A stretch of DNA of 64,000 bases from Sycon ciliatum (taxonomy: Eukaryota > Porifera > Calcarea > Leucosolenida > Sycettidae). How positions within the stretch are numbered: the stretch's first letter is position 1; the number at the start of each line of letters is the position of its first letter. Position numbers and translations under genes: made by a program. The stretch lies in NCBI RefSeq assembly GCF_964019385.1, contig NC_088655.1:5249458-5313457 (forward strand), written 5' to 3'. The notes under the pieces were generated by a model. That model worked only from the letters and a program-made list of their open reading frames with translations. It did not search any database and was not told the DNA's origin. Positions 1 to 64,000 of the stretch are shown here, in pieces.

Positions 1-1908
1 TTGAAAGCAGCGGGTCGCCAATCGGAGCTAGAGGTGGGCACTCTGTACGCGCGAATCCAGCAGAAGCTGCCAGAAGACCTGCTGACAAGATACCATAGGT
101 GGCTCTATGAGCATCAGCGCCCAGAAGGGGTGGAGGCGTTGCTCGAGTGGGTCAATCTCGAGGCCGACTTTCACATTACCGCCAATGAAGCCATCGCAGG
201 CCTAGCACCTGGTCGCCATAGACATGGCCGAGAGCGCCCAGCAGCCCGAGGCCACTCATTCCATGCAGCAGAGTCACCCAATCCGACACCGGCAGCGTGT
301 CCAGTATGCTCCCAGGACCATCAAGTGTGGACATGCAAAGATTTCAAGGAAATGGATGTGGACAAGCGTTGGAAAGTGGCGAAAACACATCGGCTCTGCT
401 ATCGCTGTCTGGGCAAGGGCCACCGAGGTGCTGACTGCCAGCGGAAGAGAAAGTGTGGCGTAGACAAGTGCAGCGATACCCACAACTATCTACTTCACAG
501 GGCAGTAGCCATTGACACGTCTAGAGCCAGCAATGGCACGGAAAGGGGTCGCACCAGTGAGACAGCCAGAACTACAACCACTGCTAACATCGGAGCAGGC
601 GCCAGACCGTTGTCACTGAGAACCTTGCCGGTCGTTTTACGAAACGGTGACCGCAACCTCAGGGTGAATGCGCTGTTGGATGATGGGAGCACCCAAAGTT
701 ATGTGAACACAGAGGTAGCGGACCAGCTCAACTTGCAGGGACCCATGAAACGGGTTTCGATCAGCACCCTCAACGGAGCAGTGGAGTCTTTCGAGTCAAT
801 GCCAGTGGATCTGCTGGTAGAGAGTGTAGATGGCAAGTTCATCAGTCCGTTCTCAGCCATCACAACTAGTCACGTCACAGGCACACTGAAACCGTACGAT
901 TGGACCGTCGAGTCAAGTCAGTACCATCATCTGCTGGACATACCCTTCGAACAGCCAGCAACTCGCCAGATTGATATGCTGATTGGCCTGGATCATGCCG
1001 AGCTTCACTACTCTCTGGAGGAGGTGAGGGGTGATCAGGGAGAACCGGTGGCGAGGAGAACCGCGCTAGGTTGGACCTGCGTTGGACCTGTGAGTGAAAG
1101 CTCAGATCATCACCGCACTCACTTCAGCAGAGTCGATGACGGTAATCTGGAGATGCTGGTCCGGCGTATGTGGGAGGTGGAAGAGCCTCGCCGACAGAGC
1201 CCGCATGCAGCAAATGACCGACAAACTCTTGCAGATGCAGAGGCAGCAACAAAGTACTGCAACGGCAGGTACACCGTCAAGCTGCCTTGGAAGAGAAGCC
1301 CGCCAGAGGAGAACGGTAGCTACGAGATGGCACTGAAGAGACTGCGCTCGACGGAGAAACGCCTCCACAAGGAACCAGAAGTAGCAAAGGAGTACTGCCG
1401 TGTACTGCAGCATCATGTGACCGCTGGATACGTGACTGCAGTAAAGCTCGAGTCAACAGGTGGTTGGTACCTCCCGCACTTTCCAGTCACCAGACCAGAT
1501 GCAACAACAACTAAAGTGATGGTGGTCTTTGACGCATCAGCCAAATGCAAAGGAGCAAGCCTGAACGACTACCTCCACCCCGGACCGAAGCTGCAGAGAG
1601 AGCTACCGCACATATTGCTGCGATTCAGGGCAAAGCCAGTTGCTATCGTGGCCGATGTAGCAGAGATGTACCTCCAGATCGAGCTGTCTGAAGATGATCA
1701 GAAATTTCATCGTTTTCTGTGGCGGGACTTGGATGCGTCAAAGGAGCCAGTCGCCTACCAGTACCAACGGGTGGTGTTTGGCGTGAATTCGTCCCCATTC
1801 CTAGCACAAATGGTGTCTCAGAAGCCTGCTGAGCAGCTAAAAGAAGATGTCCCACGTACTGCGGAGGCGGTGTTGAAGTCGACTTTTATGGACGACACTA
1901 TGGATTGA
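1..1908 (+). pseudogene. BEL/Pao retrotransposon gag-protease-RT fragment, open at the window edge
   Basis: This is the middle of a BEL/Pao polyprotein; its 5' end lies outside the window. The frame shows a gag C-terminus with two Cys/His knuckle regions (CPVCSQDH near residue 100 and CYRCLGKGHRGADC near 132-146). A retropepsin-type protease follows, with LLDDGST near 226 (in BEL elements the DUF1758-like protease). After the BEL-specific linker (GWTCVGPV near 355) comes the reverse transcriptase from about residue 480. The frame stops right after the catalytic FMDDTMD, so the RT thumb, RNase H and integrase are missing and the copy cannot be autonomous. The first codon shown is simply the window edge, not a start. 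The family call is firm. Confidence 0.9.
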
Positions 1909-2044
1909 ATTGCCCTAACAGTACAACAGTCGTCCAGTTCTGCAGCCATTTATGTTTCTGTACAGCTAGATTATAGCTCGTTACGTTTCGTTTTCTTTTC
2001 TGATAGTTCATATTTTGTTGTATCAACGTTGATACTTACCGGTA

Positions 2045-2590
2045 GTCGTATCAAGGAGGGTGGAATGAGTAGAAGGTGAACCTCTTTCAGTAGTCTAAGT
2101 ATGGTGTTATGGCAAATCACTGCCGCTAGCCTTTGGGTGTCAATACGTTCATGGTAATTCCAATGCATGCCCGAATCAACGTGCCCTTCTTTGGTGTCAG
2201 TTATGCTGTGTGCACGCGTAGAGGTGATACATTTATTGTTCCTGTATGGACCAGTCTAATCATAATAATTATTCCTGGCTGTTCTTTCATGCTATTCATG
2301 ATGTATGTAGTAGCAGTATACTAGTAGTGCATCGTGTTGTGTTGTTATGCATGTCGCATGTGCCGTTTCCCGCGCGCGCGCGTGAAACCGACTTCGCGGC
2401 TTGTAGTTTCTGTGCATAATTAGTTGAGTCGGCGTCTTGTTGTTTGGACTGGAGACTACACCGAGTTGTGTTCTTTTCGTTGTTTCAGTCAGTTACAGCT
2501 TGCAGTTATTCCTCTCGTGTAGTTCAGTTGCTTTACTAGTGTCTCATCCTGAAGTAAAGATTATTCGTTATTATCTCTGTGAGTCAGATC
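2045..2590 (+). mobile_element. putative 3' LTR of the truncated BEL/Pao copy
   Basis: Downstream of the truncated pol there is a purine-rich tract (AAGGAGGGTGGA near 2054-2065). It is followed by about 520 bp without coding potential that ends in a T-rich segment with AGTAAAGATTATTCG and ...GTGAGTCA near 2587. This is the usual architecture of a polypurine tract followed by an LTR. The matching 5' LTR would lie outside the window, so the limits are inferred and the call is tentative. Confidence 0.3.
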
Positions 2591-3159
2591 CCTCTCTCGT
2601 CTAATACTCGTTATGGATGGAGATCCCAGTCCGCATGTTTGTCCACACATGTGGACAGCATATTCTGCAATGTACGGTTCCGTGTTGGAGCGTTCAATAA
2701 GACCATCAGATTGCGGGTGTTATGGCATTGTCCGAGTCTTGTGTATGTCCAGGAGCTTGCATAGATGTTGGAAGACATGTGATTGTGATTGGTCAGAGTG
2801 AATAGATACAAGGACACCATGACGCCAGATGCAACCGTCAACGAGGGTGGGTGGCGACTGTTGTTGGGAGAGTGTCAGGCATGCCGTAAGCTTTATTATT
2901 TATTTATTTATTTATTTATTCACAATCACGTGGCACTAGCCAATGAAATGGTGATGTGGGCGATAGCCAGCCATGGCGGTAATAGAGCTAGAGGGGAGAA
3001 AGAAAAAGAATGAAAGGGGAACTGAAAAGCAGGAGAAGCTAGGGCAGGGCTGGATATCAACTAGTATGTTGCATTCTGCAGTAGCTGTGTGAATGTATTG
3101 TAACATTGGCAGGATTTTAGATGTTGTGGGAGGAGAGACCAATGGCGGTAAGCAAGGAA

Positions 3160-6122
3160 GAGAGGAGATGTTTGCATAGAGGCAGACCGCGCAATAGGGA
3201 AGCGGAGAGAGTTTCTGGTGCGCATGTCTTGAGATTGAGCAAACCAGCTTATCAGGAGAGAGCATGAAGAGGAGCAATGCACAGCTTAATTTTATGAATT
3301 GTCTGGCATGCCAAAAAACGCACGCGGACCGAGAGCGGCACAGCAGAAGCAAGGCGGTATAAGTCTGCGCTTGGAGTCAGGCGAGGAAGCCGAAATAATA
3401 TTTTCAAAAGACGCCTATGCATAACTTCGAGTCGAGCAATCAGTGTTTTAGAAATGCCAGCCCAAATTATGCAGCAGTAATCAAAAATAGGCAGAATGTA
3501 AGATGTGTAGATAACATGGCGACAGTCGGTGTGGAGGTGGGTGATGTGTGACGAGAGAAATCCCATTACTGAGCTAACACGGCTGTCTAAATTTTCGATC
3601 TGGGATTTCCAGGTTAAGTGTTGGTCAATAATGACGCCAAGATGCTTGTGTTTTTCAACGATGCAGAGCGGGGTTGTGGTGCCTGGAAAGGTGAAGGGAC
3701 TGGTTACTTATGAAGATAGGTCACAGGAACAACTGGGGAGGATACACATTACAGCAGTTTTCGAAGAGTTGGGCTGCAATTTCCATTTTTCCATCCAATG
3801 AATAACGCCATCTATGTTGGACTGTAACTTGGCACTAGCCTCGGGGAGAGTGGGTGCTGTCACAAGTAGTGCTGTATCATCAGCATAATAATAGTGATGT
3901 GTGTTCCATTTCTGCCAGATCGTTTACATATATAAGAAAGAGGAGAGGCCCCAGGATTGATCCCTGAGGAACTCCAGACCGTACATGCCCTTTGGCAGAC
4001 AGAGCAGAGCCGACACGCACCCTTTGCTGTCTGCCCGTCAGGTAAGTACTGAGCCACGTGAAGCAAGTACCATGGATTCCATGGCGTGACAGCTTGTATA
4101 GGAGCCCGCGTGTCCATACTGTGTCGAAGGCCTTGCTTAGATCAAAGAAACATAGCATGCTGTAATGGCCGTTCTCACGAACAGAAGACATCGATTGAAC
4201 AAGTCTGAGAAGCTGCGAGGACGTAGAGTCGCCTTTTCGGAATCCAGACTGGGACGGATGTAGAACAGGAGACAGGTAAGTGTATAAGTGGTTGTACATA
4301 AAACGTTCACACAGCTTGGAGATTGTTGAAAATAACGAAATCGGGCGGTAATTCGATGCATCGAGCTGACTTCCCTTGTTCTTAAAGACCGGAGTTACAA
4401 TTGCGTGTTTCCAAATAGCAGGGAAAGCACCAGTTGCAAAAGTGAGGTTAAAGATGAGGCTGATAGGGTATGCAATACTGGAACAAAATAGTTTCAGGAG
4501 TTCATGAGAAATACCGTCCGCTCCCGCAGCCTTTCGGGTCTTAAGGTTGCGGATTTGCTTTGCCACAGCAAAAGGCGTGGTAGTGACATCTTGCAACGTA
4601 GGTGTAGTTCTTCCACGTGATGGGGCGTCGGGTGGCTTGAAGTCTGGCACATTCCATGAAGGATCATCTTGTGTTCCAAAACCAATAAACTGTTCGTTCA
4701 AAGCATCTGCCACATCCACAGGGTCAGAATATAGAGTACCAGCGACTGAGAGCTGAGTTACAGTCGTTCTGCTGTTGCCTTGGGGAGATCGAAGCTTCCG
4801 GACAAACTGGAATAAACTTGGTGATGCGGGTCTTGCCGTGGATGCACTTAGGGATGAGATGTGCAGTCGATGGGCAGTTCGAGACATATTGCGAGTAACG
4901 TTTCGCTCTCGTCTGTAAATAGCGAAGTTGTCAGCGGAGGGAAACTTTCGGTAAACACTATACGAATCTCGTTTTTCCTTTATTTGATGTCGGAGGGTAC
5001 TGGTCAGCCAGGGGGGGTTCATATGGAAACGCTTGACAGCCGGCGGCTTCCGCCTGGGCAGAAATCTTGCACAGATGTTATGGAAGATAGAGTAAAATTT
5101 GTCCACAGATATGTCAGGATCGCGCCTCTCCAGGCTCAAAGCTGCTGGCCAATGAATGTGGGACATGGCAGCATTCATACTCGCGACAGTGTTGCTGTCT
5201 AGAGAATCCAAAGAAAATACACTAAAATCAGGGACATCCAGGGGAGTCGAACGAGCATCACGAGAACGATATGTGGGCATTTCTTGGCAGGGTACAGTAC
5301 GGATGTGGCCAACCACGATAGAATGATCGGATTGACCAAGTGGTGCTGTAGCACGGAGGCAGGATATAGAGTCCGGTATATCAGTGACAACTAGGTCGAG
5401 AGCTGCCCCCATGCCAGACAATGACTCATGTGTTGGAAAATTTACGAGCTGCGTGAGAGAGAACATGCCGAAAAGACTGTGAAGCTGGCGACCAGCGGCA
5501 TCAGTGGTAGTTCCATGCCAATGACATGACTTAGCATTAAAGTCTCCCATCAACATGATAGATGTTGTTCGGTTCTTAAGAGTGCTTAGACAGTGCTGGA
5601 GGGAATTGCAGAAGGTGCTGGGGGTCGATATACTGCACCAATAACCAACTTCTTCACATGAGGCGCCTCTGGGAAATGTATGTTAGCAGATGACAGGGCT
5701 ATTTCCACCCATGTGGCTTCCAGGAGAGGGATACTGAGGTCAGATCGATGGGTGACCTTTGGAAGCATCCCAGACCGTACTATGATACAGACGCCGCCAT
5801 ATGCATGGGTGGCATCGGTAGCTGACCTGTTTTCATCTGGCGGACGATCTCGGCGAAAACAGTCATATCCAGGGACCGTGAAAGACGACTGTGGAGAGAG
5901 CCATGTTTCCGTTATGCAAACAATGAGGAGTTTAACTGTGGAACAAATGTGAGCCAGCTCGGCAGTCTTGTTCTTAATGGACCTGGCATTGATGCACATT
6001 ATAGGCTGTGATCCTGCGGTTGGCTGCGAAAGTGGGTAAAAAGGCTGAGCCAATGGATTAAGTGTGCTGTAAGTAGTAATTTTTGGGGAACAGTGAGGAA
6101 GTATCGGGGGGTTGAGGTTCAT
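3160..6122 (-). pseudogene. LINE ORF2 (AP endonuclease and reverse transcriptase), frameshifted
   Basis: It begins at ATG 6122, overlapping the ORF1 stop. The first open segment (6122-5586) is the AP endonuclease N-terminus (INARSIKNK, ITETWLSP, AVYRPP). The frame is lost near 5615 and resumes to 3880 with MGDFNAKSCHWHG and the RT motifs DLSKAFDTVW and GVPQGSILGPLLF. A second shift just before 3880 moves the catalytic YADD box into another frame. A third open segment (3566-3252) holds the C-terminal SYILPIFDYC region. At least three frameshifts are visible, so this is a dead copy of a protein that would carry out target-primed reverse transcription. Confidence 0.88.
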
Positions 6123-7042
6123 TATTGTGCAGACTGATCGACGGTTGTGTTGTCAGCTGTACTTATTCTGTCAGCCTTGAATCGCCATTCTCGAGCTGTC
6201 ACTCCGTCAGGCCAAAAGTCAGTGTTTTGCACAGCTTCCCAGTCATCTTCTGTGACGACTACGTGCGCGTACGCTAGGCCAAAGTACTTTGTCTCAGAGA
6301 CGGAGCATTTCAGTACAGTCACTTGCTTGTTTTCGCACCATTTTGCGATGGAGGAAGCAGAGCAACCAGGGTGAATTCTTCCAACATGAACAGCTTTGCA
6401 TTTGGTACGATGGGCCCTGCGCAGTTGCTCATGTTTGCGGGGTGGGCGCTGGTAGTATGAAATGACGTTTGTCCGGAGGGCTTGATCAGTATGTGTCCCC
6501 GTATTGGAGGTAGCTGACTGTGTCATGGGGGAATGCGATGGGAAGTGAGCTTTAGGACGTGCAGATACTACTTTTGCACTGTACGAGTACGGGTTGACTC
6601 CAGAGTGCGTATTCCGTGCCTGTGCTGCTGCATCCAGCTCAGGAGAGACTTCTGCTACGGGTACGCTAAGTACGGGTGCGTCAGGTGCGGGTGTAACCTT
6701 TTTGAATTCCGAACTGCCAATTTCTCTCTTCAGAACTTCAATTTCGGCGTGGAGGGCTGAAATTTCGGCTTTTTGGCCAACCTTCAGTGCCACGATTTCA
6801 ATGCTCAGGTTTTCAATACAGGTCGTCAAAGATAATAATGCATTCTCTAGCCTGGATACATACGTTCCGGCTCGTGCATCCACACCAAATGCCCGGAGGC
6901 TCTCCACCAGCTCAGAACGGGACAGCTTACTCACGCCCTCTATGCTGTGTTTTGTAGCCAGTTTCCGCAGGTCGTCGAATCCCAGCAAAGCTAAGTCCTG
7001 GATCCCCTGGGCCTCCGACGCGTCAGAGTCCATGCCTACCAA
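6122..7042 (-). CDS. LINE ORF1 protein (SAP-like, coiled coil, RRM-like RNA-binding)
   Basis: An intact 306-residue ORF. Residues ~15-53 (LALLGFDDLRKLATKHSI...) look like a short SAP-type helix-turn-helix. Residues ~63-112 are heptad-like and leucine-rich, a probable coiled coil for trimerisation. A Ser/Thr/Pro-rich linker follows. Residues ~215-290 (beginning KAVHVGRIHPGC, ending near AREWRFKA) resemble the RRM-like fold of LINE ORF1 proteins. By family knowledge it would bind its own RNA and act as chaperone in the RNP. The stop codon overlaps the ORF2 start as TAATG at 6124-6120. The start was chosen as the first ATG of the open frame. Confidence 0.8.
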   Translation of the reverse strand: MVGMDSDASEAQGIQDLALLGFDDLRKLATKHSIEGVSKLSRSELVESLRAFGVDARAGTYVSRLENALLSLTTCIENLSIEIVALKVGQKAEISALHAEIEVLKREIGSSEFKKVTPAPDAPVLSVPVAEVSPELDAAAQARNTHSGVNPYSYSAKVVSARPKAHFPSHSPMTQSATSNTGTHTDQALRTNVISYYQRPPRKHEQLRRAHRTKCKAVHVGRIHPGCSASSIAKWCENKQVTVLKCSVSETKYFGLAYAHVVVTEDDWEAVQNTDFWPDGVTAREWRFKADRISTADNTTVDQSAQ

Positions 7043-7169
7043 CTACTACTACCCGCTACTATGCTCCAGACCGGCCTGATGCCGGCTGGGCTACTGGAAA
7101 TCTACAAAGACTACGGAGCTCTAAAAACACAACCTGACCTCACCTACTCCAAGCACTTCATACTTTTTG

Positions 7170-7389
7170 TGAAAAATAATCACCAACAGCGAGAATATGA
7201 TATTATGTTACCTGTGGCAGTAATGGGAAGTGGACCCATGATATCGATACCGTCTCGTTGAAGAGGGAAAGAGGACTGGTGTGACTTTAATTGAGCACGC
7301 GGTCGAAGTATAAGAGCTTGGCGTTGTTGACACTGAGTGAACGTCTTGACCCAGCCAGTAACATCGGTAGTCAATACTAGTCATGTGTG
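7170..7389 (-). pseudogene. older Gypsy relic, integrase zinc-finger region, part 1
   Basis: On the minus strand 7374-7180 encodes a Gypsy integrase segment: the CxxC half of the zinc-binding domain (TQCQQR) and the start of the catalytic core (DGIDIMGPLPI). Its upstream half, with the His pair (HDSTFSGHLG), lies at 12310-12470. The intact Gypsy element at 7395-12309 was inserted between the two, and its 5-bp target duplication separates them. This is a decayed host element and not a functional gene. Confidence 0.8.
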
Positions 7390-7394
7390 GTCAG

Positions 7395-7544
7395 TGATAC
7401 GTTACTATTTATTCGTGAAGACTTGGGAACGGAAACAAAACATGTCATGAGAAAGAACAACAGGAAAAAGAAGCACACTCAACTAATCCGTGTGTGTGCG
7501 TGCATGCAGTACAACTATGACGTAATGAATATAGATACACATCA
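7395..7544 (-). repeat. 3' LTR of the Gypsy element
   Basis: 150 bp, identical to 12160-12309. It is preceded on the element strand by the purine tract and followed by target duplicate GTCAG (7390-7394). Confidence 0.95.
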
Positions 7545-7554
7545 CGCCCCTTCG
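7545..7554 (-). other. polypurine tract of the Gypsy element
   Basis: CGAAGGGGCG directly abuts the 3' LTR on the element strand, the expected position for the plus-strand primer. Confidence 0.7.
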
Positions 7555-7661
7555 AGATGTTGCGAAACTTGTGACAGCAACATCTATCATAAATAAAACA
7601 AAATGAAGAATGAAAACAACAAAGCAGAGACAGCAGAAATTGACATTAGTGATCAAGAGTG

Positions 7662-10600
7662 TCAATCATAGGACTGTCCATGATGCGAACCAATGTTTAA
7701 ACGCTGGGGTGGCTTGCGCTGACGTGCGCTGCGGCGGGACGGCGGCGGCGGGGAAGAGGCGTCAGCAGCAGCCGGTTGGACAACGAGCGGTGCAGGCACA
7801 AGTGGGCGATACGGACGCAGGAATCTGCGGTTCCGCCAATAAATGCGACCACTCGGCAACTTCACTAGGTAGTCCCGATGATTACCGACAGCAACAATGA
7901 CCCCACGAATAGACCACTGCTTGGTGCGCGGATGCTGAACATCCACGTGGGTGCCGAGGCGGAGCTGCGGCAACGAGCGACGAGTTGACGACTTGTCTGT
8001 GACGGCATCGTCGGATGGCATGGCAGTCTCATCACGTGTCGTCGCTTTGGAGAGCCAGGATGAATCAAACTCCTTCCAATGTGCAATGACGAATGACTGG
8101 AGAGAGCGGCCATATAGGAGCTCAGCGGGGCTCTGACCAGAGGAGCCAGGTGTGTTTCGCCATTCCAGTAGCCCTCGGCGGAAGTCATCTGTGTCAAGAT
8201 TGCCATTCACGGTTGTCTTGGTGATAAGACGCTTCATGGCTTTGACAGCAGCTTCGGCGTGCCCATTACTCTGCGGGTAGTGGGGAGAGGACATGACATG
8301 GTTTACCTGCCAGCGCTTACAAAACTCAGCAAACTTATGCGAGGAGAACTGGGGACCACCATCTGTACACAGCACAGCAGGAACACCAACATCAGAGAAC
8401 CAGCGACGGAATGCGAGTATCACGTCATGCGATGAGGTGGTGCGGCCAGTACGCGCGACACAGGGCCAACCGGTCAAACGATCTGCATACACAAGGAAGT
8501 CGTGACCCTGACAAGTGAACAAATCGGCAGATGCACATTCAAACGGTAGTGTCGGGGTGCGGTCGTTCAGCAGGGGCTCAGCTGGCTGGGACGACTGTTG
8601 TGCGCGGCAAGCAGGACAAGAACGAACGAGTGTATCAATGTCCTTGGTGATACCGGACCAGTATACAAGCTGACGCGCACGAGACTTAGTACGCACTAGG
8701 CCTTGGTGTGAAGCGTGGAGGTTGTGCAATACCTGAGCACGCAATGATTCAGGAACAACAATGCGGTTGCCCTTCAACACAATGCCATGGTCGACGGAGA
8801 GATGCTCACGTCCATTCCAGTACGCACGTAACGGAGCAGGCAACTTCTGCTGGCGATCAGGGAATCCAGTCAAGATACACTCAATCAATGACTGGTACGT
8901 GGCATCTGCACCTGCAGCTTCCCGCAGCTCTGCAACCTTGAGATTCGCATTCGGCTCAGTGTCCGAGTGCACCATGCAGATCTGAATGCTGCGGCAATGA
9001 AGCGACGGGGCTTCACCAAGCTCATCAGTGGTGGAAGGAATGCCAACAGGATTCCGGGACAGCGCATCGGCGAAGGCATTTTCAGAACCTTTTCGCCAAG
9101 ATGCCTGCAGCTGATAGGCTTGGAGCTTGAGGCGTAATCGTAGAAGACGCGGGTTCTCGATCTGATCCAACGAATATGAGTTGATGATCGGAATCAGGGG
9201 CTTGTGGTCGGTGACTACTTCAAATGGCGCACCAGACAGGTAGATGCGGCATTTGCGCACGGCCCATACTACAGCGAGCATTTCCAACTCGATGACAGCA
9301 TAACGTGTTTCAGCATCAGACAGGTAGCGGGATCCACACTGAATAATACGCCACTGATCATTCTGCTTTTGCCAAAGCACGAATCCGAGACCTCTTAGAG
9401 CGGATGCATCGGTTTCAAGCCGGAGGTCTTGACCAACTTGATAGAAAGCGAGAACCGGAGGGGACAAGAGAGCTTCCTGCGTCCGTTCAAACGCTGCAGT
9501 GTGGCTAGCGTCCCACATGAACTCACGGGAGGTCTTGAGCAGGCCACGCAGAGGATTGGTCAACTCGGCTAGATGTGGAGTGAACTCGCCACATTGATTC
9601 ACTAGACCGAGGAACGAACGGAGATCGGTTCTGTTGGCGGGTACTGGAAACTGGCGAATACCGGACGTCTTATCATCGTCGACGACCCAGCCATCAGGCG
9701 TGACGTTGTAGCCGCAGAAATGGATACGTTGCGTACCGAACACAAACTTGGCGGGGCTGAACGTGATACCATGCTCCCTGGCGCAGAGCAGAATCTCGCG
9801 CACGTGGCTGACATGCGACAGAAAGTCGTCGTCGTACGCTAGGCAATCATCGACTACCTTGCCGAGACGCGGGATAGCAGAGAACGCAGCATCAGTGCGC
9901 CGGTTGAACTCATCCCCAGCAGATATTAGACCCTGCGGGTTCCGTAGATAACGATATCTGCCGTACGGGGTGATAAACGTGGTGAATTCCTGAGCAGTGT
10001 CACTGAGAGGAATCTGCCAGTAGCCGTGCCTTGCATCGAGCTTCGTAAAGAACTTAGCAGAGCCAACTCCAGAGACAACGTCACGTGCCGTATGTACGGG
10101 ATGCGCGGGACGACGGACTTGGTCGTTCAGCCGCTTGAAGTCAACTGTGAGGCGCTTCTCAGTGCTGCCCTTCTTGTCTACTATGACAATCGGATGGCAC
10201 CATTCACTGGGCTCCGTCACTGGTTCAATAATCCCGTCGCTGACCATGCCGTCGAGCTGAGTCTTGATCTGGTCACGGAATGCATACGGTATTGGTCGAG
10301 CAGTGTGCACACAGGAAGGCTTAGAATCATGCTGTAGCTCAATTTCCATTGGCGGACCTTCCATTGGCTTCAGACCGGAATCCGAGAAAACGTCAGCGAA
10401 CTCTTGCAGGAGCTGCTCACGTGTCCGCGCTAACTCAGCATCACTAGGATGAGCGCATGACGAAACAGCTGCACAGATCTTGGGTGAAGATGCACCCTCG
10501 TGTTCAGCGGTGAATTGGACTGGCCAATCAGGTGGGAGAAACTTCAGCGCACGCAATGAGGTATGAGAGAGCAGGGCATCGTGTAGACCCTTGTACACAT

Positions 10601-11981
10601 GGATGACGGTTTCATGCTGCGTCTCACCGACTCGTAGAGTCGCACGTATTTTGCCCAGGTTGCGTAGCGGCTCACCGGTCACAGCCTGCACACAGTCGTG
10701 GTCGTCATCTAAGTTCTCGACGAACCCACCGATCTGCGTGAGGTGCTCCTCGCCAATGGCATCAACGTCACTGCCTGTGTCTGGTGTCCAGGACAGTTGG
10801 GATGGCTGATCCTCTGTTTGCAGCATGGTCGAAACAGGTACTGTGCGACGGTCCACGCGAGACGCACGCTGTAGCTTCAGCTGTCCAAGCTTGGCAGCAG
10901 AGCTAGTCTTCGGCTGTTTCTGGCTCTTGCACATTCGCTGAAAATGCCCAATGCCATGACAGGAGTTGCACTTCTTGCCCTTGGCAGGACATACAGATTT
11001 CGTGTGGTCAGAACGACCACAATTTGGACAAGTGGACTTGGCCGCACTTGATGTCTCCCTTGGCTTAGAGTCAGCTGGCTTGTGACGTTTCTGCTGCTTG
11101 TACGCCGACTGCTTGGCAGCACTTGCCTGGAGGCCAGGACTGGGCATGTGCGCCTTGGTGTGGTATGCTGCTTCCTCCGTCCGGCAGAGGGTGACAGCCT
11201 GGTCGAGCGTGAGACCATGAGTTGCGAGCAACTTGTGTCGCGTCTCATCGTTCCGCACACCAATTACGACGCGGTCGCGCAGAGATTCCTCCTTGAGGGT
11301 ACGGCCGAGGCCTTTGCACTGCGCACAGCAGCGAGCATCACACGTTCCACATAGGCTGTGTGACAAGAAGTCGCATGCACTTTGTAGTTCACACAGGGCT
11401 GTGTAAAACGCATCAAATGATTCTCCAGCTTGCTGGACACGCTGGTAAAACTCTATGCGGTCCAACAGTGGATTACGTTGCCGTCTGATATACGCCTGAA
11501 TGCGCTCCAGCATCAGGTCGACGTCAGCTGAAGCTGGTATGCAGATAATATCCTCTCGGATAAAACGTCGCAGCTCCTCATCGAAACACTGACGGAGTGT
11601 TGCCACTCTGGCCTCACGAGCCTGGCTGGCCAAATGCTGGCACACACTAAAATCTCTCCAGCTTTCAACGAAGGAGTGAAAATCAGCCAGCGTCGCAGAC
11701 GACAATAAGTGTGGGCAGGAAACACTGTTCACTGGCCGTGGTGCTGAGGTCTGCGAGGTGGACTGAACTGGTGCTGAGGGCTGCGGAGTGAACTGAGGCT
11801 GCGATGGTGATAGCGACCTGCTCTGAACATTCTTGAACAGATCTTGCATCGCCTTATCACGAGCCTCAGCTGCACGCATCTGCTGCTCCATAAATTTCAT
11901 CAGGACACCCATTTGAGATTCCTGCTGTCGCTCGGTCGCGGAGGACAGGTCAAATCCGGTATCGTCCTGTGATTGTTCCAT
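7662..11981 (-). CDS. Gypsy gag-pol polyprotein, single fused ORF
   Basis: 1439 residues with no frameshift between gag and pol. In order: a capsid-like gag (about 85-290), two CCHC knuckles (CPNCGRSDHTKSVC near 318 and CNSCHGIGHFQRMC just after), and a protease (PDTGSD near 399). The reverse transcriptase core runs about 590-760 (LDARHGYWQIPLSD; catalytic VVDD near 712, where most relatives have an aromatic residue first). RNase H has ETDAS near 857. The integrase has an HHCC zinc finger (HASHQG...CPAC, ~1090-1130) and DDE residues in SADLF, CTDGGPQFSS and HAEAAVKAM. The C-terminal module is GPY/F-like (RNRRFLRPYRP). Gag and Pol made in one frame would have to be separated by the protease alone. 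It looks intact. Confidence 0.95.
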   Translation of the reverse strand: MEQSQDDTGFDLSSATERQQESQMGVLMKFMEQQMRAAEARDKAMQDLFKNVQSRSLSPSQPQFTPQPSAPVQSTSQTSAPRPVNSVSCPHLLSSATLADFHSFVESWRDFSVCQHLASQAREARVATLRQCFDEELRRFIREDIICIPASADVDLMLERIQAYIRRQRNPLLDRIEFYQRVQQAGESFDAFYTALCELQSACDFLSHSLCGTCDARCCAQCKGLGRTLKEESLRDRVVIGVRNDETRHKLLATHGLTLDQAVTLCRTEEAAYHTKAHMPSPGLQASAAKQSAYKQQKRHKPADSKPRETSSAAKSTCPNCGRSDHTKSVCPAKGKKCNSCHGIGHFQRMCKSQKQPKTSSAAKLGQLKLQRASRVDRRTVPVSTMLQTEDQPSQLSWTPDTGSDVDAIGEEHLTQIGGFVENLDDDHDCVQAVTGEPLRNLGKIRATLRVGETQHETVIHVYKGLHDALLSHTSLRALKFLPPDWPVQFTAEHEGASSPKICAAVSSCAHPSDAELARTREQLLQEFADVFSDSGLKPMEGPPMEIELQHDSKPSCVHTARPIPYAFRDQIKTQLDGMVSDGIIEPVTEPSEWCHPIVIVDKKGSTEKRLTVDFKRLNDQVRRPAHPVHTARDVVSGVGSAKFFTKLDARHGYWQIPLSDTAQEFTTFITPYGRYRYLRNPQGLISAGDEFNRRTDAAFSAIPRLGKVVDDCLAYDDDFLSHVSHVREILLCAREHGITFSPAKFVFGTQRIHFCGYNVTPDGWVVDDDKTSGIRQFPVPANRTDLRSFLGLVNQCGEFTPHLAELTNPLRGLLKTSREFMWDASHTAAFERTQEALLSPPVLAFYQVGQDLRLETDASALRGLGFVLWQKQNDQWRIIQCGSRYLSDAETRYAVIELEMLAVVWAVRKCRIYLSGAPFEVVTDHKPLIPIINSYSLDQIENPRLLRLRLKLQAYQLQASWRKGSENAFADALSRNPVGIPSTTDELGEAPSLHCRSIQICMVHSDTEPNANLKVAELREAAGADATYQSLIECILTGFPDRQQKLPAPLRAYWNGREHLSVDHGIVLKGNRIVVPESLRAQVLHNLHASHQGLVRTKSRARQLVYWSGITKDIDTLVRSCPACRAQQSSQPAEPLLNDRTPTLPFECASADLFTCQGHDFLVYADRLTGWPCVARTGRTTSSHDVILAFRRWFSDVGVPAVLCTDGGPQFSSHKFAEFCKRWQVNHVMSSPHYPQSNGHAEAAVKAMKRLITKTTVNGNLDTDDFRRGLLEWRNTPGSSGQSPAELLYGRSLQSFVIAHWKEFDSSWLSKATTRDETAMPSDDAVTDKSSTRRSLPQLRLGTHVDVQHPRTKQWSIRGVIVAVGNHRDYLVKLPSGRIYWRNRRFLRPYRPLVPAPLVVQPAAADASSPPPPSRRSARQRKPPQRLNIGSHHGQSYD

Positions 11982-12146
11982 TACGATTAGTCACTCGTCC
12001 ACGAGTACGAACAAATACACTACTAAAATAATTCAACTGAGACAGAGTTTCGATCGCGGAAACTACTACTTCATACGGAAAAAACAACTGGGCCCGTGCA
12101 AACACTACAAGGTGCGGACACAAGGCACGGACACAGGAAAGAACAA

Positions 12147-12159
12147 GTTCACTGCGCCA
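12147..12159 (-). other. primer-binding site of the Gypsy element
   Basis: Immediately after the 5' LTR the element strand reads TGGCGCAGTGAAC. It starts with the TGG that pairs with a tRNA CCA end, with no spacer. I cannot say which tRNA it matches. A similar site occurs at 57047-57067. Confidence 0.7.
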
Positions 12160-12309
12160 TGATACGTTACTATTTATTCGTGAAGACTTGGGAACGGAAA
12201 CAAAACATGTCATGAGAAAGAACAACAGGAAAAAGAAGCACACTCAACTAATCCGTGTGTGTGCGTGCATGCAGTACAACTATGACGTAATGAATATAGA
12301 TACACATCA
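12160..12309 (-). repeat. 5' LTR of the Gypsy element
   Basis: 150 bp, identical to 7395-7544. It should carry the promoter and transcription start for the gag-pol RNA. The downstream leader to the gag-pol ATG is about 178 nt. The outer flank at 12310-12314 is the second target copy GTCAG. Confidence 0.95.
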
Positions 12310-12480
12310 GTCAGTAGTACCTTTGGCGTGCACAAGCGCTTAAGCTAGTGTGCGGGAGGTGCCAAGATGTCCGGAAAATGTTGAATCATGGATAGCGTGG
12401 AGTGCTTCATCGCGGAGAGATGCGAATAGAATAAGCTGTAAAGTGACGGTGTTGTCATCATTCACATAGCCACGGGGGGG
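12310..12480 (-). pseudogene. older Gypsy relic, integrase zinc-finger region, part 2
   Basis: On the minus strand this reads LRDEALHAIHDSTFSGHLGT, the typical HHCC lead-in of a Gypsy integrase. It then runs to the GTCAG target copy of the inserted element and, skipping that insertion, continues into TQCQQR at 7170-7389. An in-frame stop and no further pol upstream show that it is a fragment. Confidence 0.75.
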
Positions 12481-12753
12481 GACCATTGTTATTAGGCTAG
12501 GGCGTGTTTTGGACTTCCCAATCTAAATAAAGAATACAAACAAACAAAACGGTGGAGCGGGCCATTGTGCATAAGCAGGTGATTAGACTGAGTTCATAGG
12601 CGAATAGTAGCCGAGCTGACGTGTTGGAATCAGGCATTTCCTCTAGCCGGGATGGCATTTGTGGAAATCCAGAGGCGGACACGGCTAATGTCGGGATCAG
12701 CAGTTTGGGCAGAGCACAATCCAGTATATCCTTTCAGATGAGGAGAGTTTTCG
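12481..12753. other. no recognised gene
   Basis: No convincing ORF or structural repeat was seen here. It contains a G-rich run near 12474 and A-rich segments. It may be a further part of the old Gypsy relic. Confidence 0.4.
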
Positions 12754-13100
12754 CTGCAGCAAGGGTATCCGGTTAGTTTGGGCTGCAGCAAGGGTATCCG
12801 GTTAGTTTGGGCTGCAGCAAGGGTATCCGGTTAGTTTGGGCTGCAGCAAGGGTATCCGGTTAGTTTGGGCTGCAGCAAGGGTATCCGGTTAGTTTGGGCG
12901 GCAGCAAGGGTATCCGGTTAGTTTGGGCTGCAGCAAGGGTATCCGGTTAGTTTGGGCTGCAGCAAGGGTATCCGGTTAGTTTGGGCTGCAGCAAGGGTAT
13001 CCGGTTAGTTTGGGCTGCAGCAAGGGTATCCGGTTAGTTTGGGCTGCAGCAAGGGTATCCGGTTAGTTTGGGCTGCAGCAAGGGTATCCGGTTAGGTCAG
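12754..13100 (+). repeat. 29-bp tandem repeat, about 12 copies
   Basis: The unit starts CTGCAGCAAGGGTATCCGG and continues TTAGTTTGGG. Copies begin at 12754, 12783, 12812 and so on every 29 bp to 13073. All but one (12899, which has CGGCAGC) look identical, and the last is partial. Such uniformity means recent expansion or homogenisation. Every unit but that one carries a PstI-type CTGCAG. Confidence 0.95.
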
Positions 13101-13507
13101 GTTATACTCTACCCGTACTGTTCTCCAGGATAGTACAGGTGAGGAACGAAATCAGAAAGAAGGAAACTGACCGAAGGAAAGTACACACAGTGGGAAGGTC
13201 TATACAACTCATTCCCAACACAGAATTGGAAATATTATGGTATTTCCCCAAATAGAGTTGCACTTTTCACCGAACTTCAATGGCGAAGAAGGGGGATGAC
13301 TGACAATCTAGCTAGTGACATTCTATACTAAGTCGTATGTAAGGCTGTGAGTTTATCGCCTAAATACTTGAACCCACTAATCTCCCTTATACCTAAGGCG
13401 AAACCAAAATATCAAGACTGCCCGGCTCACCTGCACCAAAACGGAGCTGAAGTGAATTTTTTAAACCGTTCATGTACTTGTACAGTAATGATCATGTGAC
13501 TGGTAGA
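13101..13507. other. no recognised gene
   Basis: About 400 bp between the 29-bp array and the TTAA element. I see no ORF above background, no tandem repeat and no inverted repeat. Confidence 0.4.
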
Positions 13508-13511
13508 TTAA

Positions 13512-14893
13512 AGGGGAAGTCCGGTGAAAAATTTAAATTTCAGGGTCGGTAGAGTTTCGGCCGCTGAGTCGAATGGTGTTGGTCCCACCTGTCTCCAACA
13601 AAGCGTTCTCGAGATATTTCCGTTTGAAAAACTGAGTTTCGGGGGCTGCGCCATGACGTCATGCGGCCGCGCCACACCCTCTGCAACGTCATAGCGTGCA
13701 GCTGGGTCAAAAGGAGTGCGTGAAAGCAATAGTGTCAGTGCTATTTCAAATGATTTGGCGACTGATATTAGGTGGTGCAAGCGACCCCGAAGACATGTAA
13801 CTCCTTGTGAGAGTGAGGATGCAGCCATGGCTGACCTTCATGAGTTCGGTCTGGGGCTGAGAACCTCGGTAGTCAGCTGAAGGAATGGCCGCGCGGGCCG
13901 GTCAAGAGTGAGCGCTACTGAGTTTCCGACTGATGAAGAAGCAGCAGCTATTGCAGACGAGGCTGATGTAATTATCAGATCGCTGGAGAGCAGGGTCGCC
14001 AAAATGGAGAAGAGTGATGCGAGTGCTCTAAATGTTGTTCCATACCGATTAGATTCGCTTAGACTGCCACATGGTGATGTTTTGGTGCGAACTTGGCATA
14101 TTTCGGACTACTCAATTGGAGAACAGTGCAGGCTCTTTGAACCACGGGCACGACTCTTCGCTTGCAACGCTATGGAATCTGAAAGTTCTAGGTCCGAGAG
14201 CTGTTCGCTGTTTTGTCACTTGTCACGGTTGTGCACTCATCGCTGTAGCATAAAATAATGAGGCGCCGCGGGTGCGGAAAACTAAAATTTTCTTTCTCAA
14301 AGCACAACCACCGGCACCGGCAAGGAGAAACGCACGTTCTCTGACTACATGACTGTACAATACGACTGATACGAGTGTAGTACATGACAAGTCCGTGTGT
14401 TGACTAGTTTTCTGAGTCTTGTGTCAGTTGTGACATGAGTTTGTTGACTGCACTACAGCTAGATAACACACTGCACGCACTGCATGCACGCAGCGCAGAG
14501 CGCATAGACCATGTAGACGGGCTAACGGAAAAGTCCAACTCGGAAACGGCTAAAATACGGTATAACCTCGAGGTTTACCGAAAATCACAGGGTACGTAGT
14601 GTTTGTAACACTGAATCGAATGGTCTTGGTCCGAAGAAGCTGCGATAAACGGTTCCCCAATCGAACGCGCTCCGAATATGGCCATTTTTGTACAGAACTA
14701 GATGGTGTGGCTACCTGGCTGCACGCTGTGACGTCATCACCTGGATCTGGGTGATGCGCGCTCAAATTCGCACATGTTCGATTGGGCGTATCTGACGAAC
14801 CATAAGCCGCAGCCTCCTCGGACAAAGACCATTCGACTCAGCGCCCCGAACTCTACGGACTGAGAAATTTAAATTTTTCACCGGACTTCCCCT
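13512..14893. mobile_element. TTAA-flanked non-autonomous DNA transposon, 1,382 bp
   Basis: TTAA at 13508-13511 and 14894-14897 flank perfect 30-bp terminal inverted repeats beginning AGGGGAAGTCCGGTGAAAAA. Subterminal sequence is also inverted (CGCTGAGTCGAATGGT near 13563 and, reversed, near 14830), with a third diverged direct copy near 14615. TTAA duplication is typical of piggyBac and Kolobok transposons; the AGGGG start leans to Kolobok. No transposase is recognisable. A 116-codon plus-strand ORF at 13908-14258 is unassigned, so the element probably relies on a relative in trans. Confidence 0.85.
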
Positions 14894-14916
14894 TTAAACG
14901 AAATCTCACAATCCCC

Positions 14917-15060
14917 GGGCCTGTACAACTCACTGATATGTACTACTCACGCTCAGGGCCTGTACAACTCACTGATATGTACTACTCACGCAGCTCAGGG
15001 CCTGTACAACTCACTGATATGAACTACTCACGCTCAGGGCCTGTACAACTCACGGATATG
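14917..15060 (+). repeat. 39-bp tandem repeat, 4 copies
   Basis: The unit reads GGGCCTGTACAACTCACTGA then TATGTACTACTCACGCTCA. Copies begin near 14917, 14956 (3 bp longer), 14998 and 15037. The same unit reappears at 17424-17480, so the two arrays bracket the palindrome-rich zone between them. Confidence 0.85.
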
Positions 15061-15062
15061 TA

Positions 15063-15173
15063 TGTATTACTGCACAAGGACCAGTGCAATACCGGCCGAT
15101 ATCTGCACGAACGGCGAAGCCGTAAGTGCAGATATCGACGCCGGTATTGCACGCGTCCGAGTGCAGTAATACA
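15063..15173. repeat. foldback hairpin with ~50-bp arms
   Basis: TGTATTACTGCAC at 15063 is answered by GTGCAGTAATACA ending at 15173. Inner blocks (GTGCAATACCGG, GATATCTGCAC) are likewise inverted about a short loop near 15112-15122. It directly abuts the last 39-bp repeat unit. Confidence 0.85.
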
Positions 15174-15237
15174 TTTATCGCACCCCTGCCACCACACAGT
15201 CTGTCACCACATACACTTGACGCAGTCTGGTGCAACC

Positions 15238-15950
15238 CTAGCATGCTGCATGCAACCCTGCTATTATTTCACAGTCATACAACACACCACAACCAGTCGC
15301 TTTCATTTTTAGAGGAACACTTCTTTCGAGCAGCTGCTGTCTATACGGGAGATCCTGGAAGTAGCGGGACAGCTTGCTAATGTCGTCGTCGTTGACGGGG
15401 TGTTTGTGCTCCACCGCTTTGACTTCTCCCGCTTTCTTTGGCTTCATGAGGAAGGCCTTCAATGCAATGTTTGCGTCCTTGAACGCTGGGTCACTGTGGA
15501 CGTTCATGGGCCGCTTCAACTCGACTAGCTTGTATTGCGGAACGGAAACCGAGGCAAGATTGATGCAGATCTGCAGAGTAGAACTTCACTCCAGCTTTCT
15601 TCGGACGCAATTCGACGTATGCATGTCGCAGAATGTAAGCTAGGTCGCTTGCCGGAACCGTACTCAGGTCACAGCAACGTCCTGTGTCTTTACAATACTC
15701 GTGGAATAAGCGGAGCCATTTGTCAGTTGCCTTCTCTGTGTTTTTGTTTTTCTGCTCAGAAACGAGGCTGTTCGATGGCGGCGTCGGACAGTTTCTCAAA
15801 TCGGCTGTCGACAGTCTTCTCCAATACTTGGGCGTCTGCTGTCTCGACTCTCGCGGAGCTCGTGAAGTTGACTTGGCGGACGCAAGCCGGGTCCACATTC
15901 GCTTCCGCGACAGCGTCCTCGACCAATAATACTATTATTAATTTTGGTAC
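15238..15950 (-). pseudogene. Crypton/KIAA1958-like tyrosine recombinase, N-terminal fragment
   Basis: Minus-strand peptides match the N-terminal core-binding region of the Crypton-derived tyrosine-recombinase-like family. Residues from 15898-15491 include EKATDKWLRLFHEYCKDT and LAYILRHAYVELRPKKAG. After a frameshift near 15530 the frame 15519-15238 continues NVHSDPAFKDANIALKAF and EHKHPVNDDDISKLSRYF. A third frame upstream (about 15945-15780) may belong to the same protein. The catalytic half, with the Arg-His-Arg-Tyr residues, is absent. So this is a broken transposon fragment or a decayed host paralogue; no activity is expected. Confidence 0.7.
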
Positions 15951-16104
15951 TCGGATGTTGAGCCATAAATAAATGTGGAAGAGAAAAATACATATGGATA
16001 CGAGTTAAGAGTAACTCTCCATCACTGTAACATGATACTATATACAGTCAGAAAGTCCATATGTATTTTTCTCTTCCACATTTATTTATGGCTCAACATC
16101 CGAG
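15950..16104. repeat. perfect palindrome, 49-bp arms
   Basis: Left arm 15950-15998 (starting CTCGGATGTTGAGCC) and right arm 16056-16104 appear perfectly complementary around a 57-bp spacer. The left arm overlaps the longer inverted repeat that pairs with 16590-16673. Confidence 0.92.
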
Positions 16105-16673
16105 TTTCAAATTGCACACCTGATGAGCCGTCACGAACCATACGGCGAAACGTACGTCGTGTGAAACAACTTGTTTTGTAGTCAACTAGTCCATCACAAT
16201 GTCATGCATGAGGAGTACTGTAGGAGTTTGGCTTTCGGCTTGTACAATTCGTTTTCGCAAAGCTTCCCTTTCTTTACTTATCTTTGATATTTATGACCCA
16301 CCCAAGTTGGGTGGTGTGCTGCTTTGCTGCTTCGAATTGTAGTTAGACCGCTTTGTCAAATATCGTACTGGTCTCGTCATCGTCCAGTAACAATCGACAT
16401 TCTTTGTTCCGTTGGGACTGTGGCTTTTGCTCGTTTTCGTTGCGCTTGCCTTCCCCTCTTTGGTCTTTTCCATAACCTTGAACCTTCCAAGTTGGAAGGC
16501 TGTCGGTTAGCGCTACGGAGATGCGTTAAAGCTAGGTGTCAGGACGTCGAATGTTTCAGTACTCTGTCAGTTTTGTGCCTAGTTATTGCACTTTCTGACT
16601 GTATATAGTATCATGTTACAGTGATGGAGAGTTACTCTTAACTCATATCCATATGTATTTTTCTCTTCCACAT
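15970..16673. mobile_element. MITE-like element with ~84-bp inverted repeats, ~704 bp
   Basis: The stretch 15970-16053 (AATGTGGAAGAGAAAAATAC to CAGAAAGT) recurs reversed at 16590-16673 with very few mismatches. The interior (16054-16589) encodes nothing recognisable. Long terminal inverted repeats without a transposase gene suggest a foldback or MITE element. Its left end has been duplicated into the palindrome at 15950-16104. Confidence 0.75.
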
Positions 16674-16726
16674 TAATTTTGGTGTGCTGCAGCAAGTCAG
16701 CAGCAACTCCCTGGCGGAGCGACTCC

Positions 16727-16969
16727 CCCCAGTACACCGCCAGCCAATGACTATGTGGATGCACTGCAGTGCGATATTGAACCCCGGCGAGTGAGCGTGC
16801 AAATAACCTATAATTATCTGCACGCTCACTTCGAAGCGAGCGTGCAAATAACCTATATTTGCACGCTCGCTTCGAAGTGAGCGTGCAAATATAGGTTATT
16901 TGCACGCTCACTCGCCGGGGTGCAATATCGCACTGCAGTGCATCCACATTGGCTGGCGGTGTACTGGGG
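16727..16969. repeat. 243-bp nested palindrome
   Basis: The outer arms start CCCCAGTACACCGCCAGCCA at 16727 and are mirrored by GGCTGGCGGTGTACTGGGG ending at 16969. The centre (about 16820-16885) is itself made of alternating inverted copies of GCACGCTCACTTCGAAG. The sequence is foldback over almost its whole length, so a very stable cruciform is possible. Confidence 0.92.
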
Positions 16970-16977
16970 AATATGTA

Positions 16978-17102
16978 TCTAATATTGACTGAGTACGAGG
17001 TCAATATAGGAAATAAAAGCCGAGTAAAAGACCGAGGCGAAGCTGAGGTCTTTTACGAGGTTTTTATTTCCTATACTGACCAAGTACGAAGTCAATATTA
17101 GA
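16978..17102. repeat. 125-bp palindrome, foldback family with core CCGAGTAAAAGACC
   Basis: TCTAATATTGAC at 16978 mirrors GTCAATATTAGA ending 17102. The centre has CCGAGTAAAAGACC facing GGTCTTTTACGAGG. It lies 9 bp from the previous palindrome. A related copy is at 18868-18978, and both are followed by TTATCACGA. Confidence 0.9.
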
Positions 17103-17423
17103 TTTATCACGACAAACAGTCCGTATTTCAAATTCCAAAACGATAACCTCATGAATCCCGGTTTTATGATTGCACAACCGTTGCACAATGACAATGCTGT
17201 TGACAATGCTGCACTGCGCACTGGGCACCGTTCAACTGCGCAACCCCTAAGCAGTCAAATATAAGCAGTCAATATAGCCCTAAGGAGTGAAATATGCAGG
17301 TATATTTGACTGCTTAGGTATGGCAAAAATCTATGTGAGTCAATACTAAGGGAGTGATAATGCACGCTCAGTAAGGCCGCTGATTGGCTCAAACCATGGA
17401 GACACTCACGTGGGGTGCGATAA

Positions 17424-17480
17424 GTACTACTCACGCTCAGGGCCTGTACAACTCACTGATATGTACTACTCACGCTCAGG
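17424..17480 (+). repeat. 39-bp repeat unit, second site
   Basis: One full and one partial copy of the unit found at 14917-15060 (TACTACTCACGCTCAGGGCC motif). Confidence 0.85.
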
Positions 17481-18394
17481 GTCGTCGTTGACTGAAATAT
17501 CACATACATTTTTTTGTATTTATATCATTATCTCATGGCACATCATGATGACGGCCAGTAAAACTGAGACAAGGGTGAAAGCCAACCACAGCAGTAAAAC
17601 AGATAAAGGAATTCAAATAAAAGACAAAGAAGGCAAAGGAGAAGACAAACCAGCAGGATATACATGAAACCTACAATTGAGCAGAGATTTTAGCAACAAA
17701 ATTATCCATCGACGTGCTTGTCTTGGTAATGTTGCCCAAAACACATAACCACTAGCCAGCAAAGATCGGGAATCTTGTGAATAGGGTGGAGGCAGCGCGT
17801 GGGAGACTGAATGAGTTCCGGGTATTCCGTGTTTCGGAGAACCAATTATAAGCCTGCATATGCAAGGGTATTTTATTTAGTAATATTTTATGTATGAGAA
17901 CATTGTACAGGTAAACCGACTACCTATTGTATGCGAGGCAAGGTTGTTTTTAAACGGACCAGAAAGAAATGTCACGGTTCGCTTCAGACCCAATTAGACT
18001 GAGTTTTCAGCATCCATAGGAACATCACCACTCTGCAAATATCTAAGGCGTAGATGCAGTTCCTAAAGTGATGGGAGGTGAGTAGATCAGACCACCAGCA
18101 AAGTCGTCACCGGAAGTACTCTAAACAAAATCCAGAATGCAATGCATACACACATAGTAAAATTTACTAATAAAAATTGAAGATTCACCTGCAGCACACG
18201 GGTCACGCCCGGGAATCTCGATTTAATAGTCAAATATGCAAAAGATTTGACTGCTTCTATGATGCCTTTTGGAGAAGACCTTATAATCGGTCTAGATATG
18301 CTATAATGACCTCGTAAGTGACCTAAGTAAGCATATGCGGATAATGGCGGCAGCAGAAAAATTGGCAGAATTCGGTACTTTTTCTGGTACGTTT
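17481..18394. other. no recognised gene
   Basis: AT-rich, with no credible ORF. The minus-strand frames crossing 18087-18527 run through a dispersed repeat and look like chance. Confidence 0.4.
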
Positions 18395-18515
18395 CATGCA
18401 TGTTTGGTATGTGGATAAAGAAATGGAGCAGAATTCGAGGAATTGCCCGCCATAAGGTTTGTATGGTTTTGTCAATTTCACTCCTTGTCGAGCAGAATCT
18501 GCCACCTTTTCGAGC
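18395..18515. repeat. dispersed repeat shared with 62396-62508
   Basis: The segment ATGGAGCAGAATTCGAGGAA...CCCGCCATAAGGTTTGTATG recurs in the same orientation at 62396-62508 with about 85-90 percent identity by eye. It is an interspersed repeat of unknown class. Confidence 0.75.
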
Positions 18516-18788
18516 ATTATCCGCCACTGCCCAGACCTAAGCCTAGGAGACCTCGGTCTATACTCAGTCTATAAAGCACGCAAAGACCTCCTAATTGGTC
18601 AATAATCTATACACATTGAAACAATGTGGCCGAGAAAAAAATGGGGGTATTGGTGCGACATATAATTGCTTAGGGGAAATACAATAGGAAATTTTACCAG
18701 ATAAGTGAGTCCTATGGCGCATTCCAAGTTTTTCTTGCCAGAGAGATATAATTACAAGTATTATTATGATACAAAGCCACCATAGTTA

Positions 18789-18978
18789 TCACGTGATATG
18801 GATCATGTGACCATAAATTATCATGTGATATGGATCATGTGACAATATCATGTGATATGTATAGGGTATTGACCAAGACGAGGTCTATATGGGAAATATA
18901 GGCCGAGTAAAAGACCAAGGTCAGCCGAGGTCTTTTACGAGGCCTATATTTCCCATATAGACCGACGTCGAGGTCAAT
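18789..18978. repeat. short direct repeats followed by a second foldback palindrome
   Basis: Near-copies of TCATGTGATATGGATCATGT begin at about 18789, 18818 and 18845. From 18868 to 18978 there is a palindrome (ATTGACCAAGACGAGGTC facing its complement) whose centre, GGCCGAGTAAAAGACC versus GGTCTTTTACGAGGCC, is that of the 16978-17102 family. No gene is visible from here to the BEL element at 19302. Confidence 0.85.
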
Positions 18979-19301
18979 TATCTTATTTATCACGATTCCT
19001 TTGCCATAACCCCAAAATTTGAACCTTTAGGAGCTATTTTAACCTTTTTAGTATAGCATTTGTACTATAATGTACATAGGATGTTGCCTATTTTGGGTAC
19101 AAGACTGTAAGAACAACAGAGTTCAGCATCTGCAGCACAGTGGCTGGGTGGTATAAGGGGTCGCTTGAGATTCATACAAAATCCTGGATACATCCTTTAC
19201 TGATGACAGTGTGTAGAAGCAGTATTTAAGCAGGTCTTCTACGGCATGACAGCACCTGCAGGTCAGTTGTACACACCACGCCACTTACCACCAACGATCA
19301 G

Positions 19302-19877
19302 TGTTCCGAAGGCGCAAGCCCGATCCTTTCACAAATACTAGTTCCCCGTTCTCACACACAGTCTACACACATAGATCTGAGCTGTTTGAACTCGAAACAA
19401 AACTAGCGATGAACATAGAGCAAAACCTAACTGTTCTCTAGCCAGGCCTCTACTCAATCAACAACGTATGAGATACAAACTAAAGAACTTATAGAGAATC
19501 TAACAAGGGCAAGGGGGCCAGCTAGGAAGCTTCAGCTGGTATCTATTGAAACAAGCAGCAGGCAGCAAAACAGCTAAAGAGAGTATGTGAAAGTGTAGCA
19601 AGCAAGCTGGAAATGCCATTGATTAATCGCAGCACACCTCACTGCTGTAAAGGAAGCATTGGAGCATGAAACTGATATTGCAGTGAAGATAAGTCCATAC
19701 AACTGCACAAGGACCTATTGCAAATGAAGCATAGCGGCACCAGTATTGTATTCTGGAAACAATGAAGACTACATATAATTAGTGGTGGTATAAGTACTCT
19801 CCAGTGTGTAGTGGCGCCATGCAAGGATCATGGAAGAATAATCGTAAATGTAGGAAGTACTGTATTCTTTCTAAACA
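19302..19877 (-). repeat. 3' LTR of the BEL/Pao element
   Basis: About 576 bp, beginning TGTTTAGAAAG and ending ...CGGAACA on the element strand. It matches 37156-37732. The flank ATCAG at 19297-19301 equals that at 37733-37737. Confidence 0.9.
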
Positions 19878-19895
19878 TCCTCCCCTTCTTTGATT
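19878..19895 (-). other. polypurine tract of the BEL/Pao element
   Basis: The element strand reads AATCAAAGAAGGGGAGGA immediately before the 3' LTR TGTTTAG. Confidence 0.75.
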
Positions 19896-20007
19896 AACCC
19901 GCCGTTAATCAACCTCTACGCTGCTAACTGCTATTATGATACTGTACATACTGTAAGTTGTTGTTGCAACAAGCAATGACATTGTGCTGTGAGATTGTAT
20001 AATCTAC

Positions 20008-20028
20008 TACTACTAGCACTACTACTAG

Positions 20029-20066
<38 letters not shown>

Positions 20067-20076
20067 GCACTACTAG

Positions 20077-20114
<38 letters not shown>

Positions 20115-20116
20115 GC
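20008..20116. repeat. CTA trinucleotide microsatellite with AGCACT interruptions
   Basis: (CTA)n broken several times by TAGCACTAC. It lies in the 3' untranslated part of the BEL element, between the pol stop and the polypurine tract. Confidence 0.9.
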
Positions 20117-20147
20117 ACTGAGCAAAACATTTCAGTCATTACAGTGC

Positions 20148-20458
20148 TTACAGTGATTCTTCCTCTACGATCGGGCAAACTCTCGTGATAGGTCGGGTGA
20201 AGACTTTGGAGCCCACTTGGACACGCACAACTCTAACATTGCCATCCGGTCCTGGCATGACCTCCACAATGCGACCGATGGGCCACTGGCCGCGTGGCGT
20301 GGCTGAAGCGACAACAACGACAGCATCGCCAATCTTCGTATTCTTCTGTTGTGTCCGCCACTGCTGTCTGGAATTCAGAGCTGGCACGAGTTCCTTCATC
20401 CACCGTTGCCAGATGTTCTTTATCAGGTACTGCACGTATCGCCACCGACGAGTATGTA
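20148..20458 (-). pseudogene. BEL integrase C-terminal domain (DUF5641-like)
   Basis: The minus strand encodes RRWRYVQYLIKNIWQRWMKE, GDAVVVV and PRGQWPIGRIVEV, ending PITRVCPIVEEESL and a stop. This is the conserved C-terminal module of BEL/Pao integrases. It is separated from the integrase core (21083-22093) by an insertion. The sequence ACGAGT occurs at both edges (about 20449 and 21088), where the BEL coding sequence would otherwise join. Confidence 0.85.
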
Positions 20459-21090
20459 TAATACAAGTATGCATAATAATAATACCACAGCACGCACAAT
20501 AATACCACAGCACGCATAATAATAATAATACCACAGTACGTGTGCAAAGGACAGAGAACAGTGGAATGGGAATAAACTGAAATTAAGCCAAGTCCGCTTC
20601 CGTCTCCAGTCAACAAAAACTCATCCATAAACAATGTCTGATCTCCATTTCGACTTGTCTGCAGCAAATGCTCGTGCTCCTTCTAGGTCGCTGGCATTCT
20701 TCAAATGGATGTCGTGCCCTGTCAGGTCCTTCATGATGGTGGTAGGTTGAGTAGCCGCGGGACGGCCCCTTCGTCCACGTGACCCCGCTTGAAAATAGCA
20801 GGACATCGCAAGGCAAGGGGGTGACTGCTCACTCATCCTCAGCACATGGCCGAGGATGGACGAGTATGTATGTATGTGTGTTTTTATTTGAATTCGCAAG
20901 TACACACGGGCTACGAGCCCAATTACATGGAAGCGAATGTGATAATGAGGTTAATTAAGAAAAAGGGTGGAGGAAGGAGGAGGACGGTAGCAAAGCAAAA
21001 GGGAGGACAATTCAGAAGCAAAATTAACAATTGCACAAATGAGAGTACCTGAGACTGAGGGTACCTGTAGAGCGATAAAATGCTAAAGCA
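20458..21090 (-). mobile_element. ~630-bp insertion in BEL pol carrying an RTE-like LINE fragment and a LINE 3' tail
   Basis: Minus strand 20905-20621 encodes GHVLRMSEQ, GRRGRPA and FAADKSKWRSDIV, the C-terminal end of an RTE-type LINE RT. The 20866-21060 part resembles a LINE 3' UTR ending in a (CATA)n-like tract. Short ATA/CCACAG repeats lie at 20470-20533. The putative target repeat is ACGAGT. It is a composite of truncated LINE material. Confidence 0.65.
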
Positions 21091-22093
21091 AACGAGTGGG
21101 GCTGAAATCATACGCATCCACATCTGGGGCAAAGCTTCCACCAGCCATGCCTATGAGGAAGTGGTTTGGTGTCAGTGGGATGTCGTCACGTGGATCAGAC
21201 GACACGTACGAGAGTGGACGAGAGTTGAGCAAACCTTCTACTCCGACAAACGCTGTCTGGAATTCTTCATCTGTCACATCTGCATTCTGGAGGACGGCAC
21301 GAAGGGCTCGTTTTGCCGATTTTACCATAGCTTCGTGAACACCTCCAAAATGTGGTGCAAGTGGAGGATGGAAGGACCAGTGGATACCATTGTTGGCTGC
21401 TTTCTTAGCGATCTTCTCTTCGTCAAACTGGTCGATCAACTCTTGTAGTTCCCGCTGTGCACCGACGAAATTCGTACCATTGTCCGACCGCACATGTGTT
21501 GGCACTCCTCTTCTGCTGCAGAAACGCTCGAATGCGTTCAGGAAGCAGTCTGTTGATAGTGAAGTAGCCATTTCTAGATGCACTGCACGACTGGTCATAC
21601 ACGTGAACAGACAGAGATACCGCTTAGCCCGACGCTGACCACGACCTTGCTTTGTCTCGAAGGGGCCAGCGTAGTCAACAGATGTTCTTGCGAAGGCTTC
21701 CAACGGTTCTGACAGTCGGCTCTTCGGCAGTGGTGCCATCACTTGTTTTGCTGGCCTAGCTTTCTTTCGCTTACAATAATTGCAGGCTGCCTCTACCTTT
21801 GTGGCCGGGATCACCTCTCTTGCTGCTATAACCCAGAAACGTTCCTGCAGTTGTGTCATGGTTTCCTTGACGCCACTGCTCTGTCCTGCCTTCCCGTGAT
21901 AATGTCGGACTAGAAGTTGCATGGCATGTCCGTTCCGAGCCATGATCTTTGGATGTTGAGCATCATACGACAGGAATTGCGTATTTTGTAGGCCCAATTC
22001 GTCCAGGAATGGGGAGAGACCCGCCAACTTGCTGCCTGTTGGGACCGCTTTTCCTTTCCGGACTAACTCGTACTCTGCTGGAAATGCTTCCAT
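21083..22093 (-). pseudogene. BEL/Pao integrase core
   Basis: 336 residues on the minus strand. The HHCC zinc-binding region includes HAMQLLVRHYHGKAG and CNYCKRKKA. The catalytic core shows Asp in SVDYAGPF, Asp in RSDNGTNF and Glu in GGVHEAMVK, so all three DDE residues are present. It ends GMAGGSFAPDVDAYDFSPT and then runs into inserted DNA. In an intact element this protein would join the cDNA to host DNA. The region itself is well preserved although the element as a whole is broken. Confidence 0.92.
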
Positions 22094-22130
22094 TTTTAGC
22101 AGCTTTTAATGACTGTCTTCTCAGCGTCTA

Positions 22131-22558
22131 CTATTTCCCCGGGTCCGTTGTTTGACCAGTCATAACTCTCACTGCTGCTGGAGTGCGACAATTGTTCGCA
22201 AAACGAATAACCCATGCCGCCTGTCGGACCAATACTAGCCATTTAGAGTAACGACTGGGATCAAGTCGCCAACCACTGCTGTTGTTCTCCGCTGAATTTT
22301 GCGTTGCTAGCACAACTGACTGGGCTTGTGCATTAGCTGCTGGCTTAGCTGTTTCAGTGTCAGTCTGTTTCTTCACACATCGTATTGCTGCTGAATCGAA
22401 TTTGGTCGACTTCCGTGTCTCTTGGTCGACTGCAGTGCTGCTCTTCCCGGGTAGAACTGTTGCCGGCCCCTCAGACTCCATCAGCTGAAGGAAACTCGGT
22501 GCTTCCCACCATTGCGAGTGTTGTGCCAGGAATTTGGCTGAGTGTCCCCGTGTCAAAA
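22131..22558 (-). pseudogene. BEL pol segment between RNase H and integrase
   Basis: The minus-strand frame reads TRGHSAKFLAQHSQWWEAPSF and further on WRLDPSRYSKWLVLVR, both conserved landmarks of BEL/Pao pol. It is one frame away from the RNase H segment upstream, so a frameshift lies near 22558. A stop just before 22131 separates it from the integrase frame. Confidence 0.85.
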
Positions 22559-22936
22559 TTAATGATCTGCTGGATTTTCTGCAGTGGGTACATAACGCCA
22601 CTGTGATGGATGGGTGGATTCCTGAATGTACGCAACACGATTTCCCACGAAGGTCTTCAGTTTTCGACTTGCTCCACGTATCCAATGTAGGACGTCCTGG
22701 CTGTCGGTCCAGAAGACGACTGATGTGGAGTGACTGAGTGCTTTGATGATTGGTTTCACTAGGTCTACACCAGCTACTGCGGCGAGCCACTCCAATCTTG
22801 GAATGCTGGTGGCGGTGGTTGGCGCGACTCTGCTCCTTGACATTATGGGTCGGCATGACACTGTCTCGTCTCTGTTCATCACTCGATAGTACAGTATGCT
22901 ACTGCTCCTTAGGCATCCTGTGAGACATCGGCGAAG
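22559..22936 (-). pseudogene. BEL RNase H segment
   Basis: The region starts immediately left of the minisatellite with HIFADVSQDA followed by a nonsense codon, then GAVAY. It shifts frame and continues SRSRVAPTTATSIPRLEWLAA, FWTDSQDVLHWIRG and VPTAENPADH. These are the Asp-bearing RNase H motifs of BEL elements. The upstream partner, the RT C-terminus, is 9.7 kb away at 32610, so the 13-bp array lies at the RT/RNase H junction. Confidence 0.85.
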
Positions 22937-22949
22937 ATATGCACCTATG

Positions 22950-23359
22950 TAGTCAGTGTATGTACTCAGTGTATGTACTCAGTGTGTGTACTCAGTGTGT
23001 GTACTCAGTGTGTGTACTCAGTGTGTGTACTCAGTGTATGTACTCAGTGTGTGTACTCAGTGTGTGTACTCAGTGTATGTACTCAGTGTATGTACTCAGT
23101 GTATGTACTCAGTGTGTGTACTCAGTGTGTGTACTCAGTGTGTGTACTCAGTGTATGTACTCAGTGTGTGTACTCAGTGTATGTACTCAGTGTGTGTACT
23201 CAGTGTATGTACTCAGTGTATGTACTCAGTGTATGTACTCAGTGTGTGTACTCAGTGTGTGTACTCAGTGTATGTACTCAGTGTGTGTACTCAGTGTGTG
23301 TACTCAGCGTGTGTACTCAGTGTGTGTACTCAGTGTGTGTACTCAGTGTGTGTACTCAG
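22950..23359 (+). repeat. 13-bp minisatellite, block 1 (~31 copies)
   Basis: Tandem units ACTCAGTGTRTGT, R being A or G. All three plus-strand frames stay open and give a 13-residue repeat (VLSVCTQCVYSVC), which explains long artificial ORFs. It lies directly against BEL pol on its left and RLE copy A on its right. Confidence 0.97.
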
Positions 23360-25606
23360 CACAGCGTTTGGGGACATTTCAGACGACCTATGTGATGCTC
23401 TCGCCAGCTGTGCCCGGCGAATCGCCACTCAGTACGTCAACCCAGCATCGATGGAAGCCTACACGGCATGCCGGCTTATCCCTCTAGATAAGAAACCGGG
23501 TGTGCGCCCAATAGGCATCGGTGAAACCGTCCGTCGTATCATCGGCAAGGCTATTCTGAGCGTGGCGGGGGACTCTGTTCGTGAGGCGACAGGGTCACTG
23601 CAGATGTGCGGAGGCCAGGAATGTGGCATTGAGGCGGCCATTCACGCCATGCACGACACGTTCCATGAAGAAGATGTTGACGCTGTGCTTATGGCGGATG
23701 CATCCAATGCGTTCAATCGCCTTAACAGAGAAGCATGTATGCGCAACGTAGCGCACCTCTGTCCAGCCATCACATCCGCTATCGTAAACTGCTACCGTCA
23801 GCCGGCCCGCCTATTCGTGGACGGGGAGTGCCTCCTATCGCGAGAAGGCACAACGCAGGGAGATCCTCTTGCTATGCCGATGTACGCTTTGGGGGTACTC
23901 CCCCTGGTGCGCAGAGTGGCAAGCCCAGGAACACGCCAGAGCTGGTATGCGGATGACTCGTCCGCGGATGGCGGGCTCAACCCTCTCCGCCAGTGGTGGG
24001 ACCGACTCGTCGGGGATGGGCCGGCGTTCGGGTATTTCATTAACCCCAGCAAGTCCGTCCTCGTCGTCAAGCGGGACAAGCTAGAGGCAGCCGACACCAT
24101 CTTCGCCGGCACGGGTGTGTCTATCACCACTGACGGGTGCCGTCACCTTGGATCAGCCATCGGAACTGATCAGTTTGTGCAGGAGTTTGTGGCTTCCAAG
24201 GTGGCCACCTGGTCGCAGGAGCTGTGCAAGCTGACAGATTTCGCCCGGTCACAGCCTCAAGCAGCTTACTCTGCACTGGTGAACAGCCTCCAACACCGGT
24301 GGTCCTTCCTGTGTCGGGTTCTCGATGGTGCTGCAGAACAGCTGGCACCCCTGGAGGACATCATCCACCGCCGCCTAATCCCTGCCATTAGTGGACGGAC
24401 GGCGCCCAGTGAAGCTGAACGCATTTTGCTCACTTTCCCCTGCCGGCATGGAGGCCTCGGCGTGGCCAACCCTGCCACTTTTGGCTCACAGTACGGCACC
24501 TCCAGGCTAATCACCACTGCGCTGTACGACAAGATCATGGCGCAAGAAGAGCACCTCGATGATGCTCTTGCCTGTGTCCGCAGGGCCAAGAGTCAGGCTC
24601 GCTCTGAGGCCAGAAAGGCAATGAAGATAGCTGCCGATACGTTCCGCACCGAACACAGCGAACTCGATCTCGCTATCAGTCTGGCAGAGGAGAAGGGAGC
24701 ATCAAGCTGGCTTACCTGCCGACCCATCGCTCGCCACGGCTTCGCTTTGTCGAAGGGGGAATTCCGGGATGGCCTCTGCCTCCGTTACGGTTGGACGCCT
24801 GCTCGCCTGCCCACCACCTGTGTTTGCGAGAAGGCATTCACCACTGCTCACGCCTTGTCCTGTCCTTTCGGTGGGTTCCCCTCGATCCGCCACAACGAGG
24901 TGCGCGACATACTGGCAAGCTCATTGAAGGGTGTCGCCCACAACGTCGCAGTGGAGCCACATCTCCAACCCCTGACTGGGGAGCCGTTTCAGCTCCGGTC
25001 ATCATCAACCGAGGATCAAGCTCGTTTGGATGTGGTGGCCAGTGGAGTTTGGGGGGGTCGGTTCGAACGCACTTTTATTGATATACGGGTGTTCAACCCT
25101 TATGCGTCTTCGAACCGCACCTCCTCTCTCTCTGGCTGCTACCGGCACCATGAGCAAGAGGAACGGCGTCGATATGATTGGAGAGTCCGAGAAGTGGAGC
25201 GATCCACTTTTCTCCCCTTTGTGCTCTCTTCCACCGGAGGATGCGGCAAGGGTGCCGCTGCACTGGTGAGCCGGATTGCACATCTCCAGTCGCTACGTGG
25301 GAGGGAGGCGTATTCTGTGCTAATTGCCCACCTGCCCTGCTGCGCTCGAGTGTCATGTGTCTGCGTGGGGCTCGCCGAGTTTGGCAGCCTCCAATGGATG
25401 GCTGTGCCTCCCTGGCTGTCGTGGAGGCTAGGGTGTCCCGTTGAGCCTTGCCCCGTGATTGTGCGGACTATGCTATGCTTCTCTTGCTGTCTGATCACAT
25501 GCGACGTCATCATTATGTGATTTGTTTTCAATCCTCCGCCATGGCAAATTGTGTTTTGTTCGCCCGTAAAAGAGGCTTTTACTACTACTAAAAAAAAACA
25601 AAAAAA
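23360..25606 (+). mobile_element. RLE-type non-LTR retroelement copy A, 5'-truncated
   Basis: It begins abruptly after ...TACTCAG inside the RT coding region and keeps the complete 3' end, finishing with an A-rich tail (AAAAAAAAACAAAAAAA). The minisatellite then resumes with ACTCAG, so ACTCAG is present at both junctions. 5' truncation plus an A-rich tail is the signature of target-primed reverse transcription. Confidence 0.88.
23361..25520 (+). pseudogene. RT-RLE protein of copy A, N-terminally truncated
   Basis: The open frame continues from the minisatellite without a stop, but only the part after 23360 is element sequence. RT motifs are GVRPIGIGETVRRIIGKAIL, DASNAF (motif A), QGDPLAMPMY (motif B) and WYADDSS (motif C). 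The endonuclease region has CVCEKAFTTAHALSC (CxC...H...C), RHNEVRDIL, ARLDVVASGVWG and FERTFIDIRVFNP, matching the zinc motif followed by a restriction-like PD-(D/E)xK core. The frame drifts off homology after about 25260, where a frameshift is likely. The closest relative here is copy C. Confidence 0.88.
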
Positions 25607-26077
25607 ACTCAGTGTGTGTACTCAGTGTATGTACTCAGTGTAAGTACTCAGTGTGTGTACTCAGTGTGTGTACTCAGTGTATGTACTCAGTGTGTGTACT
25701 CAGTGTGTGTACTCAGTGTGTGTACCCAGTGTGTGTACTCAGTGTGTGTACTCAGTGTATGTACTCAGTGTATGTACTCAGTGTGTTCACTCAGTGTGTG
25801 TACTCAGTGTATGTACTCAGTGTATGTACTCAGTGTGTGTACTCAGTGTGTGTACTCAGTGTATGTACTCAGTGTATGTAGTCAGTGTATGTACTCAGTG
25901 TGTGTACTCAGTGTGTGTACTCAGTGTGTGTACTCAGTGTATGTACTCAGTGTATGTACTCAGTGTGTGTACTCAGTGTGTGTACTCAGTGTATGTAGTC
26001 AGTGTATGTACTCAGTGTGTGTACTCAGTGTATGTACTCAGTGTATGTACTCAGTGTATGTACTCAGTGTATGTACT
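25607..26077 (+). repeat. 13-bp minisatellite, block 2 (~36 copies)
   Basis: The same ACTCAGTGTRTGT unit, with rare variants (TAAGTACTC, GTTCACTC, GTAGTC). It resumes right after the A tail of copy A. Confidence 0.97.
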
Positions 26078-27032
26078 TCAATCAATTCTCAGTGACCTGC
26101 CACAGCTCGAGGAGCGCACCCTCTCCCGCATCGTACGGGGAAATGCCTCCGGATGGCTTACGGTGTTGCCCCTGAAGCGCGAGGGGTATGATCTGTCGAG
26201 TACAGAATTCCGCGATCAACTTGCTATCCGCTATGGTCGGCAGCCGCTTGCCCTGCCAGCGCAATGTGAGGGTTGCGGGAAGCCTTTCTCTCTCCAGCAC
26301 GGCCTTGACTGCCCGAAAGGTGGACTTATCAAGCGAGTCCACAATGATCTGCGTGATAGCGATGCAAAGCTAGCTGATATGGCATTCGGTGGTGTTGTCG
26401 TCGAGCCGATCATGGTGCCGGAGGGTGATCGGACGGGGCAGCCTGCTCTTCGGGCAGATTGGCTTGCCCGGGGTGTGTGGGAGGATAACAGGGTGGCGTT
26501 TTTTGATAATCGCATCATTGATGCCAACGCACCCAGTTACTCCCATTCATCCTGGGAAGCTACTTCCAACCGCGCTGCTAACGCGAAGAAAAAGAAGTAT
26601 CGTCAGGCCTCCGAGGACCTCCGTGGGTCGTTCACACCACTGGTTTGTTCCACGGATGGGGTGCTACATCGCGAATACGCCAGCTATCAGAAGCGACTTG
26701 CTGGTCGCCTCGCCCTCAAGTGGGACAAGCCATTTTCAATCATCATGGCTTGGGTGCGAGTTCGCAGCCAATTTGCAGTGATCCATGCAGTCGACCTCCG
26801 GCTACGCGGGTCTAGAAGGCGCCTGACAGGCCTGTCGACGCAGGATGGTGCTGGGGTAGGCATTGGCTATTGAAAACTGAATTCCGTCTGTTTTACGTGG
26901 AATTTCTTGGAGTTTCCCAATGTATTGTACTCGAATAAAATTCTATTTTAACTTTCATGGTATCTCAATTTTTTTCACGTCTACATGACTTTATTTTGCC
27001 CGTAAAAGAGGCCGTTACCCCGTAAAAAAAAA
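26078..27032 (+). mobile_element. RLE-type retroelement copy B, 5'-truncated, diverged subfamily
   Basis: It keeps only the RLE half: EKG-like region (LSRIVRGNASGWLTVLPL), zinc motif CEGCGKPFSLQHGLDC, RADWLARGVW and FFDNRII. It ends in GCCCGTAAAAGAGGC and an A9 tail before the array resumes at GTGTATGT. Coding stops at about 26873. It is clearly diverged from copies A and C in protein sequence yet shares its 3' terminal motif with copy A. The start at 26078 follows ...ATGTACT of the array. Confidence 0.85.
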
Positions 27033-27235
27033 GTGTATGTACTCAGTGTATGTACTCAGTGTATGTACTCAGTGTATGTACTCAGTGTATGTACTCAGTG
27101 TGTGTACTCAGTGTGTGTACTCAGTGTATGTACTCAGTGTGTGTACTCAGTGTATGTACTCAGTGTATGTACTCAGTGTGTGTACTCAGTGTATGTACTC
27201 AGTGTATGTAATCAGTGTATGTACTCAGTGTATGT
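27033..27235 (+). repeat. 13-bp minisatellite, block 3 (~15 copies)
   Basis: The same unit, mostly the GTGTATGT variant; it is interrupted by copies B and C. Confidence 0.97.
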
Positions 27236-27311
27236 TTTCGAGCTCTGTAGTTTTCTGTGGATTTTCAGGCCTCAGCGCGTCTCTCGTGCAAGCCCACTGA
27301 TGCAGAGTGCC

Positions 27312-28078
27312 ACTTGTTGCCGGTGCAACGGCAATAGATATCCTTAGCTAAAAAAACGCTAACGTAAACGCAAAACTTTCCGTACTTCGGATCGTTCAAG
27401 CTGACTTTTCCCTTAGCACAAAGTACGTTATAGTTGAGACGAAGTAGTCGTGACAACCATGGCGATATGAATTTTCGTGGAAACAGATGCGGGAAATTCA
27501 AAATTTTGAACCAGGGATTAGTTTGCTCTCGTTCTGAAAGAATACCTTGGCGAGGTCTTTTACTCTGGAATAGCAAAAGCACGGCGAAAATGAGTTTTCG
27601 CTGTTCCCAGGTCCTTGGAAACCCTTTCCTAAACGCAGCACCGAAGACTGTAAGGGTTCTCCAGCTCCAGCACGTCTGGGAGAGGCCGATGAATTTCTTC
27701 CTCAGGAGTGCCGTGGAACTGGTCCTTTGTTTCCCAGATGGGATAGAGGGGAAAGGCACGAAGCAGAGGACGCAGAAATTGTCAACTGAAAGGCAAAACT
27801 CCCCAAAAAAGCTAAATGTCACAAGAGGAAGCAATCTCGACTCTCGATCTCATCTCGATCTGCACGACGTGCTTTTCATCTCCCGCCAGTTACAAAACAA
27901 TGCGAGTTTTTGCATTTTTTTGCAGAATTTCCATAACGAACGTCGGCCCGTTATTTTGAGCTCTGTAACGTTTTTCCGTTATCCGATAACGTCTTTTGTC
28001 ACGGCTGGGAGTGAGTACCGTAAAGGTTAGCGTTATCGTACTTTTGCTAAGGATGTCTATTGGCACCTGCGTTCGGTG
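27312..28078. repeat. inverted repeat inside the 5' region of copy C
   Basis: GGCAATAGATATCCTTAGC near 27329 and CGCTAACGTAAACG near 27357 are answered in reverse by CGTAAAGGTTAGCG near 28019 and GCTAAGGATGTCTATTGGC near 28046. The right arm overlaps the first codons of the ORF. It is either a MITE-like insertion or a structured 5' end. The enclosed ~650 bp has no recognised coding. Confidence 0.6.
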
Positions 28079-31000
28079 TGAATGCAAGAAGGAGGGCCGC
28101 GAGTGTCAGAATTGTCTCCCAGGAAAAAAAAAGCAGATGCCGAAACAACAGCCCCTCGACATCCCAACCGTCACCCGTACCCGTAGCAGTGACAGATACA
28201 AGCACATGCACCGACAACCAACCGTCATCCTCAGTAGCCACCCCGGAAGAGCTGGTAGCTGCTGCACTCACTGAAGCCCTGCTCACGGAATGCCGAAACC
28301 CGACATCCACAGGACCACCAACGGCACCATGCTCACAACCTGGTCAGGTAGCTGCCACCACCTCCAGTGACGTCAATAGGGTTGACCTGCATGCCATGCC
28401 TGTGTCGAGCTCTCAACAACTAGCATGGGACATACTGGACCAGCAGCATGCAGCAAGCATCAGTGCCACATATCGAGTTGACAGTAATGACGACACCCTA
28501 GGGCATGATGCAGAGTTGCTGGCCAACCTAGCACAAAGCCAATCTGTTACTGAGGAGCCCCAAGCACCGGATCCAGCCCAGCTCCCCCCATATCTGGAAG
28601 CAAATTGCAACATCACAGTTGGGACCCACGATTCAAACTCGTCTGCACAAATTGTAGATGCTGTATATGAAGAAGTGGTGCATTTTAGGCCTAACCTACT
28701 TTTCCTCCCTTCCGGGTCAGTCGGATCAAAGTTTGTGAAGCTCCTTGCAACACTCTACAAACAGTTTGGTGACAAATGTGCAGGTGAAGGCAAGTCTCTG
28801 AAAGCAGCTGCAGTGGCCACTCAGCTGCTCCTGCAATGTCCGCACCGCTCTGCAACCAGACAGGAGCACATCACCTGTCTACAGCGCCGCATGCTACTCT
28901 GGGAGGAAGGCAACATCAACGAACTGATGATAGAAGTCCGGACTATCCAATCTCTAGTGCAATCTTCCACAGCCTTCCAAGGCAAGGCTCAGCCGCAGGA
29001 CCAAGCTCGTACCTTTGCCAACCTCATCACCACAGGCAAAACCAGTGCTGCAATCCGCACGTTGTCTGAAGACCAGAAGGGCGGAGTACACTCCGTGGGC
29101 ACCACCATCAATGGCCAGACAGTTCTGGACATTCGCAAGAGCAAACACCCTCCCGCGGCACCAGCAAATGCGACGGCGATGATTACAGGAGATGTCCCTC
29201 CGTCACCGCATCCAGTTCTCTACTCCAGCATCACCCGGGAGGCCATACGCGAGGCAGCCCTCCACACACAAGGTGCTGCAGGACCCTCTGGACTAGACGC
29301 TGCGTCGTGGCGCAGAATGTGCACAGCTTTTCACGGAGCATCTGATGACCTCTGCGATTCACTGGCCAGCTGTGCCCGCCGCATCGCCTCGTCCTATGTT
29401 GACCCCACAGCATTGGAAGCTTTCTTGGCCAGCCGCCTCATACCACTAGATAAACAACCGGGTGTCAGACCGATTGGGATCGGAGAAGTGGCCCGTCGCA
29501 TCATCGGGAAAGCCATCCTGCGATGCGCCTCATCTTCAATACAAAAGTCAGCTGGCTGCCTACAGCTATGTGCGGGTCAAGAGTGTGGCATAGAAGCAGC
29601 AATACATGCTATGCAAACAGCATTTCAGGAAGACGAGGCGGAAGGCGTTCTGTTTGCAGATGCGTCAAACGCATTTAACTCCCTTAACCGTGCTGTCTCA
29701 CTGCACAATATCCAGCACACCTGCCCCACCATTGCTCCGGCACTGATCAACAGCTACCGCAGCCCGACTCGGCTGTTTGTGGATGGTGAATGTCTCCTGT
29801 CTTGTGAAGGCACCACGCAGGGAGATCCACTAGCCATGGTTATGTATGCCCTGGCAACCGTTCCTCTCATCCAGGAAGTGTCTCAGAGCGGAGCACTCCA
29901 GTCGTGGTATGCAGACGACTCCACTGCCGCTTCCACCATTCGAAAGCTGCATCACTGGTGGTTACTGCTTAAGCAACGAGGCCCAGCATATGGGTACTTC
30001 CCCAATGATGCCAAGTCGGTTCTTGTTGTGAAGCCGGAGCATCTTCAGGAAGCAGAATCCCTGTTTGCTGACACGGCAGTCCAGATTCGCACGGATGGCT
30101 GGCGGCATCTCGGTGCGGTACTTGGGTCTCCCGAATTCTGCAAGCAATATGTCACAGAGAAGGTAGAGACATGGGCGCTAGAGGTTGGACGACTGGCTGA
30201 CTTCGCCACCACTCGGCCACAAGCGGCATACGCTGCTTTTATTCATGGCCTCCGCCACAAGTGGTCGTTTGTGGCCCGGACGGTCCCAGGCATCAGCGGA
30301 CTGCTAGACCCGCTGGAGCACTCCATCCGACAGCGGTTCATCCCTGCTCTAACCAGTCGCCCCGCACCTGGTGACGAAGAGCGCGCCATACTGTCCCTCC
30401 CGTGTCGAGAAGGTGGTCTTGGTCTCATTGACCCGAGGTCTTTGACGGACCAATACAATATGTCTGTCGCTGTCACCAACATCCTCGTGAGCCGGATACT
30501 GGACCAAGATACCAACATGGACGAAGTGCCCACCACCATCCATGCTGCCAAGCTAACTGCAGCAGCAGCAACCAGGAGAGCCGCTCGAAACCAAGCCAGT
30601 CAGCTCTTGGCCACATGTGATGCGCCCACCCAGCGAACCCTGGGGATGGCGGCCGAGAAAGGAGCGTCCAACTGGCTCACTTACCGGCCCCTGAAGCAGT
30701 TCGGGTTTGTCCTCCACAAAGGCGCCTTCAGAGACGCACTCTGTCTGCGGTTCGGCTGGGTCCCTCCCCGCCTGCCATCCACTTGTGTGTGTGGCAAGGC
30801 ATTTAACACCAGCCATGCTCTTTCGTGCCCAACTGGTGGATACCCGGCTCTCCGCCATAACACGATCCGCGACCTGACAGCCGACCTACTGCGTGAAGTG
30901 GCAACGGATGTGAAGATAGAACCTCCTCTGCAGCCCCTGGAGGGTGAAAGGCTCCGGTATCGCTCTGCCATCTTGGAAGATGGTGCTCGTCTTGATGTGG

Positions 31001-31437
31001 CGGCATCTGGTGTCTGGGGAAGTCGTTTTGAGCGCACGTTCTGTGATGTTCGGGTTTTTAACCCTCATGCGCGCTCGAACACTTCCTCAACTCCTGCGTC
31101 CACCTATGCCAAGCACGAACAGCAGAAGAGAAGGGCCTACGAAGAACGCGTCAGGGAGGTGGAGCATGCTTCCTTTCTCCCACTGGTATTCAGTGCATCT
31201 GGTGGGTGCGGCAAGGTAGCCCACGCTTTCCTGAAGCGTCTTGGCCATATGGTTTGGGAGAAGTGGCATGAACTCTACTCCTCCGTCATGTCCTGGATCC
31301 GCTCTCTTGTCTCCTTTGCTTTGGTTCGATCCTGCAACATGAGCCTCCGTGGTCACCGTGCTTCTCCCTACCGCAGTCGTTTGGATGCTGCCACTCCTGT
31401 TGTGCTGGCAGTCAACGACTGTCAGTTGCGTGACTGA
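28053..31437 (+). CDS. RT plus restriction-like endonuclease protein of copy C
   Basis: The ATG at 28053 opens a short frame with a Cys-rich motif (CVRCECKKEGRECQNCLPG). An A9 run at 28124-28132 then shifts to the main frame, open to 31437 (>1,100 residues). RT motifs: GVRPIGIGEVARRIIGKAIL (~470), DASNAFNSLNR (~535), TQGDPLAMVMY (~585) and WYADDSTAA (~618). The endonuclease end has CVCGKAFNTSHALSC (~910), RHNTIRDL, ARLDVAASGVWG (~978) and FERTFCDVRVFNP (~992). By family knowledge it nicks the target and primes cDNA from it. The long low-complexity N-terminal third is unassigned. Apart from the A9 run it looks intact. Confidence 0.85.
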
Positions 31438-31574
31438 GACTCTTGCGGAGTAGCCGTGTCTAGCCACACTTTTTATTATCCGATGATCTTGTTTTGTTTG
31501 CTATGACTCCGTGATTTTCTGTTGGTTGCTTTTCTGCTGTGCGAATAAATGCAGTGTCGACAGTCGGGAAAAAA

Positions 31575-31797
31575 ACTCAGTGTATGTAGTCAGTGTATGT
31601 ACTCAGTGTGTGTACTTAGTGTGTGTACTCAGTGTATGTACTCAGTGTGTGTACTCAGTGTATGTACTCAGTGTATGTACTCAGTGTGTGTACTTAGTGT
31701 GTGTACTCAGTGTATGTACTCAGTGTGTGTACTCAGTGTATGTACTCAATGTATGTACTCAGTGTATGTACTCAGTGTATGTACTCAGTGTGTGTAT
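31575..31797 (+). repeat. 13-bp minisatellite, block 4 (~17 copies)
   Basis: ACTCAGTGTRTGT units with some TACTTAG variants, between the A tail of copy C and the next insertion. Confidence 0.97.
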
Positions 31798-32548
31798 TTT
31801 AAATTATTATTATTATTTCACAATCAAAATGACATAGTGCCAATAAGCATGTGATGCGGGCGATTTTAACCAGCCATGGTGAAATAAATACAGTAAACAG
31901 TACTAGTAATCAAAGTAGTGGTTGCGACTTCGGCGATGATTTGTAAGAAAGGGTTTGCTCCCCACACCGAATAGCGCGAGCTCCGGTGTGGGGAGCAAAC
32001 CCTTTTTTAGTACTAGTAATCAATCAGTAAAATGCAAAGAAACCGCTAGAAGCAGTATGCGTAGTAGTCTATGGCCAAGATACCAGAAACCATATCAAAC
32101 TCAGCACGGGGGTCGAGGTACTAAAACGACTACCAAACTAAGTCAAGGATTGACCATTACATGCTGCATTCTGCCACTGCTAACGTGATCGAAGGGCAGC
32201 CGTTGATTCTTGACGCTTTGTGCCGATGACCTCTCAGGACTGTGACTGCGGCATTGACCAGCGCAAAAGACAGTTGAGTGCGGATGTATGCCATGACGAT
32301 AAAGGCTCGGACCTCTTATCGGCCAACATGGATGCAATCCGAGCGTAGAGATTGCCAGCTGCCTTGCCATGACCACCTGTGGTGTTGAGCATGACCGGGA
32401 TGAATGATCCGTGCTCTACCTCAACGACTCTTCTCTCATAACTTCTTCTCTTTTCCTTTTCGTGCTTGTGGTACACTACCGGGATTGATGACTTTTGGTT
32501 TGAGGGGGCAAATGGGTTGAAAACCCGGACATCAAGGAATGTCCTCTC
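31798..32548 (-). mobile_element. composite insertion: LINE 3' tail plus RLE copy D (minus strand)
   Basis: Minus strand 32548-32234 encodes ERTFLDVRVFNPFAPSN, KHEKEKRRSYERRVVEVEHGSF and GGHGKAAGN, the C-terminal end of the RLE protein family. It is cut at the nuclease core, so this is a 5'-truncated copy in the opposite orientation to A-C. At 31800-31895 lies a minus-strand LINE 3' end with (ATT)n, nearly the same as 46979-47060. A perfect hairpin (AAGGGTTTGCTCCCCACACC and complement, 31951-32008) and a 15-bp direct repeat AGTACTAGTAATCAA (31899 and 32010) lie between them. Confidence 0.75.
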
Positions 32549-32553
32549 AAAAA

Positions 32554-32608
32554 GTGTATGTACTCAGTGTGTGTACTCAGTGTGTGTACTCAGTGTGTGC
32601 ACTCAGTG
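32554..32608 (+). repeat. 13-bp minisatellite, block 5 (~4 copies)
   Basis: The last units of the array, ending ACTCAGTG directly against BEL RT coding sequence (CCTACTTGG). Confidence 0.95.
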
Positions 32609-32609
32609 C

Positions 32610-33215
32610 CTACTTGGATGATGCTTGTTGGGTGCACCACGGAATCCGAACTGCGGCTAGCGCTGGCAGTTCCCGAAACCACTGCTGGGCTGTTGCAACT
32701 ACATTAGCTGGTAGGGGATCATCCCAGTCATACATGTCGAGCCACATCTGTTGAAATAGCATTTTGGCTCGCACCACAAATGGAGTGAGGAAGCCCAGTG
32801 GGTCAAAGAGCTTAGAGATTTTCCGAAGAAACAGACGTTCGGTCATAGCTTGCTCCTCTGAAACCTTGAAGGTGAACTCATCTTGCTTTGCCTCCCAGAG
32901 TATTCCAAGCGTTTTCACTGCTGGTAACTGCTCCGAGTCAAGTTCCAATTGAGAAGCTCTGTCTTCTTGGAAAACTTGAGCCAAGACGTTAACGGAGTTG
33001 GTGAGCCATTTCCGTGGGTGCATTCCGGCAGATGACCACAATATTGATAGTTGGGAGTGTAGTAACTTGCCTTCATCATAATCACTGGCTGAAGTCATGG
33101 TATTATCCATGTAGTTCGAATTCAAAACTACTGCGGAAGCCAGTGGTAGATCATCAGCACATTGCCTGGCATGCTCTTGTGTTACGTACTGTGCGAGAAA
33201 TGGAGGTGCTGACAA
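32610..33215 (-). pseudogene. BEL reverse transcriptase, palm/thumb part
   Basis: The minus-strand frame reads APPFLAQYV, then the catalytic box as YMDNTM instead of YMDDTM, LGILWEAKQDEFTF and KISKLFDPLGFLTPF. It ends RIPWC...ASSK at the edge of the 13-bp array. The second catalytic Asp is Asn, so this RT would be inactive even without the breaks. It is out of frame with the preceding RT segment near 33220. Confidence 0.88.
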
Positions 33216-33222
33216 AGACCAC

Positions 33223-33710
33223 TCAGTTGAATTCGTATACCGTCAGCGGTTGTGTTGATCCTGGTTCTCGCCATAGGAATCGGTGATATGCTCGATCCGT
33301 CTCTGGAATGGCAATCTGTAGACACCTTCCTGCAATATCACAGACCACTGCCACAGGTTCCTTCCGAAACCGTAGAAGTACCTGTGTTAAGTTGCGTTGA
33401 AGCTTGGGTACGGGACTGATGGCACTGTTTAGTGATACTCCTGAGACTTGTGCTGCAGCATCAAATACAATTCTCACTTTCGTCGCTTCCCGGCCCATTT
33501 GTTTAATTGGGAAGTGCGGCAGATACCATCCGGTTTGCTTGTCGTCCGGTTTTACTTCTGAGATACATCCAAGTTTTCGGTAGCGATTGATTGTGTTGCT
33601 GTACTGTGTTGCAGACATTCAGCAAGCGTTTCCCGGTGGGACCTAGTCGCTTAAGGCCATGTTGTAGCTGCTCTGTAGCTTTGCCGGGTCAGATTTCCAT
33701 GTTACACCCA
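33223..33710 (-). pseudogene. BEL reverse transcriptase, fingers part
   Basis: Minus strand 33618-33223 shows GWYLPHFPIKQ, TKVRIVFDAAA, SLNSAISPVPKLQRNL and VAVVCDIAG, the start of a BEL RT. In other frames 33710-33620 continues the upstream linker (DGKYTV, ALKRLG), broken by frameshifts. To the right it runs into the 9-bp array. Confidence 0.85.
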
Positions 33711-33723
33711 CAGTGTATTTCCC

Positions 33724-34786
33724 ATCTGTATCATCTGTATCATCTGTATCATCTGTATCATCTGTATCATCTGTATCATCTGTATCATCTGTATCATCTG
33801 TATCATCTGTATCATCTGTATCATCTGTATCATCTGTATCATCTGTATCATCTGTATCATCTGTATCATCTGTATCATCTGTATCATCTGTATCATCTGT
33901 ATCATCTGTATCATCTGTATCATCTGTATCATCTGTATCATCTGTATCATCTGTATCATCTGTATCATCTTTATCATCAGTATCATCTGTATCATCTGTA
34001 TCATCTGTATCATCTGTATCATCTGTATCATCTGTATCATCTGTATCATCTGTATCACCTGTATCATCTGTATCATCTGTATCATCTGTATCATCTGTAT
34101 CATCTGTATCATCTGTATCATCTGTATCATCTGTATCATCTGTATCATCTGTATCATCTGTATCATCTGTATCATCTGTATCATCTGTATCATCTGTATC
34201 ATCTGTATCATCTGTATCATCTGTATCATCTGTATCATCTGTATCATCTGTATCATCTGTATCATCTGTATCATCTGTATCATCTGTATCATCTGTATCA
34301 TCTGTATCATCTGTATCATCTGTATCATCTGTATCATCTGTATCATCTGTATCATCTGTATCATCTGTATCATCTGTATCATCTGTATCATCTGTATCAT
34401 CTGTATCATCTGTATCATCTGTATCATCTGTATCATCTGTATCATCTGTATCATCTGTATCATCTGTATCATCTGTATCATCTGTATCATCTGTATCATC
34501 TGTATCATCTGTATCATCTGTATCATCTGTATCATCTGTATCATCTGTATCATCTGTATCATCTGTATCATCTGTATCATCTGTATCATCTGTATCATCT
34601 GTATCATCTGTATCATCTGTATCATCTGTATCATCTGTATCATCTGTATCATCTGTATCATCTGTATCATCTGTATCATCTGTATCATCTGTATCATCTG
34701 TATCATCTGTATCATCTGTATCATCTTTATCATCAGTATCATCTGTATCATCTGTATCATCTGTATCATCTGTATCATCTGTATCA
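33724..34786 (+). repeat. 9-bp minisatellite (TGTATCATC)n, ~118 copies
   Basis: 1,063 bp of almost perfect TGTATCATC, inserted in the gag-protease/RT linker of the BEL element; the adjoining element codons (GATACAGATGGGAAA on the minus strand) look like the seed. The period is a multiple of 3, so frames stay open on both strands (poly-VSS, YHL, IQM), but these are not genes. A distinctive double variant, TTTATCATCAG, occurs at 33969 and 34725, exactly 756 bp (84 units) apart, so growth included duplication of a large block. Confidence 0.97.
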
Positions 34787-35320
34787 CGGTGACTTGATTG
34801 ATTGCTGTACTGATGTTACGGCTTGCCGTTTATCGTCATCCAGCTGTTGGGCCTTGGCAGGGCTCACCTCTTGGATTTCCCAGAGCCTCCATACTAAGTC
34901 GTTTAGTTCATGGTCTGGATTGCTCGATGCTCGGATGCCGTTGATCAGGAAGGATTGGCCAGTGTTCATTCGTGGTGTTGTTCCTGGGTTCGAATTGCCA
35001 ACGCACGTCCATCCAAGCTTTGTTAGGCGAGCAATGGGTTCTCCTTCGTTGCCTATTATTTCTGCTTTTGCCACGTGATACGGTGCGTTGTCCAGGCCGA
35101 TCAGAAGATCAACCGGCTTCTTATGGTTGATGATGTGGAATTGGACTCCCTGCAGGTGCTTCCATCTGTGAGTGTGGCGGTTCCAGTCGACAATAGGCAT
35201 TTGCCCTACGACATTGTCCACTGTCTGTGCCATTATTGTGGCCTCAACATTGCCATTCAAACTTTTGATCGATACCCTCACTGGCATGGATGGGAAGGAG
35301 GATTGCTGACCATTGAGCAT
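34784..35320 (-). pseudogene. BEL protease C-terminal part and linker
   Basis: The minus-strand frame has PVRVSIKSLNGN, KPVDLLIGLDNAPYH, GEPIARLTKLGWTCVG and WRLWEIQE. These are the same landmarks in the same order as residues ~240-400 of the BEL fragment at 1-1908. It is out of frame with the upstream gag/protease segment and stops at the 9-bp array. Confidence 0.87.
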
Positions 35321-36396
35321 GTTGATTGCATGTTGATTGTCAATATGTCTGGAGGACCATTACACCCGAGTTCCGAAGCCATGCTGCTGTTGAGAAATGT
35401 ACCAGTACTACCATCATCAAGCAAGGCATTCACTTGCATTTCTTTGATTCCATTCTTGAGTATTACTGGCACAGTTCGCAACCCAATCGCTGTACTGATT
35501 GCATGGGCTACTGTGAAAGCATCTTGCTCCCCTTCCATGGAGTTTGCCACCTCTTCACATGGATCGTGCGATGTGACTGTGAGGCCAACTGTTGGATTGT
35601 TCCGACGACGTCTGGGTGTTGGCTTGGGTTTCCAAGTTGTGTGCTTCGGCACGGGCTGTGCTGGTTCTGAGGCGGTAGTGCTAGTTGAATCAGCATGGAG
35701 CATTTGATGGTGTACTTCCTTGCATCCATCTCTGTTGCACGTGATCTGCCATTGACATTGCGTCACCATGTGGCCTTTGTTCAGGCACCCATAACATAAC
35801 CTTTCGTTGGTCGCTATTACCGAGCGTTGTGCGATGCTCATCTCTTTAAACGTTGCACACTCCCAAACGTTGTGCTTGTCGTCATTGCATGCTGGCCAAC
35901 ACCGTCTGTTGGTGGAGTTCGTTACTACACACGTTCTGCCATGTGTTGTGGTTGGTCGAGGCTCCCACCTGTTGAGATGTTGTCGTGGTGGTGTCTGAGG
36001 CCGCATTGTTGCTTGCTGAGGCATCTGTGGTTTTGGTTTGCTCACACCTTGTCTGGTCTCACTTGCCAGTGCTCTGTACTCAGCTTCCCTTGTGACCCCC
36101 TCCAGCAAGTTGATCACTGACGATTGATGTGCCACTTGATTTCCATAGACATTATTTCCATTGTTCAGACTTATGGCCTGTATACTGGGGCTCAGCTGTT
36201 GAACAGCACCATTGATTGTAGGCATTGGTTGCATCCATTCTGTTGACGGTGTTACCATTACATGATCATTACCATCACTGGACTGCACTTCACCATTACT
36301 CATTAGTCCCAGTTGAAGAGCCAGTACCTGCATTGGGTACCACAGCACTGTCAGTGTACATGTATGCAGAGGTCCAGCTAGTACTTCGTGACACAT
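35278..36396 (-). pseudogene. BEL gag C-terminus, zinc knuckles and protease start
   Basis: Minus strand: a gag region rich in Pro/Gln, CWPACNDDKHNVWEC and CYGCLNKGHMVTQC (Cys/His knuckles, residues ~165-220), then VNALLDDGSTGTFLNSS (protease active site, ~330). Frames shift near 35300 into the rest of the protease. Order and motifs match the BEL fragment at 1-1908, but the sequences are different subfamilies. Confidence 0.88.
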
Positions 36397-36622
36397 TTGT
36401 TACATGGCCTGCCTGTGTCACACTATGCTCAGTGGTGATGACCACTGATAGAGTGGTATAAATAGATGAATGAATCAGTGGTGGTAGCATTGGCCAAGTG
36501 GCACTTTCCATTTCAATTTCGGTGGAGAAACCCGACATGCCAACACTACTCTGCGCATTGCTGGTATTAGGATGTGGACTAGCTTAGCATGTGCCTGACA
36601 ATCCTGCGCTGGTCACACTCGA

Positions 36623-36910
36623 TCACTCAGCCTGCGCAGATGCATCATTAGGATTTCCATAATGCGGTTGCATGTGTTGCAACTCCTGGCAATCGCTTTT
36701 CAAAGTACATGATCCCATGAATTCGTTAGCTTCTTCTTCAGCTCTTCTTAATTCCTCTTCTAATACATTCATCTCTTCTTGAGTCGCTCGGACTCCGTTC
36801 TGATCCTTTCCATTGGTGTACAGTTCTTCTAGCATTTCTAGTATCGAACATACCTGGTTCCCTTCCAGCCGAAGTTGTTCTGTGGTGGAATGAACCCTCT
36901 CTGCCGACAT
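36623..36910 (-). pseudogene. BEL gag N-terminal coiled-coil fragment
   Basis: 95 residues on the minus strand with a strongly acidic heptad-like stretch (EEMNVLEEELRRAEEEANEF). Its position between the primer site and the gag knuckle region is that of the BEL gag N-terminus. The rest of gag (36397-36622) is out of frame. Confidence 0.6.
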
Positions 36911-37133
36911 CTCGTTGATATGCTCGCGCAGGCGTTTCCGTCGACTGGTAACGCCTCGCTTTGCAACCGCCTTCTCAAAAGGTAGTTGTCTTTTTATTCG
37001 TCATTGGTGGGTACACCACCCAAGTCGACTGTTGTTGACTCCTTTGCTTGACAAGGACTGATGGGGTCCAAACCCACAGCCGAAAATGTACTCACTGTTG
37101 ACTACGAAACAAAAGGTCTAGGATCTACTCGCG

Positions 37134-37151
37134 AACCATCCTCTGCTACCA
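37134..37151 (-). other. primer-binding site matching initiator tRNA-Met
   Basis: The element strand reads TGGTAGCAGAGGATGGTT, starting 4 nt after the 5' LTR. This is complementary to the 3' end of animal initiator tRNA-Met (ending ...CCTCTGCTACCA), from established tRNA knowledge. Confidence 0.85.
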
Positions 37152-37155
37152 GTTT

Positions 37156-37732
37156 TGTTCGGAAGGCGCAAGCCCGACCCTTTCACAAATACCCCTTTCT
37201 CACACACAGTCTTCACACAGAGATCTGAGCTGTTTGAACTGCAAAGAAAACTAGGGATGACCATAGAGCAATACCTAACTGTTCTCTAGCAAGGCCTCTA
37301 CTCAATCAACAACGTATGAGATACAAACTAGAGAACTTATACAGAATCTAACAAGGACTCTGGCAAGGGGGCCAGCTAGGAAGCTTCAGCTGGTGTCTAT
37401 TTCGGGAAACAAGCAGCAGGCAGCAAAACACCTAAAGAGAGTATGTGAAAGTGTAGCAAGCAAGCTGGAAATGCCATTGATTAAGCCCAGCACACCTCAG
37501 TGCTGTAAAGGAAGCATTGGAGCATGAAACTGATATTGCAGTGAAGATAAGTCAATATAACTGCACAAGGACCTATTGCAAAAGAAGCATAGCGACACCA
37601 GTATTGTATTGGAAACAATGAAGACTACTGATAATTAGTGTTGGTCTAGCTACTCTCCAGTGTGTAGTGGCGCCATGCAAGGATCATGGAAGAATAATTG
37701 TAAATGTAGGAAGTACTGTATGCTTCTAAGCA
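37156..37732 (-). repeat. 5' LTR of the BEL/Pao element
   Basis: About 577 bp, beginning TGCTTAGAAGC on the element strand and ending ...CCGAACA. It matches 19302-19877 with scattered differences, indicating an older insertion than the Gypsy element. The outer flank is ATCAG at 37733-37737. Confidence 0.9.
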
Positions 37733-38041
37733 ATCAGCATAGACTGTGATGTGAATGTATAAAGGATGTCCCATGCAGCTTGCTGAAACTAGAACAATTG
37801 CAGGCACCTGACCTACACTCATGCATGCACTGCATTGCACACAAATCTAGTATATTCTCAATGTTTTCCTGATGATGGTGACGGTAGCTGAAATATTGAT
37901 AAAATACTGGATTTTCGTGACATCCAGTGCATAGTGGAGTGTAGGCGATTTGTCTGCAAACGATTCAAACACAATGATGTAATGACACAAGTACAGTATG
38001 ATGTCATCTTGAAGAAATACGAGACTGATGTAACGACATAA

Positions 38042-38105
38042 ACACACACACACACACGCGCGCACAGCACACACACAGCACCCCCCCCCCTCACACACAC
38101 ACACA
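38042..38105. repeat. CA microsatellite with a C run
   Basis: (CA)n interrupted by CGCGCGCA and a C10 run. It lies in what would be the intron 3' of the aldo-keto reductase exon. Confidence 0.9.
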
Positions 38106-38112
38106 AACATAC

Positions 38113-38253
38113 CTTGGACACGACAAACAGCTCCTCCCGGGTCACTTCACCGGCGGCAATAGCTGCAGCAATGGCCTTGCCAACCCCAATCGGGTCTATA
38201 GCTATAACTGGCATCAATACGACGTCACCCAGGTATATCCATTTACGCACAGC
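38113..38253 (-). CDS. aldo-keto reductase-like exon (47 codons)
   Basis: On the minus strand a CTCGCTCGCTGCAG acceptor is followed by 141 nt in one open frame, then the donor GTATGT. The peptide ends GVGKAIAAAIAAGEVTREELFVVSK. This resembles the helix and strand of aldo-keto reductases (E/GVGKAI...REELFVxSK) that follow the catalytic Asp/Tyr region. AKRs are cytosolic NADPH-dependent carbonyl reductases. The first half (VRKWIYLGDVVLMPV) fits the family poorly, so this could be a diverged or decayed copy. No neighbouring exon was recognised. It is the best host-gene candidate in the window. Confidence 0.5.
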
Positions 38254-38336
38254 CTGCAGCGAGCGAGAAGACAGCGAGAAAAGCAGTCAGCGTTCATAGC
38301 ACAGAAAAACAATAACTCGGAGGGTGAGCCAATTTA

Positions 38337-38540
38337 ATTATAGAAAAATAGGAGAAGGACAATAATGGTACGAGTTATGACTAACTGTCCACCAACGTAA
38401 CCAGATCCTAATTATACCATCAGTGAGTGCGACAGGATGGCACAAAACTGACAAGAAGATCTGGTTACATTGGTGGATTTTTAGTCATCACTCGTACGAC
38501 TTTCGTCCTTCTCCCTTTATCCATAAAAACGTATCTATAA
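38337..38540. mobile_element. MITE with ~60-bp inverted repeats
   Basis: The left arm (GGAGAAGGACAATAATGGTA, 38351 on) is mirrored by the right arm ending near 38517 (GTCCTTCTCCC), with outer ATTATAGA/TCTATAAT. About 200 bp, non-coding. Confidence 0.75.
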
Positions 38541-38967
38541 TTTTGACACTCGAATGCTGGACATCACTGGCCTGGTTTTCGGTTTTCGGATGATGTATCT
38601 ACACATGTATTATCAGTGGTTAGAGCATCTCTGGCCTGAATCGAAGGTCCCTGCCTCAAGTCCTTCGAGTTTTTCTTCAGATTTTTTCCCGTTTGTATCT
38701 TTCCCTCAACCCATTGAATACCTATTATTGTGTACGTTCCAGAGGGAACTCACGACAGACGCTGACGCTCGGTAAGTTTGGTGGAAGATGCAGTGCCTAA
38801 GAGTGGGGTCGAGGGGATAAGTCTCACAAGTCAACACCACTGCTACAAGTGCCGTAAACCCGAAAACCCGTGTCTACGACTGTATCCTATGTGCCTAGTC
38901 ACAAGTTCTCAGCTGATTGCGGGTAGCAAAACGGTTGGAAAAAATCTTCTATACTACACTAGGACTA

Positions 38968-39196
38968 CTGGAAAAGCAGAAATTTTCGGTTGTGTAATAT
39001 TTCCAGTATTCTCCAAAACCGGCGGTTTGGTGGAGGGAAATTTTCGGTAAAACCCGTTTTCCAGGCACGTGTACAAGTACTAAATGTATGCAGTACCGGT
39101 AGTACCGAAATTTTCGGTGCGTTTTATTTTCAGTAAAAATTGTCGGCACCGAAGCGACCGAAAATAGAACATTACCGAAAATTTCTGCTTTTGCAG
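38968..39196. mobile_element. TA-flanked MITE, 229 bp
   Basis: TA at 38966-38967 and 39197-39198 flank ~25-bp inverted repeats CTGSAAAAGCAGAAATTTTC (S is G left, C right), which continue GGT. Internal copies of ACCGAAAATTTC/GAAATTTTCGGT repeat in both directions. TA duplication suggests a Tc1/mariner-type relative. Confidence 0.8.
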
Positions 39197-39198
39197 TA

Positions 39199-39430
39199 TC
39201 CTATTCCGGGCACGTTGTACTCAGGCAAGTGGGGACCGGGCACAATGGACCCGGGCCCTTTGGACCCGTCCAAGTGGAACCTGAGCAAGTCGGACCTGGG
39301 CTCGTTGGGACAGGGTAAGTGGGAACCGGGCACTTTGGCCCCGGAATGTTGGACCCCGGCACGTTGTGAGTGGGAAGTTGGGACCCGGCACATCTGTACC
39401 AGGCAAACTGGACACGGACAGACACCCATG
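39199..39430 (+). repeat. degenerate GC-rich ~15-bp repeat
   Basis: Variants of GGGACCGGGCACTTT and GGACCCGTCCAAGTG recur about 12 times with drifting spacing. Open frames here (GPGTMDPGPLDP on plus) are low-complexity and probably not coding. Confidence 0.6.
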
Positions 39431-39447
39431 CAGAAATAGTCAGCAGC

Positions 39448-39495
39448 TGCACACTATAGATTTCATGTACCAGTACATGAAATCTATAGTGTGCA
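39448..39495. repeat. perfect palindrome, 23-bp arms, 2-nt centre
   Basis: TGCACACTATAGATTTCATG... at 39448-39470 is exactly complementary to 39473-39495 with CA between. It could form a hairpin, cruciform or small RNA precursor. Confidence 0.95.
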
Positions 39496-39499
39496 CCAT

Positions 39500-40488
39500 G
39501 ATGCTGGGAATGACACCACACATGAACACACACAACTGCTAAAGCACATGTGCTGTCCACGCACATACAACTTCCTTAGTATAATAATGTACGCATACTG
39601 AGAATCTCGCCTCAAAGTCTTCCCCTTATCTCCACTATGTCACTCTCCCTTGAGAGTACAGTGGCTTTTCCTAAGCACAAACAGCCTGCTAATCCTAGAC
39701 CAGTATAATGTCACTCTCACATTGCACATCTTTCACCTACGTAGACAGCCGAAAACATGCCGAAAAATTCCGCCTTTTCCATGGCTTCCTTTGAATCCCA
39801 TTCCTTTTCTGCCGCGCATCTTCCAGCTCAATAAAGCACGGCTGAAATCTGCCAGACTCATTTAGCCAGTGCGTCTTGGATTTTTTTCATTGAGCTTCGA
39901 TCGATCGTCCATTTTACAAGTTGTGTTGTTGCCTTTGTAACGATTGTGACCCGACTGTGCCTATATCTGTACATGAAAATTAAGGAACGGACTAGACTAT
40001 GACTCTGAAAAGCCATTTCGTCAGCGTCCGACAGTGCTGTGGGTGGTTTGATGTTCTGTCTCAATAGCGGAGCTCGGTCAGAGTGACCTTACCATCCAAA
40101 TAAGGTCCATTGTACACTGAATAAAGTTTCTTTTGAACTTTGGCCACACGCAATAGTTTTCTATGCTTCTCGTCACCACACTCTTACTCTTTTAAATATC
40201 TTGAGGGGGGGGGGGTTACACTTTACGACTGTATGATATGTACATGTATGTACGATCCTGCAGTCCAAATATTATACAATTACATCAGAGTGCAGGAACC
40301 CATGTATCCCAGTCAGTGTGTTTGCATTTGTCAGGCTGAGATCAGTGCCACACAGTTCTGTGAGGCACTCGAGAGAGTGTCCCCATTTCGCATTTCACAA
40401 GTGACCGCATTTTCAAGTGTTCGCGCATAGTAAAATGTACCGAAAATCAATAAAACCGCAATGGGCTGTCCTCGCATTTATATAGGTG
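39500..40488. other. no recognised gene
   Basis: Only short background ORFs. There is a G10 run near 40207. Confidence 0.35.
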
Positions 40489-40845
40489 TTTGTTTTCTGA
40501 GGTGTGTGAGAGGTGTTCTTTTCTGAGGTGTGTGAAAGGTGTGTGTTTTCTGAGGTGTGTGAAAGGTGTTTTTTTTCTGAGGTGTGTGAAAGGTGTTTGT
40601 TTTCTCAGGTGTGTGAAAGGTGTTTGCTTTCTCATGTGTGTGAAAGGTGTTTGTTTTCTCTGGTGTGTGAAAGGTGTTTGTTTTCTCAGGTGTGTGAAAG
40701 GTGTTTGTTTTCTCTGCTGTGTGAAAGGTGTTTGTTTTCTCAGGTGTGCGAAAGGTGTTTGTTTTCTCAGGTGTGTGAAAGGTGTTTGTTTTCTCAGGTG
40801 TATGAAAGGTGTTTGTTTTCTCAGGTGTGTGAAAGTACAGGTGTG
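40489..40845 (+). repeat. 27-bp tandem repeat, ~13 copies
   Basis: The unit is approximately AGGTGTGTGAAAGGTGTTTG followed by TTTTCTC. The first copies differ in length by a base or two. The unit is a multiple of 3, so both strands show nine-residue repeat ORFs (CVKGVCFLR on plus, HLRKQTPFT on minus); there is no other reason to call a gene. Confidence 0.92.
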
Positions 40846-40849
40846 ACCG

Positions 40850-41837
40850 TATCAGTTTGTATGTGTATGTGTATGTCTAGTGCTACACACGTCTGCAGTC
40901 ACTGATCAACTTGCTCAGGTCATTACCAGGAACAACTCAGTAGTGTTGGCCAACAATGCATGTGCACTTCTGAGGAGGTTATTATATACCTACTCTGTCA
41001 TACTAGTGCACAAGTTAGGAAAGGCACAATGTACTGTCGTGGCCAAACAAAATCCGGCCAATGCTATGCTAAGCTAAGGGCAGCTGTACGGTGCATGGGC
41101 CGTGCTCGACTCGACTGCAGCAGCAGGCTGGGCAGAGTCACGCAGCGCAGACTGCTCAGTCCTGTGCTGGTAGTCTAAATACATGCATGCCACGAAGGTA
41201 CCATGTCACCTGCTGACTGTATGAAGAACTGTTGGTGTGCCAGTGAACACGTTCCATACCACTTACCAGTGAGACTAGTGCACTGTATCCATGGTATTAG
41301 CCGGATTGTTTTGGTGACGACTGCATAAAAGACTAATCAAGGTATGAAAGGCCAACCTTTTTTTCGGTGATTTCCGTTTTTCATTTCCTGACTTTTCAGA
41401 TTCCTTTTTTTGTTTTTTTTATCGCCCTCAAGTGTACCATACTGTGTAATTTGCTGGCTAAAAACATAGGAAAACTGTTGTGACAGTGTGGCCTATAAAC
41501 TGTTATAATGTACCTTTTGGCCAGTTCAGTGCTGTCATTCCATATCTCTCCGTACTGCCACGGAGAAAAGGCTTAGCCACCCGTGCTGATTCCCACTACA
41601 GGCATACGCAGCCCGGGGACTGCAGCGTTCCGGAGCGGAACGGACGACACCTCCGCCGCTACCGCTATGCCGACGAACACCATGGACTCTGGGTGGGCAT
41701 TTTAGTGTGGCTCTGCTCCGAACTGTGAGTTTGACGTGCCCAGGAGAATCAAAACGAGACAAAGGCAGTATGCAGAGGCCATTTTTCCAGCCACTATCAC
41801 CAGATAAACTGGGTAAAGTGCCACAAACACTCTACTA
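40850..41837. other. no recognised gene
   Basis: No gene, inverted repeat or tandem array recognised. Confidence 0.35.
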
Positions 41838-42010
41838 AGGCCGCGGTCACACATGCACTTTTTTGGCTGCGCCGCCAAACCGTAACTTAGGGCGGAGGCG
41901 TAGTTACGCTTTGGCGGAAAGCTTGGATTTCGCTACGCCAGAAAAATGCGAGCGGAACCTCCGCGTTGGCGGATCAGCTTTGGCGGAACCTGCATAATAT
42001 TATGCAATGT
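41838..42010 (+). mobile_element. putative transposon terminus (GGCCGCGGTCACAC...) upstream of the Harbinger accessory gene
   Basis: GGCCGCGGTCACACATGCAC is followed by short inverted motifs CCGCCAAA/TTTGGCGG repeated several times. This looks like a DNA-transposon end with subterminal repeats. I did not find the matching right terminus by eye, so assignment to the Harbinger element is inferred from position. Confidence 0.4.
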
Positions 42011-42114
42011 GAAGGCTACTGTCACTGATTCTGTGTTTGTGTGTCGCTACTGTTGTTGTTTGGTTGTCGTTTGGTACTCTCTTTGCGTGTAGACTGCCTG
42101 GGGATCTTCCCTGC

Positions 42115-42888
42115 ATGTACTGGGGTCATGAAGTGTTTGTAGACTCTAGAGCTGAAAGAACTATTGCTGGTACTGTATTTCGAAGTAAAACCCGGTTTGA
42201 TAAAAAGATGAAGAGGGATATTGATCAGTTCAAGTGGATTGCACAGAAGACGAAGACCTTTGTCCTGCCTCTTGTCCGAGATAGAGAAAAGGAGCGGACA
42301 GGAGCAGCAGTGGACGACGACGACGACGACAACGATCTTGACTGGGAGGATATTGTAAAGCGTGCCAAGTGGCCTCTTCTCAAGCGCTATTATGAGCTGT
42401 TCAATGCTCACCCCACCATGGGAATAGCCCTGGGCACGGACACCGCTAGAAGTAGCGAGGAGCAGGAGGATTGTGACACCGGTGCTGATAGGAGTGCTGT
42501 TGCTGCTGATGCGAATGCTGGTGCAGCTAGTTTAGTGCTCCAAGTTCAAGGGGAAGACGATGAAGTAGATGAAGCACTTCCCGTTCTACTGGATGAAGAC
42601 TACGGGGTAGGTGATGATGGACCTGGAAGCGAGCGCGATGTGCCACCCAGTAGCAGCGACAACGAAGATAACGAACAGGCCGTGTCTGAGCAACCAGCAA
42701 GGGGTGCTCAAGCACAGGTAGCAGTGAGCGACGCACAGCAACACCCAACACCCAACACACCACCTACACGAATTGTGCGTGCACGTACCCAAACAGTAAC
42801 ACCACCCCAGCAGGAGCAACATCGGCAGTTCCTTGATGGAATGGGTGCAATTCTAGACGGTCAAGCGCAGCAAACTTTAGCCATCCAG
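42115..42888 (+). CDS. PIF/Harbinger accessory (Myb-like type) gene, exon 1
   Basis: The frame is open from 42037, with the first ATG at 42115 (a CTTTGCGTGTAG acceptor at 42092 is an alternative start of the exon). It has an N-terminal region with Trp residues and basic helices (FRSKTRFDKKMKRDIDQF, DLDWEDIVKRAKWPLLKRYYELF), a long acidic middle, and a Gln-rich end (HRQFLDGMGAILDGQAQQTLAIQ). It ends at donor CAG/GTGAGT (42889). Harbinger elements carry a second gene for a Myb/SANT-like DNA-binding partner of the transposase. The size, acidic/Q-rich tail and the transposase 5 kb away fit, but no clear SANT repeat is visible. Confidence 0.5.
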
Positions 42889-43029
42889 GTGAGTTTAAAT
42901 TTTGAAAATGTGCCCACGAATATATCTTTTTTTTAATTCACTGCAGTAACTACAGGTATGTAAATGTTTGGAATGTTTCATTGAAAACCGAACACTTCTC
43001 TACTCCCCAGTGTCCTGAATTTCTGTGTA

Positions 43030-43199
43030 CCGTATTTTACGGCGTATAGACTACACTGGAGCATAAGCCCCAACAAGATTTTTATGACGAAATATAAACG
43101 ACTTCCATACATTTCACGGTTCATTTCACCATAAAGCCGCTCCAACCTTTTTTGGTTGATGTCCAGTGTTTAAGCCCGGCTTTTACTCTGGAAATAGGG
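43030..43199. mobile_element. TA-flanked MITE (CCGTATTT end) in the accessory-gene intron
   Basis: TA at 43028-43029 and 43200-43201 flank CCGTATTTTACGGCG...CCAGAG-like ends (right end reads CCCTATTTCCAGAG in reverse). 170 bp. The start ACCGTATTT recurs at 55018. Confidence 0.5.
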
Positions 43200-43392
43200 T
43201 ACTTAATTTAACCCTTTGGGGTGCATCAGTCATTAACGACTGATATTAATGTAGCTCCGTTCTTGTAATGTTCTTCGTCACTGTTAGGCGCTGCATCTGT
43301 AGCTGTATTATTGGGTGTTTGTGGCTGTCATGAGGTCCCTGGGGAACGGACACGACAGTTTACTTTCTTCATCTTTTTTTGAATGACTGCAG

Positions 43393-43611
43393 GCCCAGCT
43401 CCAGCAACAGCAACAGCAGTTTGAGGAGCGGATGAGTCAACAGCATGAAGACAAGGATGCCAGGGCACAGGAGCGCCATCAGCAGTTTGTTATGACTATG
43501 CAGCAATCCATGATGACATTCCAAGGTACGCTGATGCAGAACCACTTTGGAAGGAGGAGACGACACGCCAGCAGCAGCGACTCTGATGAAATGTGTTGGT
43601 CAAATCAGTGA
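43393..43611 (+). CDS. PIF/Harbinger accessory gene, exon 2
   Basis: The acceptor TGACTGCAG at 43384-43392 leads in frame into AQLQQQQQQFEERMSQQ, a Gln/Met-rich helix, and RRRRHASSSDSDE before a TGA stop at 43609. Both splice borders fall between codons. A Q-rich coiled coil with an acidic SSDSDE tail is usual for Harbinger accessory proteins. Confidence 0.5.
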   Translation, partial: AQLQQQQQQFEERMSQQHEDKDARAQERHQQFVMTMQQSMMTFQGTLMQNHFGRRRRHASSSDSDEMCWSNQ

Positions 43612-43937
43612 CTTATTTCAGAATAATCTCTCTGCGTTCATTACATTCTTGCTGACATGGCTATACAATAATTATACACGATGGAATGTACGACTAGCTG
43701 ATTGTACATAATATGTCCGAATGCAGCTCTTTCAATGCCTATGCTGTGAACACTCAACATCTTAGGCACGCATATTATTCTTTCTAATTCCTAAGCTCCA
43801 GCTGTTTGTTGTTGCTTCCATGCCTGTCTCTACTAGTAGCTGCCGGTGGTAATGGTGTGCTAATTGCGTTTCTCAGTGGCGACTCTGATTAATGTATTGG
43901 TCAAATCAGTGACTGATTTCCGAATAATCTCTCTGCG
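43578..43937 (+). repeat. direct duplication of the Harbinger intergenic region
   Basis: 43578-43640 (GACTCTGATGAAATG, AATAATCTCTCTGCGTT) is repeated at 43871-43937. 43641-43812 is repeated at 46554-46720. The second copy is split by the TTAA transposon 43942-46548, and both copies predate that insertion. Confidence 0.8.
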
Positions 43938-44254
43938 TTAAGGAGGTTCGCGACGGTTAGCGCCATATTGGATTTCCGAATTTTTTTCTGAAAAATAATG
44001 CCTTTCGGAGTGGAAAAATGGGACGCGATCGATCATGCACAGAAAATAGTTTGACCATGACTAGACTTCGCAGCGCGTGCTCGAGTCGAGACAAGATTTG
44101 AGGAAGAAGCTCAGCCACTAGTGGACTTGCGGATTTGTTTTGACATTGGCGGTTTTTGGATAGCTCGGTTCTCCTGCCGACGTGTCGTGGAGATGAAGAC
44201 GCGGGAGAGTAATCCGTCACCCACGACGTGGCCTCTCATTCTGTGTACTGGACG

Positions 44255-44640
44255 ATGCAAGAAGCCGAGGAGGGGGACGCTTCGCAAACTCAAACGATCG
44301 ATCGAGTTCCTGAAAAACGGAAAGAGCGATCTCCATCACTAACGCCACTGGATTCGACTCCCGCGAAGAGGTCGTTCAGTGCCCCTCTTCACGGTCGACG
44401 AATCGTTCATCTCAGGTATCTGGCTGTGGGATTGTCTGCGTGCCAGAAATGAGAATCCTGGATGTGGCAAACCTCTGGCGCTCATTGATTGCGTTGAAGA
44501 GAAGAGGTACGACCTGGGCAGCGTACTTGTCATTCCGTGTCAGCAGTGTGGGATGGAGAATTTTATAGATACAGATAGCCCTGTAACTGCTCAACACCCT
44601 GGCCCCCGTGCTTCCACAAGAAACACCAAAGCTGCTTTGG
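44255..44640 (+). pseudogene. exon remnant in the TTAA transposon (Mutator/Kolobok-like transposase region?)
   Basis: The first frame has EEGDASQTQTIDRVPEKRKE and TPAKRSFSAPL. A frameshift near 44400 leads to FTVDESFISGIWLWDC, GSVLVIPCQQCGMENF and STRNTKAALG, ending at donor GTAAGT (44641). A Cys-x-x-Cys box followed by NTKAALG resembles the start of Mutator-like transposase domains seen in invertebrate TTAA elements. The assignment is tentative. Confidence 0.4.
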
Positions 44641-45026
44641 GTAAGTGCGTTTTTCAATCTCATAAGATTTATTCATGATATTTGCGAGTCATTGCCACCC
44701 TATGGCTATGGAAATGTATGAGCACACTGTATGCGCGGCGGCCGCGAGCGTCTGTGTGTTTGCATAGACCTGCATGTTTGTGCATGTGTACACCATACCC
44801 ATGTATGAACATGCACATGCATATGCGCTGATGTGGACGTGCCCTCGCACACATACTATACACACGTGCATGACCGCTCCCAGGGCATGTTGGTGTGACA
44901 TGTGTATGCGGGCATCTCCACTCATGCACATGAGTGTGCACATGCATGTGGGTGGGTACGCACACGTGCGTGAATGTATGTGTGTGTGTACGCGCGCGTG
45001 TGTTCTATTGCGTGTGAGAGCATGCA

Positions 45027-45028
<2 letters not shown>

Positions 45029-45082
<54 letters not shown>
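45029..45082. repeat. TG microsatellite
   Basis: (TG)n in the presumed intron of the TTAA transposon gene. The surrounding 44800-45030 is also rich in alternating TG/CA. Confidence 0.9.
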
Positions 45083-45088
<6 letters not shown>

Positions 45089-45193
45089 CAAGGATGTGTG
45101 TGTCGATGGTGTGCATTTTGTGATTGGTGAACACTCTGATCCCTAAACCGCGATACCGGAGCTCCCAAGCTACAGCCTCAGATTGATTTATAG

Positions 45194-45646
45194 TTCATCG
45201 TTGGGAATGAGTTCGCTGCTCATGATGCTGTTGCGGATGTTGCGGCCCTAGCTGAAATTGTCGAAGCTCGCCCTCATGCCAGTATCCTGTAGCACTCTGT
45301 CACTTTTGCATCAGCATGTTCAGCGATGGAGTTTGCAGAATATCAGCAAAAGCGGCTGGCCACCCTTCAACCGTTGGTCCAAGCAACGTGCTTCTCTAAA
45401 TCAGTTGCAGTGCGGGCAGCTGCCAGTGGGTTGGTGATGAAGCACTTTGTCTTGTCCTACAAACGAAGTGGTGAGCCAGCCATTTCCAGACTGATGAAGG
45501 AGCAAGTCGGGGGTAAGAAGCGGGTGACAGTCTCAAAGAAGATTATCAAGTTAGTGGTGGCTGAACACCTAGCGAAGAACCAGCAGCAACCCAACTGTAA
45601 GGAACGCCATGTGACACAGTGCTTCACTTGTTTGTGCGCACCGTAA
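45194..45646 (+). pseudogene. DEDDh exonuclease-like C-terminal fragment in the TTAA transposon
   Basis: One frame interrupted by a single TAG at 45289. Before the stop it reads NEFAAHDAVADVAALAEIVEA. HDAxADVxAL is the third (HxxxxD) motif of DEDDh (DnaQ-type) 3'-5' exonucleases. After the stop it continues AMEFAEYQQKRLATLQPLV and RLMKEQVGGKKRVTVSKKIIK. The first two exonuclease motifs were not found, so they would lie in lost or unrecognised exons. It is either a passenger gene or part of a transposase gene of this element; the fragment is inactive. Confidence 0.4.
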
Positions 45647-46978
45647 AATACCATCATTTTTGCCAGTGTGGGGACACATTCTAGCTCGCATAGTTGAAGA
45701 ACAAGAGGACTCAATGTTGTCTGATTTGTTCCAACATGTCAGCTTTCATTGTAGTTTGATATGGGGCAGTGCTAAGCGCTATCATAGCTACATGTACATG
45801 TATCACAACCAAGTGCCAACAGGAGAGTAATCATGGAGAAAAGTACCTATCGATAATGCGTGCACCCAGGGTTTTCCGGCAAATTTTCTAGTTCAGCTAT
45901 TCCATCCTTGTATTGTTCTGAACGCCGAGGGCTCTAGTGAGTTTATGCAACACCTAACAGCCAAAAATCCAATAAGTTATGACCAAAGCAGCAGCAGAGA
46001 AGTACAAGCAATATAGATACGTTAATTTACCCATTTTAGGCAAATTTTGACAGTTTTTTGGATTTTTCTTCAGAATATGCACGGTGACAACTATTTTCGC
46101 CGCGGTAAACCTGTTCCAAACCACTTATAGAACGTGTTTGAAGTATCCACATATGGGGCAAACTCAAAAATAAGCTGCAAAAAATATTCAAAGTTTCATT
46201 TTTTGTGTCTTTTTGTTCTTCTCCAGGAAATGACGACCTGGATCCCATCGTCAACCAAAGTGTACATTTTTCGGTGTTGATATCATCTTAGTCAATACCT
46301 CGAACAGTCTGTAAAATTTTATGTCATATTTTCTGTCCTAACTGATGTTGTGGACGATTTCTCATCAATTTTGGGATTTTGTGTCATTTTGTGTCATCAA
46401 GGAAAATTGTGTTTTTGGCAAGACCTATTCGGGCAATTGAAAAACTGATGTTACTAAGCGAAAATATAAGGCTGTACCTATTCAAACCTGATGTCAGATT
46501 GGGCTGATGTTGAAATTAAATTTTTGGGCCTAACTGTCCCGAACCCCCTTAATTACATTCTTGCTGACATGCCTATACAATATACACGATGGGATGTACG
46601 ACTAGCTGATTGTACATACAATGTCCGAATGCAGCTCTTTCAATGCCTATGCAGTGGACCCTCAACATCTTCGGCACGCATATGATTCTTTCTAATTTCA
46701 AAGCTCAAGCTGTTTGTTATATTATTATTATTCCTCAATTATATAGAAATTTATACCATTTGAATCTTTTATGCTACATGAGGAGACAATAGTAATGACA
46801 TTTTCCAATGAGCCCAATTTTATGACGCTCCATGTTACTGAAGGACTAACTTCGATCATTGGGATTGTAGAGCCCCATTCTCTAGGATCTGTCTACATCT
46901 TCTTTGTTTCAATGTCCAGCATAAGCGAACGTGTGGATCAAGCATAACTGCTTGGTTGACGTTGCCGCGGGAATGCGT

Positions 46979-47110
46979 ATAATAGTAATAATAATAATTC
47001 CACAATCACGATGACATAGTGCCAATAAACATGTGATGCAGGCGATTTTAACCAGCCATGGTGGGGAAAACTGAGAATAAACAGGAGAAAAGATAACACT
47101 GAAAACAAAA
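46979..47110 (-). mobile_element. LINE 3' end fragment with (ATT)n tail
   Basis: On the minus strand this ends in AATTATTATTATTACTAT. The sequence ATGACATAGTGCCAATAAAC and GGCGATTTTAACCAGCCATG is nearly the same as 31810-31880 and related to the 3' end of LINE copy 1 (2920-2975). It is a short 5'-truncated copy. Confidence 0.8.
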
Positions 47111-48021
47111 CAAAAGGAATACTAAAGGATCCTGGAGAAATCAGTATGAAGATTAGGCTAGCAATGAAAAACAACGAAACTCTTGTCAATTCAACTTAGG
47201 TAGGCGTGTGCAGAATGGAACAAAATGCAGCATAGTTGTCGCAAGACTGCCGAGACCAATGAAAATAGGACTTAAAGATAGGGGATTATAAAAGGATCGA
47301 TGATCTGGCAAATGGGAACTGGAGAGAACATCTAGTAGGCGAGCTATTATTGAACCAGCTTTTTAAATGTGCAAGTGCTTGCGGAGGAGCAAGTTTTAGC
47401 TTAATGCAGAAAATGAATTTGCATGCCGAGTGGGGAAAGCGTTCCGAGAGAGCTTGTTGCTGTCTATCCCCGTCTGTACTGGCAGCTGCCTGTGGTAATG
47501 GTGTAAAGAAACATGAACTAAGAAAGCAAAATGATTGTCTCAAAAGGAGGTATTCGTCGTGGATTTCTATATGCGTTAGCTGGTTTAACTACTGCGAACA
47601 TGCAGTGATAACATTGTAGTACCATGATGCATGGAGTGCATGGATGAGGTAGGGTTTACAATGGCATGTACGTCATGATATGTGCACTTAAGACAAAAAA
47701 CTCCTCTATTTTATATCGTATCAACTAGCATGTACATTGTAGGTATTATTGACATCATCACAATGAGTACCAATGATGGAGTACGGATCGCTCATAAATG
47801 GAAGCTTTGGATCACTGTAATAGCATTCTTCCATGCTGTTGACTTACACAAAGCCAAGTTTGCTCATGCGATGGGATCCTGCTGATGGGTGTACTGAGAT
47901 AGCTTGTTGCGATTACTCAATCCAGCCTGATCAAACTCCGCATTGGGCTGATCGTTCGGCCCAGCATGGTACTTGTCGTATGTTGCATCGTCGATGAGCC
48001 ATGTTGCTTCCGCTGGACACC
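47111..48021. other. 3' flank of the Harbinger transposase gene, no gene recognised
   Basis: Part of it (47450-47510, CTGTCTATCCCCGTCTGTAC) is a diverged copy of 43815-43860 from the duplicated Harbinger intergenic region. Otherwise only background ORFs. Confidence 0.4.
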
Positions 48022-50054
48022 TCAAGTACTCGCATACATTATGAATGGCATAGGTACACGAATGGCAAACTCTGGGTCATTCAAGTTATTGTGCACCAAG
48101 ACCTTAAATCGCCCTTTCAGCCTCCCAAACGCCTGCTCTACCACACGCCTGGTACGGATTAGTCGATAGTTGAACGTCTGCTGCCAGGGAAGCAGGGCCA
48201 CATTGTCATCATGGCACTTCATGAGCGTGGCAGACAAAGGAAACGCAGAATCGCCAACAAGATACGGGCGAATGTACGAGCCTTGGATCGTGAACTTTTC
48301 AGTTCCAGTCTCCTTGATCGTAAGCCACTTCCGCTCACCAATCTTGCGTGCCAGCCGAGATGAAGCATAAACACTAGCGCCACCGGCCGATCCAGCATGT
48401 CCAGCATGTCCAGCACGCCCAGCATGTCCAGCGTGTCCAGCATGTCCAGCATGCCAGGATGCCCGGCATGCCCAGCATGTTCAGCATGTCCAGCATGTCC
48501 AGCATGCCCAGCATGTCAAGCATGCCCAGCATGTCCAGCATGTCCAGGATGTCAAGCATGCCCAGCACGCCCAGCATGTCCAGCATGTCCAGCACGTCCA
48601 GCATGTCAAGTATGTCCAGCATGCCCAGCATGCCCAGCATGTTCAGCATGTCCAGCATGCCCAACATGTCCAGCATGTCCAGCATGTCCAGCATGCCCAG
48701 CATGTCCAGCATGTCCAGCATGCCCAGCATGTCCAGCATGTCCAGCATGTCCAGCATGTCCAGCATGTCCAGCACGCCCGGCATGTCCAGCATGCCCAGC
48801 ATGTCCAGCATGTCCAGCATGTCCAGCATGTCCAGCATGCCCAGCATGCCCAGCACGCCCAGCATGTCCAGCATGCCCAGCATGTCCAGCATGTCCAGCA
48901 TGTCAAGCATGCCCAGCATGTCATGCATGTCAAGCATGCCCAGCATGTCCAGCATGCCAAGCATGCCCAGCATGTCCAGCATGTCCAGCATGTCCAGTAC
49001 GCCCAGCATGTCCAGCATGCCCAGCATGTCCAGCATGCCCAGCACGCCCAGCATGTCCAGCATGCCCAGCATGTCCAGCATGTCAAGCATGCCCAGCATG
49101 TCCAGCATGTCCAGCATGTCCAGCACGCCCAGCATGTCCAGCATGCCCAGCATGTCCAGCATGTCCAGCATGCCCAGCATGCCCAGCATGCCCAGCATGT
49201 CCAGCATGCCCAGCATGCCCAGCATGCCCAGCATGTCCAGCATTCACATTCAGGAACAAGCCGCATGCATCAACTTTGCCTAGGGTGATGATGGCAGAGT
49301 ACTTCTTATAACACCAGTAGCAGTCTGCGAATTGCACCTGTGGCTTTTTGATTTTCATAAACGTTCCGTCCACAGCTCCTCCGCATCTCTCAAGCTTTGC
49401 TAAATCTTTAAATTCTTGCATGGTTTTCTTCAGCTCTTTTCCTTCTGGGAAGCAGATTGACCGTGCTGCCATGTCTTTTAACAAGATATCTACGGTTGAA
49501 TGAACGATGTGGACGGCGATGAACTTGCCGATTGCGTACTGTCTCGCCAGCTCCCGGAAGGTAGGCCCATGTGCCAGCCAGTGCAACATGATGGCCAGTC
49601 GCTTGTGGCTAGGAATAGACGCTCTCCATTTTGTGTCCTTTCTTGCCAGCAGTCGTCCGAACTCCTTGTGAAATCGCCAAAATTCCTCCTTGCCCATGCG
49701 CAAATGATTAATATACTTCGCGTTTTCGAAATCCAGAACACCATACTGCATAGTCATGAGCGGGTAGTTACGGAGGAAATCAGTCTCCCAGACTCCTCGG
49801 CCCCTCAGCGCTGACCAGAAGCGACGCCATTTCTTTCTTCCCAGAAGTGCGTCTGCATACGTACGAACTCCGAGGTTGGCAACTATGGGTATCCAAGCTG
49901 GAATAGATGATGGAATATGCAGTGAACGACTACTTCGCTGGACGGTCGTAGTGGAAGTGCCCATGTCGCACACATCCATGAGGCTGTTTGACAGGACATT
50001 CAGTGCCATAAAGGCAGTAACAATTCTAACCTGTCTTCGGCGCTCACGATCCAT
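48022..50054 (-). pseudogene. PIF/Harbinger DDE transposase, split by a minisatellite
   Basis: Minus strand. The N-terminal part (50054-49244) is open, with an HTH-containing region (KRLAIMLHWLAHGPTFRELARQY) and the first catalytic Asp in GGAVDGTFMKIKKP. After LFLNVNAG the frame enters an 853-bp 9-bp array with stop-bearing variants. It re-emerges at about 48390 (SVYASSRLARKI), with the second Asp in YLVGDSAFPL and the Glu in VEQAFGRLKGRF, ending at 48022. All three catalytic residues of this DDE_4-type family are present, but the array and its stops make the gene non-functional. It would have worked with the accessory protein at 42115-43611. Confidence 0.9.
48391..49243. repeat. 9-bp minisatellite (CCAGCATGT/C)n, ~95 copies, inside the transposase
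   Basis: Units CCAGCATGT and CCAGCATGC with occasional CAAG, CACG and CATT variants. It begins exactly in the transposase codons for NAGHAG (GCTGGACAT-type on the minus strand), so it looks like an in-place expansion of the gene's own sequence. Nine bp keeps all frames open, giving spurious ORFs on both strands (CPACPA, SMSSMP, MLDMLG). Confidence 0.97.
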
Positions 50055-50479
50055 GATTACTTCTACACAAACTTCGCTTCTTTAAACAATTCAATGGTGA
50101 AACTAGTTCACTCCGGGCTATCCAAGTGTCAATTCAAAGCTCTTTTCAAGTTTGGTGAACACTAGATATCTGAAGTCAATCAGGAACAAGTGTTGGTTTG
50201 TATAGGCTATAGGCTGGAGACTGGAATAATAGAAGAGTATGCAAGGCAGTGTTGTGTTAGGCTCTTGCTTATCTGACGTTTGTTGTTTGCCAGTAGTGTT
50301 TGGATGCAAACAGAACTAAGGAAGGATGAGTAAAGGCTACATGGTGACCATAGAGTTGTGTGTGAGGAATATCTAACATCAAAAGGTCATGGTAATGATG
50401 TGTATTGAACTAAACTACCTGCCTCACCTAGGTGCTTCCCAAACAAACTTGGCTACTTGGCTACTTGTAGGTTGATGTG

Positions 50480-50511
50480 TGGTGTTTGCCTATCGTCAAT
50501 AGGCAAACACC
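50480..50511. repeat. short perfect palindrome
   Basis: GGTGTTTGCCTAT, 5-nt loop CGTCA, ATAGGCAAACACC. The motif GCAAACAC recurs at 50645 and 50935. No gene is recognised from 50085 to 50801. Confidence 0.85.
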
Positions 50512-50801
50512 GTACAGTACACGTCACCCCCCTCCTAGTTAGCATTGGTAAACCGTGACCAGGTGACCAGGAGGCCTACATGTACATGCAGGTGTGCCAG
50601 GTAGTCAAATACTACACAATGTCATCTTGCTAGTTTGTTTTCGCAAACACCTAGGTGTAGGTGACGATAGGTACTACTAGTAACTAGTAACAGTATGAAG
50701 TACGTGAATGCATTGTATTTTGCCCTTAGAAGAAGCTAGTGATAGTAGGTGCATGCAAGAAAGTCAAAATAGTGTTTGTTACGCATCAAGGTGTGATGAT
50801 A

Positions 50802-51211
50802 GGGAGGTTCCGGAGTACGATTTTTCGTGCCAAAATCCGTGGAGCCGCTACGGATATTTTATACGTCGTTTTCGAGCAGTGAAAAGTTCCGGGGTACGGA
50901 ATTTATGTGTTTGCCGTCATTGCCTAGGTTACGATCGCAAACACGTCACATTCCCGCGCTATGCCTTTATATTTTGAAAATTTGTACCGAAATCCAAACT
51001 TCCCGCGGAAAATCGATGTTTCTCGTACCAAATTTGGACGCGAAAAATCTTTCTGCACCCGATGACGCAAAATCTCCATAGGAAACACGGTTCGTATGAA
51101 AGCCAGTCCACACGGATTCTCCGTGCCGAAAAATCGTATGGAGCACGCCTGGAAAAAATCCGTAGCGCACATACGGATTTTGGCACGGAAAATCGTACCC
51201 CGGAACCTCTC
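50802..51211. mobile_element. TA-flanked MITE, 410 bp
   Basis: TA at 50800-50801 and 51212-51213 flank ~39-bp inverted repeats GRGAGGTTCCGGRGTACGAT (R at variable sites), continuing TTTYCGTGCCAAAATCCGT. Non-coding inside. Probably a Tc1/mariner-type derivative. Confidence 0.82.
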
Positions 51212-51622
51212 TACTGATAGCATGATGCGTACGTGCAAACAAATGTCATCATTGTCGTCAAAAATTAATACGTGAGAAGCAGAGATTAGGGGTGAAACAA
51301 TCATGCCTATACTTACGTTATAGTCGCACTCGATACTTGCAAGCCGTGCTTATCAAGTGCTGGGAAAGCTTTTCAGGCAGTGCAAATGCTGGAAACAGGC
51401 ACTTCAAGCCACTCGCACATTCCAAGTGCTCTGGTATCTGTGACCTCATTATTCTGATGTACTTCATTGTATTACTTCTCACAAAAGAGAGGAAAGTAGC
51501 AGCCATTCAGGTGAAGATATTCGCTGTAACCAACAACTCGGTCGAACATATAAAATAAGTAACCGATAGCCAATTTTCAGTGATCGTTTCATCCGAGTGG
51601 ACCGTATGCGTGTTAAAACAAA

Positions 51623-51973
51623 ATGGCGTCACGATTTATTGAAAGTGGTATAGTTGGTGGTACGAGTGTTCAAAACCATTTGAACTTCATACTGTTCGTC
51701 TTCTTTTTGACATGCTCTCTTTCCATCGTCCTTAGCTTTTGTTTTTTTGTGAGCTGTTTTGTCTTTCTCCTGTACCTCTGGGGGATGCCAAGTGATGGTT
51801 TTAATAACCTGGTGATGGCTGTGAGCGAGAGTTTGCCGATCGGCGTCGTCCTCGCCATAGCGATGAAAATACTAGTTACTGCGCACCTGGCAGATATCAC
51901 AACACCTCGGAGCGTCCAGGAGCAAAGGAATCGTGGGTTTTCACTGGAATCTAGTTCCTCCAGCATCGTGTAG
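51623..51973 (+). CDS. small hypothetical membrane protein ORF
   Basis: 116 codons from ATG to TAG. Residues ~21-55 (FILFVFFLTCSLSIVLSFCF and on) are strongly hydrophobic, enough for one or two membrane spans; a second span is likely at ~71-92 (LPIGVVLAIAMKILVTAHLA). A Ser-rich tail follows. No family was recognised, and no splice signals or neighbours support it. Chance T-rich sequence could give the same pattern, so confidence is low. Confidence 0.25.
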   Translation: MASRFIESGIVGGTSVQNHLNFILFVFFLTCSLSIVLSFCFFVSCFVFLLYLWGMPSDGFNNLVMAVSESLPIGVVLAIAMKILVTAHLADITTPRSVQEQRNRGFSLESSSSSIV

Positions 51974-53358
51974 CCCACCGTCGGTGAATGGTAGTCCAGA
52001 AAGGTCGAACCTGGTCTTCTGCAGCATCTCGCAGTCCTGCGAGGCACACTCACACTGAAAACGCCTGTCATGTATTCTACAACTTAATAGAGATCACGAA
52101 GTAGTGGATTCTATAGTGATGAGTCTATCCTGTACGCTGCAAAATACAAAGGAAATGTGACTGGTGTCTGTACACTGGACGCCAATATCCCAGTCTTCTC
52201 CTGCAGGATCTGTTTGGCATTGACATACCCGTATGCAGTGGGTCGACATTGGCCTGGTTTGGCAGCTATCTACCTGGGTGGATGTAGCAGGTTTGCATTG
52301 GCTTTTCGTCCAGTCCGACATTTTCTTGTAACTGTGAAGTACCGGGAGGGTTTGAGAGGTTTCTCATGCTGTGAACACATCTCGTCCTGGAAGTGCCGTC
52401 TCGCCGCTTCCTTGCTCTACAGTCGCGCTTATTTCGCTTTGTTTCGTGGTGCAGCTCAAAACCTGTCCCAAACAACTGTGAACTCGCAACATGGTATGGA
52501 CAAATTGCGCCACTCATGCTGGATGACTAAAACCGGGATAGTCGAGTAAGCGAGTTTACTCCCTGGGCCATGGCAAGATCTGTTCAGCGCGGGCTATTCC
52601 AACCTCCAAGTGCATAGTCACCGATCGATCCATGCGATGGTGGTTGACCTACAAAGAGCCAATGTCTATGAGTACTACTTTTGGATGCTGTCTACATGCA
52701 GTCAACAAAATCAAGGTACCTCAGTATGCCCCAGAATAGGGCATGTGCATCTATAGCATGACACAACAGGGGTTTTGGTGGCACATGTCAAACAAGCAGT
52801 AGCGACTAGTGCCAGCTACCTATTAGAGGCTAGCCGCTACAGTCTGTCACTGGAGATAATTATTATGTTCACTGTTTGGACTGAGCCCATCCATGATGCC
52901 CAATGTGTGTTCTGTTCCACATAATTATAACGTCCCATCGCATCAACCCTACTACACGCACATGTCGTCACTCTAGCATGACTTGTGTTTTTATTGTTTA
53001 TTTTGATTCTCACGATAAATAGAGCACAATAAACGTTAACTTGACCGAAGGATAAAGGCGACTGCAGATAGAGGAATACATCGAGGTACAGGTACCGGCA
53101 TCAATACAGTATCAGAGAGAAACAAACAAAAAGGAGAGGCACGCAGAAAAAACTCTCGTAAGCCCAAGTCTGAAGGGGGAAGTAGTTTATGAGGGATGAA
53201 TGCACTGTCCACGCTCATCTACACTGTTCGTGGAAATGCACACATACATACAATAATTATTATACAACACATCATGCACAGAACCGAACAATTTCATGTT
53301 CACACATGCAAGGACAAACTTGAACTTTAGTACCAAAAGCCGATACAGACAATATCCC

Positions 53359-53362
<4 letters not shown>
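51974..53362. other. no recognised gene
   Basis: A 130-codon plus-strand ORF at 52157-52549 is of unknown nature, with no motif seen. No tandem or inverted repeat stands out. Confidence 0.35.

Positions 53363-53432
<70 letters not shown>
53363..53432. repeat. CA microsatellite
   Basis: (AC)n of about 70 bp, followed at 53433-53457 by CTTGAC repeats (CCTTGA x4). The latter form the 3' tail of the LINE fragment on the minus strand. Confidence 0.95.
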
Positions 53433-53433
<1 letters not shown>

Positions 53434-54007
53434 TGACCTTGACCTTGACCTTGATCTTGCCCATTGCGTACGCAATGATAGCGAATGTCGGAAAGTTCAA
53501 GTGAGAACACGAGCGCAGAACTTGGCATGTCGTTTCAGGTCTCCTGGTCGACGAAATGGGCGTCCACAGACACATAGAAGAGGATCAGGAGCGGGCCTTG
53601 GCGGTGGGGTGCTACTCGCAACTCGTCTCCAGCCGGGACGATCTTGGCAACTCTCAAGCCACATGGTCATGCCGAGGTCCGCCAGGTCAGTCAACACCAC
53701 ATCTCGCCACCTCTTCTTCGGGCCGTGACGAGGACGGGGGGGGGGGGGGGCAGGCAGCTCGCCAAACAGCAATTGCTTCGGTGCGCGTGAGTCGTCCATC
53801 CTGCCGACGTGACCCAGCCAACGAAGCCGGTGGCGACGGATGATGCGAGTGATATCAGGGTCAACACCGAATGTAGCTGCTAATGTGGCCGCTGAGATCC
53901 GATCATCCCACTGTTGATGACGACCGATACCCACAATGTACCGAACACACTGATGGTGAAACGTGTTTAGCTTCTGGAGGTGGCTTGCCTTGGTGGACCA
54001 TACAAGA

Positions 54008-54008
<1 letters not shown>
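53433..54008 (-). mobile_element. LINE ORF2 C-terminal fragment with terminal zinc finger
   Basis: The minus strand encodes LNTFHHQCVRYIVGIGRHQQ, RHRLRWLGHVGRMDDSR and GPKKRWRDVVLTDLADLGM, the conserved C-terminal region after the RT of many LINEs. It ends in CVCGRPFRRPGDLKRHAKFC, a C2H2-like finger. A (AAGGTC)n-type tail follows at 53433-53457. A G12 run lies at 53739-53750. Both ends touch (CA)n tracts. 5' truncated and non-functional. Confidence 0.82.
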
Positions 54009-54055
<47 letters not shown>

Positions 54056-54164
54056 GTCCCATGTATGCGCCCGTGGCGAGAAAAGCACGCAAATCTATAA
54101 ATGCACTGGATGTGAACCGAAAGAATTTCTCTTATAGCAACGATAGCGGATCTGATTCTGAATG

Positions 54165-54214
<50 letters not shown>
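54009..54214. repeat. two CA microsatellites with a 114-bp spacer
   Basis: (AC)n at 54009-54054 and 54168-54214. The spacer has no recognised feature. Confidence 0.92.
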
Positions 54215-54215
<1 letters not shown>

Positions 54216-55017
54216 ACAATAATGCCCATCCGCAGATGATGGCAGGTCCTGTAATGACAGGCAGTGCTCAAACTAGCTGAAAAGACTGGTACCATGGTGC
54301 TAGGCGTTGTGACTGATTAAGGAAGTTAGGTGCAGTAGATATACGCCCAGGTGCTACATCAATCAAGCGGAAGATATCACTGCGCTGCATGTAGATCTAC
54401 AAGCACCAGCGGCTCCCGTGGGTGCTGATGAGTAGAGTACGACAAGCGTAAGACTCTGTTATGTAACACAAACTACCTAGCCCTTTGACGTGACACACTT
54501 CCCACTGAAACCTATTTAATTCCTGCGTCGGTTCTACATGTATCTCCCATCTTGGTTATAGCAATATGCCTCAGCCATGACACTTGCATTCATATTACGC
54601 ACAGTGTATTCCAGCGCTGATGTTATCTCCTCAAGCTTCGTGGTTGCAGCACTGCCTTGGCCTACATTACAATTACCCTATATATCTAGCGAATAGTAAT
54701 ATTATGTTTTATCGTCTGATGAGTGTTTTTTGAAACACGAAACTCGGAGTTGCGAGAAAGATTTTTGGTCTCTGTTGTTCTGCCCTGTGTGGTAAGCTCT
54801 GCCCTTTTTGAGGTATTGAGCACTTTTTGCAGCGAAGACTACAGACACTTTGTCTAGTTTTCGTTTATAAATAGATATCGATATTTACGGATGACCCCTA
54901 ATACTGACATACGAGAGAGCTTGGAAGCTCAGGGCCCTACGCTATGCTTTTTTGCCTTGATGACCTAGGCAAAACAGCATAGTACATTTTTCGTTTCTCC
55001 TATTTTTTTCCAAGACA
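54215..55017. other. no recognised gene
   Basis: AT-rich, background ORFs only. Confidence 0.35.
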
Positions 55018-55175
55018 TACCGTATTTCCCCTATTATTGGTCGCACCTTTTTACACTAAAATTCAGGGTGAAAAGGGGGTGCGACTTACAATCGAGCATG
55101 ACTTACTACTGAAGTTAATAATATCGAAACAATATTGCTCAAACCTGAAAATGGGGGTGCGACTTATAATCGCCA
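55018..55175. mobile_element. MITE end resembling the ACCGTATTT/GTGCGACTTATAATCG family
   Basis: ACCGTATTTCCCCTATTATT is followed by GTCGCACC and two inverted or direct copies of GGGGGTGCGACTTAYAATCG. Elements starting CCGTATTTyCC and containing GTCGCACC are common MITE-like repeats in animals. A right terminus was not found. Confidence 0.4.
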
Positions 55176-55176
55176 T

Positions 55177-55215
55177 GATTCCGTGATTTTCGGTTGGTTG
55201 CTTTTCTAGTGAACT
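55177..55215 (+). mobile_element. short segment matching the 3' UTR of RLE copy C
   Basis: ATGATTCCGTGATTTTCGGT... agrees at about 31 of 34 positions with 31502-31535 (ATGACTCCGTGATTTTCTGT...) in the 3' UTR of copy C. It could be a very short 5'-truncated insertion or a shared repeat. Confidence 0.4.
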
Positions 55216-55272
55216 CGCTATACATGTATTGATATTGTGAATCTGATAGACCAGGGATCCCCTCCACCAACG

Positions 55273-55791
55273 CTACGTGTATTGATTTTCTGCATGACCG
55301 TATCGTTTAAATCTGGCCGGAACGATCATCTCATGTTTGCTCGGGATTGACACTTTAGATGGCAGTTTCAACACTCCATAATCCGAACCCACAGTACTGA
55401 TTGAGTCGGGGGAAGTAGAAAAGAACATTCGCCCTTGTCCCGACGAAATGGTGCAAGGAATGTGGGAAAATACGTCCCGGCCAACAATACAATCACGTGG
55501 CAACCCCTTAACAATTCTTACCCGGTATCAACAGGTTGCATCCCCAAGTTCCAACTGAACAACTGCTGACGCCACGGCTTCTAGTGGTTGTCTGTTGGCA
55601 CCAATCATTTTCGGGCCTTGGTCAGAGGTTTCCTTTTCCAGCTCCTTAGGTAGGCGGTCGGCAAAATCCTCTGACAACAATGTAGCGGCGGATCCTGTAT
55701 CAATCACAGCGTTTACTGGACATCCATTCACCAGTCCAGGCACTAACATGTCCGCACGCTCACTCGCATGTTCAAAGAAGACAGAACACAT
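55273..55791 (-). pseudogene. retroelement aspartic protease fragment with an in-frame TGA
   Basis: The minus-strand frame has VNAVIDTGSAATLLSEDFADRLP (retropepsin active site DTGSA) and VQLELGDATC. A TGA at 55530-55528 follows, then the same frame continues IVKGLPRDCIVGRDVFSHIPC and MIVPARF. ILG/IVGRDVF is the usual second conserved block of such proteases. RT does not follow to the left. It is probably part of a minus-strand LTR-element remnant that starts near 57067. Confidence 0.65.
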
Positions 55792-55799
55792 AGATTAGG

Positions 55800-56900
55800 C
55801 TATTGTTTTCTGGCGCAGTCTAAGTTTTGCAGATACTGACTTCAACCCCAGGGTTCCAGTTCCCGGGAAAATCTACAAAAGCTCATGCAAACGACCTCCT
55901 GTCCTTTGCAGCACAACCTTGAAGCTGTGCTTTTTGTTAATAATGACAACTCTTGGAGTAAGTACTCCGACAGACTGAGAATCCTCAGAAAAGGGCACTA
56001 GACTAGAGCCATTTCGTCGCTAAAGAGCGGTAAAAACCGTGCTCTTCAGCTCTGCTCTTAATCCCCTGGGTAGTTTCTCTGACAATTTCCCAGGACATGG
56101 TGCATACTCCTCCAGCTCATAAAGTTCCAATGGGTCCCTCGGGATCATTGTGTTTTGAACCATTATGTTGGGGGTCTCGACGCCCAGAGCTTGGAAGATA
56201 ATCAATCAGGCTTCCGGTAAATTCCGGGCATAGTCATCGCAGAATTAGAGCTATCCGATCTCTAAAGAGCGGTAATAGCATAAACTATATCCCAGAGGCT
56301 AATTCATAGGTTTCTTCTGAGAACTCGCAAGGCCTAGGGCTCAGCAATAATCAAGCAATAATCAGTCTGCAATTAGCCACATGCCCAGAGGTAGCAAGTG
56401 CTGCAAAATGCGTCGATTTGCAACAAATACAGACTGGTGTATTTTTCCAATTTTCCTCACCGGCAAGGTCAGGGGACCAGTGAGGATCGCACTGTAGGGG
56501 CGTCGATTCCACTCCCACCGATGGGGCGGTAGAAACCCTACAACAATGGCTTCAGCTACAATAGCTTCACGAGCATGAGCAACTGCTGAGACAGCGCAGG
56601 AGGTAACAGCAGCTCTTTTTCACAGCACCTGCTGAACCATAAGGTCACAAACACAAAACCACAAAAACAAACACAAACCACAAAGACAGCAGGAAAACTG
56701 CTGCCACTGTGCCAGCTTCGTCATACAGGTCAAATTCTCCATTGACGCCATGATTAAACCCTTGACTTGGCGGTGCTCCACATCTGTTTCCAGAATGCGA
56801 ATGTCCATACCAAGTGACACAAACCAAAATATTGGATATGCGACGCCACGTGGAATTGTCGTCAAACTTAGGATCACGAGAAACAGCCCAAGAACAACCT
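55800..56900 (-). other. probable body of a decayed LTR retroelement, no domain recognised
   Basis: Only short frames. A ~30-bp motif containing CTAAAGAGCGGTAA occurs at 56004-56034 and again at 56245-56275. A minus-strand frame at 56205-56020 is unassigned. Confidence 0.3.
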
Positions 56901-56904
56901 TACC

Positions 56905-57067
56905 TTCTTCTTGATATTCTTGAGATCTCGTTCAAGTCCGGTCATTCGCGGATCGGGCAGCGGAAAATCCATACTGCCCGTCCATTCGAACGACCGGGGC
57001 ATCACAATGTCATAATCATCAATGTCTCTCTCGTTGACAGCACACAAGGTGTCGAATCCTGTTCACT
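56905..57067 (-). other. retroelement 5' region: putative primer site and open frame
   Basis: On the minus strand TGGCACAGTGAACAGGATTC (57067-57048) looks like a tRNA primer-binding site and resembles that of the Gypsy element. It leads into an open frame DDYDIVMPRSFEWTGSMDFP and LERDLKNIKKK ending at GTAAGG. It could instead be a spliced host exon with acceptor GTGAACAG. Confidence 0.35.
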
Positions 57068-57407
57068 GTGCCAAATGTCGTATCAGGCCGGCCCGGGGTT
57101 AGACCCCACGGCTGCGGTTCGACATGAACTAACTTACTAATAACCTTCACATTACAAGGCCGTGCAGTGGTGGCCACTTGGAGATAGTCCCACCAACAGA
57201 ATTACTCTTACGCACGCACGCACATATACCTAGACATACTCTCACACACACACTCAGGCATATACAGACACGTACACTCACACCAGCGTTCAGGTTTACT
57301 CACATCTTCAAAGGAGCTAACTTAGTTCAAGAAACGATACTGAGAGCACAAGGCAAGACAGACGAAATCCGAAGCTTCCGCCTGAAGGCGGAAGGTAAGA
57401 GATTCGC

Positions 57408-57610
57408 AGCTTGATCGCCTTCAGGTCCTGCAGAACCGAGCGGCGAGAGCGGTATACGGTTTGCCGCCTCACACCTCGGCCCAGCCTCTGCTCGAACGGA
57501 TGTCCCTGTACAGAGTTCGCGAGTGCTACGCCCAGAAGCGGCTCGTCCTGGTGTGGCGCTGTGTGAGTGGGAAAGCCAGCAGTGTTCTCCAGGACCTATT
57601 CTCACCATCA
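57408..57610 (+). mobile_element. LINE ORF2 C-terminal fragment, plus strand
   Basis: The frame reads LDRLQVLQNRAARAVYGLPP, RVRECYAQKRLVLVWRCVSG. This is the post-RT region of CR1/Jockey-type LINEs. It runs into CT- and GA-rich simple sequence (57601-57760). Confidence 0.75.
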
Positions 57611-57885
57611 GCTCTCTCTCTCTCGCTCTCTCTCCTCGTAGCTCTCTCCATTTTGAAATTCGCTTCCATAGAATTGGGCACCATTGCCCGTTTGGCCTTG
57701 CGAAGTAAAATAAAAATCAACAACAACAACAAGAGAGAGAGAGAGAGACAGACAGAAAGGCGATATTGCCATAATCATCTAACTACGGGCAGAGGAGGCT
57801 GATCCCCCGTACGAACTATAGGACAAATAATGACCCATGTTGCACCCGCATGCCGCATTGTACCAAAACTTAGCAAAAATATACC

Positions 57886-58658
57886 AAGAGTTCATAACCC
57901 CCAAGAGTGTGCAACGGGCATAGACCCAGCGCTCGGCGAAATTCTTAGATTACGTCATGCGCGGCTTGTCATCCGAAGTAAATTCAGGTTCTTTGGGATT
58001 TCTGGAAACTATACCCTGAACCGCTGCTAACTCAAGGCTGTAGCCTGGACTTTTCGAAGCTTTTTTTGAAGACATTTCGGACGTCAAGTCGACTCGTACT
58101 TTCTCAAAAACAAACTCTTTCTCCAAGAATCCATGGACATCGCGACAGGAAGAAGTGAGGACGCTGTTAAAAATATTACATTGCCGTCGAGGACAATCAT
58201 TCTGATAACTGTTCAACTCAGCCGTAAATGCTCCTTCGACGTATTCTCTCAAGTTCCTCACCCATTTGAAATCATCTTCGAGGAAAGCACCGGAAATATG
58301 CCGATGACCTGGGGAAGAAAATTTAATTGTTCTTGAAGAGACTGACTGCACTGGTGAAAGAAGAAGAAGAAGGCGATGAAGAGTGACCATTGCATCGAAA
58401 AAATAAATAATTTTGTCTTTAGGATCGTGTACTTTGTTTCACTTTTGCTTCTTGTCTTGAGGCTCGACTCAGACTAGGATCGCAGTTTAGGCAGTTTACC
58501 CTGGGGAAGCATCCTGGTTTGACTGTAAATTTTAGAAGAATTCATCGGCGTGACTCATCGCACTGCACCAAAAATGACGAAATGAAGGAATTCCGCCGAG
58601 CGGGCTTCCATACAGGGACTGAGCAGGAGTTGCACGCTCTTGGGGGTTATGAACTCTT
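57886..58658. mobile_element. TIR element (~773 bp) with internal ORF
   Basis: AAGAGTTCATAACCCCCAAG at 57886 is mirrored at 58658-58639, and imperfect inversion continues for about 100 bp (GCTCGGCGAAATTC versus GCTCGGCGGAATTC reversed). The target duplication is not clear. The interior holds the 146-codon ORF below. Confidence 0.75.
57950..58390 (-). CDS. unassigned 146-codon ORF inside the TIR element
   Basis: It starts at ATG 58390 with a hydrophobic N-terminus (MVTLHRLLLLLSPVQS) that could be a signal peptide. DDFKWVRNLREYVEGAF and a Cys pair in CPRRQCNIF follow. The C-terminal part lies within the left inverted repeat. No family was recognised; it may be a remnant of a transposase exon. 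Confidence 0.3.
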   Translation of the reverse strand: MVTLHRLLLLLSPVQSVSSRTIKFSSPGHRHISGAFLEDDFKWVRNLREYVEGAFTAELNSYQNDCPRRQCNIFNSVLTSSCRDVHGFLEKEFVFEKVRVDLTSEMSSKKASKSPGYSLELAAVQGIVSRNPKEPEFTSDDKPRMT

Positions 58659-58673
58659 AAGATCTTGATAATA

Positions 58674-59383
58674 GAGACCTTTTGCATTCCGAATTTCGAA
58701 ATGTTTTTCGACTGTGCTTTTCCGAACAAAGTGCGTGCCGAAAAACGGCATTTTCAGTGTTTTGCATTCCGAAAGTTGTTTTCGACTTCTATCGTTCCGT
58801 TCCCATGGGTTGTTATGCAGAGATAAAATGGCGGAAGTGTTGGTCGAGCAGTAGCAGGGTTTGATCCCTGATGGATTTTTCGTTACGCTACGAAATTTAG
58901 GGTCAGACGAGGCAAGCACTGTGGCAGTTTCCTCAAATCCTGTTGAGCCACGAACGAAGGGGTTGATGACAAACAGAAGCTGCCTGCACATAGTCAAATC
59001 CATGTGCAAGTCAAACCGGACTTGTGAACGGCCAGCAGAAGATGGGGAGGGCACAAATCCTACGGCTGTAGCTGCGGGCGGAGGGGGAGGTGAAGCAGAC
59101 GATGCAAGGCCAATGCTCCCGCTGCGCTTCAAGGAGGGCGGAGATGGGGAAGAAGACGATGTCGACATGCCTGAAGTAGAAAAACAAACTGCACGCAGGC
59201 CTTCCAAATTTGACATTGAAAATGTTCAAGCACCGAGCGCGGGAAAGAACATCAAAAAGCCGAAAAATTACTTTCGCGAATAATGAACTTTCGCCCCCAA
59301 ACTTCCGAAAGTTCGCCTACATTTTCGACTGTCAAAGTCAGGTTCCGAAAAATATTCCGAAATTCGTAAATGCAAAAGGTCTC
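58674..59383 (+). mobile_element. TA-flanked TIR element, 710 bp, with small acidic ORF
   Basis: TA at 58672-58673 and 59384-59385; terminal inverted repeats GAGACCTTTTGCATT then a partly matching GAATTTCGRAA. On the plus strand 58861-59283 is an open frame with a Gly/Glu/Asp-rich middle (EGGDGEEDDVDMPEVEK) and basic segments, without known motif. It directly neighbours the previous element. Tc1/mariner-like by target choice. Confidence 0.75.
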
Positions 59384-59429
59384 TAATGTGTATAAACTGT
59401 ATCACAAAGAGCGGGAGCAAGCTAAGAAA

Positions 59430-62240
59430 ATAACAAGGTATCCGTATGGGTTGAGCTTCACCCAATCTTAGGCTCCCCGACACCCATCCTCGTCTGCTGT
59501 ACCTACCGTCCGCCCTCAGTCAAAACCACGGAAATAGACCACTTCTGTGATATGCTAGCTAGTGCTTTGGTAACCGTTCCCATGTCATCGTACCATGTCA
59601 TAATGGCTGGGGACTTCAACAGTAAGCACAAACGGTGGTGCCCATCGGATTTAACGTGTCCTGCTGGGGCGGCACTTTTTCGCACCCTTACCTGCTTCGG
59701 TTTGGATCAGCTGGTGCAGAGTCCAACGCACACAACATCTTCCGGAACACAGTCATGTCTAGACCTTGTCTTCACGAACCAACCCCTGCTGGCGACGGAC
59801 GTTCACACAGCTTGCGCTCTTGGCTCCTCGGACCATCTCATGGTTTCATGCCAGTTCGCCGTCTCATTGCCCTCGGATCCAGACCTGCCACTTCCTTCTC
59901 GCAAACCGTTCCCATATCGCTTCCGTCGAGTTCCCTCTCAGTGCTGGGACTCTATGAACGCTGATTTCTCCTGCCACGACTGGTCGTTTCTGCAACCAGA
60001 AGGCTCTCCAACTGTTGACGCCGCGGTAGATCACTTTGCAGCCGTCCTTGAACGAGGGTTCCAACAGCACCTCTCTAACTTTGCTATCGGCTACAACAAC
60101 CGGAAACATTCCAACCCAACATCCTCGACATCTAGTCCCCCATGGGTGACACGGTCCCTCGTATCTGAAGTGAAGCGCAAGGGTGATCTTTTCAGCATCT
60201 ACAAGAAATTCCCAACGCCGGTTAACCGGGAGGCTTACCGAGTTCAACGCAACTTCGTCAAGCACCTTTCTCGTACCTCACACCGCTCCTTTCTAAACTC
60301 TCTTTCTGCAACACTCTCCTCCCCCGATCGCCCATCACTCCACCAATTCATTCGCAACCAGTGCCGCGGGACCTCCCGCGCGCCAATCCAGTACCTGACG
60401 GACTCCCATGGCAACCGCCAGCACGATGTGAAGGCGATTGCAGACACACTGAACAAGCAGTTTGTTTCATCCGGCATTCCGGAAGATCCGAATTGGGTCA
60501 TTCCATCGCTGTCCCCAGCCCCTGAACTTAGCGCACCACTCACACGCGTCGTTACCACGACTGCTACCGTCTGTAAGCACCTCAAACTCCTGAAGAATTG
60601 TAAGTCCCCTGGCGAAGATGGCATACCCAATGAGGTTCTCAAATGGCTTGCGCCATCTCTGTCCTATCCCTTGTGCCTGCTCTTTAACATGTCATATCGT
60701 ACAGGAGTATTTCCGTCCGTCTGGAAATCTGCTGTTATCGTCCCGATCTAAAAGAAAGGCCAACGCTCTCAGGCTGGCAACTACAGACCAATCTCTCTCC
60801 TTCCCGCTGTGTCCAAGGTCTGTGAACGTATTTTCTTTGAGTCTCTGTACTGCCACGTCACCCCAGCGCTTTCACCATCTCAATCCGGTTTCTGCCGTGG
60901 AGACTCCACAACTTTCCAACTAACACGTCTAGTACAAGACATCTACACCCAGCGGAACCTTAGGCGGCATGTTGGCATCGTGTTCTTTGACCTAGCGAAA
61001 GCTTTCGACACCGTCTGGCATCGTGGTCTGCTTGCAAAGCTAGAGTCCGTCTTCTTGGTACACGGTCCAGCCCTGCAATGGCTCTCATCCTATCTTTCCT
61101 GCCGCCACCAGACTGTCAGAGTATCTACCTCCCTATCAGACCCATTACTAGTCGTGTCTGGGGTACCCCAGGGGTCCATACTTGGGCCGCTCCTATTTCT
61201 ACTGTACGTTAATGACTTGCCAGCCCTTGTACCAAATGTAAGTCTTTTTGCTGACGACACTGCTCTGATGTGCTCCGACAGCTCGGCAGACAACCTCACG
61301 GCCTCCATGCAGTCCGGGGTCAACGCTACAGTAACATGGATGGAAACCTGGAAACTGAAGCCTAACCTCGCCAAAACCGAGGCCATGTTCTTCTCTCCCT
61401 CGCCCACCACTCAACTTCTGTATTTTCCTGGTCTAAATAGTACACCTATTAAAGTTGTTAACGAGCACAAGCACCTGGGCGTTATTCTCGACCGCCAACT
61501 CTCCTGGTCTCCACAAGTCCAGTCTGTGTGCAAGCGTGCGAGTGCGTCCTTAGGTATGCTACAACCCCACTGCCAACACTTGAATGATAACTGCAGAAAA
61601 TTGTTCTTTAAGTCGTACATTTTGCCTATATTTGACTATTGCGATATAGCTTGGTGCGGGTTGTCTCAGACTTTACTCCACAGACTGGAGGTACATCAAC
61701 GCTTGCTTCTGAAAATTCTGTTTCGAAAAGACCAAACATTTGCCTCCATTTGTCTTTATAAACTTGCTTCCACGCACCCTCTTCTTGCCCGACATCAGCA
61801 GCATCTTTGTATCCTTGTGCAAAAAATCTTCCTAGCCCAAGTCCCGAAACATATTGCCAAGTACAACTGGTTTGTTACCACTAGACCAACACGCAATGCC
61901 TTATCACTGCCCCGAGCTAGTTCCTCTCTGTTTTTGAAATCCCCTTTCTTCTCAGCATACTCCCTTTGGTCTAACCTGCCTACTAGCATCAAGACATGCC
62001 AGGATATCAGGAAATTCACAGTCCAGCTTTCCACACTGTCTCATCCGAAGTGATCCCATGTATTATTAATGTGCCTCCCTTTCTTTTTCTCTCCCTATCT
62101 CCTTTCCCTCTCTGACAGCATCTTTCTTTCTTTTTTCCCTTTTAGCTTGCCGTGGTTGGCTATCACCTGACCTCTCATGTTTATTGGCAGTCTTCGGACG
62201 GGCCAGGAGATGTTGAATAAATAAATAAATAAATAAATAC
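59430..62240 (+). mobile_element. CR1/Jockey-like LINE copy 2, 5'-truncated
   Basis: It begins inside the AP endonuclease coding region (VSVWVELHPILG near 59440) and runs through RT to a C/T-rich 3' UTR and an (AATA)n tail at 62214-62240. Same type as LINE copy 1. Confidence 0.88.
59435..62053 (+). pseudogene. LINE ORF2 (endonuclease and RT) with one nonsense codon
   Basis: A single reading frame from the truncated 5' end to 62053, broken only by TAA at 60749-60751 (VPI-stop-KKG). The endonuclease part has CCTYRPP, MAGDFNSKHKRW and GSSDHLMVSC. The RT part has GEDGIPNEVLKW, FFDLAKAFDTVWHRGL, GVPQGSILGPLLFLLYVND and the catalytic FADDTALM. The C-terminal region is SYILPIFDYC and KSPFFSAYSLWSNLP. 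An otherwise open frame after truncation implies a young insertion. It could not be functional without its N-terminus. Confidence 0.9.
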
Positions 62241-62534
62241 CAAATAAGGAAGGCCCCAGGCCTTGTGTGAAGACATAAAAGGCGATTATGAATCCGTTTA
62301 CGGGAGATAAATAAATAATTTGACATGACTTGTAAATAAGGCAGACTTGTCACGTAGAGGCCAAAAAGGCAACGTGTCAATAGTATGGATACAACACATG
62401 TTTGGAATGTGGATAAAAAAATGGAGCAGAATTCGAGCAATTACCCGCCATAAGGTTTGTATTGTTTTGCCAACTTCACTGCTTTTCGAACAGAATCCGC
62501 CGGTCCCTACTTGGTACTGAGTCCATGAGAAATT
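62241..62534. repeat. dispersed repeat (shared with 18395-18515) and flank
   Basis: 62396-62508 matches 18395-18515. The rest has no feature. Confidence 0.6.
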
Positions 62535-62756
62535 CTAGTTCTTTTCGAGCCTCCTGACCTGGACTCGGCAAAGGCAGTTGTTTTGGAACGAACTCTTTCT
62601 GTTTAGAGCCGCTCCTTCATCCTGGTCCAAATTTAGCAATGCATCAGTGTCTACTTCAGTATCGCTAGAGATGCTATCGCCAGAGCCTCTGTCACAACTA
62701 GAAAACTCTTCTTCGTCTGTTTGATATTCACGTATGTATCCTCCATAGCTCTCCAT
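62535..62756 (-). other. short acidic ORF, unassigned
   Basis: The minus-strand frame from an internal Met: ESYGGYIREYQTDEEEFSSC, an acidic Ser/Asp stretch, then a basic end. It could be an exon or a transposase N-terminus; there is no firm support. Confidence 0.15.
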
Positions 62757-63124
62757 TATTCTAAAAGTAAAAAAACCTCGTACATAATTTCTCCAGATTT
62801 GTGTCACTTGAACTGCCTCGGCCTCGGTTGGGCATGCTTCACAATTGTATAATTTTTTATTATTATTTTTTACTATGTTCACATTCCCAGCTCGAAAATA
62901 GTAAAGGAAGACAATGGTACTGAGACTAGGACGAACGTGACAAATATTGTGCAGGGGCTGCACCGAGACACAGCAGTGATGGTGGGGCATTGATGGCTCT
63001 GCCGACCTGAGGTCTCGGCATCACGGCCAAAAACACGCACCAAAAATAAAAGATATAGGCTTCTGAGCTGTACGAATCAGCAAAGCGGGAGAAACTGTGA
63101 GACTGTTAACACATTACAAGGGTT

Positions 63125-63265
63125 GTGGATGAGCGGAGCATCATCATGGCTGATCATGGCGAGTCGATTGTCCGAGCCAGTTGTGGTGCATAGATAGGGA
63201 TAGACGCGCGAGAGCATCATCATAGCTAGTCGACTGCCCAGAGCCAGTTTGTGCTTCGCAGATGG
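63125..63265 (+). repeat. diverged direct repeat
   Basis: AGCATCATCATGGCTGATCA...GAGCCAGTTGTG (63139 on) recurs as AGCATCATCATAGCTAGTCG...GAGCCAGTTTGTG (63212 on). Confidence 0.6.
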
Positions 63266-63477
63266 CGAAAAACTTTGGATTTTAATGCTTGCATTCCCTT
63301 GCTGTGGGGAGGCTGGGACAGAAGAGCGGCGGGGAGGGAGTTCCAGTCACTAATACTGCAGTGTGGGAACGAGCGCTTCAATGGCAGTGGGACAGATGCA
63401 AGCAGCTGGTGTTGGAGCTGGTGGTCATGGCCAATGACACTTTTTTTTCTCTGCAAAATCCACATATCCCCAGACAC
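63226..63477 (-). mobile_element. LINE ORF2 C-terminus, copy 3
   Basis: The minus strand reads SFPHCSISDWNSLPAALL and LKSKVFRHLRSTNWLW, the extreme C-terminus of a LINE ORF2. It aligns with the neighbouring fragment at 63557-63994 (FPHSVIPIWNQLP, LLRTNWHW). These are two related LINE ends in the same orientation. Confidence 0.75.
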
Positions 63478-63556
63478 TGGAGTGAATAATGGAGTGTGGT
63501 GGTGGGGCTCATTAAGCTCCGCCGACTAGAGGTCTCGGCTTCATAGCTCCATGGAC

Positions 63557-63994
63557 TCACCAAGGGGAGATTGGGTAGGGAGGATTAAATTGAAAAAGAA
63601 AACAGAAGAAAGAAAATGGAAAGATTGTATTGCTCAGTGAGCAAAAGAATAAGTTGATTATTGATGTGAACGCTGTTAGACTTTTAAATTCAAGAGGAGA
63701 CTGTGTGTGAGGAGAAATTACATGTATGTTCCAGTGCCAGTTCGTTCTGAGGAGGTGGTGATAAGCTGCTGTCTTGAACTTGTGGATGTTCTTTGGGTGA
63801 AATGGGTGGGGAATGATAGAGGAAGGCAGCTGGTTCCAAATTGGGATGACGGAGTGGGGAAAGGCTCGGCTCACATTGCTCCGGGAATTGGCAGGAAGAA
63901 CATTCTGTAACTGATGGGGATGCGTGGTGGACAGTCGTACAGCCTGGCGGGTGAGGCGTGTGGTCCTGGGTTGGTGTGTCGGGGGTGGAGCCAT
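63557..63994 (-). mobile_element. LINE ORF2 C-terminus, copy 4, open at the window edge
   Basis: The minus strand reads RLTRQAVRLSTTHPHQLQNV, AFPHSVIPIWNQLPSSI and FKTAAYHHLLRTNWHWN, then 3' UTR. The upstream part lies outside the window. Confidence 0.75.
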
Positions 63995-64000
63995 TCTCGA

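Follow-up and report, generated by a model that had tools for sequence, protein, structure and literature searches.

ATGTAC-associated insertion of one RT-RLE retrotransposon family, and copies of four families in a 13-bp minisatellite of Sycon ciliatum

The window analyzed here, a stretch of 64,000 nucleotides from Sycon ciliatum (contig NC_088655.1, positions 5,249,458 to 5,313,457), contains a Pao LTR element that hosts a 13-bp tandem array together with its inserts. The array spans 22948-32608 and is broken up by four retroelement copies, A to D, each of the type combining a reverse transcriptase (RT) with a restriction-like endonuclease (RLE) and each belonging to a different protein family. 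Three copies lie on the forward strand and D on the reverse strand, and their positions agree with those of the initial annotation. The features of the locus are as follows.

22559..22951, reverse strand: Pao element, C-terminal part of Peptidase_A17 (profile 95-162; Pfam PF05380, E=4e-12)
22948..23359, forward strand: 13-bp minisatellite, block 1 (TRF; unit ACTCAGTGTRTGT, about 31.7 copies)
about 23360..25606, forward strand: element A, 5'-truncated RT-RLE retroelement (RT, CCHC, RLE), poly-A tail
25607..26077, forward strand: 13-bp minisatellite, block 2 (TRF)
about 26078..27031, forward strand: element B, strongly 5'-truncated, CCHC plus RLE only, poly-A tail
27032..27235, forward strand: 13-bp minisatellite, block 3 (TRF)
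27236..31574, forward strand: element C, longest copy, RT and RLE, poly-A tail
27332..28062, no strand given: 0.7-kb insert in the 5' part of C, inverted repeats at 27332-27352 and 28042-28062
31575..31796, forward strand: 13-bp minisatellite, block 4 (TRF)
about 31797..32552, reverse strand: element D, 5'-truncated RLE copy, TAA-rich 3' tail
32553..32608, forward strand: 13-bp minisatellite, block 5 (TRF)
32610..33242, reverse strand: Pao element, N-terminal part of Peptidase_A17 (profile 1-71; Pfam PF05380, E=1e-14)
33723..34786, forward strand: 9-bp minisatellite within the same Pao element (TRF), present in a shorter version in the C3 copy

The 13-bp unit is matched 101 times with at most one mismatch, against a mean of 0.34 and a maximum of 2 in shuffled sequence, and the array splits the Peptidase_A17 domain between profile positions 71 and 95. 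A flank probe allowing up to 3 mismatches located the array-bearing segment at six loci. Since the array occurs without A, B and C at paralogous loci, seen directly at C3:38.0 Mb and in part at C14:7.03 Mb, it is older than these three elements. Exact array 26-mers outside the window number 147 in forward and 292 in reverse orientation, 118 of the latter in C3, and the remaining forward 26-mers probably belong to the loci at 7.42, 8.30 and 8.82 Mb. Unit variants of the window and C3, set side by side, revealed no common register by eye.

Element C carries an open frame of 1128 aa (28051-31437), and the 0.7-kb insert splits its N-terminal Cys-rich region, a region also present in the aligned relatives P0016, P0031, P0043 and P0068. 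The RVT_1 domain is recognized in C at E=5.5e-8 and in 18 of 20 aligned sequences at E up to 0.1, and the top PDB profile matches of the RT part are three R2 chains, which identifies it as a LINE-type reverse transcriptase; a PDB search with the single sequence gave no match. Across RT, linker and nuclease, the closest folds are those of R2 structures. Together with the conservation of the RLE catalytic residues, this supports the RT-RLE identity first read from the letters. In the alignment, the conserved RLE columns of C are R935 H936, D982, D999, K1026 and Y1030, and the catalytic K is replaced by E in the A copy of the window. The residues of C were compared with the motif description in PMC5678591, whose GXW motif was not found by eye in the RLE region. 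In the structure model, the secondary-structure elements of the nuclease are H523-539 E543-547 E574-577 E586-594 H606-629 E632-639. A CCHC knuckle lies between RT and RLE, in the right position, with a spacing of CX1CX7HX3C in C and CX2CX7HX3C in B; the spacing expected of RLE-encoding non-LTR retrotransposons is CX2-3CX7-8HX4C. Hallmarks of target-primed reverse transcription are also present: tails occur at A, B and C and in 32 of 40 fetched 3' stretches, and 5' truncation is variable, with matches of the A, B and C families beginning at many query residues. No array peptides were found when the repeat peptides were sought in the 120 relatives listed. A protein-database search with array peptides for array-RLE fusions returned 2953 unscored candidates.

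At the protein level, A and C share 53% identity, B shares 33-34% with either, and D shares 51-52% with A and C over about 85 aa. This divergence, which defines four different families, rules out A, B and C as amplified copies of one insert, and among the six loci all three were found solely in the window's copy of the segment. The 5' junction of D, by comparison, occurs in 8 places spread across all six paralogous loci found, and D pre-dates the duplications. D has been duplicated along with array sequence in C3, and two D junctions are also present at C14:7.03 Mb, so that amplification of one insert does occur. The earlier view that the copies represent separate insertions, not amplification of one, holds for A, B and C, while copies of D have been amplified.

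Copies of these families are young and scattered through the genome. An identity of at least 94% is reached by at least 36 A copies and at least 17 C copies; of the 35 further A-family copies listed at that threshold, 33 are 97-98% identical to the A of the window. For the B family, 101 3' ends are found in the genome (100 of them listed). Family B has a target preference that is measurable at the motif level: 38 of the 101 B ends carry ATGTAC 4-30 nt from the start of the tail, where 1.4 would be expected. Both the motif and its spacing were initially recognized in the same junctions; among the 84 B ends unseen when the motif was proposed, 28 carry it. An exact ATGTAC is absent from the scanned gap of the other 63 ends. 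GTACAT never occurs by itself: all 25 ends that contain it contain ATGTAC as well. A further 13 ends have ATGTAC but lack GTACAT, in one case with the motif at the outer limit of the gap scanned.

Tandem arrays with units of 14-38 bp make up five of the nine usable B 3' flanks (12 taken by rank; P=8e-4), the other four being non-array, against a background of 9-10% of random positions that was drawn from few arrays on one contig. Three B flanks were left out: L075, L076 and L067, the last showing an array but no readable junction; L077, L078, L080 and L081, selected because they were neighbours or a truncated copy, stand outside the 5/9, and scoring by script with L077 and L080 gives 7/11. The flank evidence is mostly 3'; the only 5' stretch read outside the window (L079) is non-array and possibly still element sequence. 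B ends also recur in pairs, 6 being found within 3 kb among the 100 listed against 0.06 expected, and segmental duplication accounts for some of the B ends (C3 10.37/10.60 Mb). One pair (C7:4689204/4690282) sits in a single 27-bp array in the same phase, the second copy being truncated at about residue 102; another (C14:4190742/4191725) is arranged tail to tail over about 50 bp of repeated sequence; in a third (C3:10.598/10.601 Mb) the same 14-bp unit follows both copies.

For A and C, flanks lie in arrays in 3/11 and 2/12 cases, which is not significant (P=0.08 and 0.33), so that their sharing of an array with B is unexplained by measured target preference. These counts leave out the C flanks L044, L046, L047 and L052 (no tail read) and the A flank L063; for C, the script gave 1/10 and reading by eye 2/12, the script having missed L043 (array) and L045 (non-array). 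Directly after the tail, CT is found at 9/25 A and C sites against a background of 8.8% (P=2e-4, post hoc), which points to a weak A|CT junction bias of A and C; the junctions examined, those of the window included, numbered 12 for A, 13 for C and 13 for B. By eye, TTCAAAACTATAGACGCGT is joined by an A copy (L055) as well as a C copy (L038); a search for this pattern as a common A/C target gave 1 exact match, the A copy.

We favor, with a probability of roughly 0.55, the reading that B insertion is guided by a motif, that A and C are opportunistic, and that four dispersed R2-type families entered one minisatellite independently. Elements A to D, copies of four dispersed R2-type (RT plus restriction-like endonuclease) non-LTR retrotransposon families, would each have reached the minisatellite on their own; the Pao LTR element around it is part of the segment that occurs at six loci. 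Judging from the anatomy of the elements, the target would be nicked by the RLE with some specificity, and the poly-A tail of the element RNA would prime on the nick for target-primed reverse transcription, with 5' truncation as a likely frequent outcome. B may read a short motif built around ATGTAC, in many cases located 4-6 nt past the point of insertion, and arrays with ATGTAC in their unit, such as the 13-bp array (GTATGTACTC in A-type units), could supply many sites and thus receive repeated hits. For A and C, any preference would be no stronger than a weak one for A|CT, and their use of the array would be opportunistic. We infer both that the cue for B is the motif rather than the array and why three families share one array. 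A hypothesis advanced more tentatively, at a little short of an even chance, is that the B endonuclease reads the near-palindromic ATGTAC (often ATGTACAT), rather than a gene or a single simple repeat, and that B thereby colonizes minisatellites with the motif in their unit, forming multi-copy colonies in different arrays, with A and C sharing arrays through a weaker preference.

It is rather unlikely that targeting is absent altogether, with insertion occurring anywhere, nested copies tolerated in a degenerate Pao element and the cluster reflecting survivorship in permissive DNA. Most A and C copies were indeed read outside arrays (8/11 and 10/12), and in a random 200-kb sample, about 10% of which is already tandem array, reading by eye placed neither the 4 clear RLE fragments nor the 2 short N-terminal pieces in an array. 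It would still be improbable for three RLE insertions to fall within 1.4 kb, yet the site was picked for being striking. The enrichment of B for both ATGTAC and arrays, and the recurrence of B pairs in other arrays, argue against this explanation.

A preference of B, and perhaps of others, for arrays as such, owing to chromatin, unusual DNA structure or replication stalling, with ATGTAC as a by-product of array composition, is quite improbable. The pooled A, B and C flanks are enriched in arrays (10/32, P=6e-4), and in random arrays the shorter core TGTAC reaches about six times its overall frequency (34/227 against 176/7146), so that a preference for arrays and one for the motif are incompletely distinguished. 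The full ATGTAC, on the other hand, is no commoner in random array positions (1/227 against 34/7146 overall), yet it marks 38/101 B ends, and at least one non-array B site (L072) has it at the usual spacing. That the arrays were instead produced by insertion, target-site duplications or template jumps seeding repeats that later expanded around the element, is very unlikely: array and insert do amplify together, as D shows in C3 and at C14:7.03 Mb, but the array exists without A, B and C at C3:38.0 Mb and partly at C14:7.03 Mb, evidence that concerns the window inserts only.

Less probable still is the view of the initial annotation, that the 13-bp minisatellite is the dedicated target of this RT-RLE family. 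Four copies within about 1.4 kb of array, and the identical position T|ACTCAG at which A and C join it, speak for such a target. The proposal nevertheless failed its own flank test: the array holds 1/36 of the listed A copies and 1/17 of the listed C copies, in each case the window's, and none of the listed B copies and 3' ends apart from the window's. The flank probe yields the six paralogous loci only, and the scored lists place no copy of A, B or C at the other five. Because the families are dispersed and the window holds the sole A, B and C copies found in the array, the 13-bp repeat is not their target. By eye, the junction phase is the same for A and C and different for B and D, and the four copies are of different families. 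Both ends of C lie at a unit boundary of the array, the 3' junction of B reads poly-A|GTGTATGTAC, and the exact junction AAAAAACTCAGTGTRTGTA has two genome occurrences, both within the window. The pattern of a repeat-specific RLE element, with most copies beside one repeat in constant phase, was not found, the array flanks of A (3/11), C (2/12) and B (5/9) having differing units; none of the 32 other flanks read was recognized as rDNA by eye, the window copies lying in the 13-bp array. A broader form of the target idea survives for B, which is associated with tandem arrays of varied unit and an adjacent ATGTAC. Finally, a joining of unrelated contigs through the 13-bp repeat is scarcely credible, tandem arrays being misassembly hot spots, but the Pao gene continuing on either side of the array, flank and D recurring at six loci, and poly-A tails standing at the 3' joins as retrotransposition predicts.

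RLE elements are known for fixed targets, including rDNA, snRNA, tRNA and microsatellites, the target of Dong being TAA. The R2 non-LTR retrotransposons with available structures (Bombyx, Taeniopygia, Platysternon) share only 14-16% identity with the present elements and insert into 28S rDNA; the window copies lie in the 13-bp array, and the CCHC spacing of C, C-X1-C-X7-H-X3-C, is a further difference. Literature searches for minisatellite-targeting RLE elements, judged by title and the start of the abstract, found none. Togen, some HERO families and Dong are likewise RLE elements in simple tandem repeats; Togen is specific for (TG)n and some HERO families are microsatellite-specific, according to PMC4640811. 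B differs from these in that its flanks are arrays of several units (4, 13, 14, 18, 27, 34 and 38 bp) together with some non-array sites, and A and C differ in lying mostly outside arrays. RLE families that lack target specificity, R2NS among them, as described in PMC5035012, resemble A and C in their young dispersed copies with dissimilar flanks; unlike such families, B keeps a measurable motif preference, and A and C a weak A|CT bias. On our best reading, B is a variant of the known microsatellite-associated RLE elements rather than the new 13-bp-specific class once proposed. If B does aim at a six-base motif that is concentrated in a range of minisatellites, it would stand between strict site specificity and random insertion, and would offer a tractable system for studying how RLE specificity widens as well as a natural account of retroelement colonies within fast-evolving repeats.

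The 13-bp minisatellite lies inside a Pao LTR element, whose reading frame is found at either side of the array and whose Peptidase_A17 domain is broken between profile positions 71 and 95. Within 22948-32608 of the window, TRF resolved five blocks of the array, kept apart by four inserts of R2-type RT-RLE retroelements, and 13-bp units with at most one mismatch number 101 in the window versus a shuffle mean of 0.34. The inserts are as follows:

~23360-25606, + strand: element A, an RT-RLE copy
~26078-27031, + strand: element B, of which only the CCHC and RLE part is left
27236-31574, + strand: element C, an RT-RLE copy
~31797-32552, - strand: element D, an RLE fragment

Protein identity is 53% between A and C, 33-34% between B and each of them, and 51-52% between D and both A and C over ~85 residues; the four are therefore distinct families, not the colony of a single element. 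The Cys-rich N-terminus of C is split by a 0.7-kb insert in the 5′ part of the element (27332-28062), with 21-nt inverted-repeat ends that are 90% complementary. The 3′ UTR motif GCCCGTAAAAGAGGC, located directly ahead of the tail, is common to A (25530-25606) and B (26985-27031), whose proteins are only 33% identical, and may serve both as an RNA recognition element. At 46988-47063, ~75 bp from the 3′ end of D recurs (89% identity) without nearby RLE coding sequence, possibly as a SINE or a short 3′ copy carrying the D tail.

The initial annotation proposed the 13-bp array as the preferred target of these elements, a proposal that was not borne out, as most copies listed genome-wide are not flanked by the 13-bp unit. 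Family C has at least 17 listed copies at ≥94% identity on eight contigs and family A at least 36 at the same threshold, with just one of each inside the array, while family B has many copies (101 3′ ends in the genome by exact pattern) and none in the 13-bp array among the matches listed elsewhere. The poly-A tail joined to ACTCAGTGTRTGTA has two exact occurrences in 538 Mb, both in the window (A and C). Because copies of A, B and C lie outside the array genome-wide and the ACTCAGTGTRTGTA junction is found in the window only, we reject the 13-bp repeat as the target of these families.

For other arrays, we read 3′ stretches outside the window at 16 C copies (every other copy listed at ≥94%) and at 12 A and 12 B copies (the next 12 each by rank), and limited the counts to stretches showing the tail; these counts concern 3′ flanks only. 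An array follows the tail in 5/9 B copies (units of 34, 27, 38, 18 and 14 bp), 3/11 A copies (12, 24 and ~20 bp) and 2/12 C copies (12 and 38 bp), versus 9-10% of random positions scored by the same script in a 200-kb sample of contig C3 only (P values: B, 8e-4; A, 0.08; C, 0.33; the three pooled, 10/32, 6e-4). Tandem arrays of period ≥4 and length >60 bp occupy 19,576 bases, ~10% of this sample (L015-L034).

The B ends also carry a short motif. TGTA occurs within 14 nt of the junction at 9/13 B sites (background, 6.3%), and ATGTAC starts 4-6 nt past the tail at 5/13 B junctions, judged by eye, versus 10/7146 background positions. By exact patterns, ATGTAC lies 4-30 nt beyond the six A that open the tail at 38/101 B ends versus 1.4 expected, including 28/84 ends unseen when the motif was proposed. 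The reverse complement GTACAT is present at 25 B ends, every one also with ATGTAC, and 13 ends, one with the motif at the edge of the scanned gap, have ATGTAC only; from this pattern, the core would seem to be ATGTAC, read in the orientation of the element itself, with the palindrome as an extension. In the random sample, which holds few arrays and covers contig C3 only, ATGTAC is not commoner in arrays (1/227 versus 34/7146 overall), and TGTAC is (34/227 versus 176/7146). We favor the motif, rather than the array, as the cue for B, the two being incompletely separated, with a nicking specificity that we infer.

Junction sequences suggest a weak preference for A and C: 9/25 start with CT after the tail versus 8.8% background, a post hoc comparison, and both elements joined the 13-bp unit at T|ACTCAG. 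Most A and C copies read have dispersed or unrelated surroundings; one A and one C copy (L055, L038) occupy the identical position of a dispersed repeat.

Family B forms colonies in other arrays. Contig C7 has two copies at the same phase of one 27-bp array, where the array stretch after the first reaches the start of the second, truncated at ~residue 102; on contig C14, which includes the window, two copies stand tail to tail with ~50 bp of repeated sequence between them. In the 3′ stretches read for two copies at 10.60 Mb of C3, one and the same 14-bp unit comes after each copy, and 10.37 Mb is a segmental duplicate of this locus. Among 100 listed B ends, six pairs lie ≤3 kb apart versus 0.06 expected under uniformity, one pair being the segmental duplicate. 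Close same-strand B 3′ ends at C1:70537129/70537244 (115 bp) and C2:30469945/30470339 (394 bp) are possible additional colonies. At C1:61.039-61.045 Mb, an A-family copy faces a B-family copy tail to tail, ~3 kb apart or less.

The Pao flanks and the 13-bp array recur on C3 (37.99-38.01 Mb), and the window from 19175 to ~50584 resembles that copy piecewise, mostly at 91-97% identity, so this is a duplicated segment and more than a retrotransposed Pao element. The Pao element holds a second minisatellite, the 9-bp CATCTGTAT (33723-34786, 118 copies), which spans only ~155 bp in the paralog on C3 and in which no match to RLE was found. A left-flank probe (≤3 mismatches) located six loci, C3:38.01 Mb and C14 at 5.27 (the window), 7.03, 7.42, 8.30 and 8.82 Mb; the segment with Pao flank, 13-bp array and D is at five loci on C14 (5.2-8.9 Mb) and a sixth on C3 (38.0 Mb). 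Among the best-scored matches of three family searches (64/7908, 66/7230 and 145/5497 first-look candidates scored), A, B and C are absent from the other five loci, and a 60-kb stretch read around the copy on C3 has none of the three. About 1 kb separates the flank from the D 5′ end at 7.42 and 8.82 Mb, and D is expected to fill ~0.75 kb of it, so A, B and C cannot fit. The D 5′ junction occurs at eight places covering 6/6 loci, two of them with two each, so D pre-dates the duplications and was copied along with the array.
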